A stretch of 64,000 nt of DNA from Catalinimonas niigatensis (GTDB lineage Bacteria; Bacteroidota; Bacteroidia; Cytophagales; Cyclobacteriaceae): assembly GCF_030506285.1 (NCBI RefSeq), contig NZ_CP119422.1, forward strand, positions 806,001 through 870,000, written 5' to 3'. Position 1 is the first letter of the stretch; every line of letters starts with the position of its first letter. A program made the position numbers and the translations under genes. The notes below the pieces were generated by a model. The model was not told where the DNA came from and did no database searches. It saw nothing but the letters and a program-made list of their open reading frames with translations. Shown here in pieces: positions 1 through 64,000 of this stretch.

Positions 1-534
1 GGCTGGGCTGCTGGCATGATGGCAGAATTTATCCTGTCACCTGCCTGGAGCATAGAAACAGGAATCCAGTATGCTAATAGTAGTTACGAACTTGATGATG
101 CTCCTCTTTTGGGAGAGAATGTTGCCGGCTATCCGGGTATTGACGATGCATTGGGTGAATTGGAGCAGATAGAGCAGACAACGCATGCGCTTATCGTCCC
201 AGTCCATCTCAAGTATCATCATCCTATCAGCAAAAACAGGTACCTTTTTGCTTCTGCGGGTATATCACCGCATTATTATGCCCTGCAGCGGTTTGAATAT
301 GAGTATGAAGATGAACTCAATGCTACCGAAGCAGAATCATCCATCAAAACAGACAAGGGCAGCTGGTATCCCGGCACTTATGATTTGAACCTGGGCTTTG
401 AGCAAAAGCTGAACAATAAATCCCTGCTCCAATTCTCTGTTTTCTATAACCATGCTATCCAACCCATGGGGGTTGAGGGACGTACGCTTCGTATGATCGG
501 TCTGAACTCCGCATTTAAGTTCAGGGTCAAATAA
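1..534 (+). CDS. Outer-membrane beta-barrel protein, C-terminal part
   Basis: The frame is open from the left edge, so the N-terminus lies outside the window; about 177 residues are visible, ending in TAA. The visible part alternates hydrophobic and polar residues in short strands with aromatic ends (for example SIETGIQYANSSYEL near the start and IGLNSAFKFRVK at the very end). This is the pattern of a small PorT/OmpA-like Bacteroidota barrel domain. Acidic loops separate the strands. No catalytic motif is visible. The internal ATG at position 16 is inside the domain and is not the real start. Location in the outer membrane is inferred from strand pattern only. Confidence 0.7.
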   Translation, partial: GWAAGMMAEFILSPAWSIETGIQYANSSYELDDAPLLGENVAGYPGIDDALGELEQIEQTTHALIVPVHLKYHHPISKNRYLFASAGISPHYYALQRFEYEYEDELNATEAESSIKTDKGSWYPGTYDLNLGFEQKLNNKSLLQFSVFYNHAIQPMGVEGRTLRMIGLNSAFKFRVK

Positions 535-600
535 GCATTGCATCCCTCTGCCTTCATCTCATGTACTTGGGTGAGGAATTTCATTTTTTCCTCAAAAATC

Positions 601-1527
601 TCAACCCAGGCTGTCGTATTCGGCTTTGCGCTTTTCTACAAAAGCGGCTAAGCCTTCGCGCCCTTCGGCATGGTTGGCGCTCTGTACTATGGACTCCTGT
701 TCTGCTGCTAATTGTTCTCCCAGACTTCGGTCAAAGGACTCATTCATCAGCCGTTTCACTCTTCCCAGGGTCTGTACTGCTTTTTGCTTGAGTTGGAAAG
801 CCAGCAATTCCGCTTCTATCGCTAGCATGGAATCAGGCACTACCTGGCTCACCATTCCCAGCTTATGTGCTGTAAAGGAATCCACCGGCTGATCAAGCAT
901 CACCATTTCCAGGGCTCGTCCCATGCCCAGCAGTCGGGGCAGGAAATACGTGCCCCCCGCTGGCAAAGATAATCCATAAGATGTATTGGACTGCTTGAGA
1001 TATGCCCGGCGGGACATGATGCGCAGGTCGCAGGCCAGGGCCAGAAATAAACCTGCTCCTGCTGCAGGCCCGTTGATGGCGGCTACTACCGGCTTGTCCA
1101 TGCTGCGGATCAGCTTGATGCAATCATGCAAAACAGTAGTCAGTGCCAGGAAAGAATTTCCCGGCTGATCGGGATGAGCATGCAGGGCAAACTTCAAATC
1201 GCCGCCGGAGCAAAAAGCCCGGCCCCTTCCGCTGATGATCAATGCCCGGACATCAGAATCATGTGCTGCTTTAAGCAAAACCTCCCTCAGCGCTTCTGCC
1301 ATTTCCATATCCAGGGCATTGAGTACTGCCGGGCGGTTCAGGTAAATGGTCAGCACATTGTTTTTTCTGGATGTCTGTAAAGTAGATGCGCCGGAATTGA
1401 TCTGCACTTGCTCCGAATTTTTGTCAGGATGTGTTGATTCACTGGTCTTGCTGATGCGGGGAGTCATGCGCTTACTGCTCTTCCCTGGCTTTTTCAGGTG
1501 CATGAGTGCGGTCTGTAAAATTTTCAT
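601..1527 (-). CDS. Enoyl-CoA hydratase/isomerase (crotonase) family protein
   Basis: This 308-residue protein has a crotonase core from about residue 54. The two oxyanion-hole loops are visible: FCSGGDL (105-111) and GPAAGAGL (153-160). Residues 1-50 form a Ser/Lys-rich extension not typical of the family, so a start at Met21 is possible. The positions matching the two catalytic glutamates of rat enoyl-CoA hydratase (Glu144, Glu164) are Phe161 and Asn181 here. The Asp used by PaaG-type isomerases is also not seen (LPAGG). Hydratase activity is therefore doubtful; a PaaG-like isomerase, thioesterase or other crotonase reaction remains possible. It stands alone, far from the leucine-degradation operon at 26-32 kb, which has its own hydratase. 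Confidence 0.88.
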   Translation of the reverse strand: MKILQTALMHLKKPGKSSKRMTPRISKTSESTHPDKNSEQVQINSGASTLQTSRKNNVLTIYLNRPAVLNALDMEMAEALREVLLKAAHDSDVRALIISGRGRAFCSGGDLKFALHAHPDQPGNSFLALTTVLHDCIKLIRSMDKPVVAAINGPAAGAGLFLALACDLRIMSRRAYLKQSNTSYGLSLPAGGTYFLPRLLGMGRALEMVMLDQPVDSFTAHKLGMVSQVVPDSMLAIEAELLAFQLKQKAVQTLGRVKRLMNESFDRSLGEQLAAEQESIVQSANHAEGREGLAAFVEKRKAEYDSLG

Positions 1528-1897
1528 CTCGTCATAGGGTTAATGAATAGGAGCAGTCCTTCATTTTTACACCTGCCCTGTCAAAACCCTCCGATGCCTG
1601 ATATGTATCTCTGGAATGGCAGAAAAACAAATGGATTGATTTTCACCCTTACCCAGCTTAGGTAGCCGGTACCTGGGGCCTTGATTTCTTGGTGTAAACT
1701 GTTGGCTTCTCCAATAATCCGACAAAGCTAAGCTGAGCTAGCACGATTCTAAAGTATAGAGGGTGAACAAGAGGTGTACCTCCCGGCAGAGCGGGTATAC
1801 TTTAGGTAAACAAGGGTAGTTTACCGGAGATTTCTGGAGGAGGGTCAGCTAAACCAGGAAAAAAGCAAGGATGCACAGATGGCACCCTTGGGTTGTA
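1528..1897. other. Intergenic stretch without recognised features
   Basis: About 370 bases separate two minus-strand genes. I see no reading frame with family character, no clear hairpin and no copy of the repeat families found further right. It presumably holds the promoter of the crotonase gene, but no consensus element could be assigned. Confidence 0.4.
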
Positions 1898-2530
1898 TTA
1901 TGCTTTCACGACGATACCCAACGCTTCCATCTGCTGAGGCTCAGCATCCAGGGCAAGGCGGGCTACCTTGATGAATTTACGGTACCAATGCTCAGTCAGT
2001 GCACCCATCTCCTGCTTCTGCCGGGTCAGTATTTGGGCGCGACCCTGTGCCTGCTTTTGCAAGGCATGTAAGCCGATGATCTCACTCAGCAGGGATTGCA
2101 TCTCTGCAATTTCTGTAGGAGTAATATTATATTTAGCCAGGGTTTCCGCATATTTTGCTGCATGATAGTAAAAACGCTGACACTGCATCAGCCAGTTTTC
2201 TATCCGCTGTTTACGTTTTCCTTTGAGTCCCAGTTCCTGTATCATCTGGGGCTGCTCTTTGAAGATCACCCTGGCGATGGACAGATGTTGGAGGTACTTT
2301 TGCTGCAAATGCTGGCGGGTAGCCTGCAAATTACGGGTAGCCTCTTTGGCAAGGCGCTGGGCATCCCCCTGTTGCTCTATCAATTCCTTAAACTGATTAC
2401 ATAGCTTCTCCCCTTCCCTCAGGGCTTTGGTATCGTAACTCAACTTACTCAGTGGACGCAAGATGTCGGGATCGTTCAGAGCGTTATAAATCGCCATAGA
2501 CATGAGGTGCGTTAGCTTATCCTGATTCAT
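1898..2530 (-). CDS. Unknown helical protein, paralog family member 1
   Basis: This is a 210-residue, Gln/Ala/Leu-rich, apparently all-helical protein without signal peptide. The start at MNQDKLTHLM is chosen because the upstream in-frame codons encode an unlikely hydrophobic leader (the frame could open at 2674). It shares its layout with the genes at 9279-9923 and 33545-34183. The shared C-terminal motif is W..F.K.AR.A...EPQ..E.LGI.VKA, and the middle of the protein repeats a related motif (AR.IFKEQPQMIQELGL). Each protein therefore looks like two tandem copies of one helical unit. I do not recognise a named function. A 171-bp inverted-repeat element lies upstream. Confidence 0.85.
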   Translation of the reverse strand: MNQDKLTHLMSMAIYNALNDPDILRPLSKLSYDTKALREGEKLCNQFKELIEQQGDAQRLAKEATRNLQATRQHLQQKYLQHLSIARVIFKEQPQMIQELGLKGKRKQRIENWLMQCQRFYYHAAKYAETLAKYNITPTEIAEMQSLLSEIIGLHALQKQAQGRAQILTRQKQEMGALTEHWYRKFIKVARLALDAEPQQMEALGIVVKA

Positions 2531-2697
2531 ACATATTTTTGTTTTGAAAATGGGAAGCGAAGATAAAGCAGACTGCCGCTGAAAAACAGGAAAGAAGACG
2601 CCCCATCCTACTTCGTAATAAAAGCCATCAAACCATAAAAAAATACCGGGCAAAGTAAATGGACAAAACAGCAAAATCAGGCGTTTTAGACCTATTT

Positions 2698-2872
2698 TTC
2701 CTGGTCAGAATCATAAAATCAGTTGATTATGCCTTTCTGACCTGGTCAAAAGCCCATAACCGAGCGTTTACAGGGCATTTGCCCTGGTCAAAATGACATA
2801 AACAAAATTTTTAATGCTTCTGCCCAGGGCAAAAGAGTGTAAAACAAAATTTCCTATCATTCTGACCAGGAA
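2698..2872. repeat. Inverted-repeat element with 14-bp perfect ends
   Basis: TTCCTGGTCAGAAT (2698-2711) is the exact reverse complement of ATTCTGACCAGGAA (2859-2872). Inside are two more CCTGGTCA words (about 2741 and 2782), a GCCC/GGGC palindromic pair, and two ACAAAATTT words. The element is about 175 bp with no coding capacity, which is the size and form of a small non-autonomous element. Only one copy is seen in this window. Confidence 0.6.
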
Positions 2873-2906
2873 TAACAGTATAATATACTGAATTATATTC
2901 CTCAAT

Positions 2907-3055
2907 CCTGGTCTGTGCCTCCACGACCTGTTGCACTGACCTAAATATTCTAAATGTGACAATTCAGATACTTGATTTCCTGATATTATATAGCTTCCAG
3001 GAGCGAAGGTTATATCAAAACCAGCAAAAAGTCTGTGGGACACCGAGCACGGGGA
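2907..3055. repeat. Hairpin-element superfamily, copy A
   Basis: The left end reads CCTGGTCTGTGCCTCCACG and the right end carries GTCTGTGGGACACCGAG, giving imperfect terminal inverted repeats. The middle has TTCAGATACTTGATTTCCTG, matching copy C (TTCAGGTGCTTGATTTCC). The flank just to the left (AATATACTGAATTATATTC) also resembles the left flank of copy B. This is the most diverged of the three long copies. Confidence 0.65.
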
Positions 3056-3131
3056 GGGGCTAACTATTATTGTATCTTAAAAGCAAATTGATCGCCCTTA
3101 CTACTTCACTCGCTGCGAATTATGAGCAATG

Positions 3132-4325
3132 TCAGGCACCATTTTCATCTTTTGGTATTTTCTTTAAGATAACCTTTCCTTCAGTCTTTATCAAACTTGT
3201 TCCAGGTTCTGTATGGCCATATGAATTCTCATTAAACCAAGCTATTTTATTTGATTTTGTACTGCTGAAGTGTGAATATATGAAGGCAATATCATTTTTA
3301 TTTAGAGTTCCTCTTATCATATTGATTTCACCAAGTCCAAACTCAAATTCTTGAAACTGTTTTTTTTGAGACCTATTAAAGTACCTTTGATAGTTTGGTA
3401 CTTCATTGTACATAAATAACGGTTCCTCAACTACATGTTCTAAAACATTAATTCCATTCACATGAATTTTTATTTCTGATTTGAGTTCATTTGTAATTCT
3501 GTGTGAAATATTAAATAGAAGTAATTCTTTTGTTTTAATTATTTCACTTATTTCAATGTTTACGTTCCTTCCAATTAAGTCACTCAGGTATAGTTTAATT
3601 TTTCCTTGAGAACAATATAATGAGATTCTACTACTGGAATTGGGTAAAACATAATCAAAGATGAAATTTTCTTCTGCACTTAATTTTTTAAAAATAATAG
3701 TTAGAAACAATTCAAAATCTGATAGTTTTTTTATCAATTTTAATCCTACTTCTATAAATAAATCAGCGATTTGAATAATAAGATTATCAAGAATAGGCTG
3801 GTTATTTATGATAATGTTATAAGAAACTAATTCCATAAGATAATCTGGCACCTTGGTGTCATAATGTGATCCACCGTATTTGTCTGAAAGTGCATTTATT
3901 ATTTCAGAAGTTTTCAAACTTTTACCCTTGTATTTTACTATTTCAACATTTAAGTATTCTTCTAATTTGATTTCTACTTGTTTTGAAGACTGTTTCTTTA
4001 TAGAAATTGGTAGGGAAGATACATGGAGTACTATATTTTCTGCAAAATTAGGCATGTCTTCCTCAATTGTACTAGGTGTATAGAATATCTTTATTTCTTC
4101 ACCTAGCAAACTAGCTATTTCAAATAAAGGCCTTTTTTCTTTGTTCCTTTCCTTTGTTTTGTCAGTTAAAAGAGCTCTTAATTGACCATAAATAGTAGTT
4201 ACTTGGTAGTATTTTCCTTTATTTATTAGCTGTTTAGAATCAAAAACTATTCGTATAGCATGAAAAAACTCTATAAGCCTTGCTATACTTGATTTACTTA
4301 TATTTTTATTTTGCTCATTACCCAT
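3132..4325 (-). CDS. Unknown AT-rich protein, probably acquired
   Basis: This is a 397-residue protein of no family I recognise. Its base composition is clearly more AT-rich than the surrounding genes, with many Ile, Lys and Asn residues, so recent transfer is likely. The C-terminal third (QRYFNRSQKKQFQEFEFGLG, then a Gly/Asn-rich strand region ending TEGKVILKK) could be a beta-sandwich. The centre is helical and Leu/Ile-rich. There is no signal peptide and no transmembrane helix. It lies alone between hairpin-element copies A and B, like a single-gene cassette. Confidence 0.8.
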   Translation of the reverse strand: MGNEQNKNISKSSIARLIEFFHAIRIVFDSKQLINKGKYYQVTTIYGQLRALLTDKTKERNKEKRPLFEIASLLGEEIKIFYTPSTIEEDMPNFAENIVLHVSSLPISIKKQSSKQVEIKLEEYLNVEIVKYKGKSLKTSEIINALSDKYGGSHYDTKVPDYLMELVSYNIIINNQPILDNLIIQIADLFIEVGLKLIKKLSDFELFLTIIFKKLSAEENFIFDYVLPNSSSRISLYCSQGKIKLYLSDLIGRNVNIEISEIIKTKELLLFNISHRITNELKSEIKIHVNGINVLEHVVEEPLFMYNEVPNYQRYFNRSQKKQFQEFEFGLGEINMIRGTLNKNDIAFIYSHFSSTKSNKIAWFNENSYGHTEPGTSLIKTEGKVILKKIPKDENGA

Positions 4326-4372
4326 TTCAAAATGACTTCTAAAACTAAGACTGTATATAAATACTTTTATCT

Positions 4373-4573
4373 GCCGAATATCAACAATATACTATGATCC
4401 CTTAACCCTGGTCTGTGTCTCCACAGACCAGTCGCGCTGACCGGGTCATACCTGACCGATCATACTAATCAGGGTATGCCAAATGCGAGAACTCAGGTGC
4501 TTTATTGCCTGATATTTTCTATCTTCTACAAAGAAGAGGTCTGTGAGGACACAGACCAGGGAGCGGGGGGGAG
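4373..4573. repeat. Hairpin-element superfamily, copy B (best preserved)
   Basis: The core spans 4407-4561. The left end GGTCTGTGTCTCCACAGACC (4410-4429) is itself a perfect 8-bp hairpin with a TCTC loop. The right end GGTCTGTGAGGACACAGACC (4538-4557) is another 8-bp hairpin with an AGGA loop. The two ends also form a terminal inverted repeat of about 24 bp with each other. The interior contains ACTCAGGTGCTTTATTGCC, shared with copies A, C and D. The left flank CTGCCGAATATCAACAATA recurs near copy C at about 5116. Confidence 0.8.
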
Positions 4574-4627
4574 AGCATAAAACCCTGCTTGCGAATAGCT
4601 GTGTTAGCGGTTCGTTGTTTCTTATTC

Positions 4628-5083
4628 TCAGTTGTTGTCAAAAGTATAGGTAAAATGTGTGGCTTGGAGTTCGCTACTTATAGGCGTTGTTCTGTAAAAG
4701 TTGACTGCTTGTGTATCATTAGTTTCTGCTTCGACATAAGCGTCTTCAAAATTATTATCTTTGCAGTATTTATTTAAGTGCGAGATTAATTTTTTTCCAG
4801 TACCATTACGTTGATAATCAGGCATCACCCCAACATCATAAATATATGCTACAGGTTTTGCAGAATAATACCTATGAAGAATGTAAACAGTAAGTCCACC
4901 TATTACTTTTCCGTCACATTGCGCAATTAGTACAAAAAAGTCCGGCTTGGCCAAAAGGCTTCTCAAATACTCATTGTCAGGCATTTTCAAATCATCCATT
5001 TCAAAGACTACAGCAAATATTTTAATCAAATCAACGAACTCATCAGTATCTTTTAAGTCAAGTTTTTTTATTTCAACGTTCAT
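4628..5083 (-). CDS. GNAT acetyltransferase, AAC(3)-I-like
   Basis: This 151-residue GNAT-fold protein resembles the aminoglycoside 3-N-acetyltransferase type I group over most of its length: YLRSLLAKPDFFVLIAQ, VIGGLTVYILHRY, AYIYDVGVMPDYQRNGTGK (with the acetyl-CoA loop QRNGTG), AYVEAETNDTQAVNFY and the tail ATHFTYTF. Acetyl transfer from acetyl-CoA is expected. Whether the substrate is an aminoglycoside cannot be told from sequence alone. It lies alone between hairpin-element copies B and C. Directly after the stop codon, in gene orientation, the sequence reads CCGCTAACACAGC, which recalls an integron attC half-site, but no partner half was found. Confidence 0.88.
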   Translation of the reverse strand: MNVEIKKLDLKDTDEFVDLIKIFAVVFEMDDLKMPDNEYLRSLLAKPDFFVLIAQCDGKVIGGLTVYILHRYYSAKPVAYIYDVGVMPDYQRNGTGKKLISHLNKYCKDNNFEDAYVEAETNDTQAVNFYRTTPISSELQATHFTYTFDNN

Positions 5084-5243
5084 AATTCATGTTAATTTTA
5101 TTTTGTCAGTACGATGGCCGTTAACTGCCGGATATTAACAATATACTGTGATTCTCTTACTTAACAAGCTTCTTCCGATACGTCTTGGGGGACAAAGGTC
5201 AGTCCTATACTTCTTTACAGATTACTCAAAAACTTAACCACCC

Positions 5244-5345
5244 GTCACTCCGAGGACGAAGTCCGTGGGAGTCTCCCCGTCTTGAAATGCCGTTCTCCCC
5301 GGGGGGACTCCCACGCTGCGCTCGGAGCCGCTGCGGCGCAGTGAC
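5244..5345. repeat. Nested cruciform element
   Basis: Outer arms are GTCACT (5244-5249) and AGTGAC (5340-5345), together with CTCCGAG (5248-5254) and CTCGGAG (5321-5327). The inner arms GTGGGAGTCTCCCC (5265-5278) and GGGGGGACTCCCAC (5301-5314) pair at 13 of 14 positions. The element is GC-rich compared with its surroundings and sits inside the left flank of copy C, as if inserted there. Short frames read across it but show no coding character. Confidence 0.7.
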
Positions 5346-5373
5346 GTGTAGGAGATCGTTGTATTTTCTTCTA

Positions 5374-5510
5374 CCACGGTCTGTGTCTCCACTGACCGCT
5401 CCACGCTGATCTGGATATGCCACATGGGGTAATTCAGGTGCTTGATTTCCAAAAGTTAGTTTCCAGATCTACCAAGAATAGCAGAAGGTTTGTGAGGATT
5501 CAGACCACGG
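5374..5510. repeat. Hairpin-element superfamily, copy C
   Basis: The left end CACGGTCTGTGTCTCCACTG and the right end GGTTTGTGAGGATTCAGACC are imperfect terminal inverted repeats matching copy B. The middle holds ATTCAGGTGCTTGATTTCC. The flank GGATATTAACAATATACTGT, shared with copy B, is separated from this core by about 230 bp that include the nested cruciform element. Confidence 0.72.
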
Positions 5511-5554
5511 AGGAGAGGAGATCGTCATCTCTCAACCCTGATCTCTATTAGGGC

Positions 5555-7000
5555 TTATTCCCTCTTCTGGGCAAAGAGCCAGTCCAGTACACCTTCGGTT
5601 TCTTGTACATGAGGCCACACATGATGCGCTACCTCGGGGAATTCAGTGTACTTGGGATCACCACCTGCCTCTTTGATCGCTGCAATCATATTACGGGAGC
5701 CGCTCACAGGGACATTTTTGTCTTCACTACCGTGAAATGCCCAGACAGGTATATCTACCATTTCGGTAGCCAAAGCAGTATCTCCTATGCCACACATGGG
5801 AATGGCGGCGGCGAACATATCAGCGTGTGTACCGGCCAAATACCAGGTTCCGAAACCTCCCATAGAGATGCCGGTCAGATAAATCCGGTTTTCATCAATC
5901 TCATATTCTGCCTTCAACGCGTCAATAGTCTCCATTAGCAATGCATCAATAGGCTGCGCATAAGGCATGCCTCCCCAGCTTTTGCCGGGTGGAGCCTGAG
6001 GTACAAAAAGAAAGGCAGGATACTTTTCCCGGTTCAGCGGTTTAGATAATAAGGGTGCGGGCTCCGTTACAATTACCCTCTTTAATTTAGCTGATTTTGG
6101 CCCTCCATGTAAACAAATTACCAAAGGGTAATTTTGGGTGGAATCATACTCCAGGGGCTTCATGAAAAGATAGTCCAGGCTGTTGTCTTTGCTATCCGTA
6201 AAGGTTTTGCTTTCAAATTTGTCTACCAGGGCTTGTTCCTCCGGAGAGACATGGGTATACCAATAGCTTTGCTGACTCATTTTCATAGCTATTACCAATC
6301 CGGATAAGATCAGTATGCCCCCTAAAGCTGACATAAGTTCAGCGTACTTCAACCTGCCTGTTGACTGTACTCCAGATAAAGCTTTGTGTTCTTTGTAAAA
6401 AAGTACAATCAACGGGACAGGCATCAGACTCGCTGCCAGATTAACCCATTGACTGACGATTTCTACATTTGCGCTAAGTTGCATACCCAGCAGGTTCAAA
6501 CTCCAGATCAGTACAAAAGCAGAAACCAAAGTGAGTAGGATAAACAAAACACCTTCTGTCTTTAGCCAGGGACTTTTTACTGCCTTGGATACGATCAAGC
6601 TGATGCCAAAGACCAGGCTTGTGAGCATGGAAATAACGATTGAAATGAGATGGAAAGTCATGATTTCCCGCATCATTAACACCACAAAAAGGTAAGTAGT
6701 GAAATACTGTATTACGCTGGCAATGATGGAGATCATGAAGATCGTGTAGACCAAGCGATAGCTCTTTTGTTTAAAGTATTGCAGCAGAATAACATATGTA
6801 ATGAGCGCTAGTCCTACCTCTACCCAAAACCAGCTACCAAAGGATTCTAACTGATAAGTAAGATACCCAATCTGGAAAAACATAATACTGAGAAACAAAG
6901 CAGCCAGAACTGATAGCCCAAAGAAAAAAATCCCAAAGTAATAGAAGTCTTTGTGCATGATGTAGCTTATGGAGTTGGAACAAGCGAGTATGAACTTCAA
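5555..7000 (-). CDS. Membrane-anchored alpha/beta hydrolase
   Basis: This 481-residue protein has an N-terminal half (to about residue 240) of roughly seven hydrophobic helices. A soluble alpha/beta-hydrolase domain of the PHB-depolymerase/dienelactone-hydrolase kind follows from about 275. The oxyanion strand ends in LHGG (297-300). The nucleophile is Ser379 in GISMGGFG, the acid probably Asp427 in HGSEDKNVP, and the base His459 or His460 in VAHHVW. The catalytic domain should face the periplasm or cytoplasm depending on helix number, which I cannot settle. A start at Met15 (6958) is equally possible and would give a cleaner first helix. The substrate is unknown. Confidence 0.9.
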   Translation of the reverse strand: MKFILACSNSISYIMHKDFYYFGIFFFGLSVLAALFLSIMFFQIGYLTYQLESFGSWFWVEVGLALITYVILLQYFKQKSYRLVYTIFMISIIASVIQYFTTYLFVVLMMREIMTFHLISIVISMLTSLVFGISLIVSKAVKSPWLKTEGVLFILLTLVSAFVLIWSLNLLGMQLSANVEIVSQWVNLAASLMPVPLIVLFYKEHKALSGVQSTGRLKYAELMSALGGILILSGLVIAMKMSQQSYWYTHVSPEEQALVDKFESKTFTDSKDNSLDYLFMKPLEYDSTQNYPLVICLHGGPKSAKLKRVIVTEPAPLLSKPLNREKYPAFLFVPQAPPGKSWGGMPYAQPIDALLMETIDALKAEYEIDENRIYLTGISMGGFGTWYLAGTHADMFAAAIPMCGIGDTALATEMVDIPVWAFHGSEDKNVPVSGSRNMIAAIKEAGGDPKYTEFPEVAHHVWPHVQETEGVLDWLFAQKRE

Positions 7001-7139
7001 CGCTCTTCTGTAATTTACAATCGTTTTTTATAGGATACAAGCTGCTTTTCCCCTTGTATCCACCTTTTGTCGTGTAGATAATGCTTCTGCGTATGTCTGC
7101 CTGGCTTGTCTGATTGAGCTAAGAATATTTTTTCTCTAC

Positions 7140-7264
7140 TAATGCGAATAACGGGTTCATAGGGAAAATAGCCGTTTATATTGAAATTTCGTTGGAACAT
7201 CATTAATGATGTTCGTACAATTGCCTCCTTATAAGCATTATACGTTAATCCGTTATTCGCATTA
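7140..7264. repeat. Inverted repeat enclosing a 20-bp palindrome
   Basis: TAATGCGAATAACGG (7140-7154) is the exact reverse complement of CCGTTATTCGCATTA (7250-7264). Between the arms lies the perfect palindrome GAACATCATTAATGATGTTC (7195-7214). The structure sits in the gap between divergent genes, the hydrolase (minus) and the APH-type kinase (plus). It could be a mobile-element remnant or a binding site for dimeric regulators. Confidence 0.65.
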
Positions 7265-7387
7265 CTAACAAACCATTAGATCATTTTTGACTGCTTAAGG
7301 ATAGCTGAAGATCAAAAAGGTTAGGCTATATTTCTTATTTCAGGATCTCTGACCCATATTTGTTCCTTCCCAACCTTATTTCCTAAT

Positions 7388-8374
7388 ATGAACAAGACAT
7401 TTCCCGTCACGGAATCTACCATATCTGCCCTTCACCTAAGCCGGTGGCTACAGGAAAAGTACCAGCTCAGTGCCCGGACGGTTTGCAGCTTATTCAGAAC
7501 CGGCATGAATCATCTGTATCTGGTTACTGACGGAGAGCGTAAATTTGTGCTTCGCATCTATACCTACCAGTGGCGTAGCAGGATGGAGATCGCCGAGGAA
7601 TTGAGGTTACTTCTTCACCTCAGGCAGCATGACATCCCTGTCTCCTACCCGATTGCTGACCAGCAGGGCGAACTCATTCAGGAACTGCATGCGCCTGAAG
7701 GCATCCGCTATGGGGTATTGTTTTCCTTTGCCGAAGGAAAGAAAAATCCAAAATTTAGTGCACAGACCAGTTATCAGATAGGTGTAGCCCTGGCAAAACT
7801 ACATCGGGCTACCGAAAACTTTAGCCTTGAACGCATCACCTATAGCTCAAAAACATTACTACAGGATTCTCTGCATCCCATTTCCGCATTTTTTAGCGGT
7901 ACAGAAGAAATGAAGTTTGTAGAAAGGCTATCGCACTACCTATTTCAGGAATATGCTCAGGTAAACACCAAACAAATCAGGCAGGGAGCCGTGCATCTGG
8001 ATATATGGTTTGACAATATGCATGTGTATGATGAAGATCGCATCACGCTCTTTGATTTTGACTTCTGCGGCAACGGATGGCAGTGTCATGATATCGCCTA
8101 TTTTATTTTTCAGCTGTTCAATACCCATCCCGAAGAAGAATATCAGACCAAAAAAGACCGCTTCCTGCAAGGCTATGCATCCATTACTCCCATCACTGAG
8201 GAGGAGAAAAGAATCATACCCATCACCGGCTTAGGGGTGATGTTGTTTTACCTGGGCATACAATGCGACAGATTTGACACCTGGTCTAACATCTTCCTCA
8301 ACGAAGACCACCTCAAACGATTCACCGGCATGCTCAAAAGATGGATTACCCACCATCAGTTGGCAGTGGAGTGA
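7388..8374 (+). CDS. APH-family phosphotransferase (kinase)
   Basis: This 328-residue protein has the fold of the aminoglycoside/choline/homoserine kinase family. The catalytic loop HLDIWFDN (203-210) supplies the Asp205 base and Asn210. The metal-binding Asp follows in LFDFDFCG (223-225). The N-terminal lobe contains NHLYLV and FVLRIY, where the nucleotide-binding strand carries Arg rather than the usual Lys. It resembles the SrkA/homoserine kinase-type branch more than resistance enzymes, but the substrate is unknown. It stands alone and is probably cytoplasmic. Confidence 0.88.
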   Translation: MNKTFPVTESTISALHLSRWLQEKYQLSARTVCSLFRTGMNHLYLVTDGERKFVLRIYTYQWRSRMEIAEELRLLLHLRQHDIPVSYPIADQQGELIQELHAPEGIRYGVLFSFAEGKKNPKFSAQTSYQIGVALAKLHRATENFSLERITYSSKTLLQDSLHPISAFFSGTEEMKFVERLSHYLFQEYAQVNTKQIRQGAVHLDIWFDNMHVYDEDRITLFDFDFCGNGWQCHDIAYFIFQLFNTHPEEEYQTKKDRFLQGYASITPITEEEKRIIPITGLGVMLFYLGIQCDRFDTWSNIFLNEDHLKRFTGMLKRWITHHQLAVE

Positions 8375-8521
8375 GCGTAATTGATTAGAACACCTTATCT
8401 GTTTAGGCTAACGTAAATAAAAATAACAGCGGCTGAGTCAAATGGTCAGGAAACTGTCTGCCGATGAGTAAATAATGAATAGCAACTTATTCTCGATTCC
8501 AATAAATTAGCCATTGTTATT

Positions 8522-9070
8522 TTATGGTGTTATGGACTGGGCTTTTAAATCATTGTTGAGTTGATTAAGGCTTGAGACTAAAACATCTCTCAATAATTTC
8601 CTATATGTCCTTTTGGCTATTTTTATCAGGTTTTCTTTTTCTTTGATAACATTAACCTCAACCTTTTCAAGGTCACCTTCTTTATTTAACCAAGAAAACT
8701 CCAACTCCATCTCAACAATTGCTGAAATATGTCCCCAGCCAGCATCATTTGTTGCTTTTATCCCTTTAATAGTTAATTCAACTGGAATTTGAGAGGAATC
8801 AGCAGGTAAAGCTTTATCTAAATATTCTGTAAAGGCTTTTTTTGCTCCACCATTTAATCTTAAGTATGTCTTATTTTTCCATAATCCTTCAAGATAGCCA
8901 ATATTTGAAGAATCTTGCCTTTTGTCTGAAACAGATTTAATGTAAAAATCTCTATCCTCAATCTTTATTTCTTTTAGTTTAAGGGATATCACCCAATCAC
9001 TACTGCTTTTAGGTGGAGTATAAATTAAAAAGGAGATTAGGAGTCCTAAAATATTGATATGTAATAGCAT
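8522..9070 (-). CDS. Unknown exported protein
   Basis: This 182-residue protein begins with a hydrophobic stretch (MLLHINILGLLISFLIYT) that looks like a signal peptide without a lipobox. A mixed alpha/beta sequence rich in Lys and Glu follows. The gene is more AT-rich than its neighbours. No known motif is visible. The C-terminal part (KIAKRTYRKLLRDVLVSSL) is predicted helical. Periplasmic location is inferred. Confidence 0.75.
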   Translation of the reverse strand: MLLHINILGLLISFLIYTPPKSSSDWVISLKLKEIKIEDRDFYIKSVSDKRQDSSNIGYLEGLWKNKTYLRLNGGAKKAFTEYLDKALPADSSQIPVELTIKGIKATNDAGWGHISAIVEMELEFSWLNKEGDLEKVEVNVIKEKENLIKIAKRTYRKLLRDVLVSSLNQLNNDLKAQSITP

Positions 9071-9194
9071 TTTTTATATTATTTGGCTTGCCCATAACAT
9101 CAAGATAGCACATATTGAGGTTATCTCACAGATACGCACAATATAGGTATAATTGTAACGCTTTTTCTATACGGATCTATTTTGTTGGATAGTC

Positions 9195-9265
9195 GCGGGG
9201 CGGCTCACGCAGGTGCTTGTTATCCTGTTTGTGTCCTCCGGACTGGAGGACACTAATCCGGGAGG
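9195..9265. repeat. Hairpin-element superfamily, short copy D
   Basis: CACGCAGGTGCTTGTTATCC, as in the middle of copies B and C, is followed directly by the hairpin GTGTCCTCC (9231-9239)/GGAGGACAC (9245-9253). A separate perfect palindrome, GAACGTACGTTC (9265-9276), follows just before the stop codon of the next gene. The hairpin could also help terminate the minus-strand gene at 9279. Confidence 0.6.
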
Positions 9266-9278
9266 AACGTACGTTCTT

Positions 9279-9923
9279 CTACACTTTAGCCTTCACCATG
9301 ATGCCCAGCATTTCCAGCATCTGAGGTTCATCTTTGAACGCAAAACGGGCAGCCTTACGGAAGTCACTCATCCAGGCATCCAGCTTACGAATCACTTCAT
9401 TGCGCTTTTGCGTAGCATGTTGTGCTTCTCCTTTGCAGGCAATGTGTTTGTTGCGGTTGGCCATCAGCGCCTGTACAGAAGCCTGCATCTGTGCCAGTTC
9501 TTCTGCGCTTACGCCATACTGTGCCATACGGCTACTGTCTTTCAGCAACAAAGTGTAAAAGTTATTAGCATAGGTCAGCCACTTATCTACCACAAAAGTA
9601 AGTTTACCCTGAAGTGACAGTTGAGTCTGCATAGACTTATCCGAAGCATAAGCAATTTTGGCCAGTTTACGATGGACGGCATGTGTTGCCTTTACGCCCT
9701 GCAACTCTTCCCTAAAACTGCTTCCTACTCCATACTGATTCCCGTATTTTAGAGCATGATTTTCCTGTAGCATACGAAACTCGCCCAGATATCCCTTACC
9801 CTGCTGTAGCATAGGCAGCGTATACCCAACCTTTTTAAGGGTATTCTGTATTTCAGGATAGTTCAAGCTGTTGTCCACAGCAATACTGATACGGCTTATT
9901 TTCTGATCAATGGTTTGTCTCAT
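9279..9923 (-). CDS. Unknown helical protein, paralog family member 2
   Basis: This 214-residue all-helical protein is a paralog of the genes at 1898-2530 and 33545-34183. Shared features are YLGEFRMLQENHALKYG near residue 45 (compare LLEHVQMLDAAQQKEYG in member 3), a W....FY segment in the middle (KWLTYANNFY), Q.G......Q before the last helix pair, and the C-terminal motif W...FRKAARFAFKDEPQ followed by LEMLGIMVKA. There is no signal peptide, so it is probably cytoplasmic. Hairpin element D lies immediately downstream. Function unknown. Confidence 0.87.
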   Translation of the reverse strand: MRQTIDQKISRISIAVDNSLNYPEIQNTLKKVGYTLPMLQQGKGYLGEFRMLQENHALKYGNQYGVGSSFREELQGVKATHAVHRKLAKIAYASDKSMQTQLSLQGKLTFVVDKWLTYANNFYTLLLKDSSRMAQYGVSAEELAQMQASVQALMANRNKHIACKGEAQHATQKRNEVIRKLDAWMSDFRKAARFAFKDEPQMLEMLGIMVKAKV

Positions 9924-10109
9924 TTCCTAATCATTTTTTATGCAAAAATATAGGAATACACTCCTGTAAAGCCACTGAGAACAGACTGCAAAAGCAGACA
10001 TGTAAGCAGATGTTCAAAAAAGGAAGCAGCCGCTCAAATGCCCTCAAAATCAAGATTTAAGCCCTTGCACCTGAGAGGTATGGAAAGGGAAAGCAATCAT
10101 GCTTAGGTA

Positions 10110-10262
10110 AATGTTACTTTCCCCATAGGAGAGCATCGTGCAATCCAAGAAATTATTACATTCCCCCCGGGGGAAAGTCATAGAATGCCTGTGAACTTTC
10201 CCTTTCCCCCCGAGGGAAAATGAATTATCGGCTTCATTTTTCATATTCCCTCCTGGGGAAAG
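10110..10262. repeat. Cluster of C-run/G-run palindromes
   Basis: Related palindromic units follow one another in a non-coding stretch: TTCCCCCCGGGGGAA (10161-10175), TTTCCCCCCGAGGGAAA (10203-10219) and TTCCCTCCTGGGGAA (10246-10260), with a half-unit TTACTTTCCCC near 10115. They are spaced about 35-45 bp apart. The sequence between units is not conserved, so this is not a CRISPR array. A 64-codon minus-strand frame across it is not credible. Confidence 0.65.
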
Positions 10263-10375
10263 TAATACAAAGCATCTGCTTTGTCTGTTTCCCTGCTCCT
10301 AAGTGCGGGCGAAGGAATCGTTAATTACTTCAGTATGGTGACCATAAGTTCTGTGCTACTCCGTTTGTAATTAAG

Positions 10376-10383
10376 TACCTTTG
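10376..10383 (+). promoter_or_regulatory. Possible Bacteroidota -7 promoter element
   Basis: TACCTTTG matches the TAnnTTTG consensus and lies about 115 bases upstream of the lipoprotein start. A convincing -33 TTTG at the right spacing is not present (one lies too close), so support is weak. Confidence 0.3.
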
Positions 10384-10499
10384 TACGTAACGAGCAACAC
10401 CTAATAAACCGTTAACGTAATTATGCTGGAAGAAATAATCGTATATCTTTTTAATCTGTTAGCTGAAAAAAAATGTTGTATTCTCACTATCCAAAAAGC

Positions 10500-10859
10500 A
10501 TGAAGATATTGCGTTCAATACAAAGCCATGTCCCTGTTCTTTTGATTTTCTTGTTTATGTTTGCCTGTGCGCCCTCCATCTATTATTTGGGAGACACCTA
10601 TCCACCTACTACAGATTTAGAAATATTTTACGATGAAAAAGATATTGGCAGAGCGTATGTTACTATAGGAAAATTGACTCACGATAAAATTCTGGATTAT
10701 TCAGCGGAAGAGATTAAGCAGGAAATGATCATAACCGCCAAAAAGAGAGGTGCTGATGCTATTGTCTTTTCTGATTTCGTTACGACGCGGGAGAATGATC
10801 AGGACGGAGATCGTTTAACAGTGACGGCAAAGCTAATCAGGTACAATGCTACCAACTAG
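10500..10859 (+). CDS. Small lipoprotein
   Basis: This 119-residue protein starts MKILRSIQSHVPVLLIFLFM and has a signal sequence with a lipobox-like FMFAC followed by Ala-Pro-Ser, so it is probably lipid-anchored. The ATG at 10500 is preferred over the upstream one at 10473 because it places the signal peptide at the terminus and has an A-rich leader, as is usual in this phylum. The mature part (IGRAYVTIGKL, KKRGADAIVFSDF) resembles the small YbjQ/DUF-type fold in which a Gly-Ala-Asp-Ala strand follows a helix. No function assigned. Confidence 0.8.
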   Translation: MKILRSIQSHVPVLLIFLFMFACAPSIYYLGDTYPPTTDLEIFYDEKDIGRAYVTIGKLTHDKILDYSAEEIKQEMIITAKKRGADAIVFSDFVTTRENDQDGDRLTVTAKLIRYNATN

Positions 10860-11040
10860 CATAGAGGCCAATCAAAAGGTATACACAATAGGTTCACTCT
10901 GATCCGTTTTTTGAATAGTCTTTTCGTCAAACGTATGAACCGGATTATGGGTATTTGTTTGATCTTACTTTTATGCTGAATACTTTTTAATGTAGAAAAT
11001 CCTTCTAACTTGTAAGGGAGAACCCATGCTTTCCCTATAG

Positions 11041-11688
11041 ATGAATGATGCTACCGAGCATACCCTCAAATTAGCCAGCAAGCCTCTACAAAAGGCAGTA
11101 TTTGTCCTTGTCCCCCTAGTCCTGCTCCCTACACTGGTGATGGACCCTCCCATAGATGGTGTTTCCTTTCCTGAGCAGATTGTCCTGATGGCCAGAATTG
11201 TGGCTGCTACCTCCCTGGCAGGTGCTATGGTGAGTGTGACAGTATTTATGTTTTACCGAAAGCGGAAGAAGGTCTACCTGAATGAGCAGGGCATTCAGTT
11301 TCCGAATTATCCTATCATTCCCTGGAAGCGTATTCAATGGTACAAAATCCATATCATTTCCAATCACGGACTGAATGGAATGATCCTCAAAACAGATTAC
11401 GGCAAGGTGGTGATATCGGCAGAGGACGATGAGGCGCTATTCCACTTTAAAGAAGATTTTAAAGAGAAGATAGCCCTCTACAACACTGCTGCCCAGGATT
11501 TCAGAGAGCTTAGGTCCTCCAAAGTAAAGGCGATTATCATTTCGGTCATACTCATAGCGGTTTACCTGACCGCCTGCATGCTTATGGATTTTGAAAAGAA
11601 GTTTGTATGGATGTCTTTAACCGTGTTATTGATCACTCTTGGAGCTCTCTGGATTGAACACGTCAGGCTATTCAAGCAGCAAGCTTAA
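11041..11688 (+). CDS. Membrane protein with PH-like central domain
   Basis: This 215-residue protein has two hydrophobic helices at about 18-35 and 48-72 (VAATSLAGAMVSVTVFMFY). A cytoplasmic strand-rich segment follows (VYLNEQGIQFPNYPIIPWKRIQWY), of the kind seen in bacterial PH-domain membrane proteins. Two more helices close the chain. The gene at 11922 on the other strand has a similar layout (paired helices, then a strand-rich domain). The two genes converge on a short hairpin repeat. Function unknown. Confidence 0.8.
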   Translation: MNDATEHTLKLASKPLQKAVFVLVPLVLLPTLVMDPPIDGVSFPEQIVLMARIVAATSLAGAMVSVTVFMFYRKRKKVYLNEQGIQFPNYPIIPWKRIQWYKIHIISNHGLNGMILKTDYGKVVISAEDDEALFHFKEDFKEKIALYNTAAQDFRELRSSKVKAIIISVILIAVYLTACMLMDFEKKFVWMSLTVLLITLGALWIEHVRLFKQQA

Positions 11689-11811
11689 AAAGATAGAAAC
11701 TCATCAAGGGCATAGGGTATGCACGCCCCGTTCAAGCGCGTATCATATTCGCGCTTTTGCTTTCTCACCTTCGTTTAAATATTTACAGAAGAGGCTAACT
11801 TGCTGCATGGC

Positions 11812-11840
11812 AAAGCCCTCCAGGCTGGAATGCCTGAGGG
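11812..11840. repeat. Short dispersed hairpin repeat, copy 1
   Basis: AAAGCCCTCCAGGC (11812-11825) recurs exactly at 12577-12590. Here CCCTCCAGGC can pair with GCCTGAGGG (11832-11840), forming a hairpin. It lies between the convergent genes ending at 11688 and 11922, so it may act as a shared terminator. Confidence 0.45.
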
Positions 11841-11921
11841 TATGACCGGATAGATCTCCAAACTGTCATTCTGTAATGCAATGAAGGCAACTTAGAACGT
11901 AAATCTTTACCACGTAGAAAA

Positions 11922-12377
11922 TTAAACCGCTAACCAACGAAAGTATCTTTCCTCACGATTCATTGGGTTCAGTCCGTTTTCCAGCAGAAAAGCTTCTGCG
12001 TTTTTGTAAAAAGGCTGGTATATCGTAGCCAGCGTTTCGCCTTGTGTGTTCATTAGTTGAATGCTTTGGCTCAGCCCGCCACTTTGATATCCACTTAAAT
12101 CTTTCAAATTAATGATCTTCACCTGTTTGGTCAGTAGATGGGTAAGCACGAGTTGCTCCTGCTTACATTCCAGCCGTATCAAATTGGTGATGAGATTATT
12201 GGTAATCCAAGTCACTAAACTCATTAATGAAGCGGTAAGGAATAACACAAACCCTTTCTCCTGAGTCTGCCATAATTCCATTATCAAAAAAATAAGTACA
12301 AAGCAAAGTATGAGCAACATAGCGGTTTGACCTCCTACGCTCAAACGTCCATAATAGTTAAACCTAGCTTTTTTCAT
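11922..12377 (-). CDS. Small membrane protein with strand-rich tail
   Basis: Starting at MKKARFNYYGRLS the protein has 151 residues. Two transmembrane helices (about 16-33 and 42-66) are followed by a strand-rich C-terminal domain (LVLTHLLTKQVKIINLKDLS). The upstream ATG at 12434 lies inside hairpin element E, so the internal Met is preferred. The layout resembles the plus-strand gene at 11041. No function recognised. Confidence 0.75.
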   Translation of the reverse strand: MKKARFNYYGRLSVGGQTAMLLILCFVLIFLIMELWQTQEKGFVLFLTASLMSLVTWITNNLITNLIRLECKQEQLVLTHLLTKQVKIINLKDLSGYQSGGLSQSIQLMNTQGETLATIYQPFYKNAEAFLLENGLNPMNREERYFRWLAV

Positions 12378-12413
12378 GTAATCAAAGATTAGTAGATACC
12401 GAGAAGTCTCTTC

Positions 12414-12486
12414 TGCCTGCGTTTGTGTCCTCACAAACGATTCTTAATTTACTAAAACGCATGTGAAGACACAAGCGGTGGCAGGA
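12414..12486. repeat. Hairpin-element superfamily, copy E
   Basis: CTGCCTGCGTTTGTGTCCTC at the left and GTGAAGACACAAGCGGTGGCAG at the right (written here as two overlapping short words, GTGAAGACACAAG and GCGGTGGCAG) form imperfect terminal inverted repeats. The left end contains the perfect hairpin CGTTTGTG-TCCT-CACAAACG (12420-12439), the same stem-TCCT-stem design as copy B. The interior (TTAATTTACTAAAACGCATG) matches copy F. Confidence 0.72.
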
Positions 12487-12860
12487 AACCTACCTACAAC
12501 CTTATTGTCTTGTCGCACTAAAGTCAATCCATTTCAATATTTAAAAGATCCCTCCTGGAGGACAAGGACGAAGGAAAAAGCCCTCCAGGCGAAATGCTAA
12601 CGGCATAACCAGAAAGGAGAGCTCTCATCAGTACATCCCGCAACGCAGTCAAGCCGCCGGGGATCTTTACTAACATGCAAGTCAACTGCTCATTCTGATG
12701 GTTAAGATTTCCAGGATGAAATACCCGTTTAACTACGGTGATTCCTGCAAGCTAATCAGAGCGCGCATGCATAAAAAGCTTCACTACATGCACCTCGTTT
12801 ACCTTCTCTGCCCTTTTTACTACCTTTATAGGTAAACAGCTACACAAACAACTTAGATTC
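12487..12860. other. Intergenic stretch with repeat copy 2
   Basis: The second copy of AAAGCCCTCCAGGC lies at 12577-12590. Its CCTCCAGG (12582-12589) pairs with CCTGGAGG (12554-12561) to give an 8-bp hairpin. The remaining 270 bases up to the ADP-ribosylglycohydrolase start show no gene and no clear promoter. Confidence 0.5.
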
Positions 12861-14108
12861 ATGCTCAAAATTACGCTTTGTATTCTACTCTTTTTGTCAG
12901 GCATCACTTTTCAATCCAACGCACAACATATTGAGGAGCTTTCTGAAGCTGCCTTGAGAGACAAAATCAAAGGATACTGGATAGGCCAACTGGTAGGTAA
13001 CTATCTGGGCTTTCCTTTTGAAAATCTCTACACTGATACACCCATTCCCATATTAATAGATCAGTATTATGACTTCCGTGCACTAGATACCATCGACCTC
13101 AAGATGAACCATGATGATCGGCGGGCATACGTGCCTATCATGGCTGGCGCTATGGGTGGAGCCTGGTCTGACGATGATACGGATATAGAATTCGTCACCC
13201 TGCACGCAGTAGAAAAGTATGGACTGGATCTGACGTATGAAGAGATCACTCTGATGTGGAAGAAGCACATCAACCGCTTTATCTGGTCGGCCAATCGCAG
13301 GGCACGGGACCTGATGGAAGAGGGTTTGGTCCCTCCCGCTACCGGCAGCAAGCAACATAATCCTTACTGGTATAGAATCACTTCACAATTGGTCAATGAA
13401 ATATGGAGCGCATTTTATCCGGGTATGACAAAACTAGCAGGGCAACGAGCCGAATGGGGAGCGCATATCATGTGCGATGATTGGGCTACGCACGTTACCC
13501 GGGCTTATGGAGTGATGTACAGTGCCGCCTTCTTTGAAAAGGATGTAAACAAGCTGGTAGCATTAGCCATAAATGATCTTCCTGAAGACAGCCCCTACCG
13601 CAGAGGCTTAGAGCAGCTTGTCAGGTGGCATGAGGAACACGAAGACTGGAGAGCTACCCGTCAGTTGATCCATGATCACTATTACCAAAGCGTAGATGGA
13701 TTTGACATAGAGTTTCCGGTAGCAGGATCGGTGGTCAACGGATTGAGTGGAGTGATGGCCCTGCTGTATGGTGAAGGAGACTTTACCAAGACAGTAGCCA
13801 TCGCCACCAGCGCTGGTTACGATTGCGATAATCAGGCGGCTACTATTGGGGGATTGATGGGGGTAATGCAGGGTGCATCTGCCATTCCTGAGTACTTCAC
13901 CTTAAAGCTCAATCCTGAGCTGGGCTGGACAGAGCCTTTCAACAATCAGTATATCAACTATTCCAGGGATGGTTTATCCAATTACAATACCATTAGAGAT
14001 ATTGTTGACAGAATTATGGCGATCACTGAAGAAGCTATCCAAAGTCAGGGAGCTGAGGTAGAAGTACGGGGGGATGAAAAATACTTTATTATTCCTTTAG
14101 ACTTCTAA
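12861..14108 (+). CDS. Secreted ADP-ribosylglycohydrolase family protein
   Basis: This 415-residue protein has a signal peptide (about 1-21, ending SNAQ). Family PF03747 removes ADP-ribose or related N-/O-glycosidic groups using a di-magnesium site. The N-terminal metal motif SDDDTDIEF is at 103-111. The C-terminal metal motif is GYDCDNQAATIGG at about 324-336. The N-terminal IKGYWIGQLVGNYLG helix is also typical. Export suggests a periplasmic role; many Bacteroidota homologs of this exported type sit in carbohydrate-use loci, and no such locus is visible here. ADP-ribose as the true substrate is not certain. Confidence 0.93.
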   Translation: MLKITLCILLFLSGITFQSNAQHIEELSEAALRDKIKGYWIGQLVGNYLGFPFENLYTDTPIPILIDQYYDFRALDTIDLKMNHDDRRAYVPIMAGAMGGAWSDDDTDIEFVTLHAVEKYGLDLTYEEITLMWKKHINRFIWSANRRARDLMEEGLVPPATGSKQHNPYWYRITSQLVNEIWSAFYPGMTKLAGQRAEWGAHIMCDDWATHVTRAYGVMYSAAFFEKDVNKLVALAINDLPEDSPYRRGLEQLVRWHEEHEDWRATRQLIHDHYYQSVDGFDIEFPVAGSVVNGLSGVMALLYGEGDFTKTVAIATSAGYDCDNQAATIGGLMGVMQGASAIPEYFTLKLNPELGWTEPFNNQYINYSRDGLSNYNTIRDIVDRIMAITEEAIQSQGAEVEVRGDEKYFIIPLDF

Positions 14109-14207
14109 AGTCTCCATCAAAAAAAGTGGCAGTTCAAGCGTATATGTTTTGCGCGTTTCCAATTGCCGATCTCTATTTTATGGATAAGGCAAAGATGACT
14201 AACCGCC

Positions 14208-14312
14208 ATCGTGGGTGTCCTCCAGACCGGGTCGCCACAAACCAGCCTACGCTTACTAAAAACCCATGTGTGAAGACACGAACGTGGTCAGGAAGTGCTT
14301 ATAATGCCCACT
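14208..14312. repeat. Hairpin-element superfamily, copy F
   Basis: GTGGGTGTCCTCCAGACC at the left and ATGTGTGAAGACACGAACG at the right form the imperfect ends. The interior CCTACGCTTACTAAAAACCC matches copies E and G. A 75-codon plus-strand frame through it is not credible. Confidence 0.6.
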
Positions 14313-14383
14313 TTGCATCAGCTTGTCTTTCGCTATCCTATTGCAGATATTAGGCAAACTTATTTCCTCAAAAATACTTTCCC

Positions 14384-15151
14384 ATGAAGCAAATCCTTGT
14401 GTTATGTCTGCTTTTAACAAACAGTACTTTCAGCTTTTGTCAAATTGATGAACAGCAGTATTTTCAACTGCAACCTGGCGCTGAACATTCCCAAAAAATG
14501 AGGGTAGAACTCTACTCAGACATAGATAGCAGCTGGAATATGTGGGACCATCGGGGTTATCACTTTGGCTTTAATCCCCAGCTAACTCCCATGTACACTA
14601 CGGTGAACGGTATACTCATTACCCCCTACATGATACAGGTAAGAGGCAATGCAGAGGAGAGAAACAAAAAAAGATGGGGATTCCATGTCTTTGAAGGTTA
14701 TGCCAGAGATGATAAATCCAGGATTACCATGCTGGTCAACAAACATACTGAAGAAGAGAAAGCTGTGGCCGAAATGTATTATTACGGCACGGTCTACAAT
14801 CATTCCGAAGCGGCATACAACTGGTTTCGTATCGGCTCCGATGTAAGGCAGCACTCTTTTATGTTCAGCAGGGACAAGGCAATTTTCTACGGATCGCTGA
14901 GACTGACCAACGCGCTTACCCTCGGCAGCATCGGCAGGGATGACCTACGTAAAGAGAAGCCTGAGGGTGATGATGAAACAAACTATGCAGAGAATGCCAA
15001 GTATGTCAATTTTAAAGAACTTAAGGAGAGCGGCGACGGCACGATGTTTTATGACAAAGACCGGCAGATGGTGGTCATCAAGGTCAATGGAGAGTGGATG
15101 AAAGTATTGGTAGCACCTTTACCAGACAGTATTCAATATGAGTTTGAGTAA
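14384..15151 (+). CDS. Unknown secreted protein
   Basis: This 255-residue protein begins with a clear signal peptide (MKQILVLCLLLTNSTFSFC, cleavage near Gln-Ile). The mature part is rich in Tyr, Asp and Arg and looks like a beta-sandwich (WDHRGYHFGFNPQ, MYYYGTVYNHS). No motif known to me is present. It follows the ADP-ribosylglycohydrolase in the same direction but is separated by hairpin element F, so co-transcription is uncertain. Confidence 0.8.
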   Translation: MKQILVLCLLLTNSTFSFCQIDEQQYFQLQPGAEHSQKMRVELYSDIDSSWNMWDHRGYHFGFNPQLTPMYTTVNGILITPYMIQVRGNAEERNKKRWGFHVFEGYARDDKSRITMLVNKHTEEEKAVAEMYYYGTVYNHSEAAYNWFRIGSDVRQHSFMFSRDKAIFYGSLRLTNALTLGSIGRDDLRKEKPEGDDETNYAENAKYVNFKELKESGDGTMFYDKDRQMVVIKVNGEWMKVLVAPLPDSIQYEFE

Positions 15152-15209
15152 GCATTCAGCCCTGCGTTCTATAACTTGTATCAGAGTGATCAAAAAAGGC
15201 TTGGGGGCT

Positions 15210-17069
15210 TCATAGTGCATTATCAGCCAGTTCTTTGTTTCGTTCATCATTTAATTGTTCATCAAGACTAATGGCCGCACTGATCAGGCCCAGATGGGTA
15301 AATGCCTGAGGCGTATTGCCCAGATGTTCTCCCTGAAAACCCAGCATTTCTGAATACAGGCCCAGGTGGTTGGCATAACCCAGCATCTTTTCAAAGTTGA
15401 GGCGGGCCTTTTCTATTTCTCCGGCCTTGGCCAGACACTCCACGTACCAGAAAGTACACATGGAAAAGGTGCCTTCCTCGCCGGGCAGTCCATCCGATTC
15501 GCCTTCATCCGAACGGTAGCGGTAGACCAGGAAGTCAGAAACCAGATTCTCTTCTATGACCTTCAAAGTGCTCAGCCAGCGAGGGTCGCGGGGACTTAAA
15601 AAGCGGATCATAGGCATAAGCAGGGTAGCACCATCTACCTCATCTGACCCTTTGCTTTGCACAAAGCACTTTTTCTCCTCATCCCAAAAATCTTTAAATA
15701 CAGAATTATAGATCTCATCGCGTATGCTGCGCCATTTTTCAGGAAAAGGGAAAGGGCGCATCTGCCCCAGACGTATGGCACGGTCAACAGCCACCCAGCA
15801 CATCATGCGGGAATACAGGAAATGCTTTTTTCCTCCTCTCACTTCCCAGATACCTTCGTCCGGCTGATTCCAGTTGTCGCACAGCCAGTTGATCTGATCC
15901 TCCAGAGATTTCCAGAGGTCATAAGAGATGGGTTCACCGTATTTGTTGTAGAGGTAAACTGCGTCCAGCAGTTCTCCATAAATATCCAGCTGTAGTTGAT
16001 GATGGGCGGCATTGCCTATCCTTACCGGAGAAGACTGCTGATAACCTTCCAGGTGAGATAGTTCGGATTCGGTAAGTTCATGGTCCCCGTTGAGCTTATA
16101 CATCAGTCCCAGATAACCTGCACTGCCGATATCCTGGCAACGCTTTTCTATCCACTGCATAAAGTGGGTGGCCTCTTTGCGGTAGCCCAGGTTGAGCAGC
16201 GCATATACGGTAAAGGAAGCATCTCTGATCCAGGTATAGCGATAATCCCAGTTCCTGACGCCTCCCAGCCATTCCGGCAAGCCAAAAGTAGGGGCAGCCA
16301 CGATAGACCCGTACTTTCTGGAGGTAAGCAGCTTCAGCACCAGGGCAGAACGATTGACAATTTCCATCCACCGTCCTTTGTAGGTTGATTTAGATATCCA
16401 GTTTTTCCAATATTTAATGGTAAGGCGCAAACGGTTCTCTACAAAGCGATCAATAGGCTCCAGAGTTTCGGAAACCTCATCGTGTTCATCGTCGCAATCG
16501 AGGGGCTCGCCATAAGCTTCCATCACAAAGTCTATTTTCTGTCCGGGTTTGATGGTAAAGGTAGTGCGGACATCATCACCATCCTGCTGCAAAGCCACAT
16601 TGCTTCTGAGGCAAAAGGCTATTCCATCCTCACCCTTACTTTTAAAGATGGCCTGCTTTCCCCTAAGCTCCAGATGGTGTCCGCTTCTGGCATAGTTGAA
16701 ACGTGGACTACAGCTCAGGTGAAACTTCATGGTCCCCCGCACGCAGGTCACACGGCGTACCAGATCGTTCTGTTCGCAGGTTTCGCCCACCGGCATGAAG
16801 TCCGTAATTTCAACCACCCCCTCGTCAGACAAAAAACGGGTAAGCAAGACATTGGTATCAGGAAGATACATCTGCCGCGTCCTGTAGTTTTCTTTTTCGG
16901 GATGAAGAGAGAAATACCCTCCCTTTTCAGCATCCAGGATTTTTGCAAAAATAGAGGGCGAGTCAAAGTCGGGAAAACACATGAAATCTATGGAGCCATT
17001 CATGCCCACCAGTGCCACAGTGTTTAAGTCTCCAATGATTCCATAATTCTCTATCGGTTGATACTTCAT
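15210..17069 (-). CDS. Glycoside hydrolase family 15 protein
   Basis: This 619-residue cytoplasmic protein has the bacterial GH15 layout: an N-terminal beta-sandwich (MKYQPIENYGIIGDLNTVAL, GSIDFMCFPDFDSPSIF) followed by an (alpha/alpha)6 barrel. The barrel shows RNWDYRYTWIRDASFT at about 268-283 and PDEGIWEVRGG at about 400, whose Glu is the expected general acid. A second Glu near FWYVECLAKAG is the expected base. Known members act as glucoamylases or as trehalases; this N-terminal type includes the mycobacterial-type trehalase. The substrate here cannot be decided from sequence. No linked trehalose or glycogen genes are present. Confidence 0.93.
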   Translation of the reverse strand: MKYQPIENYGIIGDLNTVALVGMNGSIDFMCFPDFDSPSIFAKILDAEKGGYFSLHPEKENYRTRQMYLPDTNVLLTRFLSDEGVVEITDFMPVGETCEQNDLVRRVTCVRGTMKFHLSCSPRFNYARSGHHLELRGKQAIFKSKGEDGIAFCLRSNVALQQDGDDVRTTFTIKPGQKIDFVMEAYGEPLDCDDEHDEVSETLEPIDRFVENRLRLTIKYWKNWISKSTYKGRWMEIVNRSALVLKLLTSRKYGSIVAAPTFGLPEWLGGVRNWDYRYTWIRDASFTVYALLNLGYRKEATHFMQWIEKRCQDIGSAGYLGLMYKLNGDHELTESELSHLEGYQQSSPVRIGNAAHHQLQLDIYGELLDAVYLYNKYGEPISYDLWKSLEDQINWLCDNWNQPDEGIWEVRGGKKHFLYSRMMCWVAVDRAIRLGQMRPFPFPEKWRSIRDEIYNSVFKDFWDEEKKCFVQSKGSDEVDGATLLMPMIRFLSPRDPRWLSTLKVIEENLVSDFLVYRYRSDEGESDGLPGEEGTFSMCTFWYVECLAKAGEIEKARLNFEKMLGYANHLGLYSEMLGFQGEHLGNTPQAFTHLGLISAAISLDEQLNDERNKELADNAL

Positions 17070-17341
17070 ATTGGTGGGAGCTTTTATTTACAATTAATCA
17101 AACCAAAAAAGAAATGTTTATATTTTTTTACCCTTTGGCTTCTATCAGTAAATGATATGCATACACAAAAGAAAAGCAAGGCCGTTCAGACCGCTTAAGT
17201 GCACATTTCATGCGCACTTCCATTTGCAAATATCTATTTCAATGGTAGAGCAAAAGATTGTTCACGCTTAAACTACAAGTATAAATGTGATTTTTTTTGA
17301 TGTTTTCTTATATTGAGTGATTCACAAAACCACTTTGCTAT

Positions 17342-17797
17342 ATGACTCAGTTTAAGGTGATTCCCGGCTTAACTTTTTTGCTAACCTTCCTTTTGTTTAT
17401 TCATGTTGAAGGAATTAGTCAGAGCCATTGCTTTTGTGAATTTGAGCGAAGCCAGGAAAAAGAAGGATATACTAGGGTGAATATATATTCCATGGAGCAG
17501 GATAACAAGGGTCTGATAGGCAGCATAGCCTATAAAGTATTGCGCAACGAAATACAATCTAACAAAGACACTCATCAAAGTACCTACCCTATTGAAGTAC
17601 GTTGGGATGGAGCAATCCATCAGTATCAGATGAATAAGCTTCAATTATATGAAGGAGAAAGCAGGATTGGCTATGCATCCAATCTACAAATAGGCATTAC
17701 CAAAATCATCCCGCATCTTCTGCCCAAACAATGTGACAGTGCAACTCAAATGCAGGGCTCTCAAAAGGAGATACTGTTCAATGCCCAACTTAAATAG
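17342..17797 (+). CDS. Unknown secreted protein
   Basis: This 151-residue protein has a signal peptide (hydrophobic 8-22, ending near GISQS). The first mature residues SHCFCEF contain two close Cys, and a third Cys lies near the end. The rest (IGSIAYKVLRNEI, YPIEVRWDGAIHQY) has no recognised motif. Hairpin element G lies just downstream. Confidence 0.72.
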   Translation: MTQFKVIPGLTFLLTFLLFIHVEGISQSHCFCEFERSQEKEGYTRVNIYSMEQDNKGLIGSIAYKVLRNEIQSNKDTHQSTYPIEVRWDGAIHQYQMNKLQLYEGESRIGYASNLQIGITKIIPHLLPKQCDSATQMQGSQKEILFNAQLK

Positions 17798-17807
17798 TTT
17801 ATTTCCG

Positions 17808-17890
17808 CTTTCGTTTGTGTCTTGTGTCCTTACCAACGAGCTTACGCTTATCATACACTTATTGTGAAGACACAGTGGGCGGGACCTCAG
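17808..17890. repeat. Hairpin-element superfamily, copy G
   Basis: CGTTTGTGTCTTGTGTCC at the left contains the core twice, and TTGTGAAGACACAGTGGG forms the right end. The interior GAGCTTACGCTTATCATACA matches copies E and F. It ends immediately before the first dnaG 3'-end remnant. Confidence 0.6.
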
Positions 17891-17894
17891 CAGT

Positions 17895-17936
17895 TCAGGA
17901 AATCACAATCCCATACTTCTCGGCCATTTTTATGAA
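17895..17936 (-). pseudogene. dnaG 3'-end remnant 1
   Basis: Read on the minus strand, the bases encode FIKMAEKYGIVIS followed by a stop, resembling the end of the intact primase (NKIANKYGTVVPR). The 29-base stretch from 17893 matches the second remnant at 19295 with one mismatch. No upstream primase sequence is attached. It is best explained as a leftover C-terminal codon block. Confidence 0.6.
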
Positions 17937-18075
17937 AGGAATAAATAAGGTAATATTCTTTTACTTTGAAACTCAAAATCACACGGGACAAGAATTCTGA
18001 AAAACTCAAAAATTAATTGGTATAGAAGTGAAATATTGCGCTTGGTTTACAGCTTTTTAAAAATCACTTCAAAGC

Positions 18076-19278
18076 ATGGCAAAATGTATTTCATTCATCC
18101 TCATTTTACTTCTAACCTATACTTTTCATCAAACATATTCCCAAAGTGCTTTTCAGGAAGCTATAATTATTACTCAGGAGAAGGACAGCCTGCATGGGTA
18201 TCTCACTCTTACCAATGACAATGAATATCTCTTCACACAGGGTAAAAATCAGGTTGAGCAACTGCTTTCGCCCGAAAACATCGGCACTATTCTTTTGAAT
18301 AAAAATACTGTTTTTGAGTCAAAAAGAATTGTAACGGATGGAAATGAACAAGCGATATTTTTAAAATTACTTGTACGAGGCAAATCAAAACTTTATCAAC
18401 ATCCCAATAGTAAAAAGAGCACATACTGGGTAGAGACTGAAGATGGTAAAATGTATGCCCTTACCAATGAAAGACTAGAATCTTACAGAGACGGAAGAAG
18501 TTATATACGTTATTCAAACACTTACCGTGGGGTACTGAAAAATATATTTAACGATCAACCTCAATTATTTTCACAAATTGACAAATTAAAATATACCGAA
18601 AAATCCATCAGTGGCTTCTATCAGCAATATCATGAAAAGCTTAACCTGCCTTATGAAATCCTGAGTGAGGAAACGCCATACGTAGCATTGACTTTTGGCT
18701 TGATAGTGGGTTTACAACGTTCATCCGTAGAGTTCATTGGTACACAAGTGCTGGAAAGTCACCTCTCACCTTCATTCAGTTCCAGTAGTAATTTTAGCTT
18801 AGGAATATTTGCAGAAGCTCAACCCATAGAATACAGGCACTCTGCGATTAAACTGGAAGTACAATATCAATCTGCTTCTTATTCAAATCCCACATTAACG
18901 TTGAACACAAATATCCTGAGAATTTCTCCTGCCTATAAATATCGTATTGCACCTAATGCTAAACTGAAGCCCTTTCTCAGTCTGGGACCAACATTTAATT
19001 TCCTGCTCTCATTGAAAGATCAAAGTACCGTGGATGGACTTGATTACAACTGGCTTCAGAGTGGTAGAATGCAATATGGGTTAGAAGCAGGCACAGGAAT
19101 TAGTACAAAGATCAACCAAAAGCAAGATCTATTTCTTGAGCTTAGATATGGTGTACATAATGGTAATCATCTTTCTATTGTCAGGCGATTTGTGCCCGGA
19201 GTGGGATATATTTCCGTTCAAGACTTATTTGATTCTATATCTCAGTCTTTAGGAATACTGGTTGGTATCAGATTTTAA
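18076..19278 (+). CDS. Outer-membrane beta-barrel protein
   Basis: This 400-residue protein starts MAKCISFILILLLTYTF, a signal peptide ending near TYSQ. Residues 25-160 form a strand-rich N-terminal domain (KDSLHGYLTLTNDNEY, KTNERLESYRDGRSYI-like pattern). Residues 195-400 have the alternating pattern of an 8-to-10-strand barrel ending in LGILVGIRF, a typical terminal strand. The gene at 32308 has the same two-part layout, including the DTLYG/DSLHG motif after the signal peptide. This gene is bracketed by the two dnaG 3'-end remnants, so it may be cargo of an insertion there. Confidence 0.85.
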   Translation: MAKCISFILILLLTYTFHQTYSQSAFQEAIIITQEKDSLHGYLTLTNDNEYLFTQGKNQVEQLLSPENIGTILLNKNTVFESKRIVTDGNEQAIFLKLLVRGKSKLYQHPNSKKSTYWVETEDGKMYALTNERLESYRDGRSYIRYSNTYRGVLKNIFNDQPQLFSQIDKLKYTEKSISGFYQQYHEKLNLPYEILSEETPYVALTFGLIVGLQRSSVEFIGTQVLESHLSPSFSSSSNFSLGIFAEAQPIEYRHSAIKLEVQYQSASYSNPTLTLNTNILRISPAYKYRIAPNAKLKPFLSLGPTFNFLLSLKDQSTVDGLDYNWLQSGRMQYGLEAGTGISTKINQKQDLFLELRYGVHNGNHLSIVRRFVPGVGYISVQDLFDSISQSLGILVGIRF

Positions 19279-19296
19279 AATTTATTATCCCTCTGT

Positions 19297-19386
19297 TCAG
19301 GAAATCACAATCCCATATTTCTCTGCGATCTTTCTTTTGACGGCGATCAGGTGCTGTATTTCGGTCATGAGGATGAAAAATCAATA
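19297..19386 (-). pseudogene. dnaG 3'-end remnant 2
   Basis: The minus strand reads MTEIQHLIAVKRKIAEKYG, then IVIS and a stop. This aligns with the intact C-terminus (LIELQKIYNKIANKYGTVVP). The frame is closed upstream, so only about 25 codons survive. Its 3' end is nearly identical in DNA to remnant 1. The intact dnaG ends 215 bases further right. Confidence 0.65.
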
Positions 19387-19499
19387 GGACATCTTCAATT
19401 TTTTTATGTCGTACTGCATTTTAGTGCGATGGCCTGAATATCCGGCGGGCGGGTGATGGCTTGTGCGTGGAAGCGTTCGGAGATTCTAGACTTTTTTGA

Positions 19500-19528
19500 T
19501 TACTTTTTGTGGCAATGACAAAAAGTAA
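19500..19528. terminator. Perfect 11-bp hairpin downstream of dnaG
   Basis: TTACTTTTTGT (19500-19510) pairs exactly with ACAAAAAGTAA (19518-19528) around a 7-base loop. It lies about 75 bases after the dnaG stop and could serve as terminator. The T-run/A-run in the arms would favour release on either strand. Confidence 0.5.
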
Positions 19529-19600
19529 CAAAGCGGTTAAGCGACCTGTAATATAAAAGCTTATTAGAAGCCAAAATATCAAAGAGACTACTAAGTATGC

Positions 19601-21565
19601 CTATCTAGGAACTACAGTTCCATACTTATTTGCAATCTTATTGTAAATTTTTTGTAATTCAATTAATTCTTTTTGTATCAGAATCACATTGTTTATATCA
19701 GTCTCATCTTTTAATTCTAAAGTTTTTTGTGCTAACATGAATTTGAGAACATCAAACTTGAGCTGGTCTATGCTGCGGGTAATCACATCCAGGATCTTTT
19801 CATCCTTCTTGGGTACATAGACCTCCCGCTGTTCCCAGTTGGGGCTGGGCATATAATGGTCTACAATCAGATTGATTACCTGTCGGGAGACTTCTGCTTC
19901 GGTTTGCTCAATCATAAACTTTTCCATCAGGCTTTTCTGTGTATCCACATGCTGATAATAAGTGCTGAAAATACGCTGGTATATATCGTGTTTCAGGCTG
20001 ATATCGTCCAGTTCGTCTTTGATGTAATGGCAAACCATATAATCTTCCTTCACCGGATGGTGTCCATACATCACCAGCACCCGCGTCAGTTCTTTTTCTT
20101 TGCTCAGGATAGCTTCTTCTATGCCTACCGAAGCAGGCTCATCCAACGGCTCTTCAGGATGTACAAAATCTATGTCTGCTACTCCCTTTTCTTGCTCTTC
20201 ATAAGTCTGCTGCCGGGAAGAAGAGCGCTGCTGCTTGAGATAAATCTTATTGAGCTCCGCAAATAAAGTGCTTTCATCCATCCCTAGCTTGACACTGGTT
20301 TCTTTGATATACACCTGGCGCTGAATAGGATCGGGGATTTTGGAGATACTCTGCACAATCTCCCGGATTACCTCCGCCCGACGGATAGGATCACGCTCAG
20401 TTTCTTCCTGATAGACCGCCGTTTTGAAGGAGATAAAATCCTGCTGTTTTTCCTGGAGGAATTCCCTGAACTGGCTGCCGCCGGAGTGCCGGCCACCCAG
20501 TTTGCGCACATAGCTGTCGGGGTCTTCTCCTTCCGGCAGCACTACGGCCTTTACATTCAGCCCACCTTCCAGGATCATGTCAATGCCCCGGAATGAAGCT
20601 TTGAGTCCGGCAGGGTCACCGTCAAATAGTACGGTCACATTTTTGGTATAGCGGGCAATCAGGCGGATCTGCTCCTGCGTAAGCGAGGTACCCGAAGAGG
20701 CCACTACATTTTGTATACCGGCCTGATACAGTGAAATTACATCGGTATAACCTTCTACCAGATAACAGGTATCCTCCTGGCGGATCTGCTGCTTGGCCTG
20801 ATAGATGCCGTAGAGCACATCACTTTTGTGGTAAATAGGTGTTTCCGGGGAGTTGAGATATTTAGGTTGCTCAACCTCAGGATTGTTTTTTAGTAGTCTT
20901 GCTCCAAAAGCGATAACTCTACCGCTAATGTTGTGGATGGGGAACATGACTCTGCCGCGAAAGCGGTCGTAGTGCCTGGTTCCCTCTTTCCTTTCCCGGC
21001 TGATGATGAGTCCGGCTTTTTCCAGCATTTCCTGCTTATGACCGACTTTGATAGCCATTTTGAGCATTCCATCCCATTCATCCAGGCTGTAGCCCAGGTC
21101 AAAAGCTTTGATGGTTTCTTCGGAGAAGCCTCTTTCCTTGAAATAGGTAAGCCCGATGGCTTTGCCCTCTTCACTTTTCCAGAGCTGCTCCTGAAAATAG
21201 TCAGAAGCATATTTCATCACAATGTAGAGACTGTCTTTCTCACTCTGCGCCTCCATCTCCTCGTCGGTGAGGTTTTCCTCTTCCACCTCTATGCCGTAGC
21301 GTTTGCCCAATTGCTTGAGGGCTTCAATGTAACTCATCCCTTCCGACTCCATCATAAAAGAAATGGCATCGCCGGCTTTGCCGGAGCTAAAGTCTTTGTA
21401 AAAACCTTTGGAAGGTACTACGTAAAAGGATGGCGTCTTTTCCTGGTTGAAAGGACTGAAACCCCGGTAATTACTTCCCTGCTTTTTCAGGTTCACATAA
21501 TCTCCCACCACATCCAGGATGTCAATTCTTGCCTTAATCTCATCTATAATTTCCTTCCTGATCAT
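19601..21565 (-). CDS. dnaG: DNA primase
   Basis: This 654-residue primase makes RNA primers for replication. The N-terminal CHC2-type fold is recognisable (NYRGFSPFNQEKTPSF, FYKDFSSGKAGDA), but all four zinc ligands are replaced: Ser37, Asn40, Asp58 and Ser61. The TOPRIM core is intact (LVEGYTDVISLYQAG and VLFDGDPAGLKA). A C-terminal DnaB-interaction region follows. From memory, zinc-ligand loss occurs in other Bacteroidota primases, so this is probably functional. The start MIRKEIIDEIKARIDILDVV is canonical. Two remnants of a primase 3' end lie downstream at 19297 and 17895. Divergent from mrp. Confidence 0.97.
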   Translation of the reverse strand: MIRKEIIDEIKARIDILDVVGDYVNLKKQGSNYRGFSPFNQEKTPSFYVVPSKGFYKDFSSGKAGDAISFMMESEGMSYIEALKQLGKRYGIEVEEENLTDEEMEAQSEKDSLYIVMKYASDYFQEQLWKSEEGKAIGLTYFKERGFSEETIKAFDLGYSLDEWDGMLKMAIKVGHKQEMLEKAGLIISRERKEGTRHYDRFRGRVMFPIHNISGRVIAFGARLLKNNPEVEQPKYLNSPETPIYHKSDVLYGIYQAKQQIRQEDTCYLVEGYTDVISLYQAGIQNVVASSGTSLTQEQIRLIARYTKNVTVLFDGDPAGLKASFRGIDMILEGGLNVKAVVLPEGEDPDSYVRKLGGRHSGGSQFREFLQEKQQDFISFKTAVYQEETERDPIRRAEVIREIVQSISKIPDPIQRQVYIKETSVKLGMDESTLFAELNKIYLKQQRSSSRQQTYEEQEKGVADIDFVHPEEPLDEPASVGIEEAILSKEKELTRVLVMYGHHPVKEDYMVCHYIKDELDDISLKHDIYQRIFSTYYQHVDTQKSLMEKFMIEQTEAEVSRQVINLIVDHYMPSPNWEQREVYVPKKDEKILDVITRSIDQLKFDVLKFMLAQKTLELKDETDINNVILIQKELIELQKIYNKIANKYGTVVPR

Positions 21566-21681
21566 CTGTCAACTATGAAAGCTTTTATTCGTACATCCGA
21601 GTGAGTATGTTTGCAATCGGACAATTTACCACAGCGACATCCACCGTGGAGTCGGCTGCCATGGAAATGGCCACTGTGAAA

Positions 21682-21714
21682 TTGCATAACTGCACTAACT
21701 AAGGTCTAAATTTG
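21682..21714 (+). promoter_or_regulatory. Probable promoter of mrp-nfu operon
   Basis: TAAATTTG (21707-21714) matches the Bacteroidota -7 consensus TAnnTTTG. A TTG (21682-21684) about 22 bases upstream could be a degenerate -33 element. The distance to the ATG at 21777 leaves a leader of about 55 bases. A second TAATTTTG at 21745 overlaps the alternative TTG start and has no -33. Confidence 0.45.
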
Positions 21715-21776
21715 TAGTTAGAATGTAAATGTCAGCATTATAATTAATTTTGCAAGAACAAGAATCACATAAACCT

Positions 21777-22892
21777 ATGCCTGTCACTCAAGAAGATATT
21801 CTCAAAGCCTTAAGCACAGTAGATGATCCTGACCTCAAGCAGGATCTGGTCACACTGAATATGATCAAAGACCTGGAAGTAGAAGGCAATCACGTGCGAT
21901 TTACCGTAGAATTGACCACACCTGCCTGTCCGCTCAAGGAAATAATCCGCAATGCCTGTCTGGATGCGATCTATGATCAGGTATCTTCAGAACTTCAGGT
22001 GCAGATTAATATGAGTTCCAGCGTGACCTCGTCCCGCAAGAATGCTCTTATGCTGCCACAGGTGAAGAATATCATTGCTGTAGCATCCGGCAAAGGAGGC
22101 GTAGGTAAGTCTACTATTGCTGCTAACCTTGCGGTATCTTTATCCAAAATAGGGGCAAAAGTAGGCTTAGTAGACGCAGACATTTATGGTCCTTCTATTC
22201 CTACCATGTTCAACTGCGAACATGAACAGCCTAAAGTAAAGACGGTCAACGGAAAAAACGTGATTGTGCCGCTGGTGCAATACGGCGTCAAGCTCATCTC
22301 TATCGGTTTTATGATGTCGGCAGATGATGCGGTGGTGTGGAGAGGACCTATGGCCAGCAAAGCGCTACAGCAGTTTCTGGGCGACTCCGACTGGGGCGAA
22401 CTGGATTACCTGATCATTGACCTGCCACCCGGCACCAGCGATATTCACCTGACGCTGGTACAATCCGTACCGGTTACCGGAGCAGTAATTGTAACCACTC
22501 CTCAGAAAGTAGCCCTGGCAGATGCACGCAAAGGTTTGGCAATGTTCCAGCAAAAACAGATCAATGTGCCGATCTTGGGTATTGTAGAGAATATGGCGTA
22601 CTTTACACCAGCCGAGTTACCTGACAACAAATACTATATTTTTGGACAAGGTGGAGGACGCGCACTGGCGGAAAAATCTCAAATACCCTTCTTGGGAGAA
22701 ATTCCCTTGGTACAGAGCATTCGGGAAAGTGGGGACAGAGGTTATCCGGCAGCACTTAATACGGCTGATGGTGACAAGCCTAATCCTGAACAACTGGCTT
22801 TTGAAAACCTCGCGCAGGAATTAGCCCGGCAGGTAGCCATTCGTAATGCGAATGCAACAAAAACAAAAAAAGTGGACATCAACGTACAATAA
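21777..22892 (+). CDS. apbC: Mrp/ApbC iron-sulfur carrier ATPase
   Basis: This P-loop ATPase, 371 residues from the ATG, carries and transfers [4Fe-4S] clusters. It has an N-terminal DUF59/MIP18-like domain (EDILKALSTVDDPDLKQDLV) and a deviant Walker A VASGKGGVGKST at about 102-113. ENMAYFTP and IFGQGGGRALAEK follow. The CxxC pair usual in the C-terminal half of many Mrp proteins is absent; ENMAYFTPAELPDNKYY occupies that place. An in-frame TTG at 21750 would add nine residues, but the ATG is preferred. The Nfu-type scaffold starts 8 bases after its stop, so the two are surely one operon. Confidence 0.95.
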   Translation: MPVTQEDILKALSTVDDPDLKQDLVTLNMIKDLEVEGNHVRFTVELTTPACPLKEIIRNACLDAIYDQVSSELQVQINMSSSVTSSRKNALMLPQVKNIIAVASGKGGVGKSTIAANLAVSLSKIGAKVGLVDADIYGPSIPTMFNCEHEQPKVKTVNGKNVIVPLVQYGVKLISIGFMMSADDAVVWRGPMASKALQQFLGDSDWGELDYLIIDLPPGTSDIHLTLVQSVPVTGAVIVTTPQKVALADARKGLAMFQQKQINVPILGIVENMAYFTPAELPDNKYYIFGQGGGRALAEKSQIPFLGEIPLVQSIRESGDRGYPAALNTADGDKPNPEQLAFENLAQELARQVAIRNANATKTKKVDINVQ

Positions 22893-22900
22893 GCCCAAAG

Positions 22901-23188
22901 ATGGAGAATCAAGAAATCATTGATCGTGTAGAGAAAGCCCTTAACGAGATAAGGCCCTATCTGGAGACAGACGGTGGAAATGTGAAAGTACTGGGTGTGG
23001 ATGATGACATGGTAGTCAGCCTGGAACTATTGGGAGCCTGTGGGTCCTGCCCAATGTCAGTGATGACCATGAAAGCAGGTATTCAGGAAACTATCAAAAG
23101 ACAGGTGCCGGAGGTAACTGATGTGAGGGCGGTAAATATTACAAGCCCTGATGATCCTCGTGCCCAACTTCCTGACAATATGGCTTAA
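22901..23188 (+). CDS. NifU C-terminal domain (Nfu-type) Fe-S scaffold
   Basis: This 95-residue protein consists only of the NifU C-terminal domain. The ETDGGNVKVLGV strand is followed by the cluster-binding LLGACGSCPMSVMTMKAGI with its CxxC. It assembles a [4Fe-4S] cluster, probably at a dimer interface, for delivery to target proteins. The close link with the Mrp ATPase fits a shared Fe-S trafficking role in the cytoplasm. Confidence 0.95.
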   Translation: MENQEIIDRVEKALNEIRPYLETDGGNVKVLGVDDDMVVSLELLGACGSCPMSVMTMKAGIQETIKRQVPEVTDVRAVNITSPDDPRAQLPDNMA

Positions 23189-23273
23189 TACTTTAACGTT
23201 ATCTGCCGGTAAACATGTTTTTTAATTTAAGCAAGGTTTGACTTCCCTGCAACAGTCAGGCTTATTCTTTGGT

Positions 23274-26200
23274 ATGAATAGACTCCATCTCCCTGTCCCT
23301 ATAGTTCGTACACTTGTTTGCTTTTGTTTACTCTTTTTCATAGTGCTACTTGCCCAGGGCCAGACAGCCGATGAGAGATGTGGTACCGTTCCTTATAATG
23401 ATAAAATTTACTCCCAATCAGGAGTAAGCCATCTTGATAAGAAAAACAATTTTGAGCGTTGGATAAACGCAAAGAAGGGAGATAATTTACAACGTTCCCT
23501 GAGAATGCTGGGCACTGAACAGGATGTGCTGGTACTACAGATTCCGGTCGTTGTCCATGTGATTCATCGGGGAGAAGCTGTTGGCGAGGGAACAAATATT
23601 CCTTTAGAGCAGATAGAAGATCAGATCAGAATTCTCAATGAGGATTTCAGACGCCAAAATGAAGACAGGGTGTTCACACTTCCTATTTTTGAGCTGGTAG
23701 CAGCCGATGTTATGATTGAATTTGTGCTGGCACAGCAATCACCTGATGGATTTGCCACCGATGGGGTAACGCGGACAGAAGGAACAGCGTCGAGCTATGG
23801 AATCAACAGTGGCAATGCCCTGAGTAATTTAAGCTACTGGCCTGCTGAAGACTATTTTAATATCTGGGTGGTTCCTTTGAGTGGTGACCTGCTAGGCTTT
23901 GCCCAGTTTCCAGTTTCAGACCTGGAAGGTTTGGAAGATTCACCTAACAATCGTGAAACCGATGGGATCGTTATTGACTATAGATACTTTGGCAGTGTAG
24001 GAAATGTAACCAACAACAGCTTTGGCCGGACTACTACCCATGAGGTAGGCCACTTTCTGGGCTTAAGGCACATCTGGGGGGACGGGGATTGTAGTGTCGA
24101 TGACTTTGTAGAAGACACTCCTAACCAAGAACGTCAAAATGAAGGTTGTCCCGTTGATCCTGAAAGTTGCGGCAGTCCGGATATGTACCAGAATTATATG
24201 GATTATACGGATGATGCCTGCATGAACCTCTTCACTCAGGATCAGAAAGACCGCATGTGGATAGTACTGTTAAACAGCCCGCGAAGAGCATCCCTACTCA
24301 CTTCTCCAGGCCTGGAAGTTCCGCTGGTGGCAGAAAATGATGCGGGTATAGAACGGATTATCTCTCCTCGTGAGAGTGAATGTTCAGCACAGATCACTCC
24401 TAGCCTGGAAATCGTCAATGCGGGTGAAAATGACCTAAGTTCTGTTACCGTCCAGCTTTTTCTCCAGGGAAACCTGATAGATGAAGTACAGCTAAACACT
24501 TCGCTAGCTACCGGTGAAAGTACCACGCTGGATTTTTCCGATCTGGAACTTGGACAAAACATCAATCTGTTTGACATCTCTTTCCAGATTTCTCAGGTCA
24601 ATGGAACAGCAGATGAAAATACACAGAATGATACGCGCAGTATTAGTTTTATTATCCCTCAAACCACCGACCTCCCTCTCAACGAGAATTTTGAGGATAG
24701 CAATGAAAACCCTATTCTCAATACCGGGATAATCAGAAATCCCGATGAACTCACGACCTGGGCGCTGGTAGAGGCACCTGGATTTGATGGTTCCAATAAT
24801 CAGGCGCTTTATTTGAACTACTATGATTATGAATCCGGACTGGGTGAAAGGGACTATCTGTATACACCAGTATTCGATCTGAGCGGACTAAGAGAAGCAC
24901 AACTAAGTTTTCGTTATGCTTATGCTCCCTATGCAGAAGACAATGAAGTAAGCGAAGATGGACTTATTGTGGGTATATCTACAGATTGTGGAGCTACAAT
25001 TGAAGAAGTACTATTTGAAGCATCAGGGACAACGCTAGCAACGATGCCTTCAACCAACAATGCATTCACTCCCCAAAGCAGAGCGGATTGGAGAAAACTG
25101 GAATTCTCGTTGGATGAATACATTGGTCAGCCCAACGTGCAGTTGGTATTTATTGGAATCAACGATTTCGGAAACAACCTCTACCTGGACGATATAAATA
25201 TCAATGTAGAAGAAGAAGTAGCGCTGGACATTGCGATTGAAGAAATTATTGCTCCTCCCCGGCTTTCCTGTGCTACCTTGATTGATCCGGTTGTTGAGGT
25301 ACGCAATCAGGGAACAGAAACTATCAATACTTTTGAAGTTACTTATCAGATAGATGCATTGCCCGCAACCAGCTTTGTGGACCGATCCTTTCCTCTGGAA
25401 CCGGGAGAAAGACGTCTGCTTACTTTTGAGGCTTTTGACTTAGCGCCTGGTTTGCATACACTTACGGTCACTCTATCAGAACCTAACCTTTTCACTGACC
25501 AGGAGCTGTCGGATAATACAAGAACATTTTCATTTTATATTGACAATCAGCAGGATATCATTCCTTTGGTACAGGAATTTGAGAGTAGCCCTAACTTACC
25601 AGATGTATTAGATGGTGAAACAACTAGCCAAGACAATGACTGGCTGGTGGTGAATCCGGATGGAGAAAGCCGTTGGCAGTTGACTGAAACCGAAGGATCA
25701 GGAATGACCAATAATGCTGCTTTTATTAATCTTTATGAATATCAAAATATTGGAGCCCAGGATCTTTTGATTAGCCCTACCATGGATTTTTCTGATACCC
25801 AAGAAGCAAGTTTATTTTTTAAGGTTTCCTATGCTTTGCTCAGTGAGTCATATGCCGATACACTACGCCTTAAAGTTTCTACCGATTGCGGGCAGACCTA
25901 TGAAACGGTATATGAAAGAGCCGGGGCTGACCTCGCTATTACTAACTCTACCGAAGCCTGGGTGCCCCGCCAAGAAGCTGACTGGAGACAGGAGTTTGTC
26001 AATCTTTCTGAATTTGCCGGTATGGAAGAGGTAAGAGTAGCTTTTGAAGTCATCAATGCTTATGGCAATAATCTTTACCTGGATGATATAGAGTTTTATA
26101 CTTCTGACACTGATGATCCTGTAGCCCGCAGACTGGAAGAGAATTCTTATCGGGTATTTCCCAATCCTTACCTTACCACAAGTAGCTTAGGAAACGACGG

Positions 26201-26411
26201 ACTGGTAAATATAGCTTTCAACCTCAGAGAGAGAGATGATTTAAGTATCCTCCTGCTGGACAGCCAGGGCAGATTATTAAGCGATCAGCTCTTTCCCTTT
26301 ACGCTGAACCAAACTTATCAGTTTGACTTAAGCACTTTGCCTAGCGGAATGTATATTGTTAAAGTCGTGGGTGGTAATCTTAACAGAACAACTAAGCTAC
26401 TTAAGCAGTAA
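23274..26411 (+). CDS. Secreted M43 metalloprotease, T9SS cargo
   Basis: From MNRLHLPVPIVRTLVCFC the protein has 1045 residues; an upstream TTG (23238) would spoil the signal peptide. The zinc site THEVGHFLGLRHIWGDGDC (about 254-272) is the pappalysin (M43) signature HExGHxLGLxH. After the catalytic domain come two repeats of an Ig-like CARDB module (IISPRESECSAQITP and IIAPPRLSCATLIDP) alternating with two jelly-roll modules ending NNLYLDDI. The last 85 residues are a T9SS sorting domain (YRVFPNPY through SGMYIVKVVGG). It is expected to be exported, attached to or released from the cell surface, and to degrade extracellular protein. Confidence 0.95.
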   Translation: MNRLHLPVPIVRTLVCFCLLFFIVLLAQGQTADERCGTVPYNDKIYSQSGVSHLDKKNNFERWINAKKGDNLQRSLRMLGTEQDVLVLQIPVVVHVIHRGEAVGEGTNIPLEQIEDQIRILNEDFRRQNEDRVFTLPIFELVAADVMIEFVLAQQSPDGFATDGVTRTEGTASSYGINSGNALSNLSYWPAEDYFNIWVVPLSGDLLGFAQFPVSDLEGLEDSPNNRETDGIVIDYRYFGSVGNVTNNSFGRTTTHEVGHFLGLRHIWGDGDCSVDDFVEDTPNQERQNEGCPVDPESCGSPDMYQNYMDYTDDACMNLFTQDQKDRMWIVLLNSPRRASLLTSPGLEVPLVAENDAGIERIISPRESECSAQITPSLEIVNAGENDLSSVTVQLFLQGNLIDEVQLNTSLATGESTTLDFSDLELGQNINLFDISFQISQVNGTADENTQNDTRSISFIIPQTTDLPLNENFEDSNENPILNTGIIRNPDELTTWALVEAPGFDGSNNQALYLNYYDYESGLGERDYLYTPVFDLSGLREAQLSFRYAYAPYAEDNEVSEDGLIVGISTDCGATIEEVLFEASGTTLATMPSTNNAFTPQSRADWRKLEFSLDEYIGQPNVQLVFIGINDFGNNLYLDDININVEEEVALDIAIEEIIAPPRLSCATLIDPVVEVRNQGTETINTFEVTYQIDALPATSFVDRSFPLEPGERRLLTFEAFDLAPGLHTLTVTLSEPNLFTDQELSDNTRTFSFYIDNQQDIIPLVQEFESSPNLPDVLDGETTSQDNDWLVVNPDGESRWQLTETEGSGMTNNAAFINLYEYQNIGAQDLLISPTMDFSDTQEASLFFKVSYALLSESYADTLRLKVSTDCGQTYETVYERAGADLAITNSTEAWVPRQEADWRQEFVNLSEFAGMEEVRVAFEVINAYGNNLYLDDIEFYTSDTDDPVARRLEENSYRVFPNPYLTTSSLGNDGLVNIAFNLRERDDLSILLLDSQGRLLSDQLFPFTLNQTYQFDLSTLPSGMYIVKVVGGNLNRTTKLLKQ

Positions 26412-26593
26412 TTTTTGAGCATTTTTACCTGCACTAAGCAGTAGTTTTTTTATTAGATTTCGCAAAAAATTTTTGCTATATTAATAATACTTCAAAACGA
26501 CTATTTTTTCATTTGTAAAAATTAACCATTTTTTAATTTTAGCGTTCTTTCATTTGGAAAAGGTAATTAAGATTAATAACTAACTTTTACGAT

Positions 26594-28201
26594 TTGTACC
26601 GTTTAGAAAGTAAAATCAATACTTCCTCTGAGGAATTCAAAAATCATCAGGCAGCTTATCGTGAATTGTTGACAGAATACCGGTCCATTCTCCGTTCCAC
26701 CAGCCAGGGAGGCAGCGAAAGTGCCAGAGCTAAACATAAAGAAAGAGGCAAATTACTCGCCAGAGAACGTATTAACCTTTTACTGGACCCCAATACCCCT
26801 TTTTTGGAACTCTCTCCCATGGCAGCCTATGGTCTCTACGACAATGAATTTCCTTCCGCTGGGGTGGTAGCAGGAATCGGTATCATTCAAGGACGAGAAG
26901 CCATTATCTCTGCCAATGATGCTACGGTAAAAGGGGGTACTTATATACAGGAATCCATCAAAAAACATATCAGAGCGCAGGAAATAGCCATGGAAAATCA
27001 CCTACCCTGTGTATATCTGGTAGATTCCGGCGGTGTCTTTTTACCAGATCAATCCAATGTATTTCCCGATCGTTTTGACTTTGGACGTTTCTTTTACAAT
27101 CAGGCGCGTCTGTCTTCTGCTGGTATTCCTCAGATTGCCGTGGTAATGGGTTCCAGTACTGCCGGGGGCGCTTACGTACCTGCCATGTGCGACGAAGTAA
27201 TTATTGTAAGGAATCAGGGGCATATCTTCCTGGGAGGTCCGCCCCTGGTCAAAGCAGCTACCGGTGAAGAAGTGAGTCCTGAAGAATTGGGAGGTGCCGA
27301 AGTACATACCAGCATGTCGGGCGTAGCCGATCACATGGCAGAAAACGATGCACATGCCATCCAGATCTGCCGGAATATATTTGAGACCTTACCCAAAGGA
27401 TATCAACAGATCATAGAAAGACAGCCTAGTGAAGATCCTTTTTATGATCCACAGGAGCTATATGGTATTGCGCCGCTCAACTTTAAAAAGCCGATAGATG
27501 CCCGTGAGATCATTATGCGCATGGTAGATGGCAGTCGTTTTCATGAATTTAAAGCAAAATATGGTACAACATTAGTAACCGGTTTTGCCCACGTGCATGG
27601 ATTTCCGGTAGGTATCATAGCCAGCAATGGCATACTATTTTCTGACAGTTCACTGAAAGCTGCACACTTTGTGGAGCTTTGTTGCCATCGTCAGATTCCA
27701 CTGGTATTCCTGCAAAATATTACCGGATTTATGGTTGGAAGAGAATACGAGAGAAATGGGATTGCCCGGGATGGAGCCAAGATGGTACATGCCGTTGCCA
27801 ATGCCAATGTGCCCAAGTTTACCATTGTTTTTGGCGGCTCTTTTGGTGCAGGAAACTACGCCATGGCTGGCCGAGCTTATGACCCGCGGCTTTTGTTGAT
27901 GTGGCCTAACGCACGCATCTCTGTTATGGGAGGCGAGCAGGCAGCCAATGTACTTGTGACGGTGAAAGAGGCACAATATCAGGCAAAAGGGAAAACTTTT
28001 CCTGCAGATGAATCCGCTCAGCTAAGAGCAGAGATCATGGAAAAGTATGAGCGTGAAGGATCGCCTTATTTCAGCTCGGCCCGCCTCTGGGACGATGGAA
28101 TTATAGATCCGCTGGATACCCGCAAAATACTGGCGATGGGCATTGCAGCATCGCTCAACAAAAAATACGAAGATACAAAATTTGGTGTTTTCAGAATGTA
28201 G
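26594..28201 (+). CDS. mccB: Methylcrotonyl-CoA carboxylase, beta subunit
   Basis: This 535-residue carboxyltransferase subunit transfers CO2 from carboxybiotin to the acyl-CoA. Family signatures include [18 protein letters not shown] near the N-terminus, [15 protein letters not shown], and [20 protein letters not shown] in the second half. The N-terminus [15 protein letters not shown] is typical of the methylcrotonyl-CoA branch. The only usable start is TTG at 26594; an in-frame stop lies 28 bases upstream. It is first of four genes (hydratase, alpha subunit, acyl-CoA dehydrogenase) that together break down leucine. Confidence 0.94.
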
Positions 28202-28220
28202 ATCCAATCAAACCAAAGAT

Positions 28221-29033
28221 ATGACCCACTATGATACGATAGAATTTGAAGTTAACAATGGAATTGGCACCCTCTGGCTCAACCGCCCTGAGGTAAGAAA
28301 TGCCTTTAACAATCATATGATTAGAGATATCATCGATTGCTTGGAATCCATTGAACATGATCCCGAGATACTGGCGCTGGTCATACGGGGAAGAGGCAAG
28401 GCATTTTGTGCCGGAGCGGATATCCACTGGATGAAAAGTTTTTCAAAACGTACGTATGAAGAAGATTATCAGGAAAATATGCATCTCGCACGTTGCTTTT
28501 ATATGCTCTATACGTTTAGCAAACCAACTATCGCCATTGCTCATGGTGCGTCCTTTGGAGGAGGCAACGGTTTGCTGGCAGCCTGTGACATTGCCTACTG
28601 CGCCGAAAATACAATCTTCGCATTCAGTGAGGTAAAAATCGGTATTATTCCGGCTACCATCTCCCCTTACGTGATCAAACGTACCGGAGAATTTAATGCC
28701 CGTGAACTCATGCTTAGCGGTAAGCGATTTGGTTGCCAGGAAGCTTATGCCAAAGGTTTGATCAGCCACATTTATCCTGAGCAAGCCTTGGAAGAAGCTC
28801 TGGAGCAACTTTTCAATGAGTTGAGAACCAATTCGCCCCAGGCAATGGCCAGTACCAAAGAGCTTATCTTTACGATTTGCAAGAGCAGTAATTTCAATGA
28901 AACCATAGACTATACTGCCAGGATGATTGCCGATGCCCGTGCATCCGAACAGGGTCAGGAAGGTATGTCCGCATTTTTAGAAAAACGAAAGCCCGCCTGG
29001 GTAAAGAAAAGAGAGAACGTCATTATCAAGTAA
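28221..29033 (+). CDS. Methylglutaconyl-CoA hydratase (crotonase family)
   Basis: This 270-residue crotonase begins MTHYDTIEFEVNNGIGTLWL. The longer frame from 28143 would overlap the previous gene. Oxyanion-hole loops are GKAFCAGADIHW and HGASFGGGNGLLAACDI. The second catalytic Glu is kept (FAFSEVKIGIIPA); the first is replaced, as is common in this LiuC-like group. In leucine breakdown it hydrates 3-methylglutaconyl-CoA to HMG-CoA. It sits between the beta and alpha carboxylase genes: 19 bases after mccB, and its stop overlaps the next start (TAATG). Confidence 0.92.
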   Translation: MTHYDTIEFEVNNGIGTLWLNRPEVRNAFNNHMIRDIIDCLESIEHDPEILALVIRGRGKAFCAGADIHWMKSFSKRTYEEDYQENMHLARCFYMLYTFSKPTIAIAHGASFGGGNGLLAACDIAYCAENTIFAFSEVKIGIIPATISPYVIKRTGEFNARELMLSGKRFGCQEAYAKGLISHIYPEQALEEALEQLFNELRTNSPQAMASTKELIFTICKSSNFNETIDYTARMIADARASEQGQEGMSAFLEKRKPAWVKKRENVIIK

Positions 29034-31018
29034 TGTTCAGAAAAATACTTATCGCCAATCGTGGAGAAATCGCCGTAAGAATTTGTCGCTCGGCACATGC
29101 TTTGGGTATCGCTTCCCTGGCAGTCTATGCCGAAGATGATCAATCTTCCCTGCATGTCAGCATGGCTACAGAGGCCATTTCCTTAGGAGAAGGCAAACTC
29201 AGTGATACTTATTTGCATATTGAGAAAATCATTGGAATTGCTCAGCAATATGGTTGTGAGGCCATTCATCCCGGCTATGGGTTTCTTTCTGAAAACCCAG
29301 CCTTTGTGGAAGCTTGTGAAAAGGCAGGCATTGTTTTTATAGGCCCTTCTTCACAAGCTATCAAGCTGATGGGCAATAAGATCGCCGCCCGTAAGTTTGC
29401 CAAAGAAGCCGGAGTTCCTATCACCGAAGGTTTTAGCGGTAGTAAGGAGGAAATACTGGAGAAAGCTTCAGACTTACTTTTTCCTCTACTAATCAAAGCC
29501 GCCGCTGGTGGTGGCGGGAAAGGCATGCGCATTGTACAGAAAGCCTCAGAATTAGAACAAGCCATCACCTCTACCAGTCGTGAAGCATTGTCTTATTTTG
29601 GCGATGATGCCGTCTATGTAGAACAGTTTCTGGATGAACCTCGCCACATTGAAGTACAGATTTTAGGAGATCAGCAGGGCAATGTCGTACACCTTTATGA
29701 ACGAGAATGTTCTCTGCAAAGGCGTTACCAGAAGATCATCGAAGAGGCCCCCTCTCCTACGTTGGATGCTAAAACCCGGGAAGAAATAGGGCAGGCAGCA
29801 GTGAAGCTTGCCAAAGCTATCCCTTACAGCAATGCCGGAACCATAGAATTTTTGCTGGATCAAAAGCAGCAGTTCTACTTCCTGGAAATGAATACCCGCA
29901 TACAGGTAGAACATCCTATTACTGAACTGACTACCGGAATGGATCTGGTGGCCGAACAAATCAAAATAGCTTCAGGTCAACCCTTATCCTTTGCCCAGGA
30001 AGACATCAAACAGAGAGGACACGCCATTGAGTGCAGAATTTATGCTGAAAGTCCGGAGAATAACTTTTTACCTTCTCCAGGAGGCATCAGCTACTACTCG
30101 CCTCCCAAAGCAGCTAACTACCGCCTGGATACCTTTGTGGATGGTCCTACTGTGATCCAAAGCAGCTATGATCCCATGATTGCAAAACTCATTGTGTACG
30201 GTAAAGATCGGGAGCAGGCAAGAGCAGACAGTATGGAAGCTTTGAAAAACTTTGCCATACATGGCATTGACACCAATATTCACTACTTACTACATCTTTT
30301 GAAGTCTGAAGATTTTCATCAAAATCAGATTTCTACCAAATATTGCGATCAGGAGACACCCAGGCTTTTGAATGAAATGCAGAACGAAAAAGAAAACTTC
30401 CCTCATCTGCCCATCATTGCTGCCGGATTAGGTTTTGAACTTCAGGCACAGGATGAGAAAGACCAACACTCAAACAGCATTTGGCAGGAGATCGGATACT
30501 GGCGTCTTTTACCAGCCCTACAGTTAACCATAGATGAAAAAGAAAGTAAGGTAGAACTCTGGAAAGTTCGCAAAGGTGAGTACGAAATTTTGCAGAATGA
30601 TCAGCCTAATACATTTCACATACTGTATAAAAAAGAAGGAAAAATCGTTTATGAAGTCAACGGGAAACGCTACTCAGCCTATGTTTCTCTCAACGAAAAT
30701 CAAAGCTATCAGATCTCGCTGGAAGGTATGCTTTTTCATATGAAGCGTGAAGATAGATTAGGCAGTAGCGAGTTCGTCATAAAAGAAGGGGCACAAGAGG
30801 GTTCGGCAGACCAGCTTTCTTCTCCCATGCCCGGAAAAGTAATTCAGTTGAATGTAAAGGCAGGAGATGAAGTGAAAAAAGGAGATGTCTTACTTATTGT
30901 TGAAGCCATGAAAATGGAAAATAATATCATTGCTCCCAAAGATGCCCAGGTGCAGGAAGTGTATGTCAGTCAGGATGCTATGGTAGACCGAAATATGCCT
31001 CTGGTCAAACTTTCATAG
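29033..31018 (+). CDS. mccA: Acyl-CoA carboxylase alpha subunit (biotin carboxylase + carrier)
   Basis: This 661-residue fused subunit has a biotin carboxylase domain (1 to about 450) with the glycine-rich ATP loop KAAAGGGGKGMRIV, ERECSLQRRYQKIIEEAP and EMNTRIQVEHPITE. A linker domain and a C-terminal biotinyl domain follow. The biotinylated residue is Lys627 in VEAMKMENN. It uses ATP and bicarbonate to charge biotin for the beta subunit encoded by the first gene of the operon. The start overlaps the preceding stop by one base, so translation is probably coupled. Methylcrotonyl-CoA specificity is inferred from the operon. Confidence 0.95.
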   Translation: MFRKILIANRGEIAVRICRSAHALGIASLAVYAEDDQSSLHVSMATEAISLGEGKLSDTYLHIEKIIGIAQQYGCEAIHPGYGFLSENPAFVEACEKAGIVFIGPSSQAIKLMGNKIAARKFAKEAGVPITEGFSGSKEEILEKASDLLFPLLIKAAAGGGGKGMRIVQKASELEQAITSTSREALSYFGDDAVYVEQFLDEPRHIEVQILGDQQGNVVHLYERECSLQRRYQKIIEEAPSPTLDAKTREEIGQAAVKLAKAIPYSNAGTIEFLLDQKQQFYFLEMNTRIQVEHPITELTTGMDLVAEQIKIASGQPLSFAQEDIKQRGHAIECRIYAESPENNFLPSPGGISYYSPPKAANYRLDTFVDGPTVIQSSYDPMIAKLIVYGKDREQARADSMEALKNFAIHGIDTNIHYLLHLLKSEDFHQNQISTKYCDQETPRLLNEMQNEKENFPHLPIIAAGLGFELQAQDEKDQHSNSIWQEIGYWRLLPALQLTIDEKESKVELWKVRKGEYEILQNDQPNTFHILYKKEGKIVYEVNGKRYSAYVSLNENQSYQISLEGMLFHMKREDRLGSSEFVIKEGAQEGSADQLSSPMPGKVIQLNVKAGDEVKKGDVLLIVEAMKMENNIIAPKDAQVQEVYVSQDAMVDRNMPLVKLS

Positions 31019-31061
31019 CTCCTCAGAGATTATTTAAGAGTAAAGCAAACAACAAAAACCC

Positions 31062-32204
31062 ATGTATACTATAACAGAGCAACATGAATTGGTGCGAAAT
31101 TCCGTGAGGGATTTTGCTGAGACGGTGATTAAGCCCGTTGCCCGTGAATTAGATAAGCAGGAAAAGTTTTCGCTGGAGATTACCCGTCAGATGGGCGATA
31201 TGGGACTATGCGGAATGACGATTTCACAGGAGTTTGGCGGACAAGGGATGGATTATTTGTCCTACATCATTGCTGTAGAAGAACTCGCCCGTATTGATGG
31301 ATCGCAAGCAGCTACCATCGCTTCGCATAACTCACTGGGTACAGGCCCCTTGTACAATTTTGGCACCCAGCAGCAGAAAGAGAAATATCTCCCTGATTTG
31401 TGTAGTGGGAAGTCACTTTGGGCTTTTGGACTAACCGAACCTGAGGCAGGGTCTGATTCCCGGGGAAGTAAAACTTCTGCTAACCTTCAGGATGGAAAAT
31501 GGGCCATCAACGGTTCCAAAATCTTTATCACTAACGGTGCCACTGATATCACGGCCGGAGCGACAGTTCAGGTGGTCTCGGACAAAAAAGGAGATAAAAA
31601 AGAGTTTTCTACCATCATCGTAGAAAGTGGAACACCGGGATTTGAGGCCAGTGAAATGCATGGCAAACTATGCTGGAGAGCCTCCAATACTTCCCAGCTC
31701 TTTTTTGACAATTGTGTGGTGCCCGAAGAGAATTTGCTGGGCAAGAGAGGGGAAGGTTCTAAAATTATGCTCAAAACGCTGGACAGCGGACGCCTGTCTA
31801 TAGCAGCAATGGGTTTAGGACTTGCACAGGGTGCGTATGAAATGGCTTTAGCCTATGCAAAAGAACGTAAACAGTTTGGACAGCCCATCAGTAAGTTTCA
31901 GGCAATCGCCTTTAAACTGGCGGATATGGCTACCAAGATAGAACTTGCCAGAAACCTATTGTATAAAGCCTGCTGGCTCAAAGACAATGACAAACCCTTT
32001 GGTAAAGAAGCCGCTATGGCTAAGTTGTACTGTTCGGAGATCGCCAAAGAAGTGTCTGATGAAGCAGTTCAGATTCATGGAGGCTATGGACTGATGGACG
32101 AATACGATATTGAGCGTTTTTACCGTGACCAGCGTATCCTCCAGATTGGAGAAGGCACCTCAGAAATCCAGCGCATGGTCATCTCCAGGCATATTGGGTG
32201 TTAA
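31062..32204 (+). CDS. Acyl-CoA dehydrogenase
   Basis: This 380-residue FAD enzyme is in the leucine-degradation operon, 43 bases after the carboxylase. Signatures include FGLTEPEAGSDSRGSKT, ERKQFGQPISKFQA and IHGGYGLMDEYDIERFYRD. The catalytic base is Glu364 in GEGTSEIQR, the position used by short- and medium-chain enzymes. Classical isovaleryl-CoA dehydrogenase instead places its Glu in an LDLER motif; here that site reads LDSGR. The context predicts oxidation of isovaleryl-CoA, but the active site argues for a short/branched-chain type. Function in the pathway is therefore probable, not proven. Confidence 0.93.
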   Translation: MYTITEQHELVRNSVRDFAETVIKPVARELDKQEKFSLEITRQMGDMGLCGMTISQEFGGQGMDYLSYIIAVEELARIDGSQAATIASHNSLGTGPLYNFGTQQQKEKYLPDLCSGKSLWAFGLTEPEAGSDSRGSKTSANLQDGKWAINGSKIFITNGATDITAGATVQVVSDKKGDKKEFSTIIVESGTPGFEASEMHGKLCWRASNTSQLFFDNCVVPEENLLGKRGEGSKIMLKTLDSGRLSIAAMGLGLAQGAYEMALAYAKERKQFGQPISKFQAIAFKLADMATKIELARNLLYKACWLKDNDKPFGKEAAMAKLYCSEIAKEVSDEAVQIHGGYGLMDEYDIERFYRDQRILQIGEGTSEIQRMVISRHIGC

Positions 32205-32211
32205 CTATCCC

Positions 32212-32270
32212 CAGCCTCTCCTCAGCCTTCTCTGCGACAATTATTGCGGGTAACTCTGAGGGAGAGGCAG
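32212..32270. terminator. Hairpin between convergent genes
   Basis: GCCTCTCCTCAG (32214-32225) pairs with CTGAGGGAGAGGC (32256-32268) with one bulge, around a 30-base loop. It lies directly after the dehydrogenase stop and before the end of the minus-strand outer-membrane gene. A T-run is missing, so factor-independent termination is only possible. Confidence 0.4.
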
Positions 32271-32307
32271 TTTAATGAAAAATTGGCATCGGCTAAACCC
32301 TAAGATA

Positions 32308-33462
32308 TTAAAACACAAAACCTAAAGTAATACTGTGGCTGACATATTGGGTTTTAACACGCCAGTAGGTACCACTGGTCTTAGAGCCTTCGTATACGTA
32401 TTCCACATTCAGTTTATGTCCACCTTCAAGAATATAGTTCAACCCTCCCCCGGCACGGTATCCAAAATATTGTTTTCCTGTGTCAATTTCGCGCCGTCCA
32501 ATAGGACTAATTAAGTATGACTTATCGGCGATCGTATAACTCATTGCCCCTCCGCCAAGTACGAAAGAACGAAGTCGCTGGGTAGGGAGTGTATAGTATA
32601 ATGATAAAGGCAGGTGCAAGGTAGTCAGGGAAGAATGAACTTCCCTTTCGCCCAGCCCTTCAGGAACGCCCTGATAGCTAGCACCCTTCTGAGCAATCAA
32701 TATCTCTGGGCGCAACGAGAATTTATTTTTATAGGATAGATCAAATATAGCTCCACCTATATACCCTACACGTCTGACGAAATCATAATCCCTGACCGAC
32801 TTTCCTTCCTGAAAGAAACTGATATTACTTACATAAGTACCCAATTTAACGCCTACCTGAAGTTTAACCTTGGTAGGTTTTGTGGTAAGTTGAACTCTCT
32901 GGTCGGAATCAATGCAATAATTATAGGCTGTTATCACTTTAATTAAGCCTGATGTGTGTAAGCGGGTATCCTTGATGACGGCTTTTAAGTTTGAACAATC
33001 GCCGGTCAAATATAGTAGCGTATTGATGTAACGTTTTTCAACAAGCATCTTTCTGCTCTCCCGCATCGTACTAATTTGTTCTAACTTGTACAGTGTACCT
33101 TCCGGTTTTTCGGCATAAAAGAAATCGGTATCACGGTATAAACTCAGCTGTCCTTCAATTAAACAAAGTACAAACGTAGACTTGGAAGCCTGTTCCTGCC
33201 CGGGCAATTCTTTGGTTTTATAGTAATATTCTCCCGTATAGCGAAATGATTTCAGTTCGCGTGGGCTATAAGCTTTAAAAGTATCATTGGTGTGGGACTT
33301 AAACAGAATCTGCTCACGCTTGTCTTTTAAATCTTTGATCAAACCATACAGTGTATCACCAGCATGAGTGACAACCCAGCCTTCTTGCGTGTTAAATCCC
33401 TGGGCACAGGCACCGTAGCTTATCCATCCTAGCAATACACAAACAATTAATCGCTTATACAT
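32308..33462 (-). CDS. Outer-membrane beta-barrel protein
   Basis: From MYKRLIVCVLLGWISYG the protein has 384 residues. The signal peptide ends near GACAQ. The frame extends to 33552, but that part would overlap the upstream gene's end. A DTLYGLIKDLKDKRE strand domain comes first. A barrel then ends in SHSITLGFVF, a typical last strand. The layout matches the gene at 18076, so both belong to one Bacteroidota family. It lies 80 bases downstream of paralog member 3 on the same strand and may be co-transcribed with it. Confidence 0.86.
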   Translation of the reverse strand: MYKRLIVCVLLGWISYGACAQGFNTQEGWVVTHAGDTLYGLIKDLKDKREQILFKSHTNDTFKAYSPRELKSFRYTGEYYYKTKELPGQEQASKSTFVLCLIEGQLSLYRDTDFFYAEKPEGTLYKLEQISTMRESRKMLVEKRYINTLLYLTGDCSNLKAVIKDTRLHTSGLIKVITAYNYCIDSDQRVQLTTKPTKVKLQVGVKLGTYVSNISFFQEGKSVRDYDFVRRVGYIGGAIFDLSYKNKFSLRPEILIAQKGASYQGVPEGLGEREVHSSLTTLHLPLSLYYTLPTQRLRSFVLGGGAMSYTIADKSYLISPIGRREIDTGKQYFGYRAGGGLNYILEGGHKLNVEYVYEGSKTSGTYWRVKTQYVSHSITLGFVF

Positions 33463-33544
33463 ACAGTGGCTGTTGCTCATTGAATGCTTGCTTGGTTTTA
33501 GCAATGTATAGAAAACGAACATAAATATATGCTTACATTCCTGT

Positions 33545-34183
33545 TCAGGCATTTACTTTACTCACCAATCCAAGGCCCTTAAGCGTTTGCATATCATCAA
33601 CGAAAGCCAGGCGGGCAGCTTGGGTGAAGCGACGCATCCATACTTCCAGTTTGTCCAGGGCTTCGTTGCGTAGTTGCGTGGCTGCCTGGGCTTCATTGTC
33701 TTCTTTTTGCCGCACATTGTAGGCTTCAATGACCGCATCAATCATGCTTTCACCCTGCTGAAGCTCTGCTTCGGGCAGGTTATATTGTGCCAATGTTTCC
33801 TTTACCTGATAAACATTGCTATAAAAGGTATGTGCCTGGGCCAGCCATCCAAACAGGTCATCTTTTCGCGCTCCACTAAGCTCAAGGGTTTTCCAGTAGC
33901 CTCTCTGCTCTTTCAGTGCAAATCGGGCCACCTCAATATGTTTTTTATACAATGTCTTAGCCTGCTGCCGTGCCTGATTGAGCTCATCGGTAGCCTGGTA
34001 ACGCTCACCGTATTCTTTTTGCTGGGCAGCATCCAGCATTTGAACATGTTCCAGCAAACCTCTTCCCTGTATGATCTCAGCTTTGGACATACCCACTTTG
34101 TTAAGTCCTTTTTGCACAGCATCCGTGCGAAGGGTATAATCAATGGCGGTTTGTATCCGCTTGAGTTTGTTTGTTCTTTTCAT
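33545..34183 (-). CDS. Unknown helical protein, paralog family member 3
   Basis: This 212-residue all-helical protein has no signal peptide. Its internal duplication is the clearest of the three: HIEVARFALKEQRGYWKTLE in the middle matches FTQAARLAFVDDMQTLKGLG at the C-terminus. The segment WLAQAHTFYSNVY ... LAQYNLPEAELQQG corresponds to member 1 (WLMQCQRFYYHAA ... LAKYNITPTEIAEM). A large antisense frame is a shadow. Its function is unknown; the neighbour downstream on the same strand is an outer-membrane protein. Confidence 0.87.
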   Translation of the reverse strand: MKRTNKLKRIQTAIDYTLRTDAVQKGLNKVGMSKAEIIQGRGLLEHVQMLDAAQQKEYGERYQATDELNQARQQAKTLYKKHIEVARFALKEQRGYWKTLELSGARKDDLFGWLAQAHTFYSNVYQVKETLAQYNLPEAELQQGESMIDAVIEAYNVRQKEDNEAQAATQLRNEALDKLEVWMRRFTQAARLAFVDDMQTLKGLGLVSKVNA

Positions 34184-34798
34184 CTTCCTTAAAGTTTTTC
34201 AAAAGACTATTCAAAAATATTTTTTTCCTGAACCAAATGCTTTCCAACTTTTAGGTGAGTCTTACGGCGTAAGTTAAACCACTTGTGTTATATAAACCGC
34301 CCCAATCTTCCTTTCAGACTTTTGCCAGGTCATATATGGTCAGGTCAAATATCATTGTGAAGCTGAAAAAAATAACCCACGGCTGGGCAAAAGTACATCG
34401 GAAGCATTACAGGCGACTGATGTACGGAACAGCATGTACTAAAGAGCTAAGTTTAATGACTCCCGACCTAACTGAATGCCCTCAGGACAGTAGCAATGGC
34501 ACTCAAGGGCTGGGCAAATGTGAAATATTGGTTTTGTTAAATCGCATTCTGGTGCGCGTTTGAGTGCAACGGAAACGCGTACACAAAAATCGGCACGCGT
34601 TCCACGCCGGGCGTTGCAAACTGCGCGCCAGTGTCCTATAAAACACTTGACATGTCAGGTCCTGAATTTGAAATGCTTACATTTTTTATCACTCCAGGTG
34701 GAGTCCAAACTATCCGCTTTGCAGAATAAAGAGAAGGAGTTACACCTGTATTTAACGAGCAAATTCGTTAACTTGAACCATCTCAAAAAAGAACTTTT
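34184..34798. other. Gene-free stretch with a GC-rich palindrome
   Basis: About 615 bases lack a credible gene; two frames of 92 and 80 codons have no coding character. GGAAACGCGT (34571-34580) pairs with ACGCGTTCC (34595-34603). Flanking CAACG and CGTTG extend the stem around a GC-rich core. A small ACTCC-AGGT-GGAGT hairpin lies near 34683. Some promoter for the Uma2-like gene must be here, but none was identified. Confidence 0.45.
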
Positions 34799-35224
34799 AT
34801 GATTTTTCCCGAACAACTTACAGATATGGGTATCAACGCTCCCAAAGAGCACCAGCGGGTGATTAGTAAATTGACTACCGGCCTGGGCACACTCTACTAT
34901 CAGCAACGAAAAATTGCTTTGGAACCACTACCAGAAACGATGCTGGATGAGGGACAAACCAGTCCGGTTCCTGATGTGCTTTTGTATGACAATAAACATC
35001 ATACTACACCCATCATCATTGAAGTATGTCATACTACGGGTATCCGCAATGATGCCAAAAAGATCATGCGTCTAGTAGATGAATTTGATTATGGTATTGA
35101 AGAAGCTTTTCTCTACGATTACATTACGCATCAATGGCAGCGATATCAAAAAGGCAAAGAAGAGATGGAGGAGGGTACCTCTTTTTCAGAGATCTTACAG
35201 CTTGATTTTAATGACTTTTTGTGA
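34799..35224 (+). CDS. Uma2-like (DUF820) restriction-endonuclease-fold protein
   Basis: This 141-residue protein has the compact Uma2 layout: a helical N-terminus, then PVPDVLLYDN with the first acidic residue, and PIIIEVCHTTGIRNDAKKI with the Glu and downstream Asp and Lys of the PD-(D/E)XK fold. Members are common in Cytophagales and Cyanobacteria, often in many copies, with unclear roles. Nuclease activity is not shown. It starts 24 bases upstream of nothing conserved and ends 23 bases before the HMG-CoA lyase gene, so it may share a transcript with that metabolic gene. Confidence 0.78.
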   Translation: MIFPEQLTDMGINAPKEHQRVISKLTTGLGTLYYQQRKIALEPLPETMLDEGQTSPVPDVLLYDNKHHTTPIIIEVCHTTGIRNDAKKIMRLVDEFDYGIEEAFLYDYITHQWQRYQKGKEEMEEGTSFSEILQLDFNDFL

Positions 35225-35247
35225 TATACTACAAGTGATCTATTTGT

Positions 35248-36105
35248 ATGGCAGAAGCAGTCAAAATTACAGAATGTCCCAGGGATGCGATGCAGGGCAT
35301 TAAAACCTTTATCCCAACAGAAGATAAGGTAAAATACATCAACGCTTTGCTTAAGGTTGGTTTTGACACCCTGGATTTTGGTAGTTTTGTATCTCCCAAA
35401 GCAGTTCCTCAAATGCAGGATACTGCTGAAGTGCTGGAAAAAATAGACCTTACCCACGCTTCTACCAAACTGCTGGCCATTGTAGGCAATATGCGGGGAG
35501 CCAGTGAGGCCTGCGTCTACCCCCCCATTCATTATCTGGGCTTTCCTTTTTCCTTTTCCCCTACTTTTCTGAAAAGAAACATAAACAGCAGTGTTGACCA
35601 GTCTTTTGATATGGTAAAGGAAATGTTGAGCTTGTGTAACCAACACGAAAAGCAATTGCTGGTGTATATTTCTATGGCTTTTGGCAATCCATATGGAGAT
35701 GCGTGGAATACTGAATTACTACTTCATTGGATTGACCAACTACATTGGGCAGGCGTACGCCATATCACCCTGGCTGATACCACCGGCATGGGCAAAGCGG
35801 CAAGCATAGACAAAGTGTTTCAAACGATCATCCCCAACTATGCAGAGGTGAAATTTGGTCTGCATTTACATACTACTTCTCAGGATTGGTATGATAAGAT
35901 TGACGCTGCTTACCAAAGGGGTTGTCGTCGCTACGATGGAGTACTGAACGGTCTGGGAGGGTGCCCGATGGCGGGTCCTGAACTTGTTGGAAACATCAAA
36001 ACCTCAGATTTACTTTCCTATTTTGAGGAACAAAATGCGCATAGTGGGATTGATAAAGCCGCTTTTCTGGAAGCGGAACAGATCGCACAACAAATTTTGC
36101 CCTGA
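35248..36105 (+). CDS. mvaB: Hydroxymethylglutaryl-CoA lyase
   Basis: This 285-residue TIM-barrel enzyme splits HMG-CoA into acetoacetate and acetyl-CoA, the last step of leucine breakdown. The N-terminal motif is ECPRDAMQG rather than the more usual EVGPRDGLQ, but keeps the catalytic Arg-Asp pair. The metal-binding HLHTT and the C-terminal GLGGCPMAG with the active Cys239 are present. It completes the pathway begun by the operon at 26.6-32.2 kb, though it is separated from it by about 3 kb of accessory genes. Confidence 0.93.
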   Translation: MAEAVKITECPRDAMQGIKTFIPTEDKVKYINALLKVGFDTLDFGSFVSPKAVPQMQDTAEVLEKIDLTHASTKLLAIVGNMRGASEACVYPPIHYLGFPFSFSPTFLKRNINSSVDQSFDMVKEMLSLCNQHEKQLLVYISMAFGNPYGDAWNTELLLHWIDQLHWAGVRHITLADTTGMGKAASIDKVFQTIIPNYAEVKFGLHLHTTSQDWYDKIDAAYQRGCRRYDGVLNGLGGCPMAGPELVGNIKTSDLLSYFEEQNAHSGIDKAAFLEAEQIAQQILP

Positions 36106-36221
36106 TCCCACCGGATTTTTCTTCATTACCTTACATTATTTGTAGAAAAAAAAAGAGCATAAGAATATGGTAACTTTTTTGCTGTAGGTCAAAAGGTGTA
36201 AATTGCCACAAAAACCACAAG

Positions 36222-37184
36222 ATGAAGAAGAATATTGCCGTAACTTCCGGAGGCACCTCCCATGAATACATCATTTCCATGAAAAGTGCCACAACCATCA
36301 TGGAGAGTATTGATAGAAGTCGTTTTACCCCTTATCAGGTCGTCATCAGCAAGGATGGATGGTTTGCCCACGCACATGGCCAGCAGTATACAATCAACAA
36401 AGATAATTTTTCCTTCACCCTGGAAGGACAAGAAATCACTTTTGATTTCGTTTATAATACGATACACGGAACGCCGGGAGAAGATGGCAAAATTCAGGGA
36501 TATTTAGACCTACTGGGAATTCCCTATTCAGGATGCGATGTAATTACAAGCTCAATCACATTCAACAAAAATTTGTGTAAGCGTATCGCAGCCAGTTATG
36601 GGTTTACCACTCCCCAATCTGTCATGTTGAATACTCAAATGAGCTATGATGTGAAGCAATTGGTTGAAGAACTGAGTTTTCCCTGTTTTGTCAAGCCTAA
36701 CAACGGAGGATCAAGCTTTGGTGCTAGTAAGGTAGACGAACCCGGACAATTAGAAGCAGCCATCAATCTGGCGTTTGAGCACGACAAAGAAGTATTGATA
36801 GAAGAGTACATCAAAGGTACGGAAATGACTTGCGGAGTCTTTCTACAGGATGGAAAAGCCAGGGCATTACCTATTACCGAGATTGTATCTAAGAATGCTT
36901 TTTTTGATTACAAAGCCAAATATGAAGGAGCTTCTGAGGAAATTACACCGGCCCGCATCAGCGCGGAACAAACAGCAGAATGTCAGGGTTTGTCAGAAAG
37001 GATATATACCTTACTCAACTGTAAAGGATTAGTACGCATAGATTATTTAATGAAAGAGGGCGTATTTTATTTTATTGAAGCCAATACTACGCCTGGCTTT
37101 TCAAGAGCGAGTATCATACCTCAGCAAATAAGGGCAGCGGGTTTGGATATCAGTCAGATTGTAAATCAACAAATCAGACTTTGA
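36222..37184 (+). CDS. ddl: D-alanine--D-alanine ligase
   Basis: This 320-residue ATP-grasp enzyme makes the D-Ala-D-Ala dipeptide for peptidoglycan. Visible are the N-terminal GGTSHEYIISMKSA, FVYNTIHGTPGEDGKIQGYL, the ATP loop FVKPNNGGSSFGASK, LIEEYIKGTEMTCGV, and the metal site VFYFIEANTTPGFSRAS. The first loop carries His-Glu-Tyr after Ser where many Ddl enzymes have Ala-Glu or Pro-Glu-His. The length is usual for the family. The PASTA gene follows 42 bases later in the same direction, giving a small cell-wall cluster. Confidence 0.95.
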   Translation: MKKNIAVTSGGTSHEYIISMKSATTIMESIDRSRFTPYQVVISKDGWFAHAHGQQYTINKDNFSFTLEGQEITFDFVYNTIHGTPGEDGKIQGYLDLLGIPYSGCDVITSSITFNKNLCKRIAASYGFTTPQSVMLNTQMSYDVKQLVEELSFPCFVKPNNGGSSFGASKVDEPGQLEAAINLAFEHDKEVLIEEYIKGTEMTCGVFLQDGKARALPITEIVSKNAFFDYKAKYEGASEEITPARISAEQTAECQGLSERIYTLLNCKGLVRIDYLMKEGVFYFIEANTTPGFSRASIIPQQIRAAGLDISQIVNQQIRL

Positions 37185-37226
37185 TTCAATATTTAGGGAA
37201 ATAAAAAACAAAGTAAAACGCATATT

Positions 37227-38096
37227 ATGAACCTGTTCAAAGTGAATTCTATCAAAGATGTACTGATACATCTTGCGATAATCGTAGCCATAGTGATCAC
37301 TTTACTAGTGCTATTTTTTTATGTATACCTGCCCAGTGCTACCAATCATGGTGAGACTGTGACAATACCTGATCTGGAAGGCATCCATCTGGACGATATA
37401 GATGAGTTTCTGACCAAAAGAAATTTGCGGTACGAAGTACTTACAGACTCCGGATATACCGCTGAATATGAGCCTTTGACCATCCTTAATCAACACCCGG
37501 TGCCCGGTGCTAAGGTAAAGGAAAGCAGAAAAGTGTTTTTAACCCTGAATGCGATAAATCCTCCCCAGGTAAAGATGCCTGATCTGGTAGATGGCTCTGT
37601 AAAAAATGCACAGCTGGTGCTACAAAGCTACGGACTTGAAAGAGGGAACATCAAATATGTTGCGGATCTTGCTCAAAATGCAGTATTAGAGCAAAATTAT
37701 GAGGGCAAGCCTATAGAGGCCGGAACGTATATCCCCAAAGGTTCAAAAATTGATTTGGTAGTTGGGGATGGCTTGGGAAATACCGTATTGGAAGTACCGG
37801 ATATCAATGGAATGGATCTGGAAGAAGCTGAATTTATTGTAGTAGGATCAGGTTTGAAGGTAGGCAGTATTTTATTTCAGGACCCGCAGTATGCTGGAAA
37901 AGATGCCCGCGAGGTATTAAAGAATGCGACTCCTGGAGAGCGTTTTGTGGTAGTAAAGCAAAATCCAGCATCAGAGCGGAATGTGAGAATAGGCGTTGAA
38001 GTTGATATCTGGCTGAAACTACAGGATGGGAATCAGGATAGTATATTGGATGAAGAGGAAGAAGAAGAAACTACCGATCTTAGCGAAACAGAGTAA
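37227..38096 (+). CDS. PASTA-domain membrane protein
   Basis: This 289-residue protein has one transmembrane helix (about 13-33). Three PASTA modules follow outside the membrane: VTIPDLEGIHLDDIDEFL (about 48 on), VKMPDLVDGSVKNAQLVL (about 114 on) and LEVPDINGMDLEEAEFIV (about 188 on). The tail is very acidic (DEEEEEETTD). PASTA modules bind peptidoglycan fragments, and in Firmicutes and Actinobacteria they are attached to kinases or PBPs. Here they stand alone, as is usual in Bacteroidota. The location next to ddl supports a cell-wall role. Confidence 0.92.
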   Translation: MNLFKVNSIKDVLIHLAIIVAIVITLLVLFFYVYLPSATNHGETVTIPDLEGIHLDDIDEFLTKRNLRYEVLTDSGYTAEYEPLTILNQHPVPGAKVKESRKVFLTLNAINPPQVKMPDLVDGSVKNAQLVLQSYGLERGNIKYVADLAQNAVLEQNYEGKPIEAGTYIPKGSKIDLVVGDGLGNTVLEVPDINGMDLEEAEFIVVGSGLKVGSILFQDPQYAGKDAREVLKNATPGERFVVVKQNPASERNVRIGVEVDIWLKLQDGNQDSILDEEEEEETTDLSETE

Positions 38097-38103
38097 TAGC
38101 AAC

Positions 38104-40056
38104 TTGCCAAACAACTCACTTACTTCTAAAAAAAATCTATGCCGGACGATATCACTACTTTTTTATATACTGAGTAGCCATTTCGTTACAGCACAAGAGC
38201 ATAAGCATGATGCGATCATCAACATTATTCCTATAGGGAATGCTGTAGGTCAGCACTTCACCAATGCAAGTATTCAGCAATCAAATGCCGACACATTGGT
38301 ACTGCCTTTTTGGGAAGACTTTTCAAACGCTAATTATAATACTACTGACAATGAAAGGTTTGTACCCTCTCCCGAGCGCTGGGCAGAGGGCAGTCAGACG
38401 GTAAGGGTCAATACAGGGTTAGACATCAATGCTCCAACCGTAGGCATTGCTACCTTTGATGGTGTCAATGAAAATGGAAGACCCTACAGCACCCAACCCA
38501 CAGAGATGGGGCTGGCTGATTCACTGGTTTCACTACCCATTGATCTTTCGGTAGTGCCTGTCAATCAAAGACAATCAGTATATTTCAGTTTCTTTTGGCA
38601 GCAGTTTGGGCTGGGAGAGTTTCCTGATCAGGAAGATTCTATCCGCTTACAGTTCAAAAATGCACAAAATGTATGGATTACCCAGTGGTCAAAATCCGGT
38701 GGCGATACGCTGATAACGGATCAGTTTACACAGGAAATGATTCAGGTAGTTAATCCTGGATTTTTTCACAACGGTTTCCAGTTCAGGTTTCAGTCCTACA
38801 ATCGTCTTTCCGGAGCTTTTGACACCTGGAACATTGATTATATCTTTTTTAACAGCCAGCGTACTGCTTCTAATACTGCCTATCTAGATAGGGCGCTTGC
38901 CAGTTTACCTACTTCACCATTTGGAGAGTATACTGCCGTACCCATGAAACAATTCCGTGAGGCTCCTGAAAGATATTTAGGCAGTAGTTCTGTAGAGTTT
39001 TACAATTTGAACGTTCAGCTCCAACCGGTACGTTTTACCGCTTTGCTCCGAGACCAAGTCAGCGGCAATATCATTCAAATCCTGAATGATGACAATGCCC
39101 TAAGCCCTATTCCTTCCGGTTTTGACAGACGTACTATCACTTCCAATCCGTTGGAGCTTGCTGCTTTGGATCTGGATCAGGATTCACTATATGTGGAGAC
39201 AGAGTTTAACATAACGTCTGGGGATAACTATCTTGTGGCACAAGTAGTGGCAGGGGATACTTTATTTTATACCAATGTAGATTATCGGGTCAATGATACT
39301 GTAAGAGCCACATTTGTTTTGGACGAACAATTTGCTTATGATGATGGAGAAGCTGAGTTTGGTGTAGAAATAAATCAGAATGGAGGAAAAATAGCGTATC
39401 AGTTTGTGGCTCCCAAAAAGGATTTGCTTACTCATATTAATATTTACTTTCCCCCGCTGGCCAGAAACCAAAGTGCAACCCCTTTTCGCCTGATGGTATG
39501 GCAAAGCCTGGAGGATACTTTAGGAGAAGAAGTAGTGTTAAGGGCACAACAAGCCCAGACAAGTGCTTCGGATCAGATAAACCAATTCACATCTTTTGAA
39601 CTCTCCTCGCCTGTAGTAGTAGAGGATACTTTCTACATCGGCTATGAGCAGCAGGGTGAGTCTTTTATTGCCATCGGTTTTGATAAGAACACCAACGCTT
39701 CCGACAAAACCTTTTACAATGTAACAGGTGAGTGGGCACAGGATAGCGTGCTCAGAGGAAGTCTGATGATGCGTCCTGGCTTTGACAAAAGCAGAAACGT
39801 TACTGGTAGTGATGATCCGGTAATTGTTGAAAAAGAAGAACTTCAAATATTCCCCAACCCATCCAGTGGTAGTTTTAAGGTAAGCCAGCCGTTTGTAGAA
39901 CTTTACATCTATGATGTTACCGGCAAACTCCTGAAGCACTTTGTGTCCGATGGATACTCACAAGAAAGTGTGGAGACCAATCTAACAAAAGGCGTTTATC
40001 TGGTGCGAATATTCGCTCAAGGAGAATACTCAAGCCGAAAGCTTATTATTCAATAG
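38104..40056 (+). CDS. Secreted T9SS cargo protein
   Basis: The frame opens at 38026 inside the PASTA gene. The start is uncertain: ATGs at 38026 and 38050 give a long basic leader, while TTG at 38104, eight bases after the PASTA stop, gives a normal signal peptide (LCRTISLLFYILSSHFVTAQ). From the TTG it has 650 residues. A jelly-roll-like module (LPFWEDFSNANYN to GAFDTWNIDYIFFN) comes first. A second strand-rich module follows, and a T9SS sorting domain ends the chain (LQIFPNPSSGSF, TKGVYLVRIFAQG). It has no catalytic motif; a surface or adhesive role is inferred. Confidence 0.9.
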   Translation: MPNNSLTSKKNLCRTISLLFYILSSHFVTAQEHKHDAIINIIPIGNAVGQHFTNASIQQSNADTLVLPFWEDFSNANYNTTDNERFVPSPERWAEGSQTVRVNTGLDINAPTVGIATFDGVNENGRPYSTQPTEMGLADSLVSLPIDLSVVPVNQRQSVYFSFFWQQFGLGEFPDQEDSIRLQFKNAQNVWITQWSKSGGDTLITDQFTQEMIQVVNPGFFHNGFQFRFQSYNRLSGAFDTWNIDYIFFNSQRTASNTAYLDRALASLPTSPFGEYTAVPMKQFREAPERYLGSSSVEFYNLNVQLQPVRFTALLRDQVSGNIIQILNDDNALSPIPSGFDRRTITSNPLELAALDLDQDSLYVETEFNITSGDNYLVAQVVAGDTLFYTNVDYRVNDTVRATFVLDEQFAYDDGEAEFGVEINQNGGKIAYQFVAPKKDLLTHINIYFPPLARNQSATPFRLMVWQSLEDTLGEEVVLRAQQAQTSASDQINQFTSFELSSPVVVEDTFYIGYEQQGESFIAIGFDKNTNASDKTFYNVTGEWAQDSVLRGSLMMRPGFDKSRNVTGSDDPVIVEKEELQIFPNPSSGSFKVSQPFVELYIYDVTGKLLKHFVSDGYSQESVETNLTKGVYLVRIFAQGEYSSRKLIIQ

Positions 40057-40082
40057 CCGTTCTACATTCAGTTTTCAAGCCT

Positions 40083-42164
40083 CTAGAAGTTAACCATCAG
40101 TTGAAATTTCAGCTGCGTTTTCCGGTTACCATTAATTTCTTCCAGGCTACTGCCAATCACTTCCCGATCATCATACACTGTTCTGCCCCATCTTGCCCAG
40201 CTGCTAACATAACGGTTGATCTTATATCTTAACAACAAATAGTAACTAACACCCTGACCTGAGTAGGCAGGAACGGAAAAGGCATACAACACATCATTTT
40301 CATACAGATACTGGCGGTTGTTGTAGTCCTCTGTATTGATAAGTGCAAAACGAGCATCTGCTTTCCATCGCCCCAGCGAACAACTGATATCCTGGGCCAC
40401 CACCCAACCTCGGGTCAGTGAGTCTGCTATGGAGTAACTACTGGAATGTACTTTGGTCTTCAGCCTTACCCGCTCACTGAGGATGTAGTCCAGGTTAAAA
40501 GCAAAGTTTTGTCTGATTCCCTCTCCTATTAGCTTAAATGCCAGCGTATCATCCGATACATTAATTCCTTTGTTCTCCAACCTGTATTGTAAAAGCAGGT
40601 TGGTAGATCGGCTTAGTTGATAATTAGCCCTCATCAGGTACTCATGACCACGTGAAGGAGCATCTACCCGATAACGCAGCCATGGAAAACGAAAAAGATC
40701 GTAGTATGCTCCTAAAGTTAGTTTGGCTATGGGTTCTATTTTCAGTCCCCAGTACAAACCTTCTTCATTGGCATTGCGGGTGTTTTCTCCGAACGCATTG
40801 CCATACAGGCTATAAAAACCCGGACTATAGTTACGGTACAGCCAGACACTCTCCAGATAAGAATTTAGCACCCCATTAATGCCTGCAATGATTCCGTATT
40901 GGTTATTCCAGGAGCGGGCAACTTCTGCAAATGAATTCCAGTGTTGAAATTGATAGGACAAATAAGCACTTCCTATCGTATGCTTATCTCCTGTGAAATC
41001 ATACTTTTTATAAGGTATATCAGTAGGAATCATTTGCCTGGAGAAATTAGTATGCATAAAATTGAGACCGAGCTGAAAATTTTGATATCTGTTCGTAAAA
41101 TGAAAGTTACTTCCAACATCAGTAGTCAGCACCTGCTTTCGGTCAAGTAGTTCATTGGTATTCCTATGCAAACCACTAATATCAAAGCTTCTGAAATATT
41201 CATTTTGTGTGAGCGGATCTTCGTAGATTTTTGCATGACGATGATTGGATGAATAAAGCACGGTAAGCTTGAGATGTTGCCTGGCTACAGGAAGCTTCCA
41301 TGAGGTAGCAATTCCTCTCATAAAACCACTTTCGGTAGTGGAAGTATAAGGTCGGACACCGTGCTGGCTTCTTCCTACAGAGCGAACCGTTAATGCTCCT
41401 TTGCCCAGTCCCAGCCCACTGCCAAAAACCAGTTGTTGGCCTGCCTGAAAGCTATAATCTCCTATTGTAAGCTGATCTACCGGCCCAACGTTTTCTAATT
41501 GAAAATGCCCGGATATAAAGTCTGTCCCGTATTTTTGATTGCCCTTATCCCATATTATCTTTTCTCCTGCGTCCTTTTCCAAAGTAAATCCCAGACTTAT
41601 GCTTCCCGGTTGAGAAATTCGCATCCTGGCATATAGATTATGCGGACTTCCCTGATAGTAGCGCTGATCTAAAGATGAATCATTAAAAATATAGCCTTTC
41701 TTATGCTCCAATGTGGTGCTTTGTCGCAATAGTAAATATCGGTTGTCCGCATTTTGCAGCCGTTTTTTAAGCGCTAAGCTTCTATCCTGTGGCTGCTGTA
41801 TGGAGATGAAGGGAAGAAGACTTTCAATACTCTGCTGATCTAATGAGGGTATCAGGGCAAGTTCATACTGACTTAAAAAATACCCATAATATTCACGGTA
41901 TCTGATGATATTGTTGATCTGCCTCTCCGATAAGAAAAAAAGCTGGCGTAATTCATCGGCATTTGCCTCATTGAGGTTGAGTGGTTCCTGATAAAATTGC
42001 ACCAGGTTTTCGTAGACTTGCGTCACATCCACATCATCCTCATACTGGGTGGGAAGTATTTTCTCCAAAATACTTTCTAACACTTCATTAGATACCTGTT
42101 GAGCTGATGCTTGCAGTAGCGCAAAAAGCAAGAGGAAGGAAAGTAGAATACTAATCCTTCGCAT
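40083..42164 (-). CDS. Helix-hairpin-helix outer-membrane barrel protein
   Basis: This 693-residue protein has a signal peptide (1-21, ending ASAQ). An N-terminal helical region carries a ComEA-type helix-hairpin-helix repeat (PLNLNEANADELRQLFFLSE, then INNIIRYREYYGYFLSQYEL). From about residue 140 a long barrel follows, with many aromatic-ended strands and a final FQLMVNF strand. Helix-hairpin-helix motifs usually bind DNA, so a periplasmic DNA-binding domain fused to an outer-membrane channel is possible but unproven. Its start overlaps the end of the PorV-like gene by 14 bases, so the two are translated together. Confidence 0.9.
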   Translation of the reverse strand: MRRISILLSFLLLFALLQASAQQVSNEVLESILEKILPTQYEDDVDVTQVYENLVQFYQEPLNLNEANADELRQLFFLSERQINNIIRYREYYGYFLSQYELALIPSLDQQSIESLLPFISIQQPQDRSLALKKRLQNADNRYLLLRQSTTLEHKKGYIFNDSSLDQRYYQGSPHNLYARMRISQPGSISLGFTLEKDAGEKIIWDKGNQKYGTDFISGHFQLENVGPVDQLTIGDYSFQAGQQLVFGSGLGLGKGALTVRSVGRSQHGVRPYTSTTESGFMRGIATSWKLPVARQHLKLTVLYSSNHRHAKIYEDPLTQNEYFRSFDISGLHRNTNELLDRKQVLTTDVGSNFHFTNRYQNFQLGLNFMHTNFSRQMIPTDIPYKKYDFTGDKHTIGSAYLSYQFQHWNSFAEVARSWNNQYGIIAGINGVLNSYLESVWLYRNYSPGFYSLYGNAFGENTRNANEEGLYWGLKIEPIAKLTLGAYYDLFRFPWLRYRVDAPSRGHEYLMRANYQLSRSTNLLLQYRLENKGINVSDDTLAFKLIGEGIRQNFAFNLDYILSERVRLKTKVHSSSYSIADSLTRGWVVAQDISCSLGRWKADARFALINTEDYNNRQYLYENDVLYAFSVPAYSGQGVSYYLLLRYKINRYVSSWARWGRTVYDDREVIGSSLEEINGNRKTQLKFQLMVNF

Positions 42165-42990
42165 TTTTTCTAATTTTGTAGGTTACATTAAGTTGCTGTG
42201 ATATTCCTAAAACATTGTGGGTTTCAAGTGCATAATCCACTTCAACGATGCTATGAGCAAGGCCTAATCCCAGAAAAAACTGACCCGTCCTGCTGGTATT
42301 GGCCCCGCTTCTGAAAGTCAGGTTTTTCACTGCCTGATAAGCAATTCCTGCTTTAAGGAGAGGGCGCTCTTCCAAAGCATAACTCACTTCCATCAGAGTC
42401 TGCAACTTTTCATCAGGACGAAAACAGAATCCTGTACTCAAGACTGTTGGTATTTTTTCTCCAGTTTCATGAGATACCACTGCCTGATTCAGGTTGCTTA
42501 TGGACATACCAAAGCTAAGTTTAGGAAGAATTTGAGCAATTCCACCCATATCTACCACTGTAGCAAATCTTGTATCCGTCCCTTCCATATGATACTGATG
42601 TTGACTCACTCTCATCCCTATGCTAAAATGATCAATTTGGTGTCCGTAGCTGAGGCTTAGTTTGTGCTGACTGAATAGATCATCTCCAAAGCGAGAAAGG
42701 CTTAAGGCTAGGGTAGCTTTATTAAATGGATGCAGATAAGCTGCACTGATGGTAGAAAGTCCTTCCAGAAAGCCATATCTACTATCATATCCGGCTAAAA
42801 TCTCTTTATTTCTAACTGTAGAAAGTCCTGCTGCATTTCCAAATACGCTCATTCGTCCTTTTAATGTCACAGTCGTATGTCCCAAACCTGCTGCCTCTGC
42901 TCCTATAGGGAGATGCTGAGCGTATAAAGTTTCTGAATGAAACAAAAAGAAAAACATCAGCAATAGAAGAAAATTTTTCAAATCAACCAT
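42151..42990 (-). CDS. PorV/PorQ-like outer-membrane barrel protein
   Basis: This 279-residue protein has a signal peptide ending near TLYAQ. The mature N-terminus LPIGAEAAGLGHTTVTLKG followed by SVFGNAAGLS is the signature of the PorV/PorQ (UPF0164) family, whose known members help T9SS cargo cross or attach to the outer membrane. The barrel ends in VTYKIRK. It is first in a two-gene operon with the helix-hairpin-helix barrel protein. No other T9SS machinery is present in the window, so it may be a specialised paralog. Confidence 0.88.
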   Translation of the reverse strand: MVDLKNFLLLLMFFFLFHSETLYAQHLPIGAEAAGLGHTTVTLKGRMSVFGNAAGLSTVRNKEILAGYDSRYGFLEGLSTISAAYLHPFNKATLALSLSRFGDDLFSQHKLSLSYGHQIDHFSIGMRVSQHQYHMEGTDTRFATVVDMGGIAQILPKLSFGMSISNLNQAVVSHETGEKIPTVLSTGFCFRPDEKLQTLMEVSYALEERPLLKAGIAYQAVKNLTFRSGANTSRTGQFFLGLGLAHSIVEVDYALETHNVLGISQQLNVTYKIRKNAKD

Positions 42991-43088
42991 TTCTTACACA
43001 GAAGTTTTTACTAAGTAATGTTACTTAAAATGTCAGCCTTCTTCTGTTAAATTGTTTTGCTATTCTAACAAGCGCAGAAAGGAGTAAA

Positions 43089-46000
43089 ATGAAGAAGCTG
43101 TTTATCTATATGTTACTGTGTACATGTAACTATGGTGCCTTGAAGGCTCAGTGGAGTGATGATTTCAGTGATGGGAATATGTCAGAAAATCCTATCTGGA
43201 GTGGCGATATTTCTAAATATGAAATTGATATATCCCAAAAGTTACACCTGAATGCTACTGCTGAAGCAGGTCAGGCTTATCTTAGCACTCCTTCTACAGC
43301 AATTGGAGATACTGAATGGTCCTGGTATGCTCAAATCAACGCAAACCCTTCTTCTACAAATTTTTGTAAAGTCTATCTCACCTCTGACCAAATAGCACTT
43401 GATGGTCCTTTGAACGGCTATTTTGTCAAGATCGGCGGTACACCTGATGAGGTAAGTCTCTATCGCCAGCAGGGACTTACAGAAACAATGATTATCAATG
43501 GAAGTGATGGCAGAGTAAACCTTGCTCAGGTTCAAATATCCGTAAAAGTAAAAAGGGATATGGCTGGAAACTGGTCTTTAGAAACAAAACTGGCCTCAGA
43601 AATCTCATATTTTGAAGAAGGCCTTGTCTTTGACGATGCTTACACAAGCTCTGGCTTTTTTGGTGTGTACAGCAAATACACATCTACTCGCTCTACTGCT
43701 TTTTACTTTGACGATTTTGTAGTGAGTGGTGGTCCTATCCCTGATACTACTGCCCCAAAATTACTCAATCATTTGACCAGCAATTCAAAACAGATCAAAT
43801 TACAATTTTCAGAGCCATTGTTGAATACTTCTGTTTTGCAAAACACCAACTATCTGATCAACGGAGTTGCAGCAGAAAATGTCAGCTACCTTAATGATAC
43901 AGTATTTCTTACATTTTCATCCCCTTTCCCCAATGGTTTATCGCAGCAGTTGTCGGTAAGTGTGGTTGCAGATGAAAGTGGAAACATCATGTCTGATACT
44001 TTGGTGGATATATTTTACTTTGAGAAAGTCAAAGCAGATTGGGGCAGTATAGTGATCAGCGAGTTTTTTCCTGACCCTACACCTTCGCTTCTAACCTTGC
44101 CTGATGATAGCGACGCAGAGTTTATTGAGATATACAACCCTGGCATCTTTCCCTATGATTTAAAAACCTGGATGATCAATGGAAAATCCCTTCCTGCATA
44201 CATCATACATCCAGGACAATATGTTATTTTATGTAAACCTGAGTTTGAAGAAATATTTAGAGTCTATGGCAATACAATTGGTTTGAGCAGTTGGCCTACG
44301 CTCTCCAACAGTGGAGGAAGTATTATCCTAACTGCAGATGATGCCAAAATTGTAGACAGTATCAGCTACACCTCAACCCAAATCGAGGGCGGCGTTTCTC
44401 TGGAAAGAATTCATTTACAACACCCCTGTAGTGGACAACAAAATTTCGCATCGTCAACTGACCAGAATGGGGCAACACCCGGATCTATAAACACTGCCTT
44501 TTCGGACGAAGTTGATCTCAGCAGTCCTGAATTGTTGGAGATAACAGCGCTCAATGGGGATAGTCTGATGATTAGCTTTTCTGAAAAAGTATATTTACCT
44601 CAACCTCATCTTGCTCAAATCAGTGTAAATGATGTAATTTTTCCAAAAGAAGTAAGCTATACTGGCTTAGATTCCACAAAGCTATTATTTGTTTTTGCCA
44701 ATCAACTAACATCTCATACATATCATCATCTAAATATATCAGCAATTTATGATTGTAATGGTAACACAAACGAAAATATAAAGCGGACCTTTTATATGGA
44801 TTTGCAGGCTCCCTTAATTGAGCAAATTGTTGTATTAGATACTGCTGAAATTCTGGTAAAATTTTCTGAAAAACTACTGAAAGCTAGTGCTGAAAAAGAG
44901 AGCAACTATCTTAATATTACCACGGGGGAAAATCCCAAAAAGGCGCTAATAGAAAATGACAGCCTGAGTGTACGACTGACATTTCCATCTACCCTGAACA
45001 TTCAGGATAGCCTTTGGCTAAGTATTCAGGAATTAGAAGACCTCAACAAAAACAAAATCCCTGCCAGCAATCCTTTAATTTCCTCATTTGTGTATCATTC
45101 CCAAATTGATACAGTACATATTGTCAATGAGTATCAGATAGATATACACTTCAAAATCACCCCTGATGCTGCTTCGGTAATCAATATTCTGCACTTTTCA
45201 ATTGATCGCTCCATTGGAAATCCGGCTAGAGTAATCATTAATAAGAAGAATCCTAAACTTGTTCATTTGCTTTTACAGCAACCCCTCAGCCCTAACAAAA
45301 AACATACGCTCACTGTCAGTAATCTTTTAGACGAGAAGAGTCAATTGATTTCCACCCCACTTTATCATTTTATTTATGATACCCGCGGTCCCTTGATTAC
45401 GGAAGTAAAAGCGCTTGGTGCTAAAGAATTCATTATTTTATTTGACGAAGCTGTCCAAATAAAAACAGGAGAAAAGCTAGGGGTTTGGATAAATAAAGAT
45501 ACGGTAGCCATTGAAAGCTATGAGCTTTATGAGAAGCACATTCAAATCAAACTAACTCATGCACTGGAACAAGAAAATAACTACCTAATAAGTGTAGAAG
45601 GTGTATCAGATCTCAAGTCTTATCTCTCCAACTCTACTCAAAATTTTCCTTTCCTCTTGGATCAGATTCCCCCCCGACTGGATAGCGCCTTCTTGTATTC
45701 TCCACACGAACTTATGCTGATTTTTCATGAGTCGGTATTGATAGAAGATATTTCTGCTGAACAGTATCTTCGCCTTATCCAGCCTGCTTATTTACCTCAC
45801 ATAATTACTTTTCATCAAATAACACCTGAGAAGGTGCTATTTTCCTTTGAAGAAACATTTAACACGAACCTTATTCAATTTCAGCTTGATCATTTTAGTG
45901 ATCTACAGCAAAACAGAATTACTTCACCGTTAGACTTTCAGATAGACACCCAACTTCCATCTATCGGACATATTATTCCTTTAGCCAATAATCATCTCAG

Positions 46001-48119
46001 ATTACATTTCACTTCCGATATTCAGAACATGGGTTTACAAAAGGAAAACTTTAGCATTGATAATGATCACTCTGCTGATTCCATATCATTATATTCCTCT
46101 CATCAATTAGACATTAGGTTTGAACAACCATTTATTGAATTGGTAAATTATCAGCTAAGCATCAATCATCCGGATTTCCAACAAAATATTGACTTTGTTT
46201 ATCAGGATTTTGTTGAAAGCGTCTCCCATGATGGTAATTCTACCGTAAAAATTCAATTTAGTGTACCACTTGAAATAAATTCAGCCAAGAATATTGCACA
46301 CTATACGATTGAGGCATATGGTAAGGCTTTGGCAGCAGTCTATATCCCGGAGGTACAGACTGTCCAACTTTTGTTCAATGGAGAAATTGACCGGGAAATA
46401 TTTCAGAAAATTAGTATACAAAACCTATTGAACATTGATCATTTTCCACTTCCCAACTCAGATCATTTTTTTGGAATGGGAAGAGCACCCGCTTTTCAGG
46501 AATTATTGATTAGTGAAATTATGGCTAAACCTTCTCCTTCGGCAGCTTTGCCAGCATTTGAATATATTGAGGTATATAATGCCAGCAACAATCCACTTCA
46601 ACTTAAGGGATTAAAACTGGCAGATACTCAGAAAGCTGTCAATCTCACAGAAAAATGGCTGTCTCCAGGAGAATATTTGATCCTTTGCAGTACAAGTGCT
46701 GTAGAAAGTCTTTCAGTCTACGGAAGTTGTACGGGAATCAGTGGATTTCCAAGCCTCAATGATGATACGGATACCCTTCGCTTACTCAATGCTGCCGGTC
46801 AAGAAATTCATTCCGTTTCATATTCTGAAAGCTGGTATAATGACGCCAGCAAAAAAAATGGAGGCTGGTCACTGGAAATGATTGACATGGGCTGGCCTTG
46901 CCAGGGAATGAATAATTGGAGAGCATCTATTGACTTACGGGGTGGTACTCCCGGAAAGTTAAATTCAGTACAGCAAAGTAACCCTGATCTTCAGGCACCT
47001 GTATTGTTGCAGGCAGTAGCAGAAGATTCACTTCATCTTCTGTTAACTTTTAGCGAAAATCTTGATAAAAGTACTATTCAAAATGCCCGATTAGAACTTG
47101 ACGGAATTTCCATTACGGATATAAAATTAGCAAAGGAACATCAACTCCAAATCATATTAAGTGATCCGTTACAAGCCGGACTTAGCTATACGCTTACTGT
47201 CTCCCACGTTGCAGATTGCTCCGGCAATCTTCAAGAAGAAAAAAGCAAGTTTACTATACTATTGCCTGACCGCCACCAAAGAAATGATATTTTGATTAGT
47301 GAAATACTCTTTCATACCCGTGCGGGAGGCGTTGATTTTGTAGAGCTTTACAACAACTCAGACAAATACCTGAACTTGAAAAACTGGAAACTTGCTACTC
47401 AGCTAAACGAACAAATTGCCAACTCAAGCCTGATCAGTGCCGAAACACTTATTTTAGAGCCGGGAGAGTATCTGGCCATTACTAAAAACAAAAAAACATT
47501 ATCAGCAGATTATCCTCATGCATTGAAAGGTAACCTTTTTGAAAGTAAAGCTTTTCCTTCCCTTTTATCTGACGGAGGAACGCTGTTATTAATTGATCAT
47601 GATAATCAAATCATGCAGGAGATAGATTTTTCTCCTGATTGGCACCATCCTTTGTTACAAGAACCACGAGGCGTTTCCTTGGAAAGAATTAGTTGGAATA
47701 TTGATGAAAACAATCAACAATATTGGCAATCGGCAGCTTCTAATGAAGGATATGCTACACCGGGTTATCAAAATTCTCAGTGGCAAAATTTACTTCCAGC
47801 TACTCATTCAATAGAAATTGATCCTCCGGTATTTTATCCTGATCAGTCAGGTTATCTGGATTATACTCGTATCCATTATAAGCTGGAGGGTGTGGGTAAT
47901 ATAGGAAACCTAAAGATTTTTGATGCAAGAGGTAAAATGATTCGCCAGCTTGCACAAAATCAGTCTTTGTCTGAAGAGGGATTTTTTACCTGGGATGGCA
48001 CCGATGATTTCAAAAAAAGAGCCCATATTGGATACTTTATTATCTGGATGGAAGTTTTTAGGCCAGACGGTTCCGTTAATATTCTAAAATCAAAGGTGGT
48101 TGTGGCAAGTAAGTTTTGA
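43089..48119 (+). CDS. Giant secreted lamin-tail/Ig-like protein
   Basis: This 1676-residue protein has a signal peptide (1-20, ending LKAQ) and a rare good ribosome site (AAAGGAG, 5 bases before ATG). A jelly-roll module occupies about 21-215. Lamin-tail domains start near 320 (IVISEFFPDPTPSLL), 1138 (LLISEIMAKPSP) and 1398 (ILISEILFHTRAG). Between them are many Ig-like modules of the SbsA type, each with a 'LLLTFSENLD'-like strand and DxxGN turn. The C-terminus is FlgD-like (FTWDGTDDFKKRAHIGYFI), seen on some T9SS or surface proteins. Adhesin or matrix function is inferred. Confidence 0.92.
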   Translation: MKKLFIYMLLCTCNYGALKAQWSDDFSDGNMSENPIWSGDISKYEIDISQKLHLNATAEAGQAYLSTPSTAIGDTEWSWYAQINANPSSTNFCKVYLTSDQIALDGPLNGYFVKIGGTPDEVSLYRQQGLTETMIINGSDGRVNLAQVQISVKVKRDMAGNWSLETKLASEISYFEEGLVFDDAYTSSGFFGVYSKYTSTRSTAFYFDDFVVSGGPIPDTTAPKLLNHLTSNSKQIKLQFSEPLLNTSVLQNTNYLINGVAAENVSYLNDTVFLTFSSPFPNGLSQQLSVSVVADESGNIMSDTLVDIFYFEKVKADWGSIVISEFFPDPTPSLLTLPDDSDAEFIEIYNPGIFPYDLKTWMINGKSLPAYIIHPGQYVILCKPEFEEIFRVYGNTIGLSSWPTLSNSGGSIILTADDAKIVDSISYTSTQIEGGVSLERIHLQHPCSGQQNFASSTDQNGATPGSINTAFSDEVDLSSPELLEITALNGDSLMISFSEKVYLPQPHLAQISVNDVIFPKEVSYTGLDSTKLLFVFANQLTSHTYHHLNISAIYDCNGNTNENIKRTFYMDLQAPLIEQIVVLDTAEILVKFSEKLLKASAEKESNYLNITTGENPKKALIENDSLSVRLTFPSTLNIQDSLWLSIQELEDLNKNKIPASNPLISSFVYHSQIDTVHIVNEYQIDIHFKITPDAASVINILHFSIDRSIGNPARVIINKKNPKLVHLLLQQPLSPNKKHTLTVSNLLDEKSQLISTPLYHFIYDTRGPLITEVKALGAKEFIILFDEAVQIKTGEKLGVWINKDTVAIESYELYEKHIQIKLTHALEQENNYLISVEGVSDLKSYLSNSTQNFPFLLDQIPPRLDSAFLYSPHELMLIFHESVLIEDISAEQYLRLIQPAYLPHIITFHQITPEKVLFSFEETFNTNLIQFQLDHFSDLQQNRITSPLDFQIDTQLPSIGHIIPLANNHLRLHFTSDIQNMGLQKENFSIDNDHSADSISLYSSHQLDIRFEQPFIELVNYQLSINHPDFQQNIDFVYQDFVESVSHDGNSTVKIQFSVPLEINSAKNIAHYTIEAYGKALAAVYIPEVQTVQLLFNGEIDREIFQKISIQNLLNIDHFPLPNSDHFFGMGRAPAFQELLISEIMAKPSPSAALPAFEYIEVYNASNNPLQLKGLKLADTQKAVNLTEKWLSPGEYLILCSTSAVESLSVYGSCTGISGFPSLNDDTDTLRLLNAAGQEIHSVSYSESWYNDASKKNGGWSLEMIDMGWPCQGMNNWRASIDLRGGTPGKLNSVQQSNPDLQAPVLLQAVAEDSLHLLLTFSENLDKSTIQNARLELDGISITDIKLAKEHQLQIILSDPLQAGLSYTLTVSHVADCSGNLQEEKSKFTILLPDRHQRNDILISEILFHTRAGGVDFVELYNNSDKYLNLKNWKLATQLNEQIANSSLISAETLILEPGEYLAITKNKKTLSADYPHALKGNLFESKAFPSLLSDGGTLLLIDHDNQIMQEIDFSPDWHHPLLQEPRGVSLERISWNIDENNQQYWQSAASNEGYATPGYQNSQWQNLLPATHSIEIDPPVFYPDQSGYLDYTRIHYKLEGVGNIGNLKIFDARGKMIRQLAQNQSLSEEGFFTWDGTDDFKKRAHIGYFIIWMEVFRPDGSVNILKSKVVVASKF

Positions 48120-48123
48120 GATA

Positions 48124-48798
48124 ATGACGGTTACCCTTAATGAATTAACAAAATTGATGAATAAGCTGGAAGAATTAATTTTTAGAGGGGAAAATGAAGA
48201 AATTGATTTCAAACAAACCATTTCTGACCCTTATAAAATTGCCAAAACCATTAGCTCTTTCGCTAATACCAAAGGAGGTAAAATACTGGTAGGTGTAAGA
48301 GATGATAAAATAATTACCGGGATAGATCCTGAAGAAGAAAAGTATATACTAGATACTGCTGCTGATTTTTACTGTATCCCTCCCATTGATTTAGAATATG
48401 AAGAAATAGAAGACGAAGAAGAAGAAAAAACGGTCTTGATTGTTAGTATTAAAGAAAGTAAAAGCAAACCTCATTATATAAGAGATGCAAACCAGCAGAA
48501 CCTCGTTTATATTCGGCAAAGAGACAAAAGCATTCCTGCCAGTAAACAAATGATAGGCCTTATGCTTAAGGGGAGTCTTTCACCTCATCAAGGATTTTCA
48601 ATCTCACTTAAAGATATTGGACATAATGAGAAAAAGCTTCTGGACTTTTTAGATAAACACGAAAGGATCACCCAAAAACAATTTATGCAAATTGTCAATA
48701 TCTCTAAACGACGTGCGCAACGTATTTTAATTGACCTTACATTTAAAGGTGCTATCAGAGTGCACGATCATGAAAAAGAAGCATATTATACACTTTGA
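48124..48798 (+). CDS. AlbA_2/Schlafen-type domain protein with winged helix
   Basis: This 224-residue protein begins MTVTLNELTKLM. The AlbA_2 domain (about 15-150) shows ENEEIDFKQTISDPYKIAKT, SSFANTKGGKILVGVRDD and YIRQRDKSIPAS. The C-terminal part (about 165-224) looks like a winged helix (LLDFLDKHERITQKQFMQIV, SKRRAQRILIDL). The family is usually called a putative DNA-binding or transcriptional regulator. It starts 4 bases after the stop of the giant surface protein, so it is co-transcribed with it and might regulate it. It overlaps the convergent kinase-like gene by 13 bases. Confidence 0.88.
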   Translation: MTVTLNELTKLMNKLEELIFRGENEEIDFKQTISDPYKIAKTISSFANTKGGKILVGVRDDKIITGIDPEEEKYILDTAADFYCIPPIDLEYEEIEDEEEEKTVLIVSIKESKSKPHYIRDANQQNLVYIRQRDKSIPASKQMIGLMLKGSLSPHQGFSISLKDIGHNEKKLLDFLDKHERITQKQFMQIVNISKRRAQRILIDLTFKGAIRVHDHEKEAYYTL

Positions 48799-49670
48799 AT
48801 ACTTTCTGCCACGGCTTCCTGAACATATTTTTCAGGCATATCTTTTGGTACCTGCGAAGCAGGAATATGGACTTCAATTCTAGTAAAGCACCCTACTTCG
48901 CTTTCAAAGCCTATTTTACCTTCTAGTTTTTGTAATGCTTCCCTTACAATATAAAGACCTAACCCTCCCCCTTTGGATTGCTCTGAATCTTTATAAAACA
49001 TATTGAATATCTTATCACAAGCTTCTTTTCTGATACCAACTCCATTATCTTCCACACAAACTACCAAATCATGCCCCTCTTTTTTTAGATTAACCTCTAT
49101 ATAAGACTGGCTGCTCCCCAAACTGCTATAATTCACAGCATTCTCAATCAAATTCTCCAGAACGATGAATACTAATCTGGGCTTTGAATATAAGGTAATG
49201 TTACTTTCAGCATAGATTCTCACAAAGACATTTCGCTCAATGATGGTAGCCTGTAAATTGCTAAGTATAGCGTCGATCTGATTCTCAAGTATACATTCAT
49301 CCGGAACTTCATTGCTGCTAATTACCTCATTGATGGTCTGTAGCTTACTAAGCATTTTTTCCATTTGCTGAATTTCAAGATCAAGTTCTTCAATTTGTAA
49401 GGTGTTCTTCTGATACTTCTTGCCAGGTATCAAAAATCTCTTTAGGCTTTTAACACTTAACTTAATAGCCTTTAGTTTTTCCTGAGGATTTGAAGTATGA
49501 TAAAATGCAGGAGGTAATTCTTGTTCTCCTAAATTTTGCTCTTCATCATTGGCTACTTTGTCGGAGCTTATGGATGAATAACTTAGCCGGTTATTTTTAA
49601 TCTTGGCTTTTGTAATGTGCCAGAGGTCTAACCAGCGAGTTCCGTTCAAACGAGCGTATCTTTGGATCAT
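48786..49670 (-). CDS. Orphan histidine-kinase-type ATPase
   Basis: From MIQRYARLNGTRWLDLWH the protein has 294 residues. The C-terminal ATPase domain is complete: N box VLENLIENAVNYSS, G1 box DNGVGI and G2 box KGGGLGLYIV. The preceding helical region (NTLQIEELDLEIQQMEKML) resembles a dimerisation segment, but no phospho-accepting His with the usual HExxxPL surroundings is visible. There is no sensor or membrane domain and no response regulator nearby. It could be a cytoplasmic kinase relying on a partner, or a regulatory ATPase. The frame opens at 49700. Confidence 0.82.
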   Translation of the reverse strand: MIQRYARLNGTRWLDLWHITKAKIKNNRLSYSSISSDKVANDEEQNLGEQELPPAFYHTSNPQEKLKAIKLSVKSLKRFLIPGKKYQKNTLQIEELDLEIQQMEKMLSKLQTINEVISSNEVPDECILENQIDAILSNLQATIIERNVFVRIYAESNITLYSKPRLVFIVLENLIENAVNYSSLGSSQSYIEVNLKKEGHDLVVCVEDNGVGIRKEACDKIFNMFYKDSEQSKGGGLGLYIVREALQKLEGKIGFESEVGCFTRIEVHIPASQVPKDMPEKYVQEAVAESIQSV

Positions 49671-49811
49671 TGCTGTAGAATTGGAGGTTACAATAAACAA
49701 CTCTAATTTATATTATATTTTTTATATAAATATTTTAATATTTGATCCGATTTGAGAGTTGTAAGCTTTTGTGAATATTTGGGCAAACTCTATTCACACT
49801 TTTTAGGTATG

Positions 49812-49840
49812 TATTTTCAGTCCTAATCAATATAAATTTG
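49812..49840 (+). promoter_or_regulatory. Probable promoter of the Tat-exported sugar enzyme pair
   Basis: TAAATTTG (49833-49840) matches the Bacteroidota -7 element TAnnTTTG. TATTTTC about 17 bases upstream may be a degenerate -33 TTTG element. The distance to the ATG at 49878 is 38 bases. Confidence 0.5.
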
Positions 49841-49877
49841 TATATTCCGCATATTTTCCACGCATAATCTAAAATTC

Positions 49878-51188
49878 ATGAAAAAGAAGGATAGCAGTAA
49901 TTTTTACACCTCAAGGAGAAAGTTCATCAAATCTACCGGAGCTGCTGCTGTAGGTGGCGGTTTAGCCCTTAATTTTATAAGTCCCGGAGAGGTCAAAGCC
50001 AATGTCAATGCTGATACTTTAAGAGTGGGATTGGTTGGCTGTGGTGGTCGTGGTACGGGTGCTGCTAATCAGGCACTCAAAGCTGATGATAATGTAATCA
50101 TCACTGCAATGGCGGATATTTTCCCCGATAGGATGCAACAAAGTATGGAAAGCCTGAAGAAAGCACACGGCAAAAAAGTACAGATTGATGAAGATCACCA
50201 GTTCATTGGTTTTGATGCATATAAAAAACTCATAGCCTCTGACGTAGATGTAGTACTACTCGCCACACCTCCTGCTTTCCGTCCCGATCATTTGACTGAA
50301 GCTGTTAACGCAAAAAAACATGTTTTCTGTGAAAAGCCGATGGCAGTTGATGTACCCGGTATTCGTAAGATTATGGATGCATCCAGGAAGGCAAAAGAAC
50401 AAAAAACCTCATTGATGGGTGGTTTCTGCTGGCGTTATCATTATCCTAAAAGAGAGACTTTCAGCAGAATATTAGATGGTGGTGTTGGAGACATCCATAC
50501 TGTTTATAATACTTACAATACAGGTACATTATGGTCTAAGGAAAGACAACCTGAATGGACTGAAATGGAGTACCAGATGCGTAACTGGCTGTATTACAAC
50601 TGGCTATCGGGAGATCATATTGCTGAGCAGGCTGTGCATAGTTTAGATATGATGGCATGGGCGCTCGGTGATGAAAAACCCGTGAGTTGTGTAGGTACTG
50701 GAGGCAGGCAGGTAAGAACCGATCCTAAGTTTGGACACGTATATGATCATTTTGCCATCGTGTATGAATTTGAGGGTGGAAAACGCGGATTCCATTTTAG
50801 CCGCCAACAATTTAACTGTGCTAATAGCTATGCAGTTGAGGTAGCAGGTAATAAAGGTAAAGCGGTAGTAGACTGCATTCGTAATGTACATGAGATCAAT
50901 GGAGATGAACGCTGGCGCTATAAAGGAAATGCAAACGATATGTATCAGACAGAGCATGATGAGCTTTTTGCTGCCATTCGTAAAGGTGAGCCTGTTAATG
51001 ACGGAAACTATATGTCTCAAAGTACCATGCTGGCTATCATGGGTAGAATGGCTGCTTATACCGGACAAACTATTACCTGGGAAGATGCCATGAATTCACA
51101 GGAAAAGCTGGGACCTGATGAATACAGTTGGGATCTTAAATATCCTGTAGCAGAAGTTCCCATGCCAGGTATTACTGAATTTAGCTGA
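49878..51188 (+). CDS. Tat-exported Gfo/Idh/MocA oxidoreductase
   Basis: This 436-residue protein has a twin-arginine signal (SRRKFIKSTGAAAVGGGL) and should be exported folded with its cofactor. A Rossmann fold follows: LRVGLVGCGGRGTG at about 50-63, VVLLATPPAFRPDH, and the conserved HVFCEKPMAVD near 155. The C-terminal substrate domain contains NWLSGDHIAEQAVHSLDMM. Relatives oxidise or otherwise act on sugars or glycosides using tightly held NAD(H). Substrate unknown. The next gene starts 10 bases after its stop and is also Tat-exported, so the two act together in the periplasm. Confidence 0.93.
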   Translation: MKKKDSSNFYTSRRKFIKSTGAAAVGGGLALNFISPGEVKANVNADTLRVGLVGCGGRGTGAANQALKADDNVIITAMADIFPDRMQQSMESLKKAHGKKVQIDEDHQFIGFDAYKKLIASDVDVVLLATPPAFRPDHLTEAVNAKKHVFCEKPMAVDVPGIRKIMDASRKAKEQKTSLMGGFCWRYHYPKRETFSRILDGGVGDIHTVYNTYNTGTLWSKERQPEWTEMEYQMRNWLYYNWLSGDHIAEQAVHSLDMMAWALGDEKPVSCVGTGGRQVRTDPKFGHVYDHFAIVYEFEGGKRGFHFSRQQFNCANSYAVEVAGNKGKAVVDCIRNVHEINGDERWRYKGNANDMYQTEHDELFAAIRKGEPVNDGNYMSQSTMLAIMGRMAAYTGQTITWEDAMNSQEKLGPDEYSWDLKYPVAEVPMPGITEFS

Positions 51189-51198
51189 TTAATTGATA

Positions 51199-52101
51199 AT
51201 GAATAGACGAGAATTCGTAAAAGTAAGTGGTGCGGCTGCCTTAGCCAGCACCATTCCTTTCCAAAATGTTATTTCGGCATCTCTACATAGCCCGAAGCTA
51301 AAGATCAAAAAAAGCCTGAAATACACCATGGTGGATGTAAAAATGCCCATTGTGGATCAATTCAAAATGTTGCGAGATATTGGCTTTGATGGAGTAGAGA
51401 TGGACTCTCCCAGTGATCTGAAAGTAGACGATGTGCTGGAAGCCAAAGAAAAATCAGGGCTTGAGATTCCTGGGGTTATTAACTCATTGCACTGGAAAGC
51501 TCCACTTTCCGATCCTGATCCGAAGGTAAGAGCCCAGTGCGTGAAAGCTACGGAAACTGCTTTGAGAGACTGTAAAGCATATGGTGGTACTACAGTACTC
51601 CTGGTACCGGGAGTGGTGAACCAGCAAATCAGTTATCGGGATGCTTATCAACGTTCACAGGAAGAAATTAAAAAGGTGATTCCTGTAGCAGAAGAGACGG
51701 GAGTCAAGATAGCTTTTGAAAATGTGTGGAATAACTTTTTGCTCAGCCCATTAGAAGCAGCCCGTTATGTTGATGAATTTGAAAGTGACATGATAGGATG
51801 GTATTTTGATGTGGGAAACATTGTTCGCTACGGTTGGCCTGAACATTGGATAGAAGTCCTTGGTGATCGTATTCTTAAACTGGATGTCAAAGAGTATAGC
51901 CGTACCAAGCAGCAGAATGAAGGGATATGGAAAGGTTTTGAAGTAGAGTTGCTGGAAGGTGACTGTAACTGGCCTGAAGTGAATAAAGCATTAGATAAGA
52001 TTGGCTATGAAGGATGGGCTTCTGCCGAAGTGAAGGGTGGCGGCCGTGAGCGACTTGCTACCATCTCTAAAAATATGGACGCCATTTTTGGCCTCGCTTA
52101 A
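51199..52101 (+). CDS. Tat-exported sugar phosphate isomerase/epimerase-type protein
   Basis: This 300-residue TIM-barrel protein begins MNRREFVKVSGAAALAS, a twin-arginine signal. The xylose-isomerase-like AP endonuclease fold shows LRDIGFDGVEMDSPSD, IAFENVWNNFLLSP (metal-binding Glu), WYFDVGNIVRYGWP (Asp, His region) and GWASAEVKGG. It probably isomerises or cleaves a sugar derivative together with the upstream oxidoreductase, as in the 3-keto-glycoside pathways described for such pairs. The exact reaction cannot be read from sequence. Confidence 0.92.
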   Translation: MNRREFVKVSGAAALASTIPFQNVISASLHSPKLKIKKSLKYTMVDVKMPIVDQFKMLRDIGFDGVEMDSPSDLKVDDVLEAKEKSGLEIPGVINSLHWKAPLSDPDPKVRAQCVKATETALRDCKAYGGTTVLLVPGVVNQQISYRDAYQRSQEEIKKVIPVAEETGVKIAFENVWNNFLLSPLEAARYVDEFESDMIGWYFDVGNIVRYGWPEHWIEVLGDRILKLDVKEYSRTKQQNEGIWKGFEVELLEGDCNWPEVNKALDKIGYEGWASAEVKGGGRERLATISKNMDAIFGLA

Positions 52102-52119
52102 TCTTAATAATACTTGCTT

Positions 52120-52159
52120 GAAAGGCACTCCTCCTACAAGGACGTGCCTTTCTTTTTTT
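52120..52159 (+). terminator. Rho-independent terminator
   Basis: GAAAGGCAC (52120-52128) pairs exactly with GTGCCTTTC (52144-52152) around a 15-base loop and is followed by a seven-T run. It ends the two-gene Tat-exported sugar operon and lies just before the convergent gldG end. Confidence 0.85.
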
Positions 52160-52167
52160 GGCAGGCT

Positions 52168-53883
52168 TTAAAAAGAACTATACTTTCTTTTTCTTAAAAA
52201 TGCTTTAACCAAACCAAAAATGATAATGAGGACGATAGGCCCTAAAAGATTGATGATTTGATAGAAAATAGCACTCTGTTCTATTTTCACCTGATCTAGG
52301 GGGCGGATTTGAATCTCTTTTGCCCTGGCATTGATCAAACCATTTTCATCTGTGAGGTAGGAAAGAGTATTGATTACAAAATCTTTATTGGCGTAATTCC
52401 TCTCCGTAATGGGATCATACCCCAGAGGAAAAGGCTTACCATTACTACGATTGATTTCATTCCTCACTAAATCACCATCAGCTACTACTACCAACTTAGA
52501 AGGTGTACCCTGCTCAATAAAATGCTCTTTATCTGCAAGATCAGGTAATACCCGATTCTTAAACAAAGAGCTAAAACTACCTTCCAGCAAATACGCAACT
52601 GCCTGTGATCCGGCACTAAAATTTTCCGGATCGGGTGCTTCCCGAAGTTCATTCAGATCTACAATCATGGGAGTTTGCATGACTCTGGAATATTGAGAAG
52701 TATAGATCAATGGGGTTTTCTTTATCCCCTCAACAGCTATTGTATCCATTTCACTCACAAAACGCAGATAAACAGCATCCATATTTTTTACGGTAGGGTG
52801 GTCTCCGTATTTATTTACTATTGGGAAAAAAGGCCATTTTAAAGATACAATCTGAGGTTGTCCTGCTACTTCTCCTACCACAAAAGGGTAGTTGCCCGAA
52901 TTGATATCCTGCACCAACGTTTTGTTGATACGTACCCCATACCTGAATAACTGATCATCAAGGTTAAGATCGTATGGAAAAGCGATAGATCCATTTTCAC
53001 CAATACTGTCCATGTTGATCCGGAGTGGATCAATAAAAAACATAACTTTTCCACCCCGCATAATGTACTGATCTATTTTGTATTGATCCTCTTTACTAAA
53101 GCGTTCGGTAGGTTTGTTGATCAGGATGGCATCGTAGTCAGGGATAGTCTTTTGCTCAGTTAAATTAACCTCAAATACCTCATAAAACTCAGTAACAGCA
53201 TCCATCAAGCCGGCAATATCAATAGCATCCACCTCACCATGTCCTTTGAGGATGCCGAGCTTTTTCTTTTCGCTACTGACGAGCTTCCTGATCCCATTGG
53301 CAAGTTCATATTCAACGTTTTCTATAGACTGGTTGAGTGTTTCCTGGGGAGATGCTGTACGGTTTCCATTAAGCAACATTACTCCTGCCTGCTGCCCCTG
53401 ATAATTGATTACCGCTCCCGGTACAATCAACTTCTGACGGCGCTGCCCGTCTTCTTCATCATACACATAAGTGGGTTCTATCCCTAAATCAGCCAATTTC
53501 AAAAAAAACTGCTGCTGTTCTTGGTTGGATACTGACTCTAAGGGATTGATATAACGGACATTCAATTCATCTCCGGCATATACTTTAAATTCATCCAAAG
53601 TTTCCTGCACACTCTTTTCCAAACGTTGAAATCCGGCATTCACCTCTCCATCCAGATAGATTACTACTTCAATTTCTTGATCTACTTTGCCCAATAAGTC
53701 TTTGGTAGCAGGTGAGATACTGTATCGCTTCTCTTCAGTCAGGTCCAAACGAAAAAAATAATTCTGGGCAAGAATATTCAATGCGATCAGTATAACCAGG
53801 CCTATTCCCAAACGCGAAATATCCTTCCAGAAAGCCCGCTGGTCTTTCTGCTGAATATGAGGCTGTACTTGTGTTTTATTCAT
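52168..53883 (-). CDS. gldG: Gliding motility ABC transporter component GldG
   Basis: This 571-residue protein has a hydrophobic N-terminal helix (about 25-45). A large extracytoplasmic domain follows (DLTEEKRYSISPATKDLL, VVIYLDGEVNAGF, LGILKGHGEVDA, DYDAILINKPTERFS), and one C-terminal helix (about 545-563, LLGPIVLIIIFGLVKAFLRK). This matches GldG/ABC-type uncharacterised transport family proteins. With GldA and GldF it forms a transporter required for gliding in Flavobacterium, though many non-gliding Bacteroidota also have it. Gene order in the direction of transcription is gldA, gldF, gldG. Confidence 0.93.
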   Translation of the reverse strand: MNKTQVQPHIQQKDQRAFWKDISRLGIGLVILIALNILAQNYFFRLDLTEEKRYSISPATKDLLGKVDQEIEVVIYLDGEVNAGFQRLEKSVQETLDEFKVYAGDELNVRYINPLESVSNQEQQQFFLKLADLGIEPTYVYDEEDGQRRQKLIVPGAVINYQGQQAGVMLLNGNRTASPQETLNQSIENVEYELANGIRKLVSSEKKKLGILKGHGEVDAIDIAGLMDAVTEFYEVFEVNLTEQKTIPDYDAILINKPTERFSKEDQYKIDQYIMRGGKVMFFIDPLRINMDSIGENGSIAFPYDLNLDDQLFRYGVRINKTLVQDINSGNYPFVVGEVAGQPQIVSLKWPFFPIVNKYGDHPTVKNMDAVYLRFVSEMDTIAVEGIKKTPLIYTSQYSRVMQTPMIVDLNELREAPDPENFSAGSQAVAYLLEGSFSSLFKNRVLPDLADKEHFIEQGTPSKLVVVADGDLVRNEINRSNGKPFPLGYDPITERNYANKDFVINTLSYLTDENGLINARAKEIQIRPLDQVKIEQSAIFYQIINLLGPIVLIIIFGLVKAFLRKRKYSSF

Positions 53884-53971
53884 TACGCACCAACACTATT
53901 TTTTCCAAACTTAATATGCATGAATCAGGCATTTGCATTGTTGAAACGACTCTTACCAATGGATGTATAAA

Positions 53972-54700
53972 CTACCACTTTCTACTTCCCAGAATCAGTT
54001 GCGTCAAAAGTATCATCAAAACCATTACTGTGATAAAATAAACCAGGTTACGGGAGTCAATCAGTCCCCTGCTCATGGCATCATAATGATAAAGGATTCC
54101 CAGTTGGCTAATCAAATAAGTTGCACTACCCCAAATATCCAGTGAGGCCAACGAACTGAATCCGCTAAACAGAAAAAAACAAAAGAACACTGCCAGAATA
54201 AAGGCAATGACCTGATTTTCTGTAAGTGCTGAAGCTAGAATGCCAATGGAAGTAAAAACTCCTCCTAACAAAACCAATCCTATATATGAACCTGCAATTC
54301 CTGCTGAATCTAGATTACCTACCGGACTGCCCAACTGATACACAGAAACGTAGTAGACTAAAGTGGGTAGAATAGCAAAAATTACAATGATCCAGCAGGC
54401 AAACAGTTTACTTAAAATCAACTGTAAATCCGTAATCGGCTGGGTAAGCAGCAACTCCATGGTTCCTCCCTTTTTTTCTTCAGCAAAGCTGCGCATGGTG
54501 ATCGCAGGAATCAGGAACATAAATACATAAGGGCTAAGCGAAAATAGTGTGAACATATCTGCATAGCCATATCTGAGAATGCTGGTTTCAGGAAATACCC
54601 ACATCAGAAGGCCAATACCTGTAAGAAATACTGCTATCACTATATAGGCAATCAGCGAATTAAGATAGGAGTTGATTTCTTTTTTTAATAATTGCCACAT
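53972..54700 (-). CDS. gldF: Gliding motility ABC transporter permease GldF
   Basis: This 242-residue permease has six hydrophobic helices and the ABC-2 layout (LLKKEINSYLNSLIAYIVI, MRSFAEEKKGGTMELLLTQP, ILSKLFACWIIVI). The start MWQLLKKEINSYLNS is nine bases after the gldA stop. It forms the membrane channel of the Gld ABC transporter with GldG and the ATPase GldA. Confidence 0.94.
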   Translation of the reverse strand: MWQLLKKEINSYLNSLIAYIVIAVFLTGIGLLMWVFPETSILRYGYADMFTLFSLSPYVFMFLIPAITMRSFAEEKKGGTMELLLTQPITDLQLILSKLFACWIIVIFAILPTLVYYVSVYQLGSPVGNLDSAGIAGSYIGLVLLGGVFTSIGILASALTENQVIAFILAVFFCFFLFSGFSSLASLDIWGSATYLISQLGILYHYDAMSRGLIDSRNLVYFITVMVLMILLTQLILGSRKW

Positions 54701-54709
54701 ATCAATGTC

Positions 54710-55660
54710 TTAGTTGAGCGTAAGGCTGCGAAAAATATCTTCTAATGAATTGCCATATTCGCTTACTGCTTCTTGGCTGATCTGTCGCATACCTAACAAT
54801 ACAAGTTGACGATCAAAGGCGAAGTGGAATATGGCAGGACGTAAGTCTTCAACGCTTGCTTCTGCTTTTAAAACAAATACATTGCTGGTTACCGCTTCAA
54901 CTTCTAACACACCCGGGACTTCTTTTAAGAATTGTTCCGTCAAAGGTTCAGCAAATTCCACTTCAATCTTCTGCTGAATGTCCGTAGTGGATTGTCTAGT
55001 TTGTAAATCTTTTATGTAACTATCAATTACAATATTTCCCCGATTGATGATTACCACTCTGTCACAGAGCGCCTGTACTTCCTGCATAATATGCGTGGAG
55101 AAAATCACTGTTTTATGGGTGCTGATATCTTTGATTAATCGTCTGATCTCAGACAGTTGATTGGGGTCCAGTCCTGTGGTGGGTTCATCTAGGATCAACA
55201 CCTGTGGATCATGAATCAACGCCTGCGCCAACCCAACCCGTTGACGATACCCTTTAGATAAAGATCCGATTAATTTATTCTGCTCTAAAGTAAGGCCACA
55301 CAACGCTATCATCTCTCCTACCCTTGCATCTAGCTTTTTGCCGGAAAGACGATACATACTTCCGATGAACTGAAGATATTCGCGGACGTACATATCCAGA
55401 TAAAGCGGATTATGTTCTGGTAAATAGCCAACCTGTTTTCTAACAGAAAGTGAGTCCTCTACTACATCTTGTCCGCATACAGATACACTTCCGCTGGTAG
55501 GAGGCAGAAATCCTGTTGCAATTTTCATGGTGGTAGATTTACCTGCTCCGTTAGGTCCCAGGAAACCCAGGATTTCTCCTGCCTTCGCTTCAAATGAGAT
55601 AGCGTTGACAGCTATCTGCTTTCCAAAAGTTTTTGTAAGTTGATCTACAATCAGAGACAT
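54710..55660 (-). CDS. gldA: Gliding motility ABC transporter ATPase GldA
   Basis: This 316-residue protein starts at MSLIVDQLTKTFGKQ; the frame opens 15 bases earlier. It has Walker A GPNGAGKST, the signature loop LSKGYRQRVGLAQAL, Walker B VLILDEPTTGLDP and switch His in IFSTHIMQEV. The C-terminal extension (about 215-316, EVEFAEPLTEQFLKEV) is typical of ABC-2 exporters of this type. It is the first gene of gldA-gldF-gldG and powers the complex. Confidence 0.95.
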   Translation of the reverse strand: MSLIVDQLTKTFGKQIAVNAISFEAKAGEILGFLGPNGAGKSTTMKIATGFLPPTSGSVSVCGQDVVEDSLSVRKQVGYLPEHNPLYLDMYVREYLQFIGSMYRLSGKKLDARVGEMIALCGLTLEQNKLIGSLSKGYRQRVGLAQALIHDPQVLILDEPTTGLDPNQLSEIRRLIKDISTHKTVIFSTHIMQEVQALCDRVVIINRGNIVIDSYIKDLQTRQSTTDIQQKIEVEFAEPLTEQFLKEVPGVLEVEAVTSNVFVLKAEASVEDLRPAIFHFAFDRQLVLLGMRQISQEAVSEYGNSLEDIFRSLTLN

Positions 55661-55879
55661 AATCAAAATTAGCAATAAGCTGCTGACTTAACACAAACAA
55701 AGTGTGAATTATTCCCTAAAACTAATCCTGTATGTATGCTATAGTTAAAAATTGTAGAATAAACAGTTCTCAATTCTCTCTTATTGGATATAAATTCGCT
55801 ATCATAATATCATACATGCCGAGGAGGCAATAGCATATCAATATTTACCTATAACCTATACGTTTAGAATTCGTCAATC

Positions 55880-56632
55880 TTGATCGTAGTACGCCATTTT
55901 TACTCATACTCAACCATAATTCTACTAAGCCTGCTTTGTAGTGCCTGCATGGAAGATTTTGCAGATTGCACGCGCAAAAATGGTGTAATGTCGGAAACAG
56001 AGTATTCATTTGATCCTTTGCATGGCATAGAAGTCTGGGATGGATTGGATGTGATTTTACATCCATCGCAGGAACAAAAGGTTGTAGTTAAAGCAGGTAA
56101 AAATATTCTGCCTAAAATTCAGCTTGAAGAAAAAGAAGGAATGCTTACGATCAGGGACCAAAATACGTGCAACTGGAATAAAAGTTATGAGTCTCGCGAA
56201 GTTCACCTTTTCCTCCCAAAAATTAATATGATCATACAAAATGGATATGGGCATATCAGTTCCAGAGACACCATCTTTTCAGACAGTTTACTTATAGAAG
56301 CCCGTGTAGGTTCTGGAAGTATAGATCTGATGGTTAATGCCACCCAGATTGAAGTAGTTTCATCAAGGTATGGAACCATCATTTTGTCGGGAACTGTAAA
56401 TACTCTTGATGTGAAGTATTTGAGCAATAATGCCATTTTTGATGGTCGGTCACTTAAAGCAGAACACACAGAAATTTTTCATAAAAGCAATAATGACTTT
56501 CATTTATTTCCTGTTCATTCTTTAAAGGGAAAACTTTTAATGAGAGGTAATGCGTACCTGTATAAAATTCCTGAAGAGATTGATGTCGAAGATACTGGTC
56601 AAGGAGAAATTATCTACCTTCTTCAAGATTAA
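55880..56632 (+). CDS. Putative GIN-domain (DUF2807) lipoprotein
   Basis: This 250-residue protein has a signal sequence with a lipobox LLCSAC. A repetitive right-handed beta-structure follows (FDPLHGIEVWDGLDVILHPS, KAGKNILPKIQLEEKEGMLTI split here into short strands, SGSIDLMVNA). This is the head-domain pattern of Bacteroidota GIN/DUF2807 proteins. The only start that keeps the signal peptide is TTG at 55880. It stands alone. Outer-membrane anchoring is inferred; function unknown. Confidence 0.84.
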   Translation: MIVVRHFYSYSTIILLSLLCSACMEDFADCTRKNGVMSETEYSFDPLHGIEVWDGLDVILHPSQEQKVVVKAGKNILPKIQLEEKEGMLTIRDQNTCNWNKSYESREVHLFLPKINMIIQNGYGHISSRDTIFSDSLLIEARVGSGSIDLMVNATQIEVVSSRYGTIILSGTVNTLDVKYLSNNAIFDGRSLKAEHTEIFHKSNNDFHLFPVHSLKGKLLMRGNAYLYKIPEEIDVEDTGQGEIIYLLQD

Positions 56633-56682
56633 TTTCTCTTTCATCAACAGTTAAATCACTTTACCTCTATTCAAACGCAAAA

Positions 56683-56711
56683 AAAGCAATACCCTAAATG
56701 GATATTGCTTT
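56683..56711. terminator. Hairpin between convergent genes
   Basis: AAAGCAATACC (56683-56693) pairs with GGATATTGCTTT (56700-56711) with one bulged base around a short loop. An A-run lies on the left, so it would give a T-run for the minus strand and could end the sulP transcript, or serve both genes. Confidence 0.6.
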
Positions 56712-56757
56712 GGTAGTGTTGTGCAATTACTATGAAGTAAATTTTTCTTTTTCTCTT

Positions 56758-58332
56758 TTATTTCTTTTGTTCAATATCAAGCCCGGGTTCGGTAGGTAAA
56801 TTGATCAAAGAGAATTTAATATTTTTATGCTTTGCCTGTTCTCTAAATTCATAAATCGCTTCAATTACATCATAATCAAGATAACGTGTATTATTACCAT
56901 AGATATCTACAATAGCATTCTCAGGCATATCTTCTAACATAGAAGCAATATGTGCTTTATTAAGAAATGACACATGCTCGCTTAGATGAATGGTATAGTG
57001 GTGATGTGTTTCTTTATCCTCTTTATTAAACAAGAAAGGAGTTTTGTAATTGGCTCTCAGAATAAAGTATACTCCCACTATCATTCCGATGGATATACCT
57101 ATCAGAAGATCTGTAAATAATATGGCCACGATAGTGACCAAAAATGGAATAAACTGCATGCGTCCCAGTTTCCATTGTGCTTTGTAAAGAGCGGGTTTTG
57201 AAAGTTTGTACCCTACATCCAGAAGAATGGCCGCAAGTGCAGACAAAGGAATGAGATTAAGTATTCCCGGAATCAGCAATACACTGGAAATTAATAATAA
57301 ACCGTGATAAAATGAGGACATTTTAGTCTTTCCACCGGCAGTAATGTTAGCTGTACCACGTACAATCACAGCCGTCATGGGCAATCCACCCAATAGACCT
57401 GCAACGATATTTCCCACCCCCTGAGCTTTAAGCTCTCTGTTCATGGGTGTTCTCCGTTTCTGCGGATCAAGTTTATCTATTGCCTCAATGCTAAGCAATG
57501 TTTCCAGACTTGCGATAATTGCAATAGTAATAGCGACACGAAAAACATTCACATTCATTATCTGGCTAAAATCAGGAAGAGCAAGTTCATTCTGAATATC
57601 ATTAAAGCTACTGATAAAAGGTAGCTGCACTAAATGATCTCCGCTGATGGCTAATGCAGGGATTCCACTAACAAACCATTGATTAAGAATAACGCCAACA
57701 ATGACCACCACTAAGGCACTGGGTATAACGGATAAAATTGGGCTTTGCTTGATAAAAGCTTGCTTCCAAAGAATGATAATTCCCAAAGAAACCATCCCAA
57801 TAACCAAAGGACCTATCCCAAAATTTTCAAAAGCATATATTATTTCTGAAAAAGTATTTCTACCATCTGCTTGTAAAAAATCAATATCTCCAAAAAAATC
57901 CTGATCAATACCCAGAAAGTGTGGAATTTGCTTGAGAATTAATATCAAACCTATAGCTGCCAACATCCCTTTGATCACTGATGAGGGAAAATAATAACCT
58001 ATTACCCCTGCCTTCAGAAATCCTAGAGCCAGCTGAATTATGCCAGCTAAAATAACGGCACATAGAAAAACCTCAAAACTACCAACCTCACTTATACCAT
58101 CTAATACAATAACAGTAAGACCTGCTGCTGGTCCACTGACGGCAAGCTGCGAACCGCTCAACATAGAAACCACCAACCCACCCACAATTCCAGAAACTAG
58201 ACCTGATAAAAGAGGAGCGCCTGAGGCAAGGGCAATTCCTAAACAAAGAGGTAGGGCTACCAAAAAGACAACCAAGCCTGAAGGAAGGTCATACTTTAAA
58301 TTTTTAAGAAAATTGTTTGGTCTGACGCTCAT
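56758..58332 (-). CDS. SulP family anion transporter with STAS domain
   Basis: This 524-residue membrane protein has the SulP N-terminus (LPSGLVVFLVALPLCLGIAL). GLVSGIVGGLVVSMLSGSQLAVSGPAAGLT and about 10-12 helices follow; that long run is seen as consecutive Gly-rich helix pieces. The C-terminal STAS region (about 435-520, HVSFLNKAHIASMLEDMP, VDIYGNNTRYLDYDVIEAIY) keeps the Asn/Arg loop region but is short. Substrates in the family include sulfate, bicarbonate and other anions. No adjacent carbonic anhydrase or sulfate gene decides between them here. Confidence 0.93.
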   Translation of the reverse strand: MSVRPNNFLKNLKYDLPSGLVVFLVALPLCLGIALASGAPLLSGLVSGIVGGLVVSMLSGSQLAVSGPAAGLTVIVLDGISEVGSFEVFLCAVILAGIIQLALGFLKAGVIGYYFPSSVIKGMLAAIGLILILKQIPHFLGIDQDFFGDIDFLQADGRNTFSEIIYAFENFGIGPLVIGMVSLGIIILWKQAFIKQSPILSVIPSALVVVIVGVILNQWFVSGIPALAISGDHLVQLPFISSFNDIQNELALPDFSQIMNVNVFRVAITIAIIASLETLLSIEAIDKLDPQKRRTPMNRELKAQGVGNIVAGLLGGLPMTAVIVRGTANITAGGKTKMSSFYHGLLLISSVLLIPGILNLIPLSALAAILLDVGYKLSKPALYKAQWKLGRMQFIPFLVTIVAILFTDLLIGISIGMIVGVYFILRANYKTPFLFNKEDKETHHHYTIHLSEHVSFLNKAHIASMLEDMPENAIVDIYGNNTRYLDYDVIEAIYEFREQAKHKNIKFSLINLPTEPGLDIEQKK

Positions 58333-58760
58333 AAATTTTTTGAGAAAAAGATGGTGGGTAAGTGAGGATAGAATTAAAATTTAGCGGTTATTACTAAATT
58401 CATATTCTATCCATTACGGGGAAAGTACAGCTAAGTTTTATTTGGAAGAGCGTAAGTATGTCTTTAAGCAATTTAGTATCTGATTTTGGTGAAGAATCAA
58501 TTCATTTATATACCTAAACTCTTTGTTAGATAGAGCATTGATTTCCTCAGTAACTGATTCAGATAAAAGTACTTTGATACACTGTTATCACAAAATTATT
58601 ACTATTGCCGCTTATGCATAGCATCATGTTCTACAAACCTGACTTCAAAAAAAGATATTAGGTCATCAATTCAATTGTTTTACCTCAGAATGAATAGTAA
58701 TTTTATTGATGCAGACAGGAATATGTTTTCTGTAATTTTCACTTTCAAATCACCATACTC
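58333..58760. other. Intergenic region between divergent sulP and lhgO
   Basis: About 430 AT-rich bases must contain two promoters facing opposite ways. I find no convincing TAnnTTTG/TTTG pair, no repeat and no small gene. Confidence 0.4.
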
Positions 58761-59987
58761 TTGAAATACGATATTGTAGTTATAGGCGGTGGAATTGTAG
58801 GACTGGCTACTGCACTAAAAATCAAAGAACAACAGCCTTCCCTCAAACTTGCACTCTTAGATAAAGAAAAGAAACTCGCTACGCATCAGACAGGTCATAA
58901 TAGCGGGGTAATTCATTCTGGAATTTATTACAAGCCGGGTAGCCTCAAAGCCAAAAACTGCATCAGAGGATATAAGATGCTTCTTGACTTTTGCCAGGTA
59001 CATGATATTGCTTATGAGCTTTGTGGAAAAATCATCGTAGCCACCTCCAAAGAAGAGATTGTACAACTAGAAAAAATTCAGGAGCGTGGACTTCAAAATG
59101 GATTATCGGATTTACAAAGAATTTCCGGTGATGCCCTCCTTGAGTATGAGCCACACGTCAATGGAATAGAAGCAATCGTTGTTCCTCAAACAGGGATTAT
59201 TGACTATAAAGCAGTAGCCAACAAGTATGCTCAACTGATAGAAAGTCTGGGAGGAGAAATTTTCAGAGAGCAAAAGGTTACAGATATCATCAGTAATGAA
59301 AATGAAGTTGATGTAATCACTAATCAACAGTCTTTTTCTACCAATCTGGTTGTAAACTGTGCCGGACTTTATTCTGATAAAATAGCCAAGCTTACTACTG
59401 AGCAGTTAGACCTCAAGATTATCCCCTTTCGCGGTGAATATTATGAAATTAAGCCTGAAAGGCAGCACCTTGTAAAAAATCTGATTTATCCCGTACCCGA
59501 TCCGAATTTTCCATTTTTGGGCGTACATTTTACCAGGATGATACAGGGAGGTGTTGAAGCAGGACCAAACGCGGTCTTGGCTTTCCAGCGTGAAGGTTAC
59601 AAAAAGTCAGATATCAATTTAAAAGAACTGGCTGAAACTTTATCCTGGCCTGGTTTTCAAAAAGTGGCGATGAAATATTGGCAAACAGGTTTAGGGGAAA
59701 TGTATCGCTCCTTTTCAAAAGCAGCTTTCACCAAAGCATTGCAAAAGCTTATTCCTGAAATCAAAGAAGAAGATCTAATAAAAGCAGAGGCAGGAGTAAG
59801 AGCCCAGGCCTGTACACGCGATGGAGGACTTGTAGATGATTTTCTGATTTTGGAGGAAAAAGGAGCAATCAATGTTTGCAATGCCCCTTCACCTGCAGCC
59901 ACGTCTTCTCTTTCTATTGGGCAGACGGTTTCTGAACTAGCACTGAAAAGATTGGGGTTAAAAGCTACGCATAAAGATATGGGCTGA
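58761..59987 (+). CDS. lhgO: L-2-hydroxyglutarate oxidase
   Basis: This 408-residue FAD enzyme of the DAO family starts at TTG: YDIVVIGGGIVGLATALK immediately follows, so no earlier start is likely. The FAD-binding GGGIVG, LLDKEKKLATHQTGHNSGVIHSG (substrate and flavin contacts; written as one conserved stretch in two parts, LATHQTGHNSG and VIHSGIYY), FRGEYYEIKP and NAPSPAATSSLSIG are typical of LhgO. It oxidises L-2-hydroxyglutarate to 2-oxoglutarate, a repair reaction, passing electrons to the respiratory chain from the inner membrane face. Confidence 0.94.
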   Translation: MKYDIVVIGGGIVGLATALKIKEQQPSLKLALLDKEKKLATHQTGHNSGVIHSGIYYKPGSLKAKNCIRGYKMLLDFCQVHDIAYELCGKIIVATSKEEIVQLEKIQERGLQNGLSDLQRISGDALLEYEPHVNGIEAIVVPQTGIIDYKAVANKYAQLIESLGGEIFREQKVTDIISNENEVDVITNQQSFSTNLVVNCAGLYSDKIAKLTTEQLDLKIIPFRGEYYEIKPERQHLVKNLIYPVPDPNFPFLGVHFTRMIQGGVEAGPNAVLAFQREGYKKSDINLKELAETLSWPGFQKVAMKYWQTGLGEMYRSFSKAAFTKALQKLIPEIKEEDLIKAEAGVRAQACTRDGGLVDDFLILEEKGAINVCNAPSPAATSSLSIGQTVSELALKRLGLKATHKDMG

Positions 59988-60044
59988 TTGAACTCCCATT
60001 TGACGATTTCCCATAAAAAAATTTAAATACTTACCATATCGCAG

Positions 60045-61199
60045 ATGTTTAGTAAAGAAGAACTGGAGCGTTATAGCAGACATTTAATCATTCCTGATTT
60101 TAACATTGAAGGACAGAGGAAACTCAAAACAGCTAAAGTGCTTGTTGTTGGCTGTGGTGGGTTGGGCGCACCACTTCTCTCCTACTTAGTGGCTGCAGGA
60201 GTAGGTACTGTTGGTATCGTTGATTATGATGTGGTTGATCCCAGTAACCTTCATCGCCAGGTACTTTTCACCCTGGAAGATATAGGTAAACCTAAAGCGG
60301 AAGTAGCTGCTAAGAGGCTTAAGTTACAGAACCCATTTGTACAATTTCATACTTACAACAGACAACTTACTTCAGAAAATGCTCTGGATATTATTAAAGA
60401 TTATGATGTTGTTGCAGATGGAACCGATAATTTTCCTACCCGTTATCTGGTCAATGATGCCTGTGTTCTACTGGGTAAGGTGAATGTTTATGCTTCTATA
60501 TATCGCTTTGAAGGTCAGTTATCTGTATTCAATTACCCAGACCAGCATGGCAACTTTGGGCCGAATTATCGTGATCTCTTTCCTTCCCCACCTCCTCCCC
60601 ATTTGGTGCCCAACTGTGCCGAAGGTGGGGTAATTGGTGTTTTGCCAGGAATCATGGGCAGCCTTCAGGCCAATGAAGTTATTAAGGTCATCAGTGGCAT
60701 TGGTGACCCTTTGACAGGAAAGCTATTCATCTTTGATACTTTAAGTTTTGAAAACAGGACTTTAAATTTCAGGAAAAATCCTGATAATCCACTCAATGGA
60801 GATCACCCCAGGCAGAAAGGTCTGATAGATTATGAAGAGTTTTGTGGGATAAAGATTTCCACTAAAGAAAATGAAGAATATATTCATGAAATCAGTGCGG
60901 AACAACTTAATCAAATGATGCAAAAAGAGGAAGACTTTCAACTCATAGATGTACGCCATCCTTATGAATATGAAATAGCAAATATTGGAGGAACATTGAT
61001 ACCTCTTCCTGACTTAGAAGGCCATCTTGAAAAAATATCCAAAGGAAAAAAAGTAGTCATTCACTGTCGCAGCGGACAAAGAAGTATATCTGCAATCAAG
61101 CTTCTTCAGGAAAAATACAGGTATAAAAACTTAGTAAACCTTAAAGGTGGCTTATTGTCCTGGGCAGAAAAAATTGACCATCAAATGCCTAAGTATTGA
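60045..61199 (+). CDS. moeB: MoeB/ThiF-type adenylyltransferase with rhodanese domain
   Basis: In this 384-residue protein, residues 1-270 are the E1-like adenylating domain: RYSRHLIIPDFNIEGQRKL, VLVVGCGGLGAPLLSYL, DLHRQVLFTLEDIGKPKA-like contacts (SNLHRQVLF) and DGTDNFPTRYLVND. Residues 285-384 are a rhodanese domain whose active Cys lies in VVIHCRSGQRS. Such fusions activate and sulfurate a ubiquitin-like carrier (MoaD or ThiS). The two CxxC zinc pairs of E. coli MoeB are missing: the site reads NPDNPLNGDHPRQ. No molybdopterin or thiamine genes are adjacent. Confidence 0.92.
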   Translation: MFSKEELERYSRHLIIPDFNIEGQRKLKTAKVLVVGCGGLGAPLLSYLVAAGVGTVGIVDYDVVDPSNLHRQVLFTLEDIGKPKAEVAAKRLKLQNPFVQFHTYNRQLTSENALDIIKDYDVVADGTDNFPTRYLVNDACVLLGKVNVYASIYRFEGQLSVFNYPDQHGNFGPNYRDLFPSPPPPHLVPNCAEGGVIGVLPGIMGSLQANEVIKVISGIGDPLTGKLFIFDTLSFENRTLNFRKNPDNPLNGDHPRQKGLIDYEEFCGIKISTKENEEYIHEISAEQLNQMMQKEEDFQLIDVRHPYEYEIANIGGTLIPLPDLEGHLEKISKGKKVVIHCRSGQRSISAIKLLQEKYRYKNLVNLKGGLLSWAEKIDHQMPKY

Positions 61200-61285
61200 A
61201 TAATTTGAGAATTAACCACTATTTATTTTACCAAAACCTTCCTTTCCTGAAATACTCTTGTCAGCTATCCTTTTTATTTAACCGT

Positions 61286-61789
61286 TTACACCAAATTTGT
61301 ATTTAGTGGCCATACATTTAGCTTGTCAGGACATTTAAGTAGCAACTCTTTTTGTATGTTGTTAAAAATAGGATGAATAAAATCAGGATTTACTTCACAC
61401 ATAGGAATCAGGGTAAACTTTCTATTTTGAATCTCTGGATGAGGAAGTGTTAAATATTCATCATCTATAATTAATTGATCATAATAAAGTATATCAATAT
61501 CAATCAGCCGTTCTCTCCATTTTCCAAGTTTAATTTTTCCAATTTCATTTTCAATATCCTGTAAACTTTTTAATAAATCATGTGGACTTAGACCTGTTTG
61601 TATTTCCAAAACCTGATTATAAAAGGATGGCTGATTTCGTATACCCCAAGGTTCAGTCTCATATACAAAAGATATTTTCTGGATCTTTCCCACTTTTTCC
61701 TTGATAAGGATACGGGTATCATCTAATACCCGCATTCTATCTCCCAGATTACTGCCTAGCAATAAATATATTCCTTTGATCGACTTCAC
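61286..61789 (-). CDS. folK: 2-amino-4-hydroxy-6-hydroxymethyldihydropteridine diphosphokinase
   Basis: This 167-residue enzyme transfers pyrophosphate from ATP in folate synthesis. LLLGSNLGDRMRVLDD at the N-terminus, FYNQVLEIQT, IGKIKLGKWRERLIDIDILYY (signature with the ATP/Mg Asp pair, given here as RERLIDIDILYY) and LPHPEIQNRKFTLIPMCEV are characteristic. The length is normal. It is divergent from sppA with 77 bases between starts, so the promoters overlap. Confidence 0.95.
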   Translation of the reverse strand: MKSIKGIYLLLGSNLGDRMRVLDDTRILIKEKVGKIQKISFVYETEPWGIRNQPSFYNQVLEIQTGLSPHDLLKSLQDIENEIGKIKLGKWRERLIDIDILYYDQLIIDDEYLTLPHPEIQNRKFTLIPMCEVNPDFIHPIFNNIQKELLLKCPDKLNVWPLNTNLV

Positions 61790-61866
61790 AAGAGATTCAG
61801 GATAAATCTTATATCTTTAAAACTTTAAGATTGGTCAAATATATCTTTAAAACAAATTGATATAAC

Positions 61867-63636
61867 ATGAGATTTTTACGGATAGTTTTAGCTTCAGTTG
61901 TAGGGCTTGTTGTCTTCTTTGGTATTCTTATCTTAGTTCTGATTGGAATAGCTTCTAGCGCAGCCTCTGAGCAAGAGGTAGATATTGAAGATCAAAGTGT
62001 ACTTCGTATTGAGTTAGATAAACCTATTGTAGAACGTGATATAGAGGAACCCCTCAGCAGTATGTTGTTTCCAGGTAGCAGCAATGGTAGCATTGGTTTG
62101 ATAGGTTTAAATGAAGCGATAAAAAAAGCAAAAGAAGATGACAGGATTAAAGGAATATATCTGGATGCTGGCATCTCTTTAGCCGGTTTTGCTTCACTTA
62201 AAGAAATCAGGAATTCACTACTTGACTTTAAAGAATCAGGTAAATTCATTATTGCATACAGCGAGATTTTATCTGAACGAGCTTATTATCTTACCTCCAT
62301 TGCCGATTATATTTATTTACATCCTTTAGGTGATCTTGAGTTTAATGGATTGGTTGTAGAAGTTACTTTCATTAAAAATATGCTGGAAAAATTGGGCGTT
62401 GAACCTCAGGTTTTTAGAGTAGGTGATTTCAAAAGTGCGATTGAACCTTTGACCCGAACTGATATGAGCGATTCAAGCCGCCTACAGACACAGGAATATG
62501 TAAGTAATATGTATAATGTATTTTTAGAAGAAATATCTGCCTCCCGTAATATACCTGTCGTAACACTACGTGAGATAGCCGATTCAATGAAAGTAAGGTC
62601 TCCAGAAGAAGCAAAAACCTATGGTCTTATCACTGACACTGCGTATTATGACATAGTACTTCAGACAATAGCAAAAGAACTGAATCTAGAAGACTCAGTG
62701 GAACTCAATGAAGACGATATTAATTTTGTTTCTCTTAAGAATTATGAAAAGGCCATTGGACAAGAAACGGAAGACTATACAAGAAATCGTGTAGCTGTGA
62801 TCGTTGCTACAGGTACTATTATTAATGGTGAAGGAGAAGGTTCTGTAATTGGAGGTGAAACCTTTGCCAAAGAAATTCGCAAAGCCCGGTTGGATGATAA
62901 TATCAAAGCGATAGTGCTTAGAATTAATTCTGGAGGTGGAAGTGCACTAGCCTCTGACATTATGTGGAGAGAAATTCAGTTGGCTAAAAAAGTTAAACCA
63001 GTGATTGCTTCTATGTCAGATGTAGCTGCGTCAGGAGGATATTATATGGCTATGGGCTGCGATACTATCGTTGCACACCCCAACACCATTACTGGCTCCA
63101 TTGGTATATTTGGTGTAGTTCCTAATGCACAAGAACTTCTTCAAAAGATTGGTGTCACTACTGACTACGTACAAACTGGCCAGTTTTCTAACCTTTTTAG
63201 TTTAACTCGGCCTATGTCATCTAATGGAAAACAAATTATTCAAAATCAGGTAGAGCAAGGATATGAGGATTTTACCCGCAAAGCTGCTAATGGTCGTAAC
63301 ATGTCTCAGGCGCAACTAAAATCTGTTGCTTCCGGAAGAGTCTGGAGTGGCGTGGAAGCCAAAGAGAAAAATCTGATTGATGTATTTGGAGGATTAGATG
63401 TTGCTATTGAGATTGCTTTGGATAAAGCAGGATTAGAAGATGATTACCAGATAAAATATTACCCTAAACAGAAGACCTTTTTTGAGCAAATTATGACGGA
63501 ACTGGGGCAAGAAATCCGGGTTTATCAATTGAAAAGAGAGCTAGGTATTGCCTATCCTTTTATTCATAAACTCAAAGAATTAGAGTATTTGCAGGGTATA
63601 CAAGCCAGAATGCCATTCGAAATTGAAGTTAAGTAA
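61867..63636 (+). CDS. sppA: Signal peptide peptidase SppA (protease IV)
   Basis: This 589-residue long-form SppA has an N-terminal anchor helix (about 8-30) and two tandem S49 domains. The catalytic Lys189 lies in VGDFKSAIEPLTRTDMS in the first domain. The nucleophile Ser389 lies in SDVAASGGYYMAMG in the second, as in the E. coli enzyme. It degrades cleaved signal peptides in the cytoplasmic membrane, with active sites facing the periplasm. Confidence 0.96.
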   Translation: MRFLRIVLASVVGLVVFFGILILVLIGIASSAASEQEVDIEDQSVLRIELDKPIVERDIEEPLSSMLFPGSSNGSIGLIGLNEAIKKAKEDDRIKGIYLDAGISLAGFASLKEIRNSLLDFKESGKFIIAYSEILSERAYYLTSIADYIYLHPLGDLEFNGLVVEVTFIKNMLEKLGVEPQVFRVGDFKSAIEPLTRTDMSDSSRLQTQEYVSNMYNVFLEEISASRNIPVVTLREIADSMKVRSPEEAKTYGLITDTAYYDIVLQTIAKELNLEDSVELNEDDINFVSLKNYEKAIGQETEDYTRNRVAVIVATGTIINGEGEGSVIGGETFAKEIRKARLDDNIKAIVLRINSGGGSALASDIMWREIQLAKKVKPVIASMSDVAASGGYYMAMGCDTIVAHPNTITGSIGIFGVVPNAQELLQKIGVTTDYVQTGQFSNLFSLTRPMSSNGKQIIQNQVEQGYEDFTRKAANGRNMSQAQLKSVASGRVWSGVEAKEKNLIDVFGGLDVAIEIALDKAGLEDDYQIKYYPKQKTFFEQIMTELGQEIRVYQLKRELGIAYPFIHKLKELEYLQGIQARMPFEIEVK

Positions 63637-63727
63637 CTATTCTATTTTAATACTTTCTTCTTTTATTACCTGGAAAGCATCTTACTAAGTAGTTGCAAGT
63701 GAATTTACTCTGGAAAATAAGAAGCAT

Positions 63728-63765
63728 AAAGAAAGACCATCTCAATTAAGAAACGGTCTTTCTTT
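63728..63765. terminator. Strong bidirectional terminator hairpin
   Basis: AAAGAAAGACC (63728-63738) pairs exactly with GGTCTTTCTTT (63755-63765) around a 16-base loop. The T-rich right arm ends sppA; the A-rich left arm does the same for the minus-strand gene coming from the right edge. Confidence 0.8.
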
Positions 63766-63813
63766 AATGTTTCAATGATATTTCTCTCTTATATACTGTA
63801 GGAACTTTTTTTA

Positions 63814-64000
63814 TTAAAGATTTAATGATCTTAGAACGCTTAAAGCTTTATGATAACCTGTTCTTAAATTTTCATGCTTTTCAGTAGAAGATCTTAAAGA
63901 CAAAACGGGTAGATTGTTATCAAAAATATCTGAATGAAACGTCCTCACCTGAATGCCCGCAATATCTTGAAGTATTCCAAAGCGAATAAAGTTATCATCT
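63814..64000 (-). CDS. Unknown protein, C-terminal fragment cut by window edge
   Basis: An uninterrupted frame of 62 codons runs in from the right edge and ends at TAA (63814-63816). The visible part reads FIRFGILQDIAGIQVRTFHS and LRTGYHKALSVLRSLNL near its ends. The mix of hydrophobic and charged residues, the position after a bidirectional terminator, and the absence of any plus-strand gene support a real gene. The family is not recognised. Confidence 0.55.
   Translation of the reverse strand, partial: DDNFIRFGILQDIAGIQVRTFHSDIFDNNLPVLSLRSSTEKHENLRTGYHKALSVLRSLNL

Follow-up and report, generated by a model that had tools for sequence, protein, structure and literature searches.

The 3' end of the primase gene dnaG of Catalinimonas niigatensis (G000 in the genome comparisons below) has very probably been replaced recently by a diverged one. 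The window, that is, the whole stretch of DNA analysed, spans 64,000 nucleotides, positions 806001-870000 of a single-contig genome of 7.13 Mb, in which searches match dnaG only once. The region comprises the following features, with the dnaG end and both minus-strand remnants at the coordinates and in the frames that an earlier note had reported:

17893..17931, minus strand: remnant 2, an apparent second displaced dnaG end, 11 codons, the stop codon and 2 bases beyond it (matches to remnant 1 and to the congeners G001 and G002)
18076..19278, plus strand: outer-membrane beta-barrel gene between the remnants (PF13568, E = 1.3e-7; GC 36.7%)
19297..19374, minus strand: remnant 1, the ancestral end of dnaG, now displaced, comprising 25 codons plus the stop codon (comparison with G001; alignment over 121 nt)
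19420..19533, minus strand: dispersed intergenic repeat with a hairpin (TTACTTTTTGT...ACAAAAAGTAA), copies of which are present in the same genome and in relatives
19534..19600, minus strand: spacer of 67 bases located 3' of the new stop codon, 34% GC
19601..19741, minus strand: new, probably foreign dnaG 3' end, 46 codons and the stop codon (GC content; gap-free homology to native tails)
19742..21565, minus strand: native dnaG body, codons 1-608 (identity to congeners, GC content, Pfam)

The dnaG body yields Pfam matches to the primase domains and to DnaB_bind, and the whole protein is 86% identical to DnaG of G001 and 81% to that of G002, the only other members of the genus that appeared in the searches. 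At the nucleotide level, identity to the two congeners breaks off beyond codon 608. DnaG now terminates in ...KIANKYGTVVPR, with the stop codon at 19601, whereas the congener proteins end in ...LIILMTEIQHLIAVKRQIAEKYGIVIS (G001) and ...LIILMTEIQHLVSVKREIAKKYDIVIS (G002). Ahead of the break, sites unique to the C. niigatensis dnaG become mildly more frequent, at 17 and 18 in 150 columns where earlier parts of the body have 7-14. The body also contains a five-residue insertion, GGRHS as aligned, at residues 357-361 (window 20483-20497), which is missing from both congeners.

The break in identity coincides with a drop in GC content, from 47.5% (GC3, 55.8%) in the body to 24.8% (GC3, 21.3%) in the final 141 bases. 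The difference between tail and body amounts to -22.7 points, compared with a mean of -3.9 and a minimum of -11.4 among 43 other dnaG genes, a set that consists of 60 loci minus duplicates and tails missed by the search pattern (G002 is among those dropped) and that includes some partial bodies because of short loci. The native dnaG tail of G002, left out of this comparison, has a GC content of 31.9%. Within the window, 89 of the 16,178 coding windows (from 45 non-overlapping ORFs) are as AT-rich as the dnaG tail, 83 of them in a single ORF at 3132-4391; an earlier count limited to 22 hand-picked genes found none among 11,031. Low GC by itself is no proof of a foreign origin of the tail. An ORF at 3132-4325 (397 aa, 27.9% GC, no Pfam match) has the lowest GC content of the 32 stretches listed, with the exception of the dnaG tail.

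The new tail aligns with the native tails of the congeners gap-free over 43 columns, with scores of 73 (G001) and 77 (G002); the shuffles peaked at 49 and 52, and none of the 5000 reached the observed scores. Identical residues number 15 of 43 and 16 of 43 (35-37%), and among the 43 other dnaG tails the best match is that of G001 (score 73; runner-up, 63). Given this gap-free homology and the best match within the genus, the new end is a real primase ending, AT-rich and much diverged, from a source near the genus. The break at codon 608, the GC drop and the comparison with the congeners together bear out the earlier suggestion that the present dnaG end was brought in from outside. The C-terminal 187 residues of DnaG, modelled without an alignment, are predicted to be entirely helical (mean pLDDT, 50), and a sequence search of the PDB returned a single match, at E = 0.5, which is not a primase. 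Because dnaG is present in a single copy, the chimaeric primase that combines the native body with the new tail is presumably functional.

The old end lies 226 bp downstream of the present stop codon. Remnant 1 reads ILMTEIQHLIAVKRKIAEKYGIVIS-stop and is thus longer, at 25 codons plus the stop, than the form KRKIAEKYGIVIS-stop ending at 19297 given in the earlier note, in which the positions were right; upstream of these codons, weaker, frameshifted similarity continues to about 19417. It agrees with the DnaG end of G001 in 24 of 25 residues, and across the last 26 codons, including the stop, the two differ by 12 synonymous changes and 1 nonsynonymous change, which indicates that remnant 1 evolved as a working coding end until recently. 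A native-tail query, which carried one remnant-derived residue, retrieved remnant 1 from the genome at E = 1.9e-10. The present dnaG tail used as a query matched it weakly (E = 0.002), in a range where other genes gave chance matches (0.004-0.01), so that the identity of remnant 1 rests on the congeners. These comparisons demonstrate that the lineage carried a genus-type dnaG ending until recently and that remnant 1 is that ending. Alignment with the dnaG ends of the congeners, the check that had been proposed, accordingly identifies the old ending as the genus type and the present one as different.

Remnant 2 codes for KMAEKYGIVIS-stop on the minus strand, ending at 17895. It matches remnant 1 in 35 of 39 bases, including a 29-base stretch with one mismatch, close to the match of about 30 bases noticed before, and 23 consecutive identical bases that extend 2 bases past the stop codon. 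It also matches the dnaG ends of G001 (28/33) and G002 (26/31). A whole-genome search with the 39-base stretch found 17893-17931 at E = 2.4e-7 as the sole second copy at E <= 1e-3. Over 11 codons, including the stop, the two remnants differ by 2 synonymous changes and 1 nonsynonymous change; on little sequence, remnant 2 likewise looks like a recent dnaG end. The genus-type ending and the codon-wise conservation relative to G001 support the view that both remnants once served as dnaG ends. The barrel segment is thus flanked by an identical 23-base core, as expected of an integrative element. At the two junctions of the new tail, no repeated core was found: the longest word shared by two 75-base stretches is 6 bases, against a shuffle mean of 6.15, and 74% of 200 shuffles reached that length.

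The flank that arrived with the new tail contains the dispersed repeat and no gene of its own. The repeat is about 113 bases long, and a second copy in the same genome, 81% identical, lies at G000:C1:4269570-4269735. It matches 11 of the 59 genomes compared, including G000, with 4 matches in G001, 1 in G026, 4 in G015 and 11 in G040, and can be described as an intergenic repeat belonging to the order. As a whole, the repeat stretch folds no better than shuffles do (z = -0.91), and the far end of the adjacent spacer shows weak similarity to the flank of one repeat copy. Considered as a tail-replacing element, the repeat gave no sign of such a role in the flanks compared, which were those of 18 of its 29 other matches. 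The flanks that slightly exceed their 60 shuffles are those at L144 and L155 and that of the window's own copy; by eye, one of the L144 and L155 signals is a low-complexity match of hydrophobic residues and the other runs into repeat sequence. Open frames near 19 repeat copies lie in both orientations.

The earlier note proposed the beta-barrel gene between the remnants as candidate cargo. G001 has a barrel orthologue (55-56%) in the same place and the same orientation beside an unbroken native dnaG end, and the 20 kb examined there revealed no further end of this gene; the barrel is therefore no more than candidate cargo. The gene is patchy in the family, matched in 9 of 59 genomes including G000 and G001, with no match in G002. 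It reached the spot adjacent to dnaG before the split of G000 and G001, or did so twice; an older arrival is possible, and the insertion that left remnant 2 seems to be younger than the arrival of the barrel. The stretch downstream of dnaG is variable within the genus. At window positions 15210-17797, a GH15 glycosidase gene and a small gene that has no Pfam match occupy the place that in G001 belongs to an acetyltransferase-like gene. Elsewhere in the window, three proteins (1898-2674, 9279-9923 and 33545-34183) look alike by eye and have no Pfam match; weak relatives of the third occur in L031 and L032.

We surveyed the recurrence of second dnaG ends with a profile of 16 tails in two overlapping sets, 293 relatives and 390 family genomes. 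The profile matched in 274 and 370 of these, respectively, with at most 16 candidates scored per genome in the larger set; short or decayed tails could escape detection. Two matches were present in seven of the relatives (G000, G418, G487, G513, G116, G142 and G144) and in five of the family genomes (G000, G418, G487, G513 and G680, the last 79% complete). Inspection of the seven one by one left G142 as the only genome besides G000 in which a complete dnaG is followed by a second tail. In G418, the tail is split over two frames (G418:C1:22116-22303), by a frameshift or a sequencing error; G487 and G144 contain two gene copies or fragments (two whole genes in G487); and the matches in G513, a weak one, and G116 lie on other contigs. 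Among the 390 family genomes, in which G418, G487 and G513 were inspected, there is accordingly no other confirmed displaced tail, and the idea that the dnaG 3' end is an insertion hot spot is not supported: the one further adjacent second tail confirmed is the tandem arrangement in G142, a member of another family. There, at G142:C65:26136-26506 (L125, L132), the second tail has 57 open codons and starts at the dnaG stop codon itself. Both G142 tails share an ending that is missing from five congeners, which suggests that the second tail arose by a local duplication.

Within 1.4-1.5 kb downstream of dnaG in 29 relatives, no second end was found at E <= 0.01; the weaker matches, at E 0.04 and up, were read as chance. 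A broader comparison took in 109 long open frames, some of them overlapping or spurious, at the loci of three relatives and in the window; it gave 6 tail-duplication matches at E <= 0.02. Of these, dnaG accounts for one (E = 0.002), another is L033, an apparent tandem paralogue (36% over 50 residues), and the remaining four (E = 0.004-0.018) were read as noise; tail duplication is thus no general habit.

Searches for a donor of the new tail, several of which detect close similarity only, found nothing outside the genus better than E = 0.016 in 390 genomes of the order or E = 0.022 in 395 genomes of the class. None was confirmed in GTDB contigs or in IMG/VR; the best phage match had E = 2, and plasmids gave no match. 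The GTDB contigs searched with a dnaG alignment returned one distant primase only, 33% identical, which was rejected as a donor. A Pfam scan of 28 proteins of the window, which has 45 non-overlapping ORFs, revealed no integrase. In the open-licence literature, nothing relevant was found on dnaG as an integration site or on displaced gene ends.

How the exchange occurred is less certain than the exchange itself. The explanation that we favour, tentatively and at somewhat short of an even chance, is one-ended recombination with incoming dnaG DNA. The incoming DNA would have carried a homologous, AT-rich dnaG 3' end and its downstream flank, that is, the spacer and the chromosomal-type repeat. 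It would have recombined in register inside dnaG at about codon 608, while the other end of the incoming piece was joined illegitimately to a site in the old dnaG tail. The donor tail would have completed the reading frame, and the old tail, pushed downstream, would have begun to decay; remnant 2, beyond the barrel gene, would stem from a similar event at an earlier time. The alignment runs gap-free across codon 608, that is, this junction is in register with the recipient gene, as in homology-facilitated illegitimate recombination (HFIR), and 17-60 nt of the old tail are missing at the far junction, depending on the trust placed in weak homology. One-ended recombination explains the in-register junction, this loss, the ordinary flank with its repeat and the coreless new junction. 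The sharp break of identity and GC, the purifying selection recorded in remnant 1, the closeness of the new tail to the genus and the single dnaG also favour it, as does the gene behind remnant 1, which is the one that follows dnaG in G001. Against it stand the fruitless donor searches, a dnaG body without a certain donor stretch before codon 608, the low GC that has parallels in the window and in the native tail of G002, and the identical core of the two remnants, which resembles an att repeat.

This core and the AT-rich tail are what site-specific integrative elements would explain, if these used the dnaG 3' end as their attachment site, supplied a mimic of it and were later lost except for their ends, with the barrel left over. 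The earlier note regarded the locus as such a footprint, and the part of that claim that stands is that the end was replaced and the old one displaced, the hallmark of such elements; the 28 window proteins scanned include no integrase, and the new junction showed no core. An AT-rich, genus-like tail could be an element-borne copy, and the core flanks a patchy, rather AT-rich gene, but no other confirmed case exists in the 390 family genomes, the barrel adjoins dnaG in G001, where no second end was found, and the new tail is far less similar to native tails than is usual for such elements. We consider this explanation possible but doubtful, and one-ended recombination fits at least as well. It is unlikely, at about half that weight, that a new integrative element with the last dnaG codons as att carries a fast-diverging AT-rich primase C-terminus, such that the helicase-facing tail would differ with each integration. 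Slightly less likely still is a mixed origin, in which only the barrel-side event was element-borne, with the last 33-39 bases of dnaG as att, and the new tail came by another route. This would fit a core that the remnants share and the new tail lacks, and a barrel gene of this distribution and composition, but remnant 2 seems, on a small sample, too well kept to predate the split of G000 and G001, yet the barrel is already present in G001. A tandem duplication of the dnaG tail within the genome, with later divergence of the copies, has a precedent in G142, with its second tail directly after the stop and the ending common to both; in C. niigatensis, the unused copy is conserved and the used copy is divergent and AT-rich, the reverse of the prediction, which makes this route improbable. 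Chance, or ordinary repeats unrelated to dnaG, might be entertained for remnant 2, which is short, but the E-values of both remnants and their codon-wise conservation leave it almost no credibility.

Phage 21 and e14 insert in the housekeeping gene icd, where a new end is supplied and the old one is displaced, and gene tails supplied by elements are usually near-identical to the native ones. The excerpted text of one source places a phage-21-type prophage and e14 in icd of E. coli (PMC12803456). At dnaG, too, a new end was supplied and the old one displaced downstream; unlike in icd, no integrase, element or core at the new junction was found, and the identity of the tail to the native ones is only 35-37%. 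The favoured one-ended recombination has its closest parallel in HFIR, in which, according to the excerpted text of PMC3240628, one end is homologous and the other illegitimate, foreign DNA enters and recipient sequence is lost, the illegitimate junction mostly involves 3-10 bp of microhomology with a coupled deletion, and insertions and deletions average 1 kb each. Measured against that description, the proposed dnaG event is alike in its one homologous and one illegitimate end and in the entry of foreign DNA, with an apparent loss of recipient sequence, and it differs in scale, with about 325-370 bp gained and 17-60 nt lost.

The C. niigatensis locus presents a clear, roughly datable swap: an essential replication gene, present in a single copy, exchanged its end for that of a diverged homologue, and the end it discarded can still be read. 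The combination of a GC break between body and tail with a displaced tail offers a template by which further gene-end swaps could be sought. Should an element be responsible, dnaG would join the protein genes that serve as integration sites. The swap also indicates how tolerant the C-terminus of primase may be.
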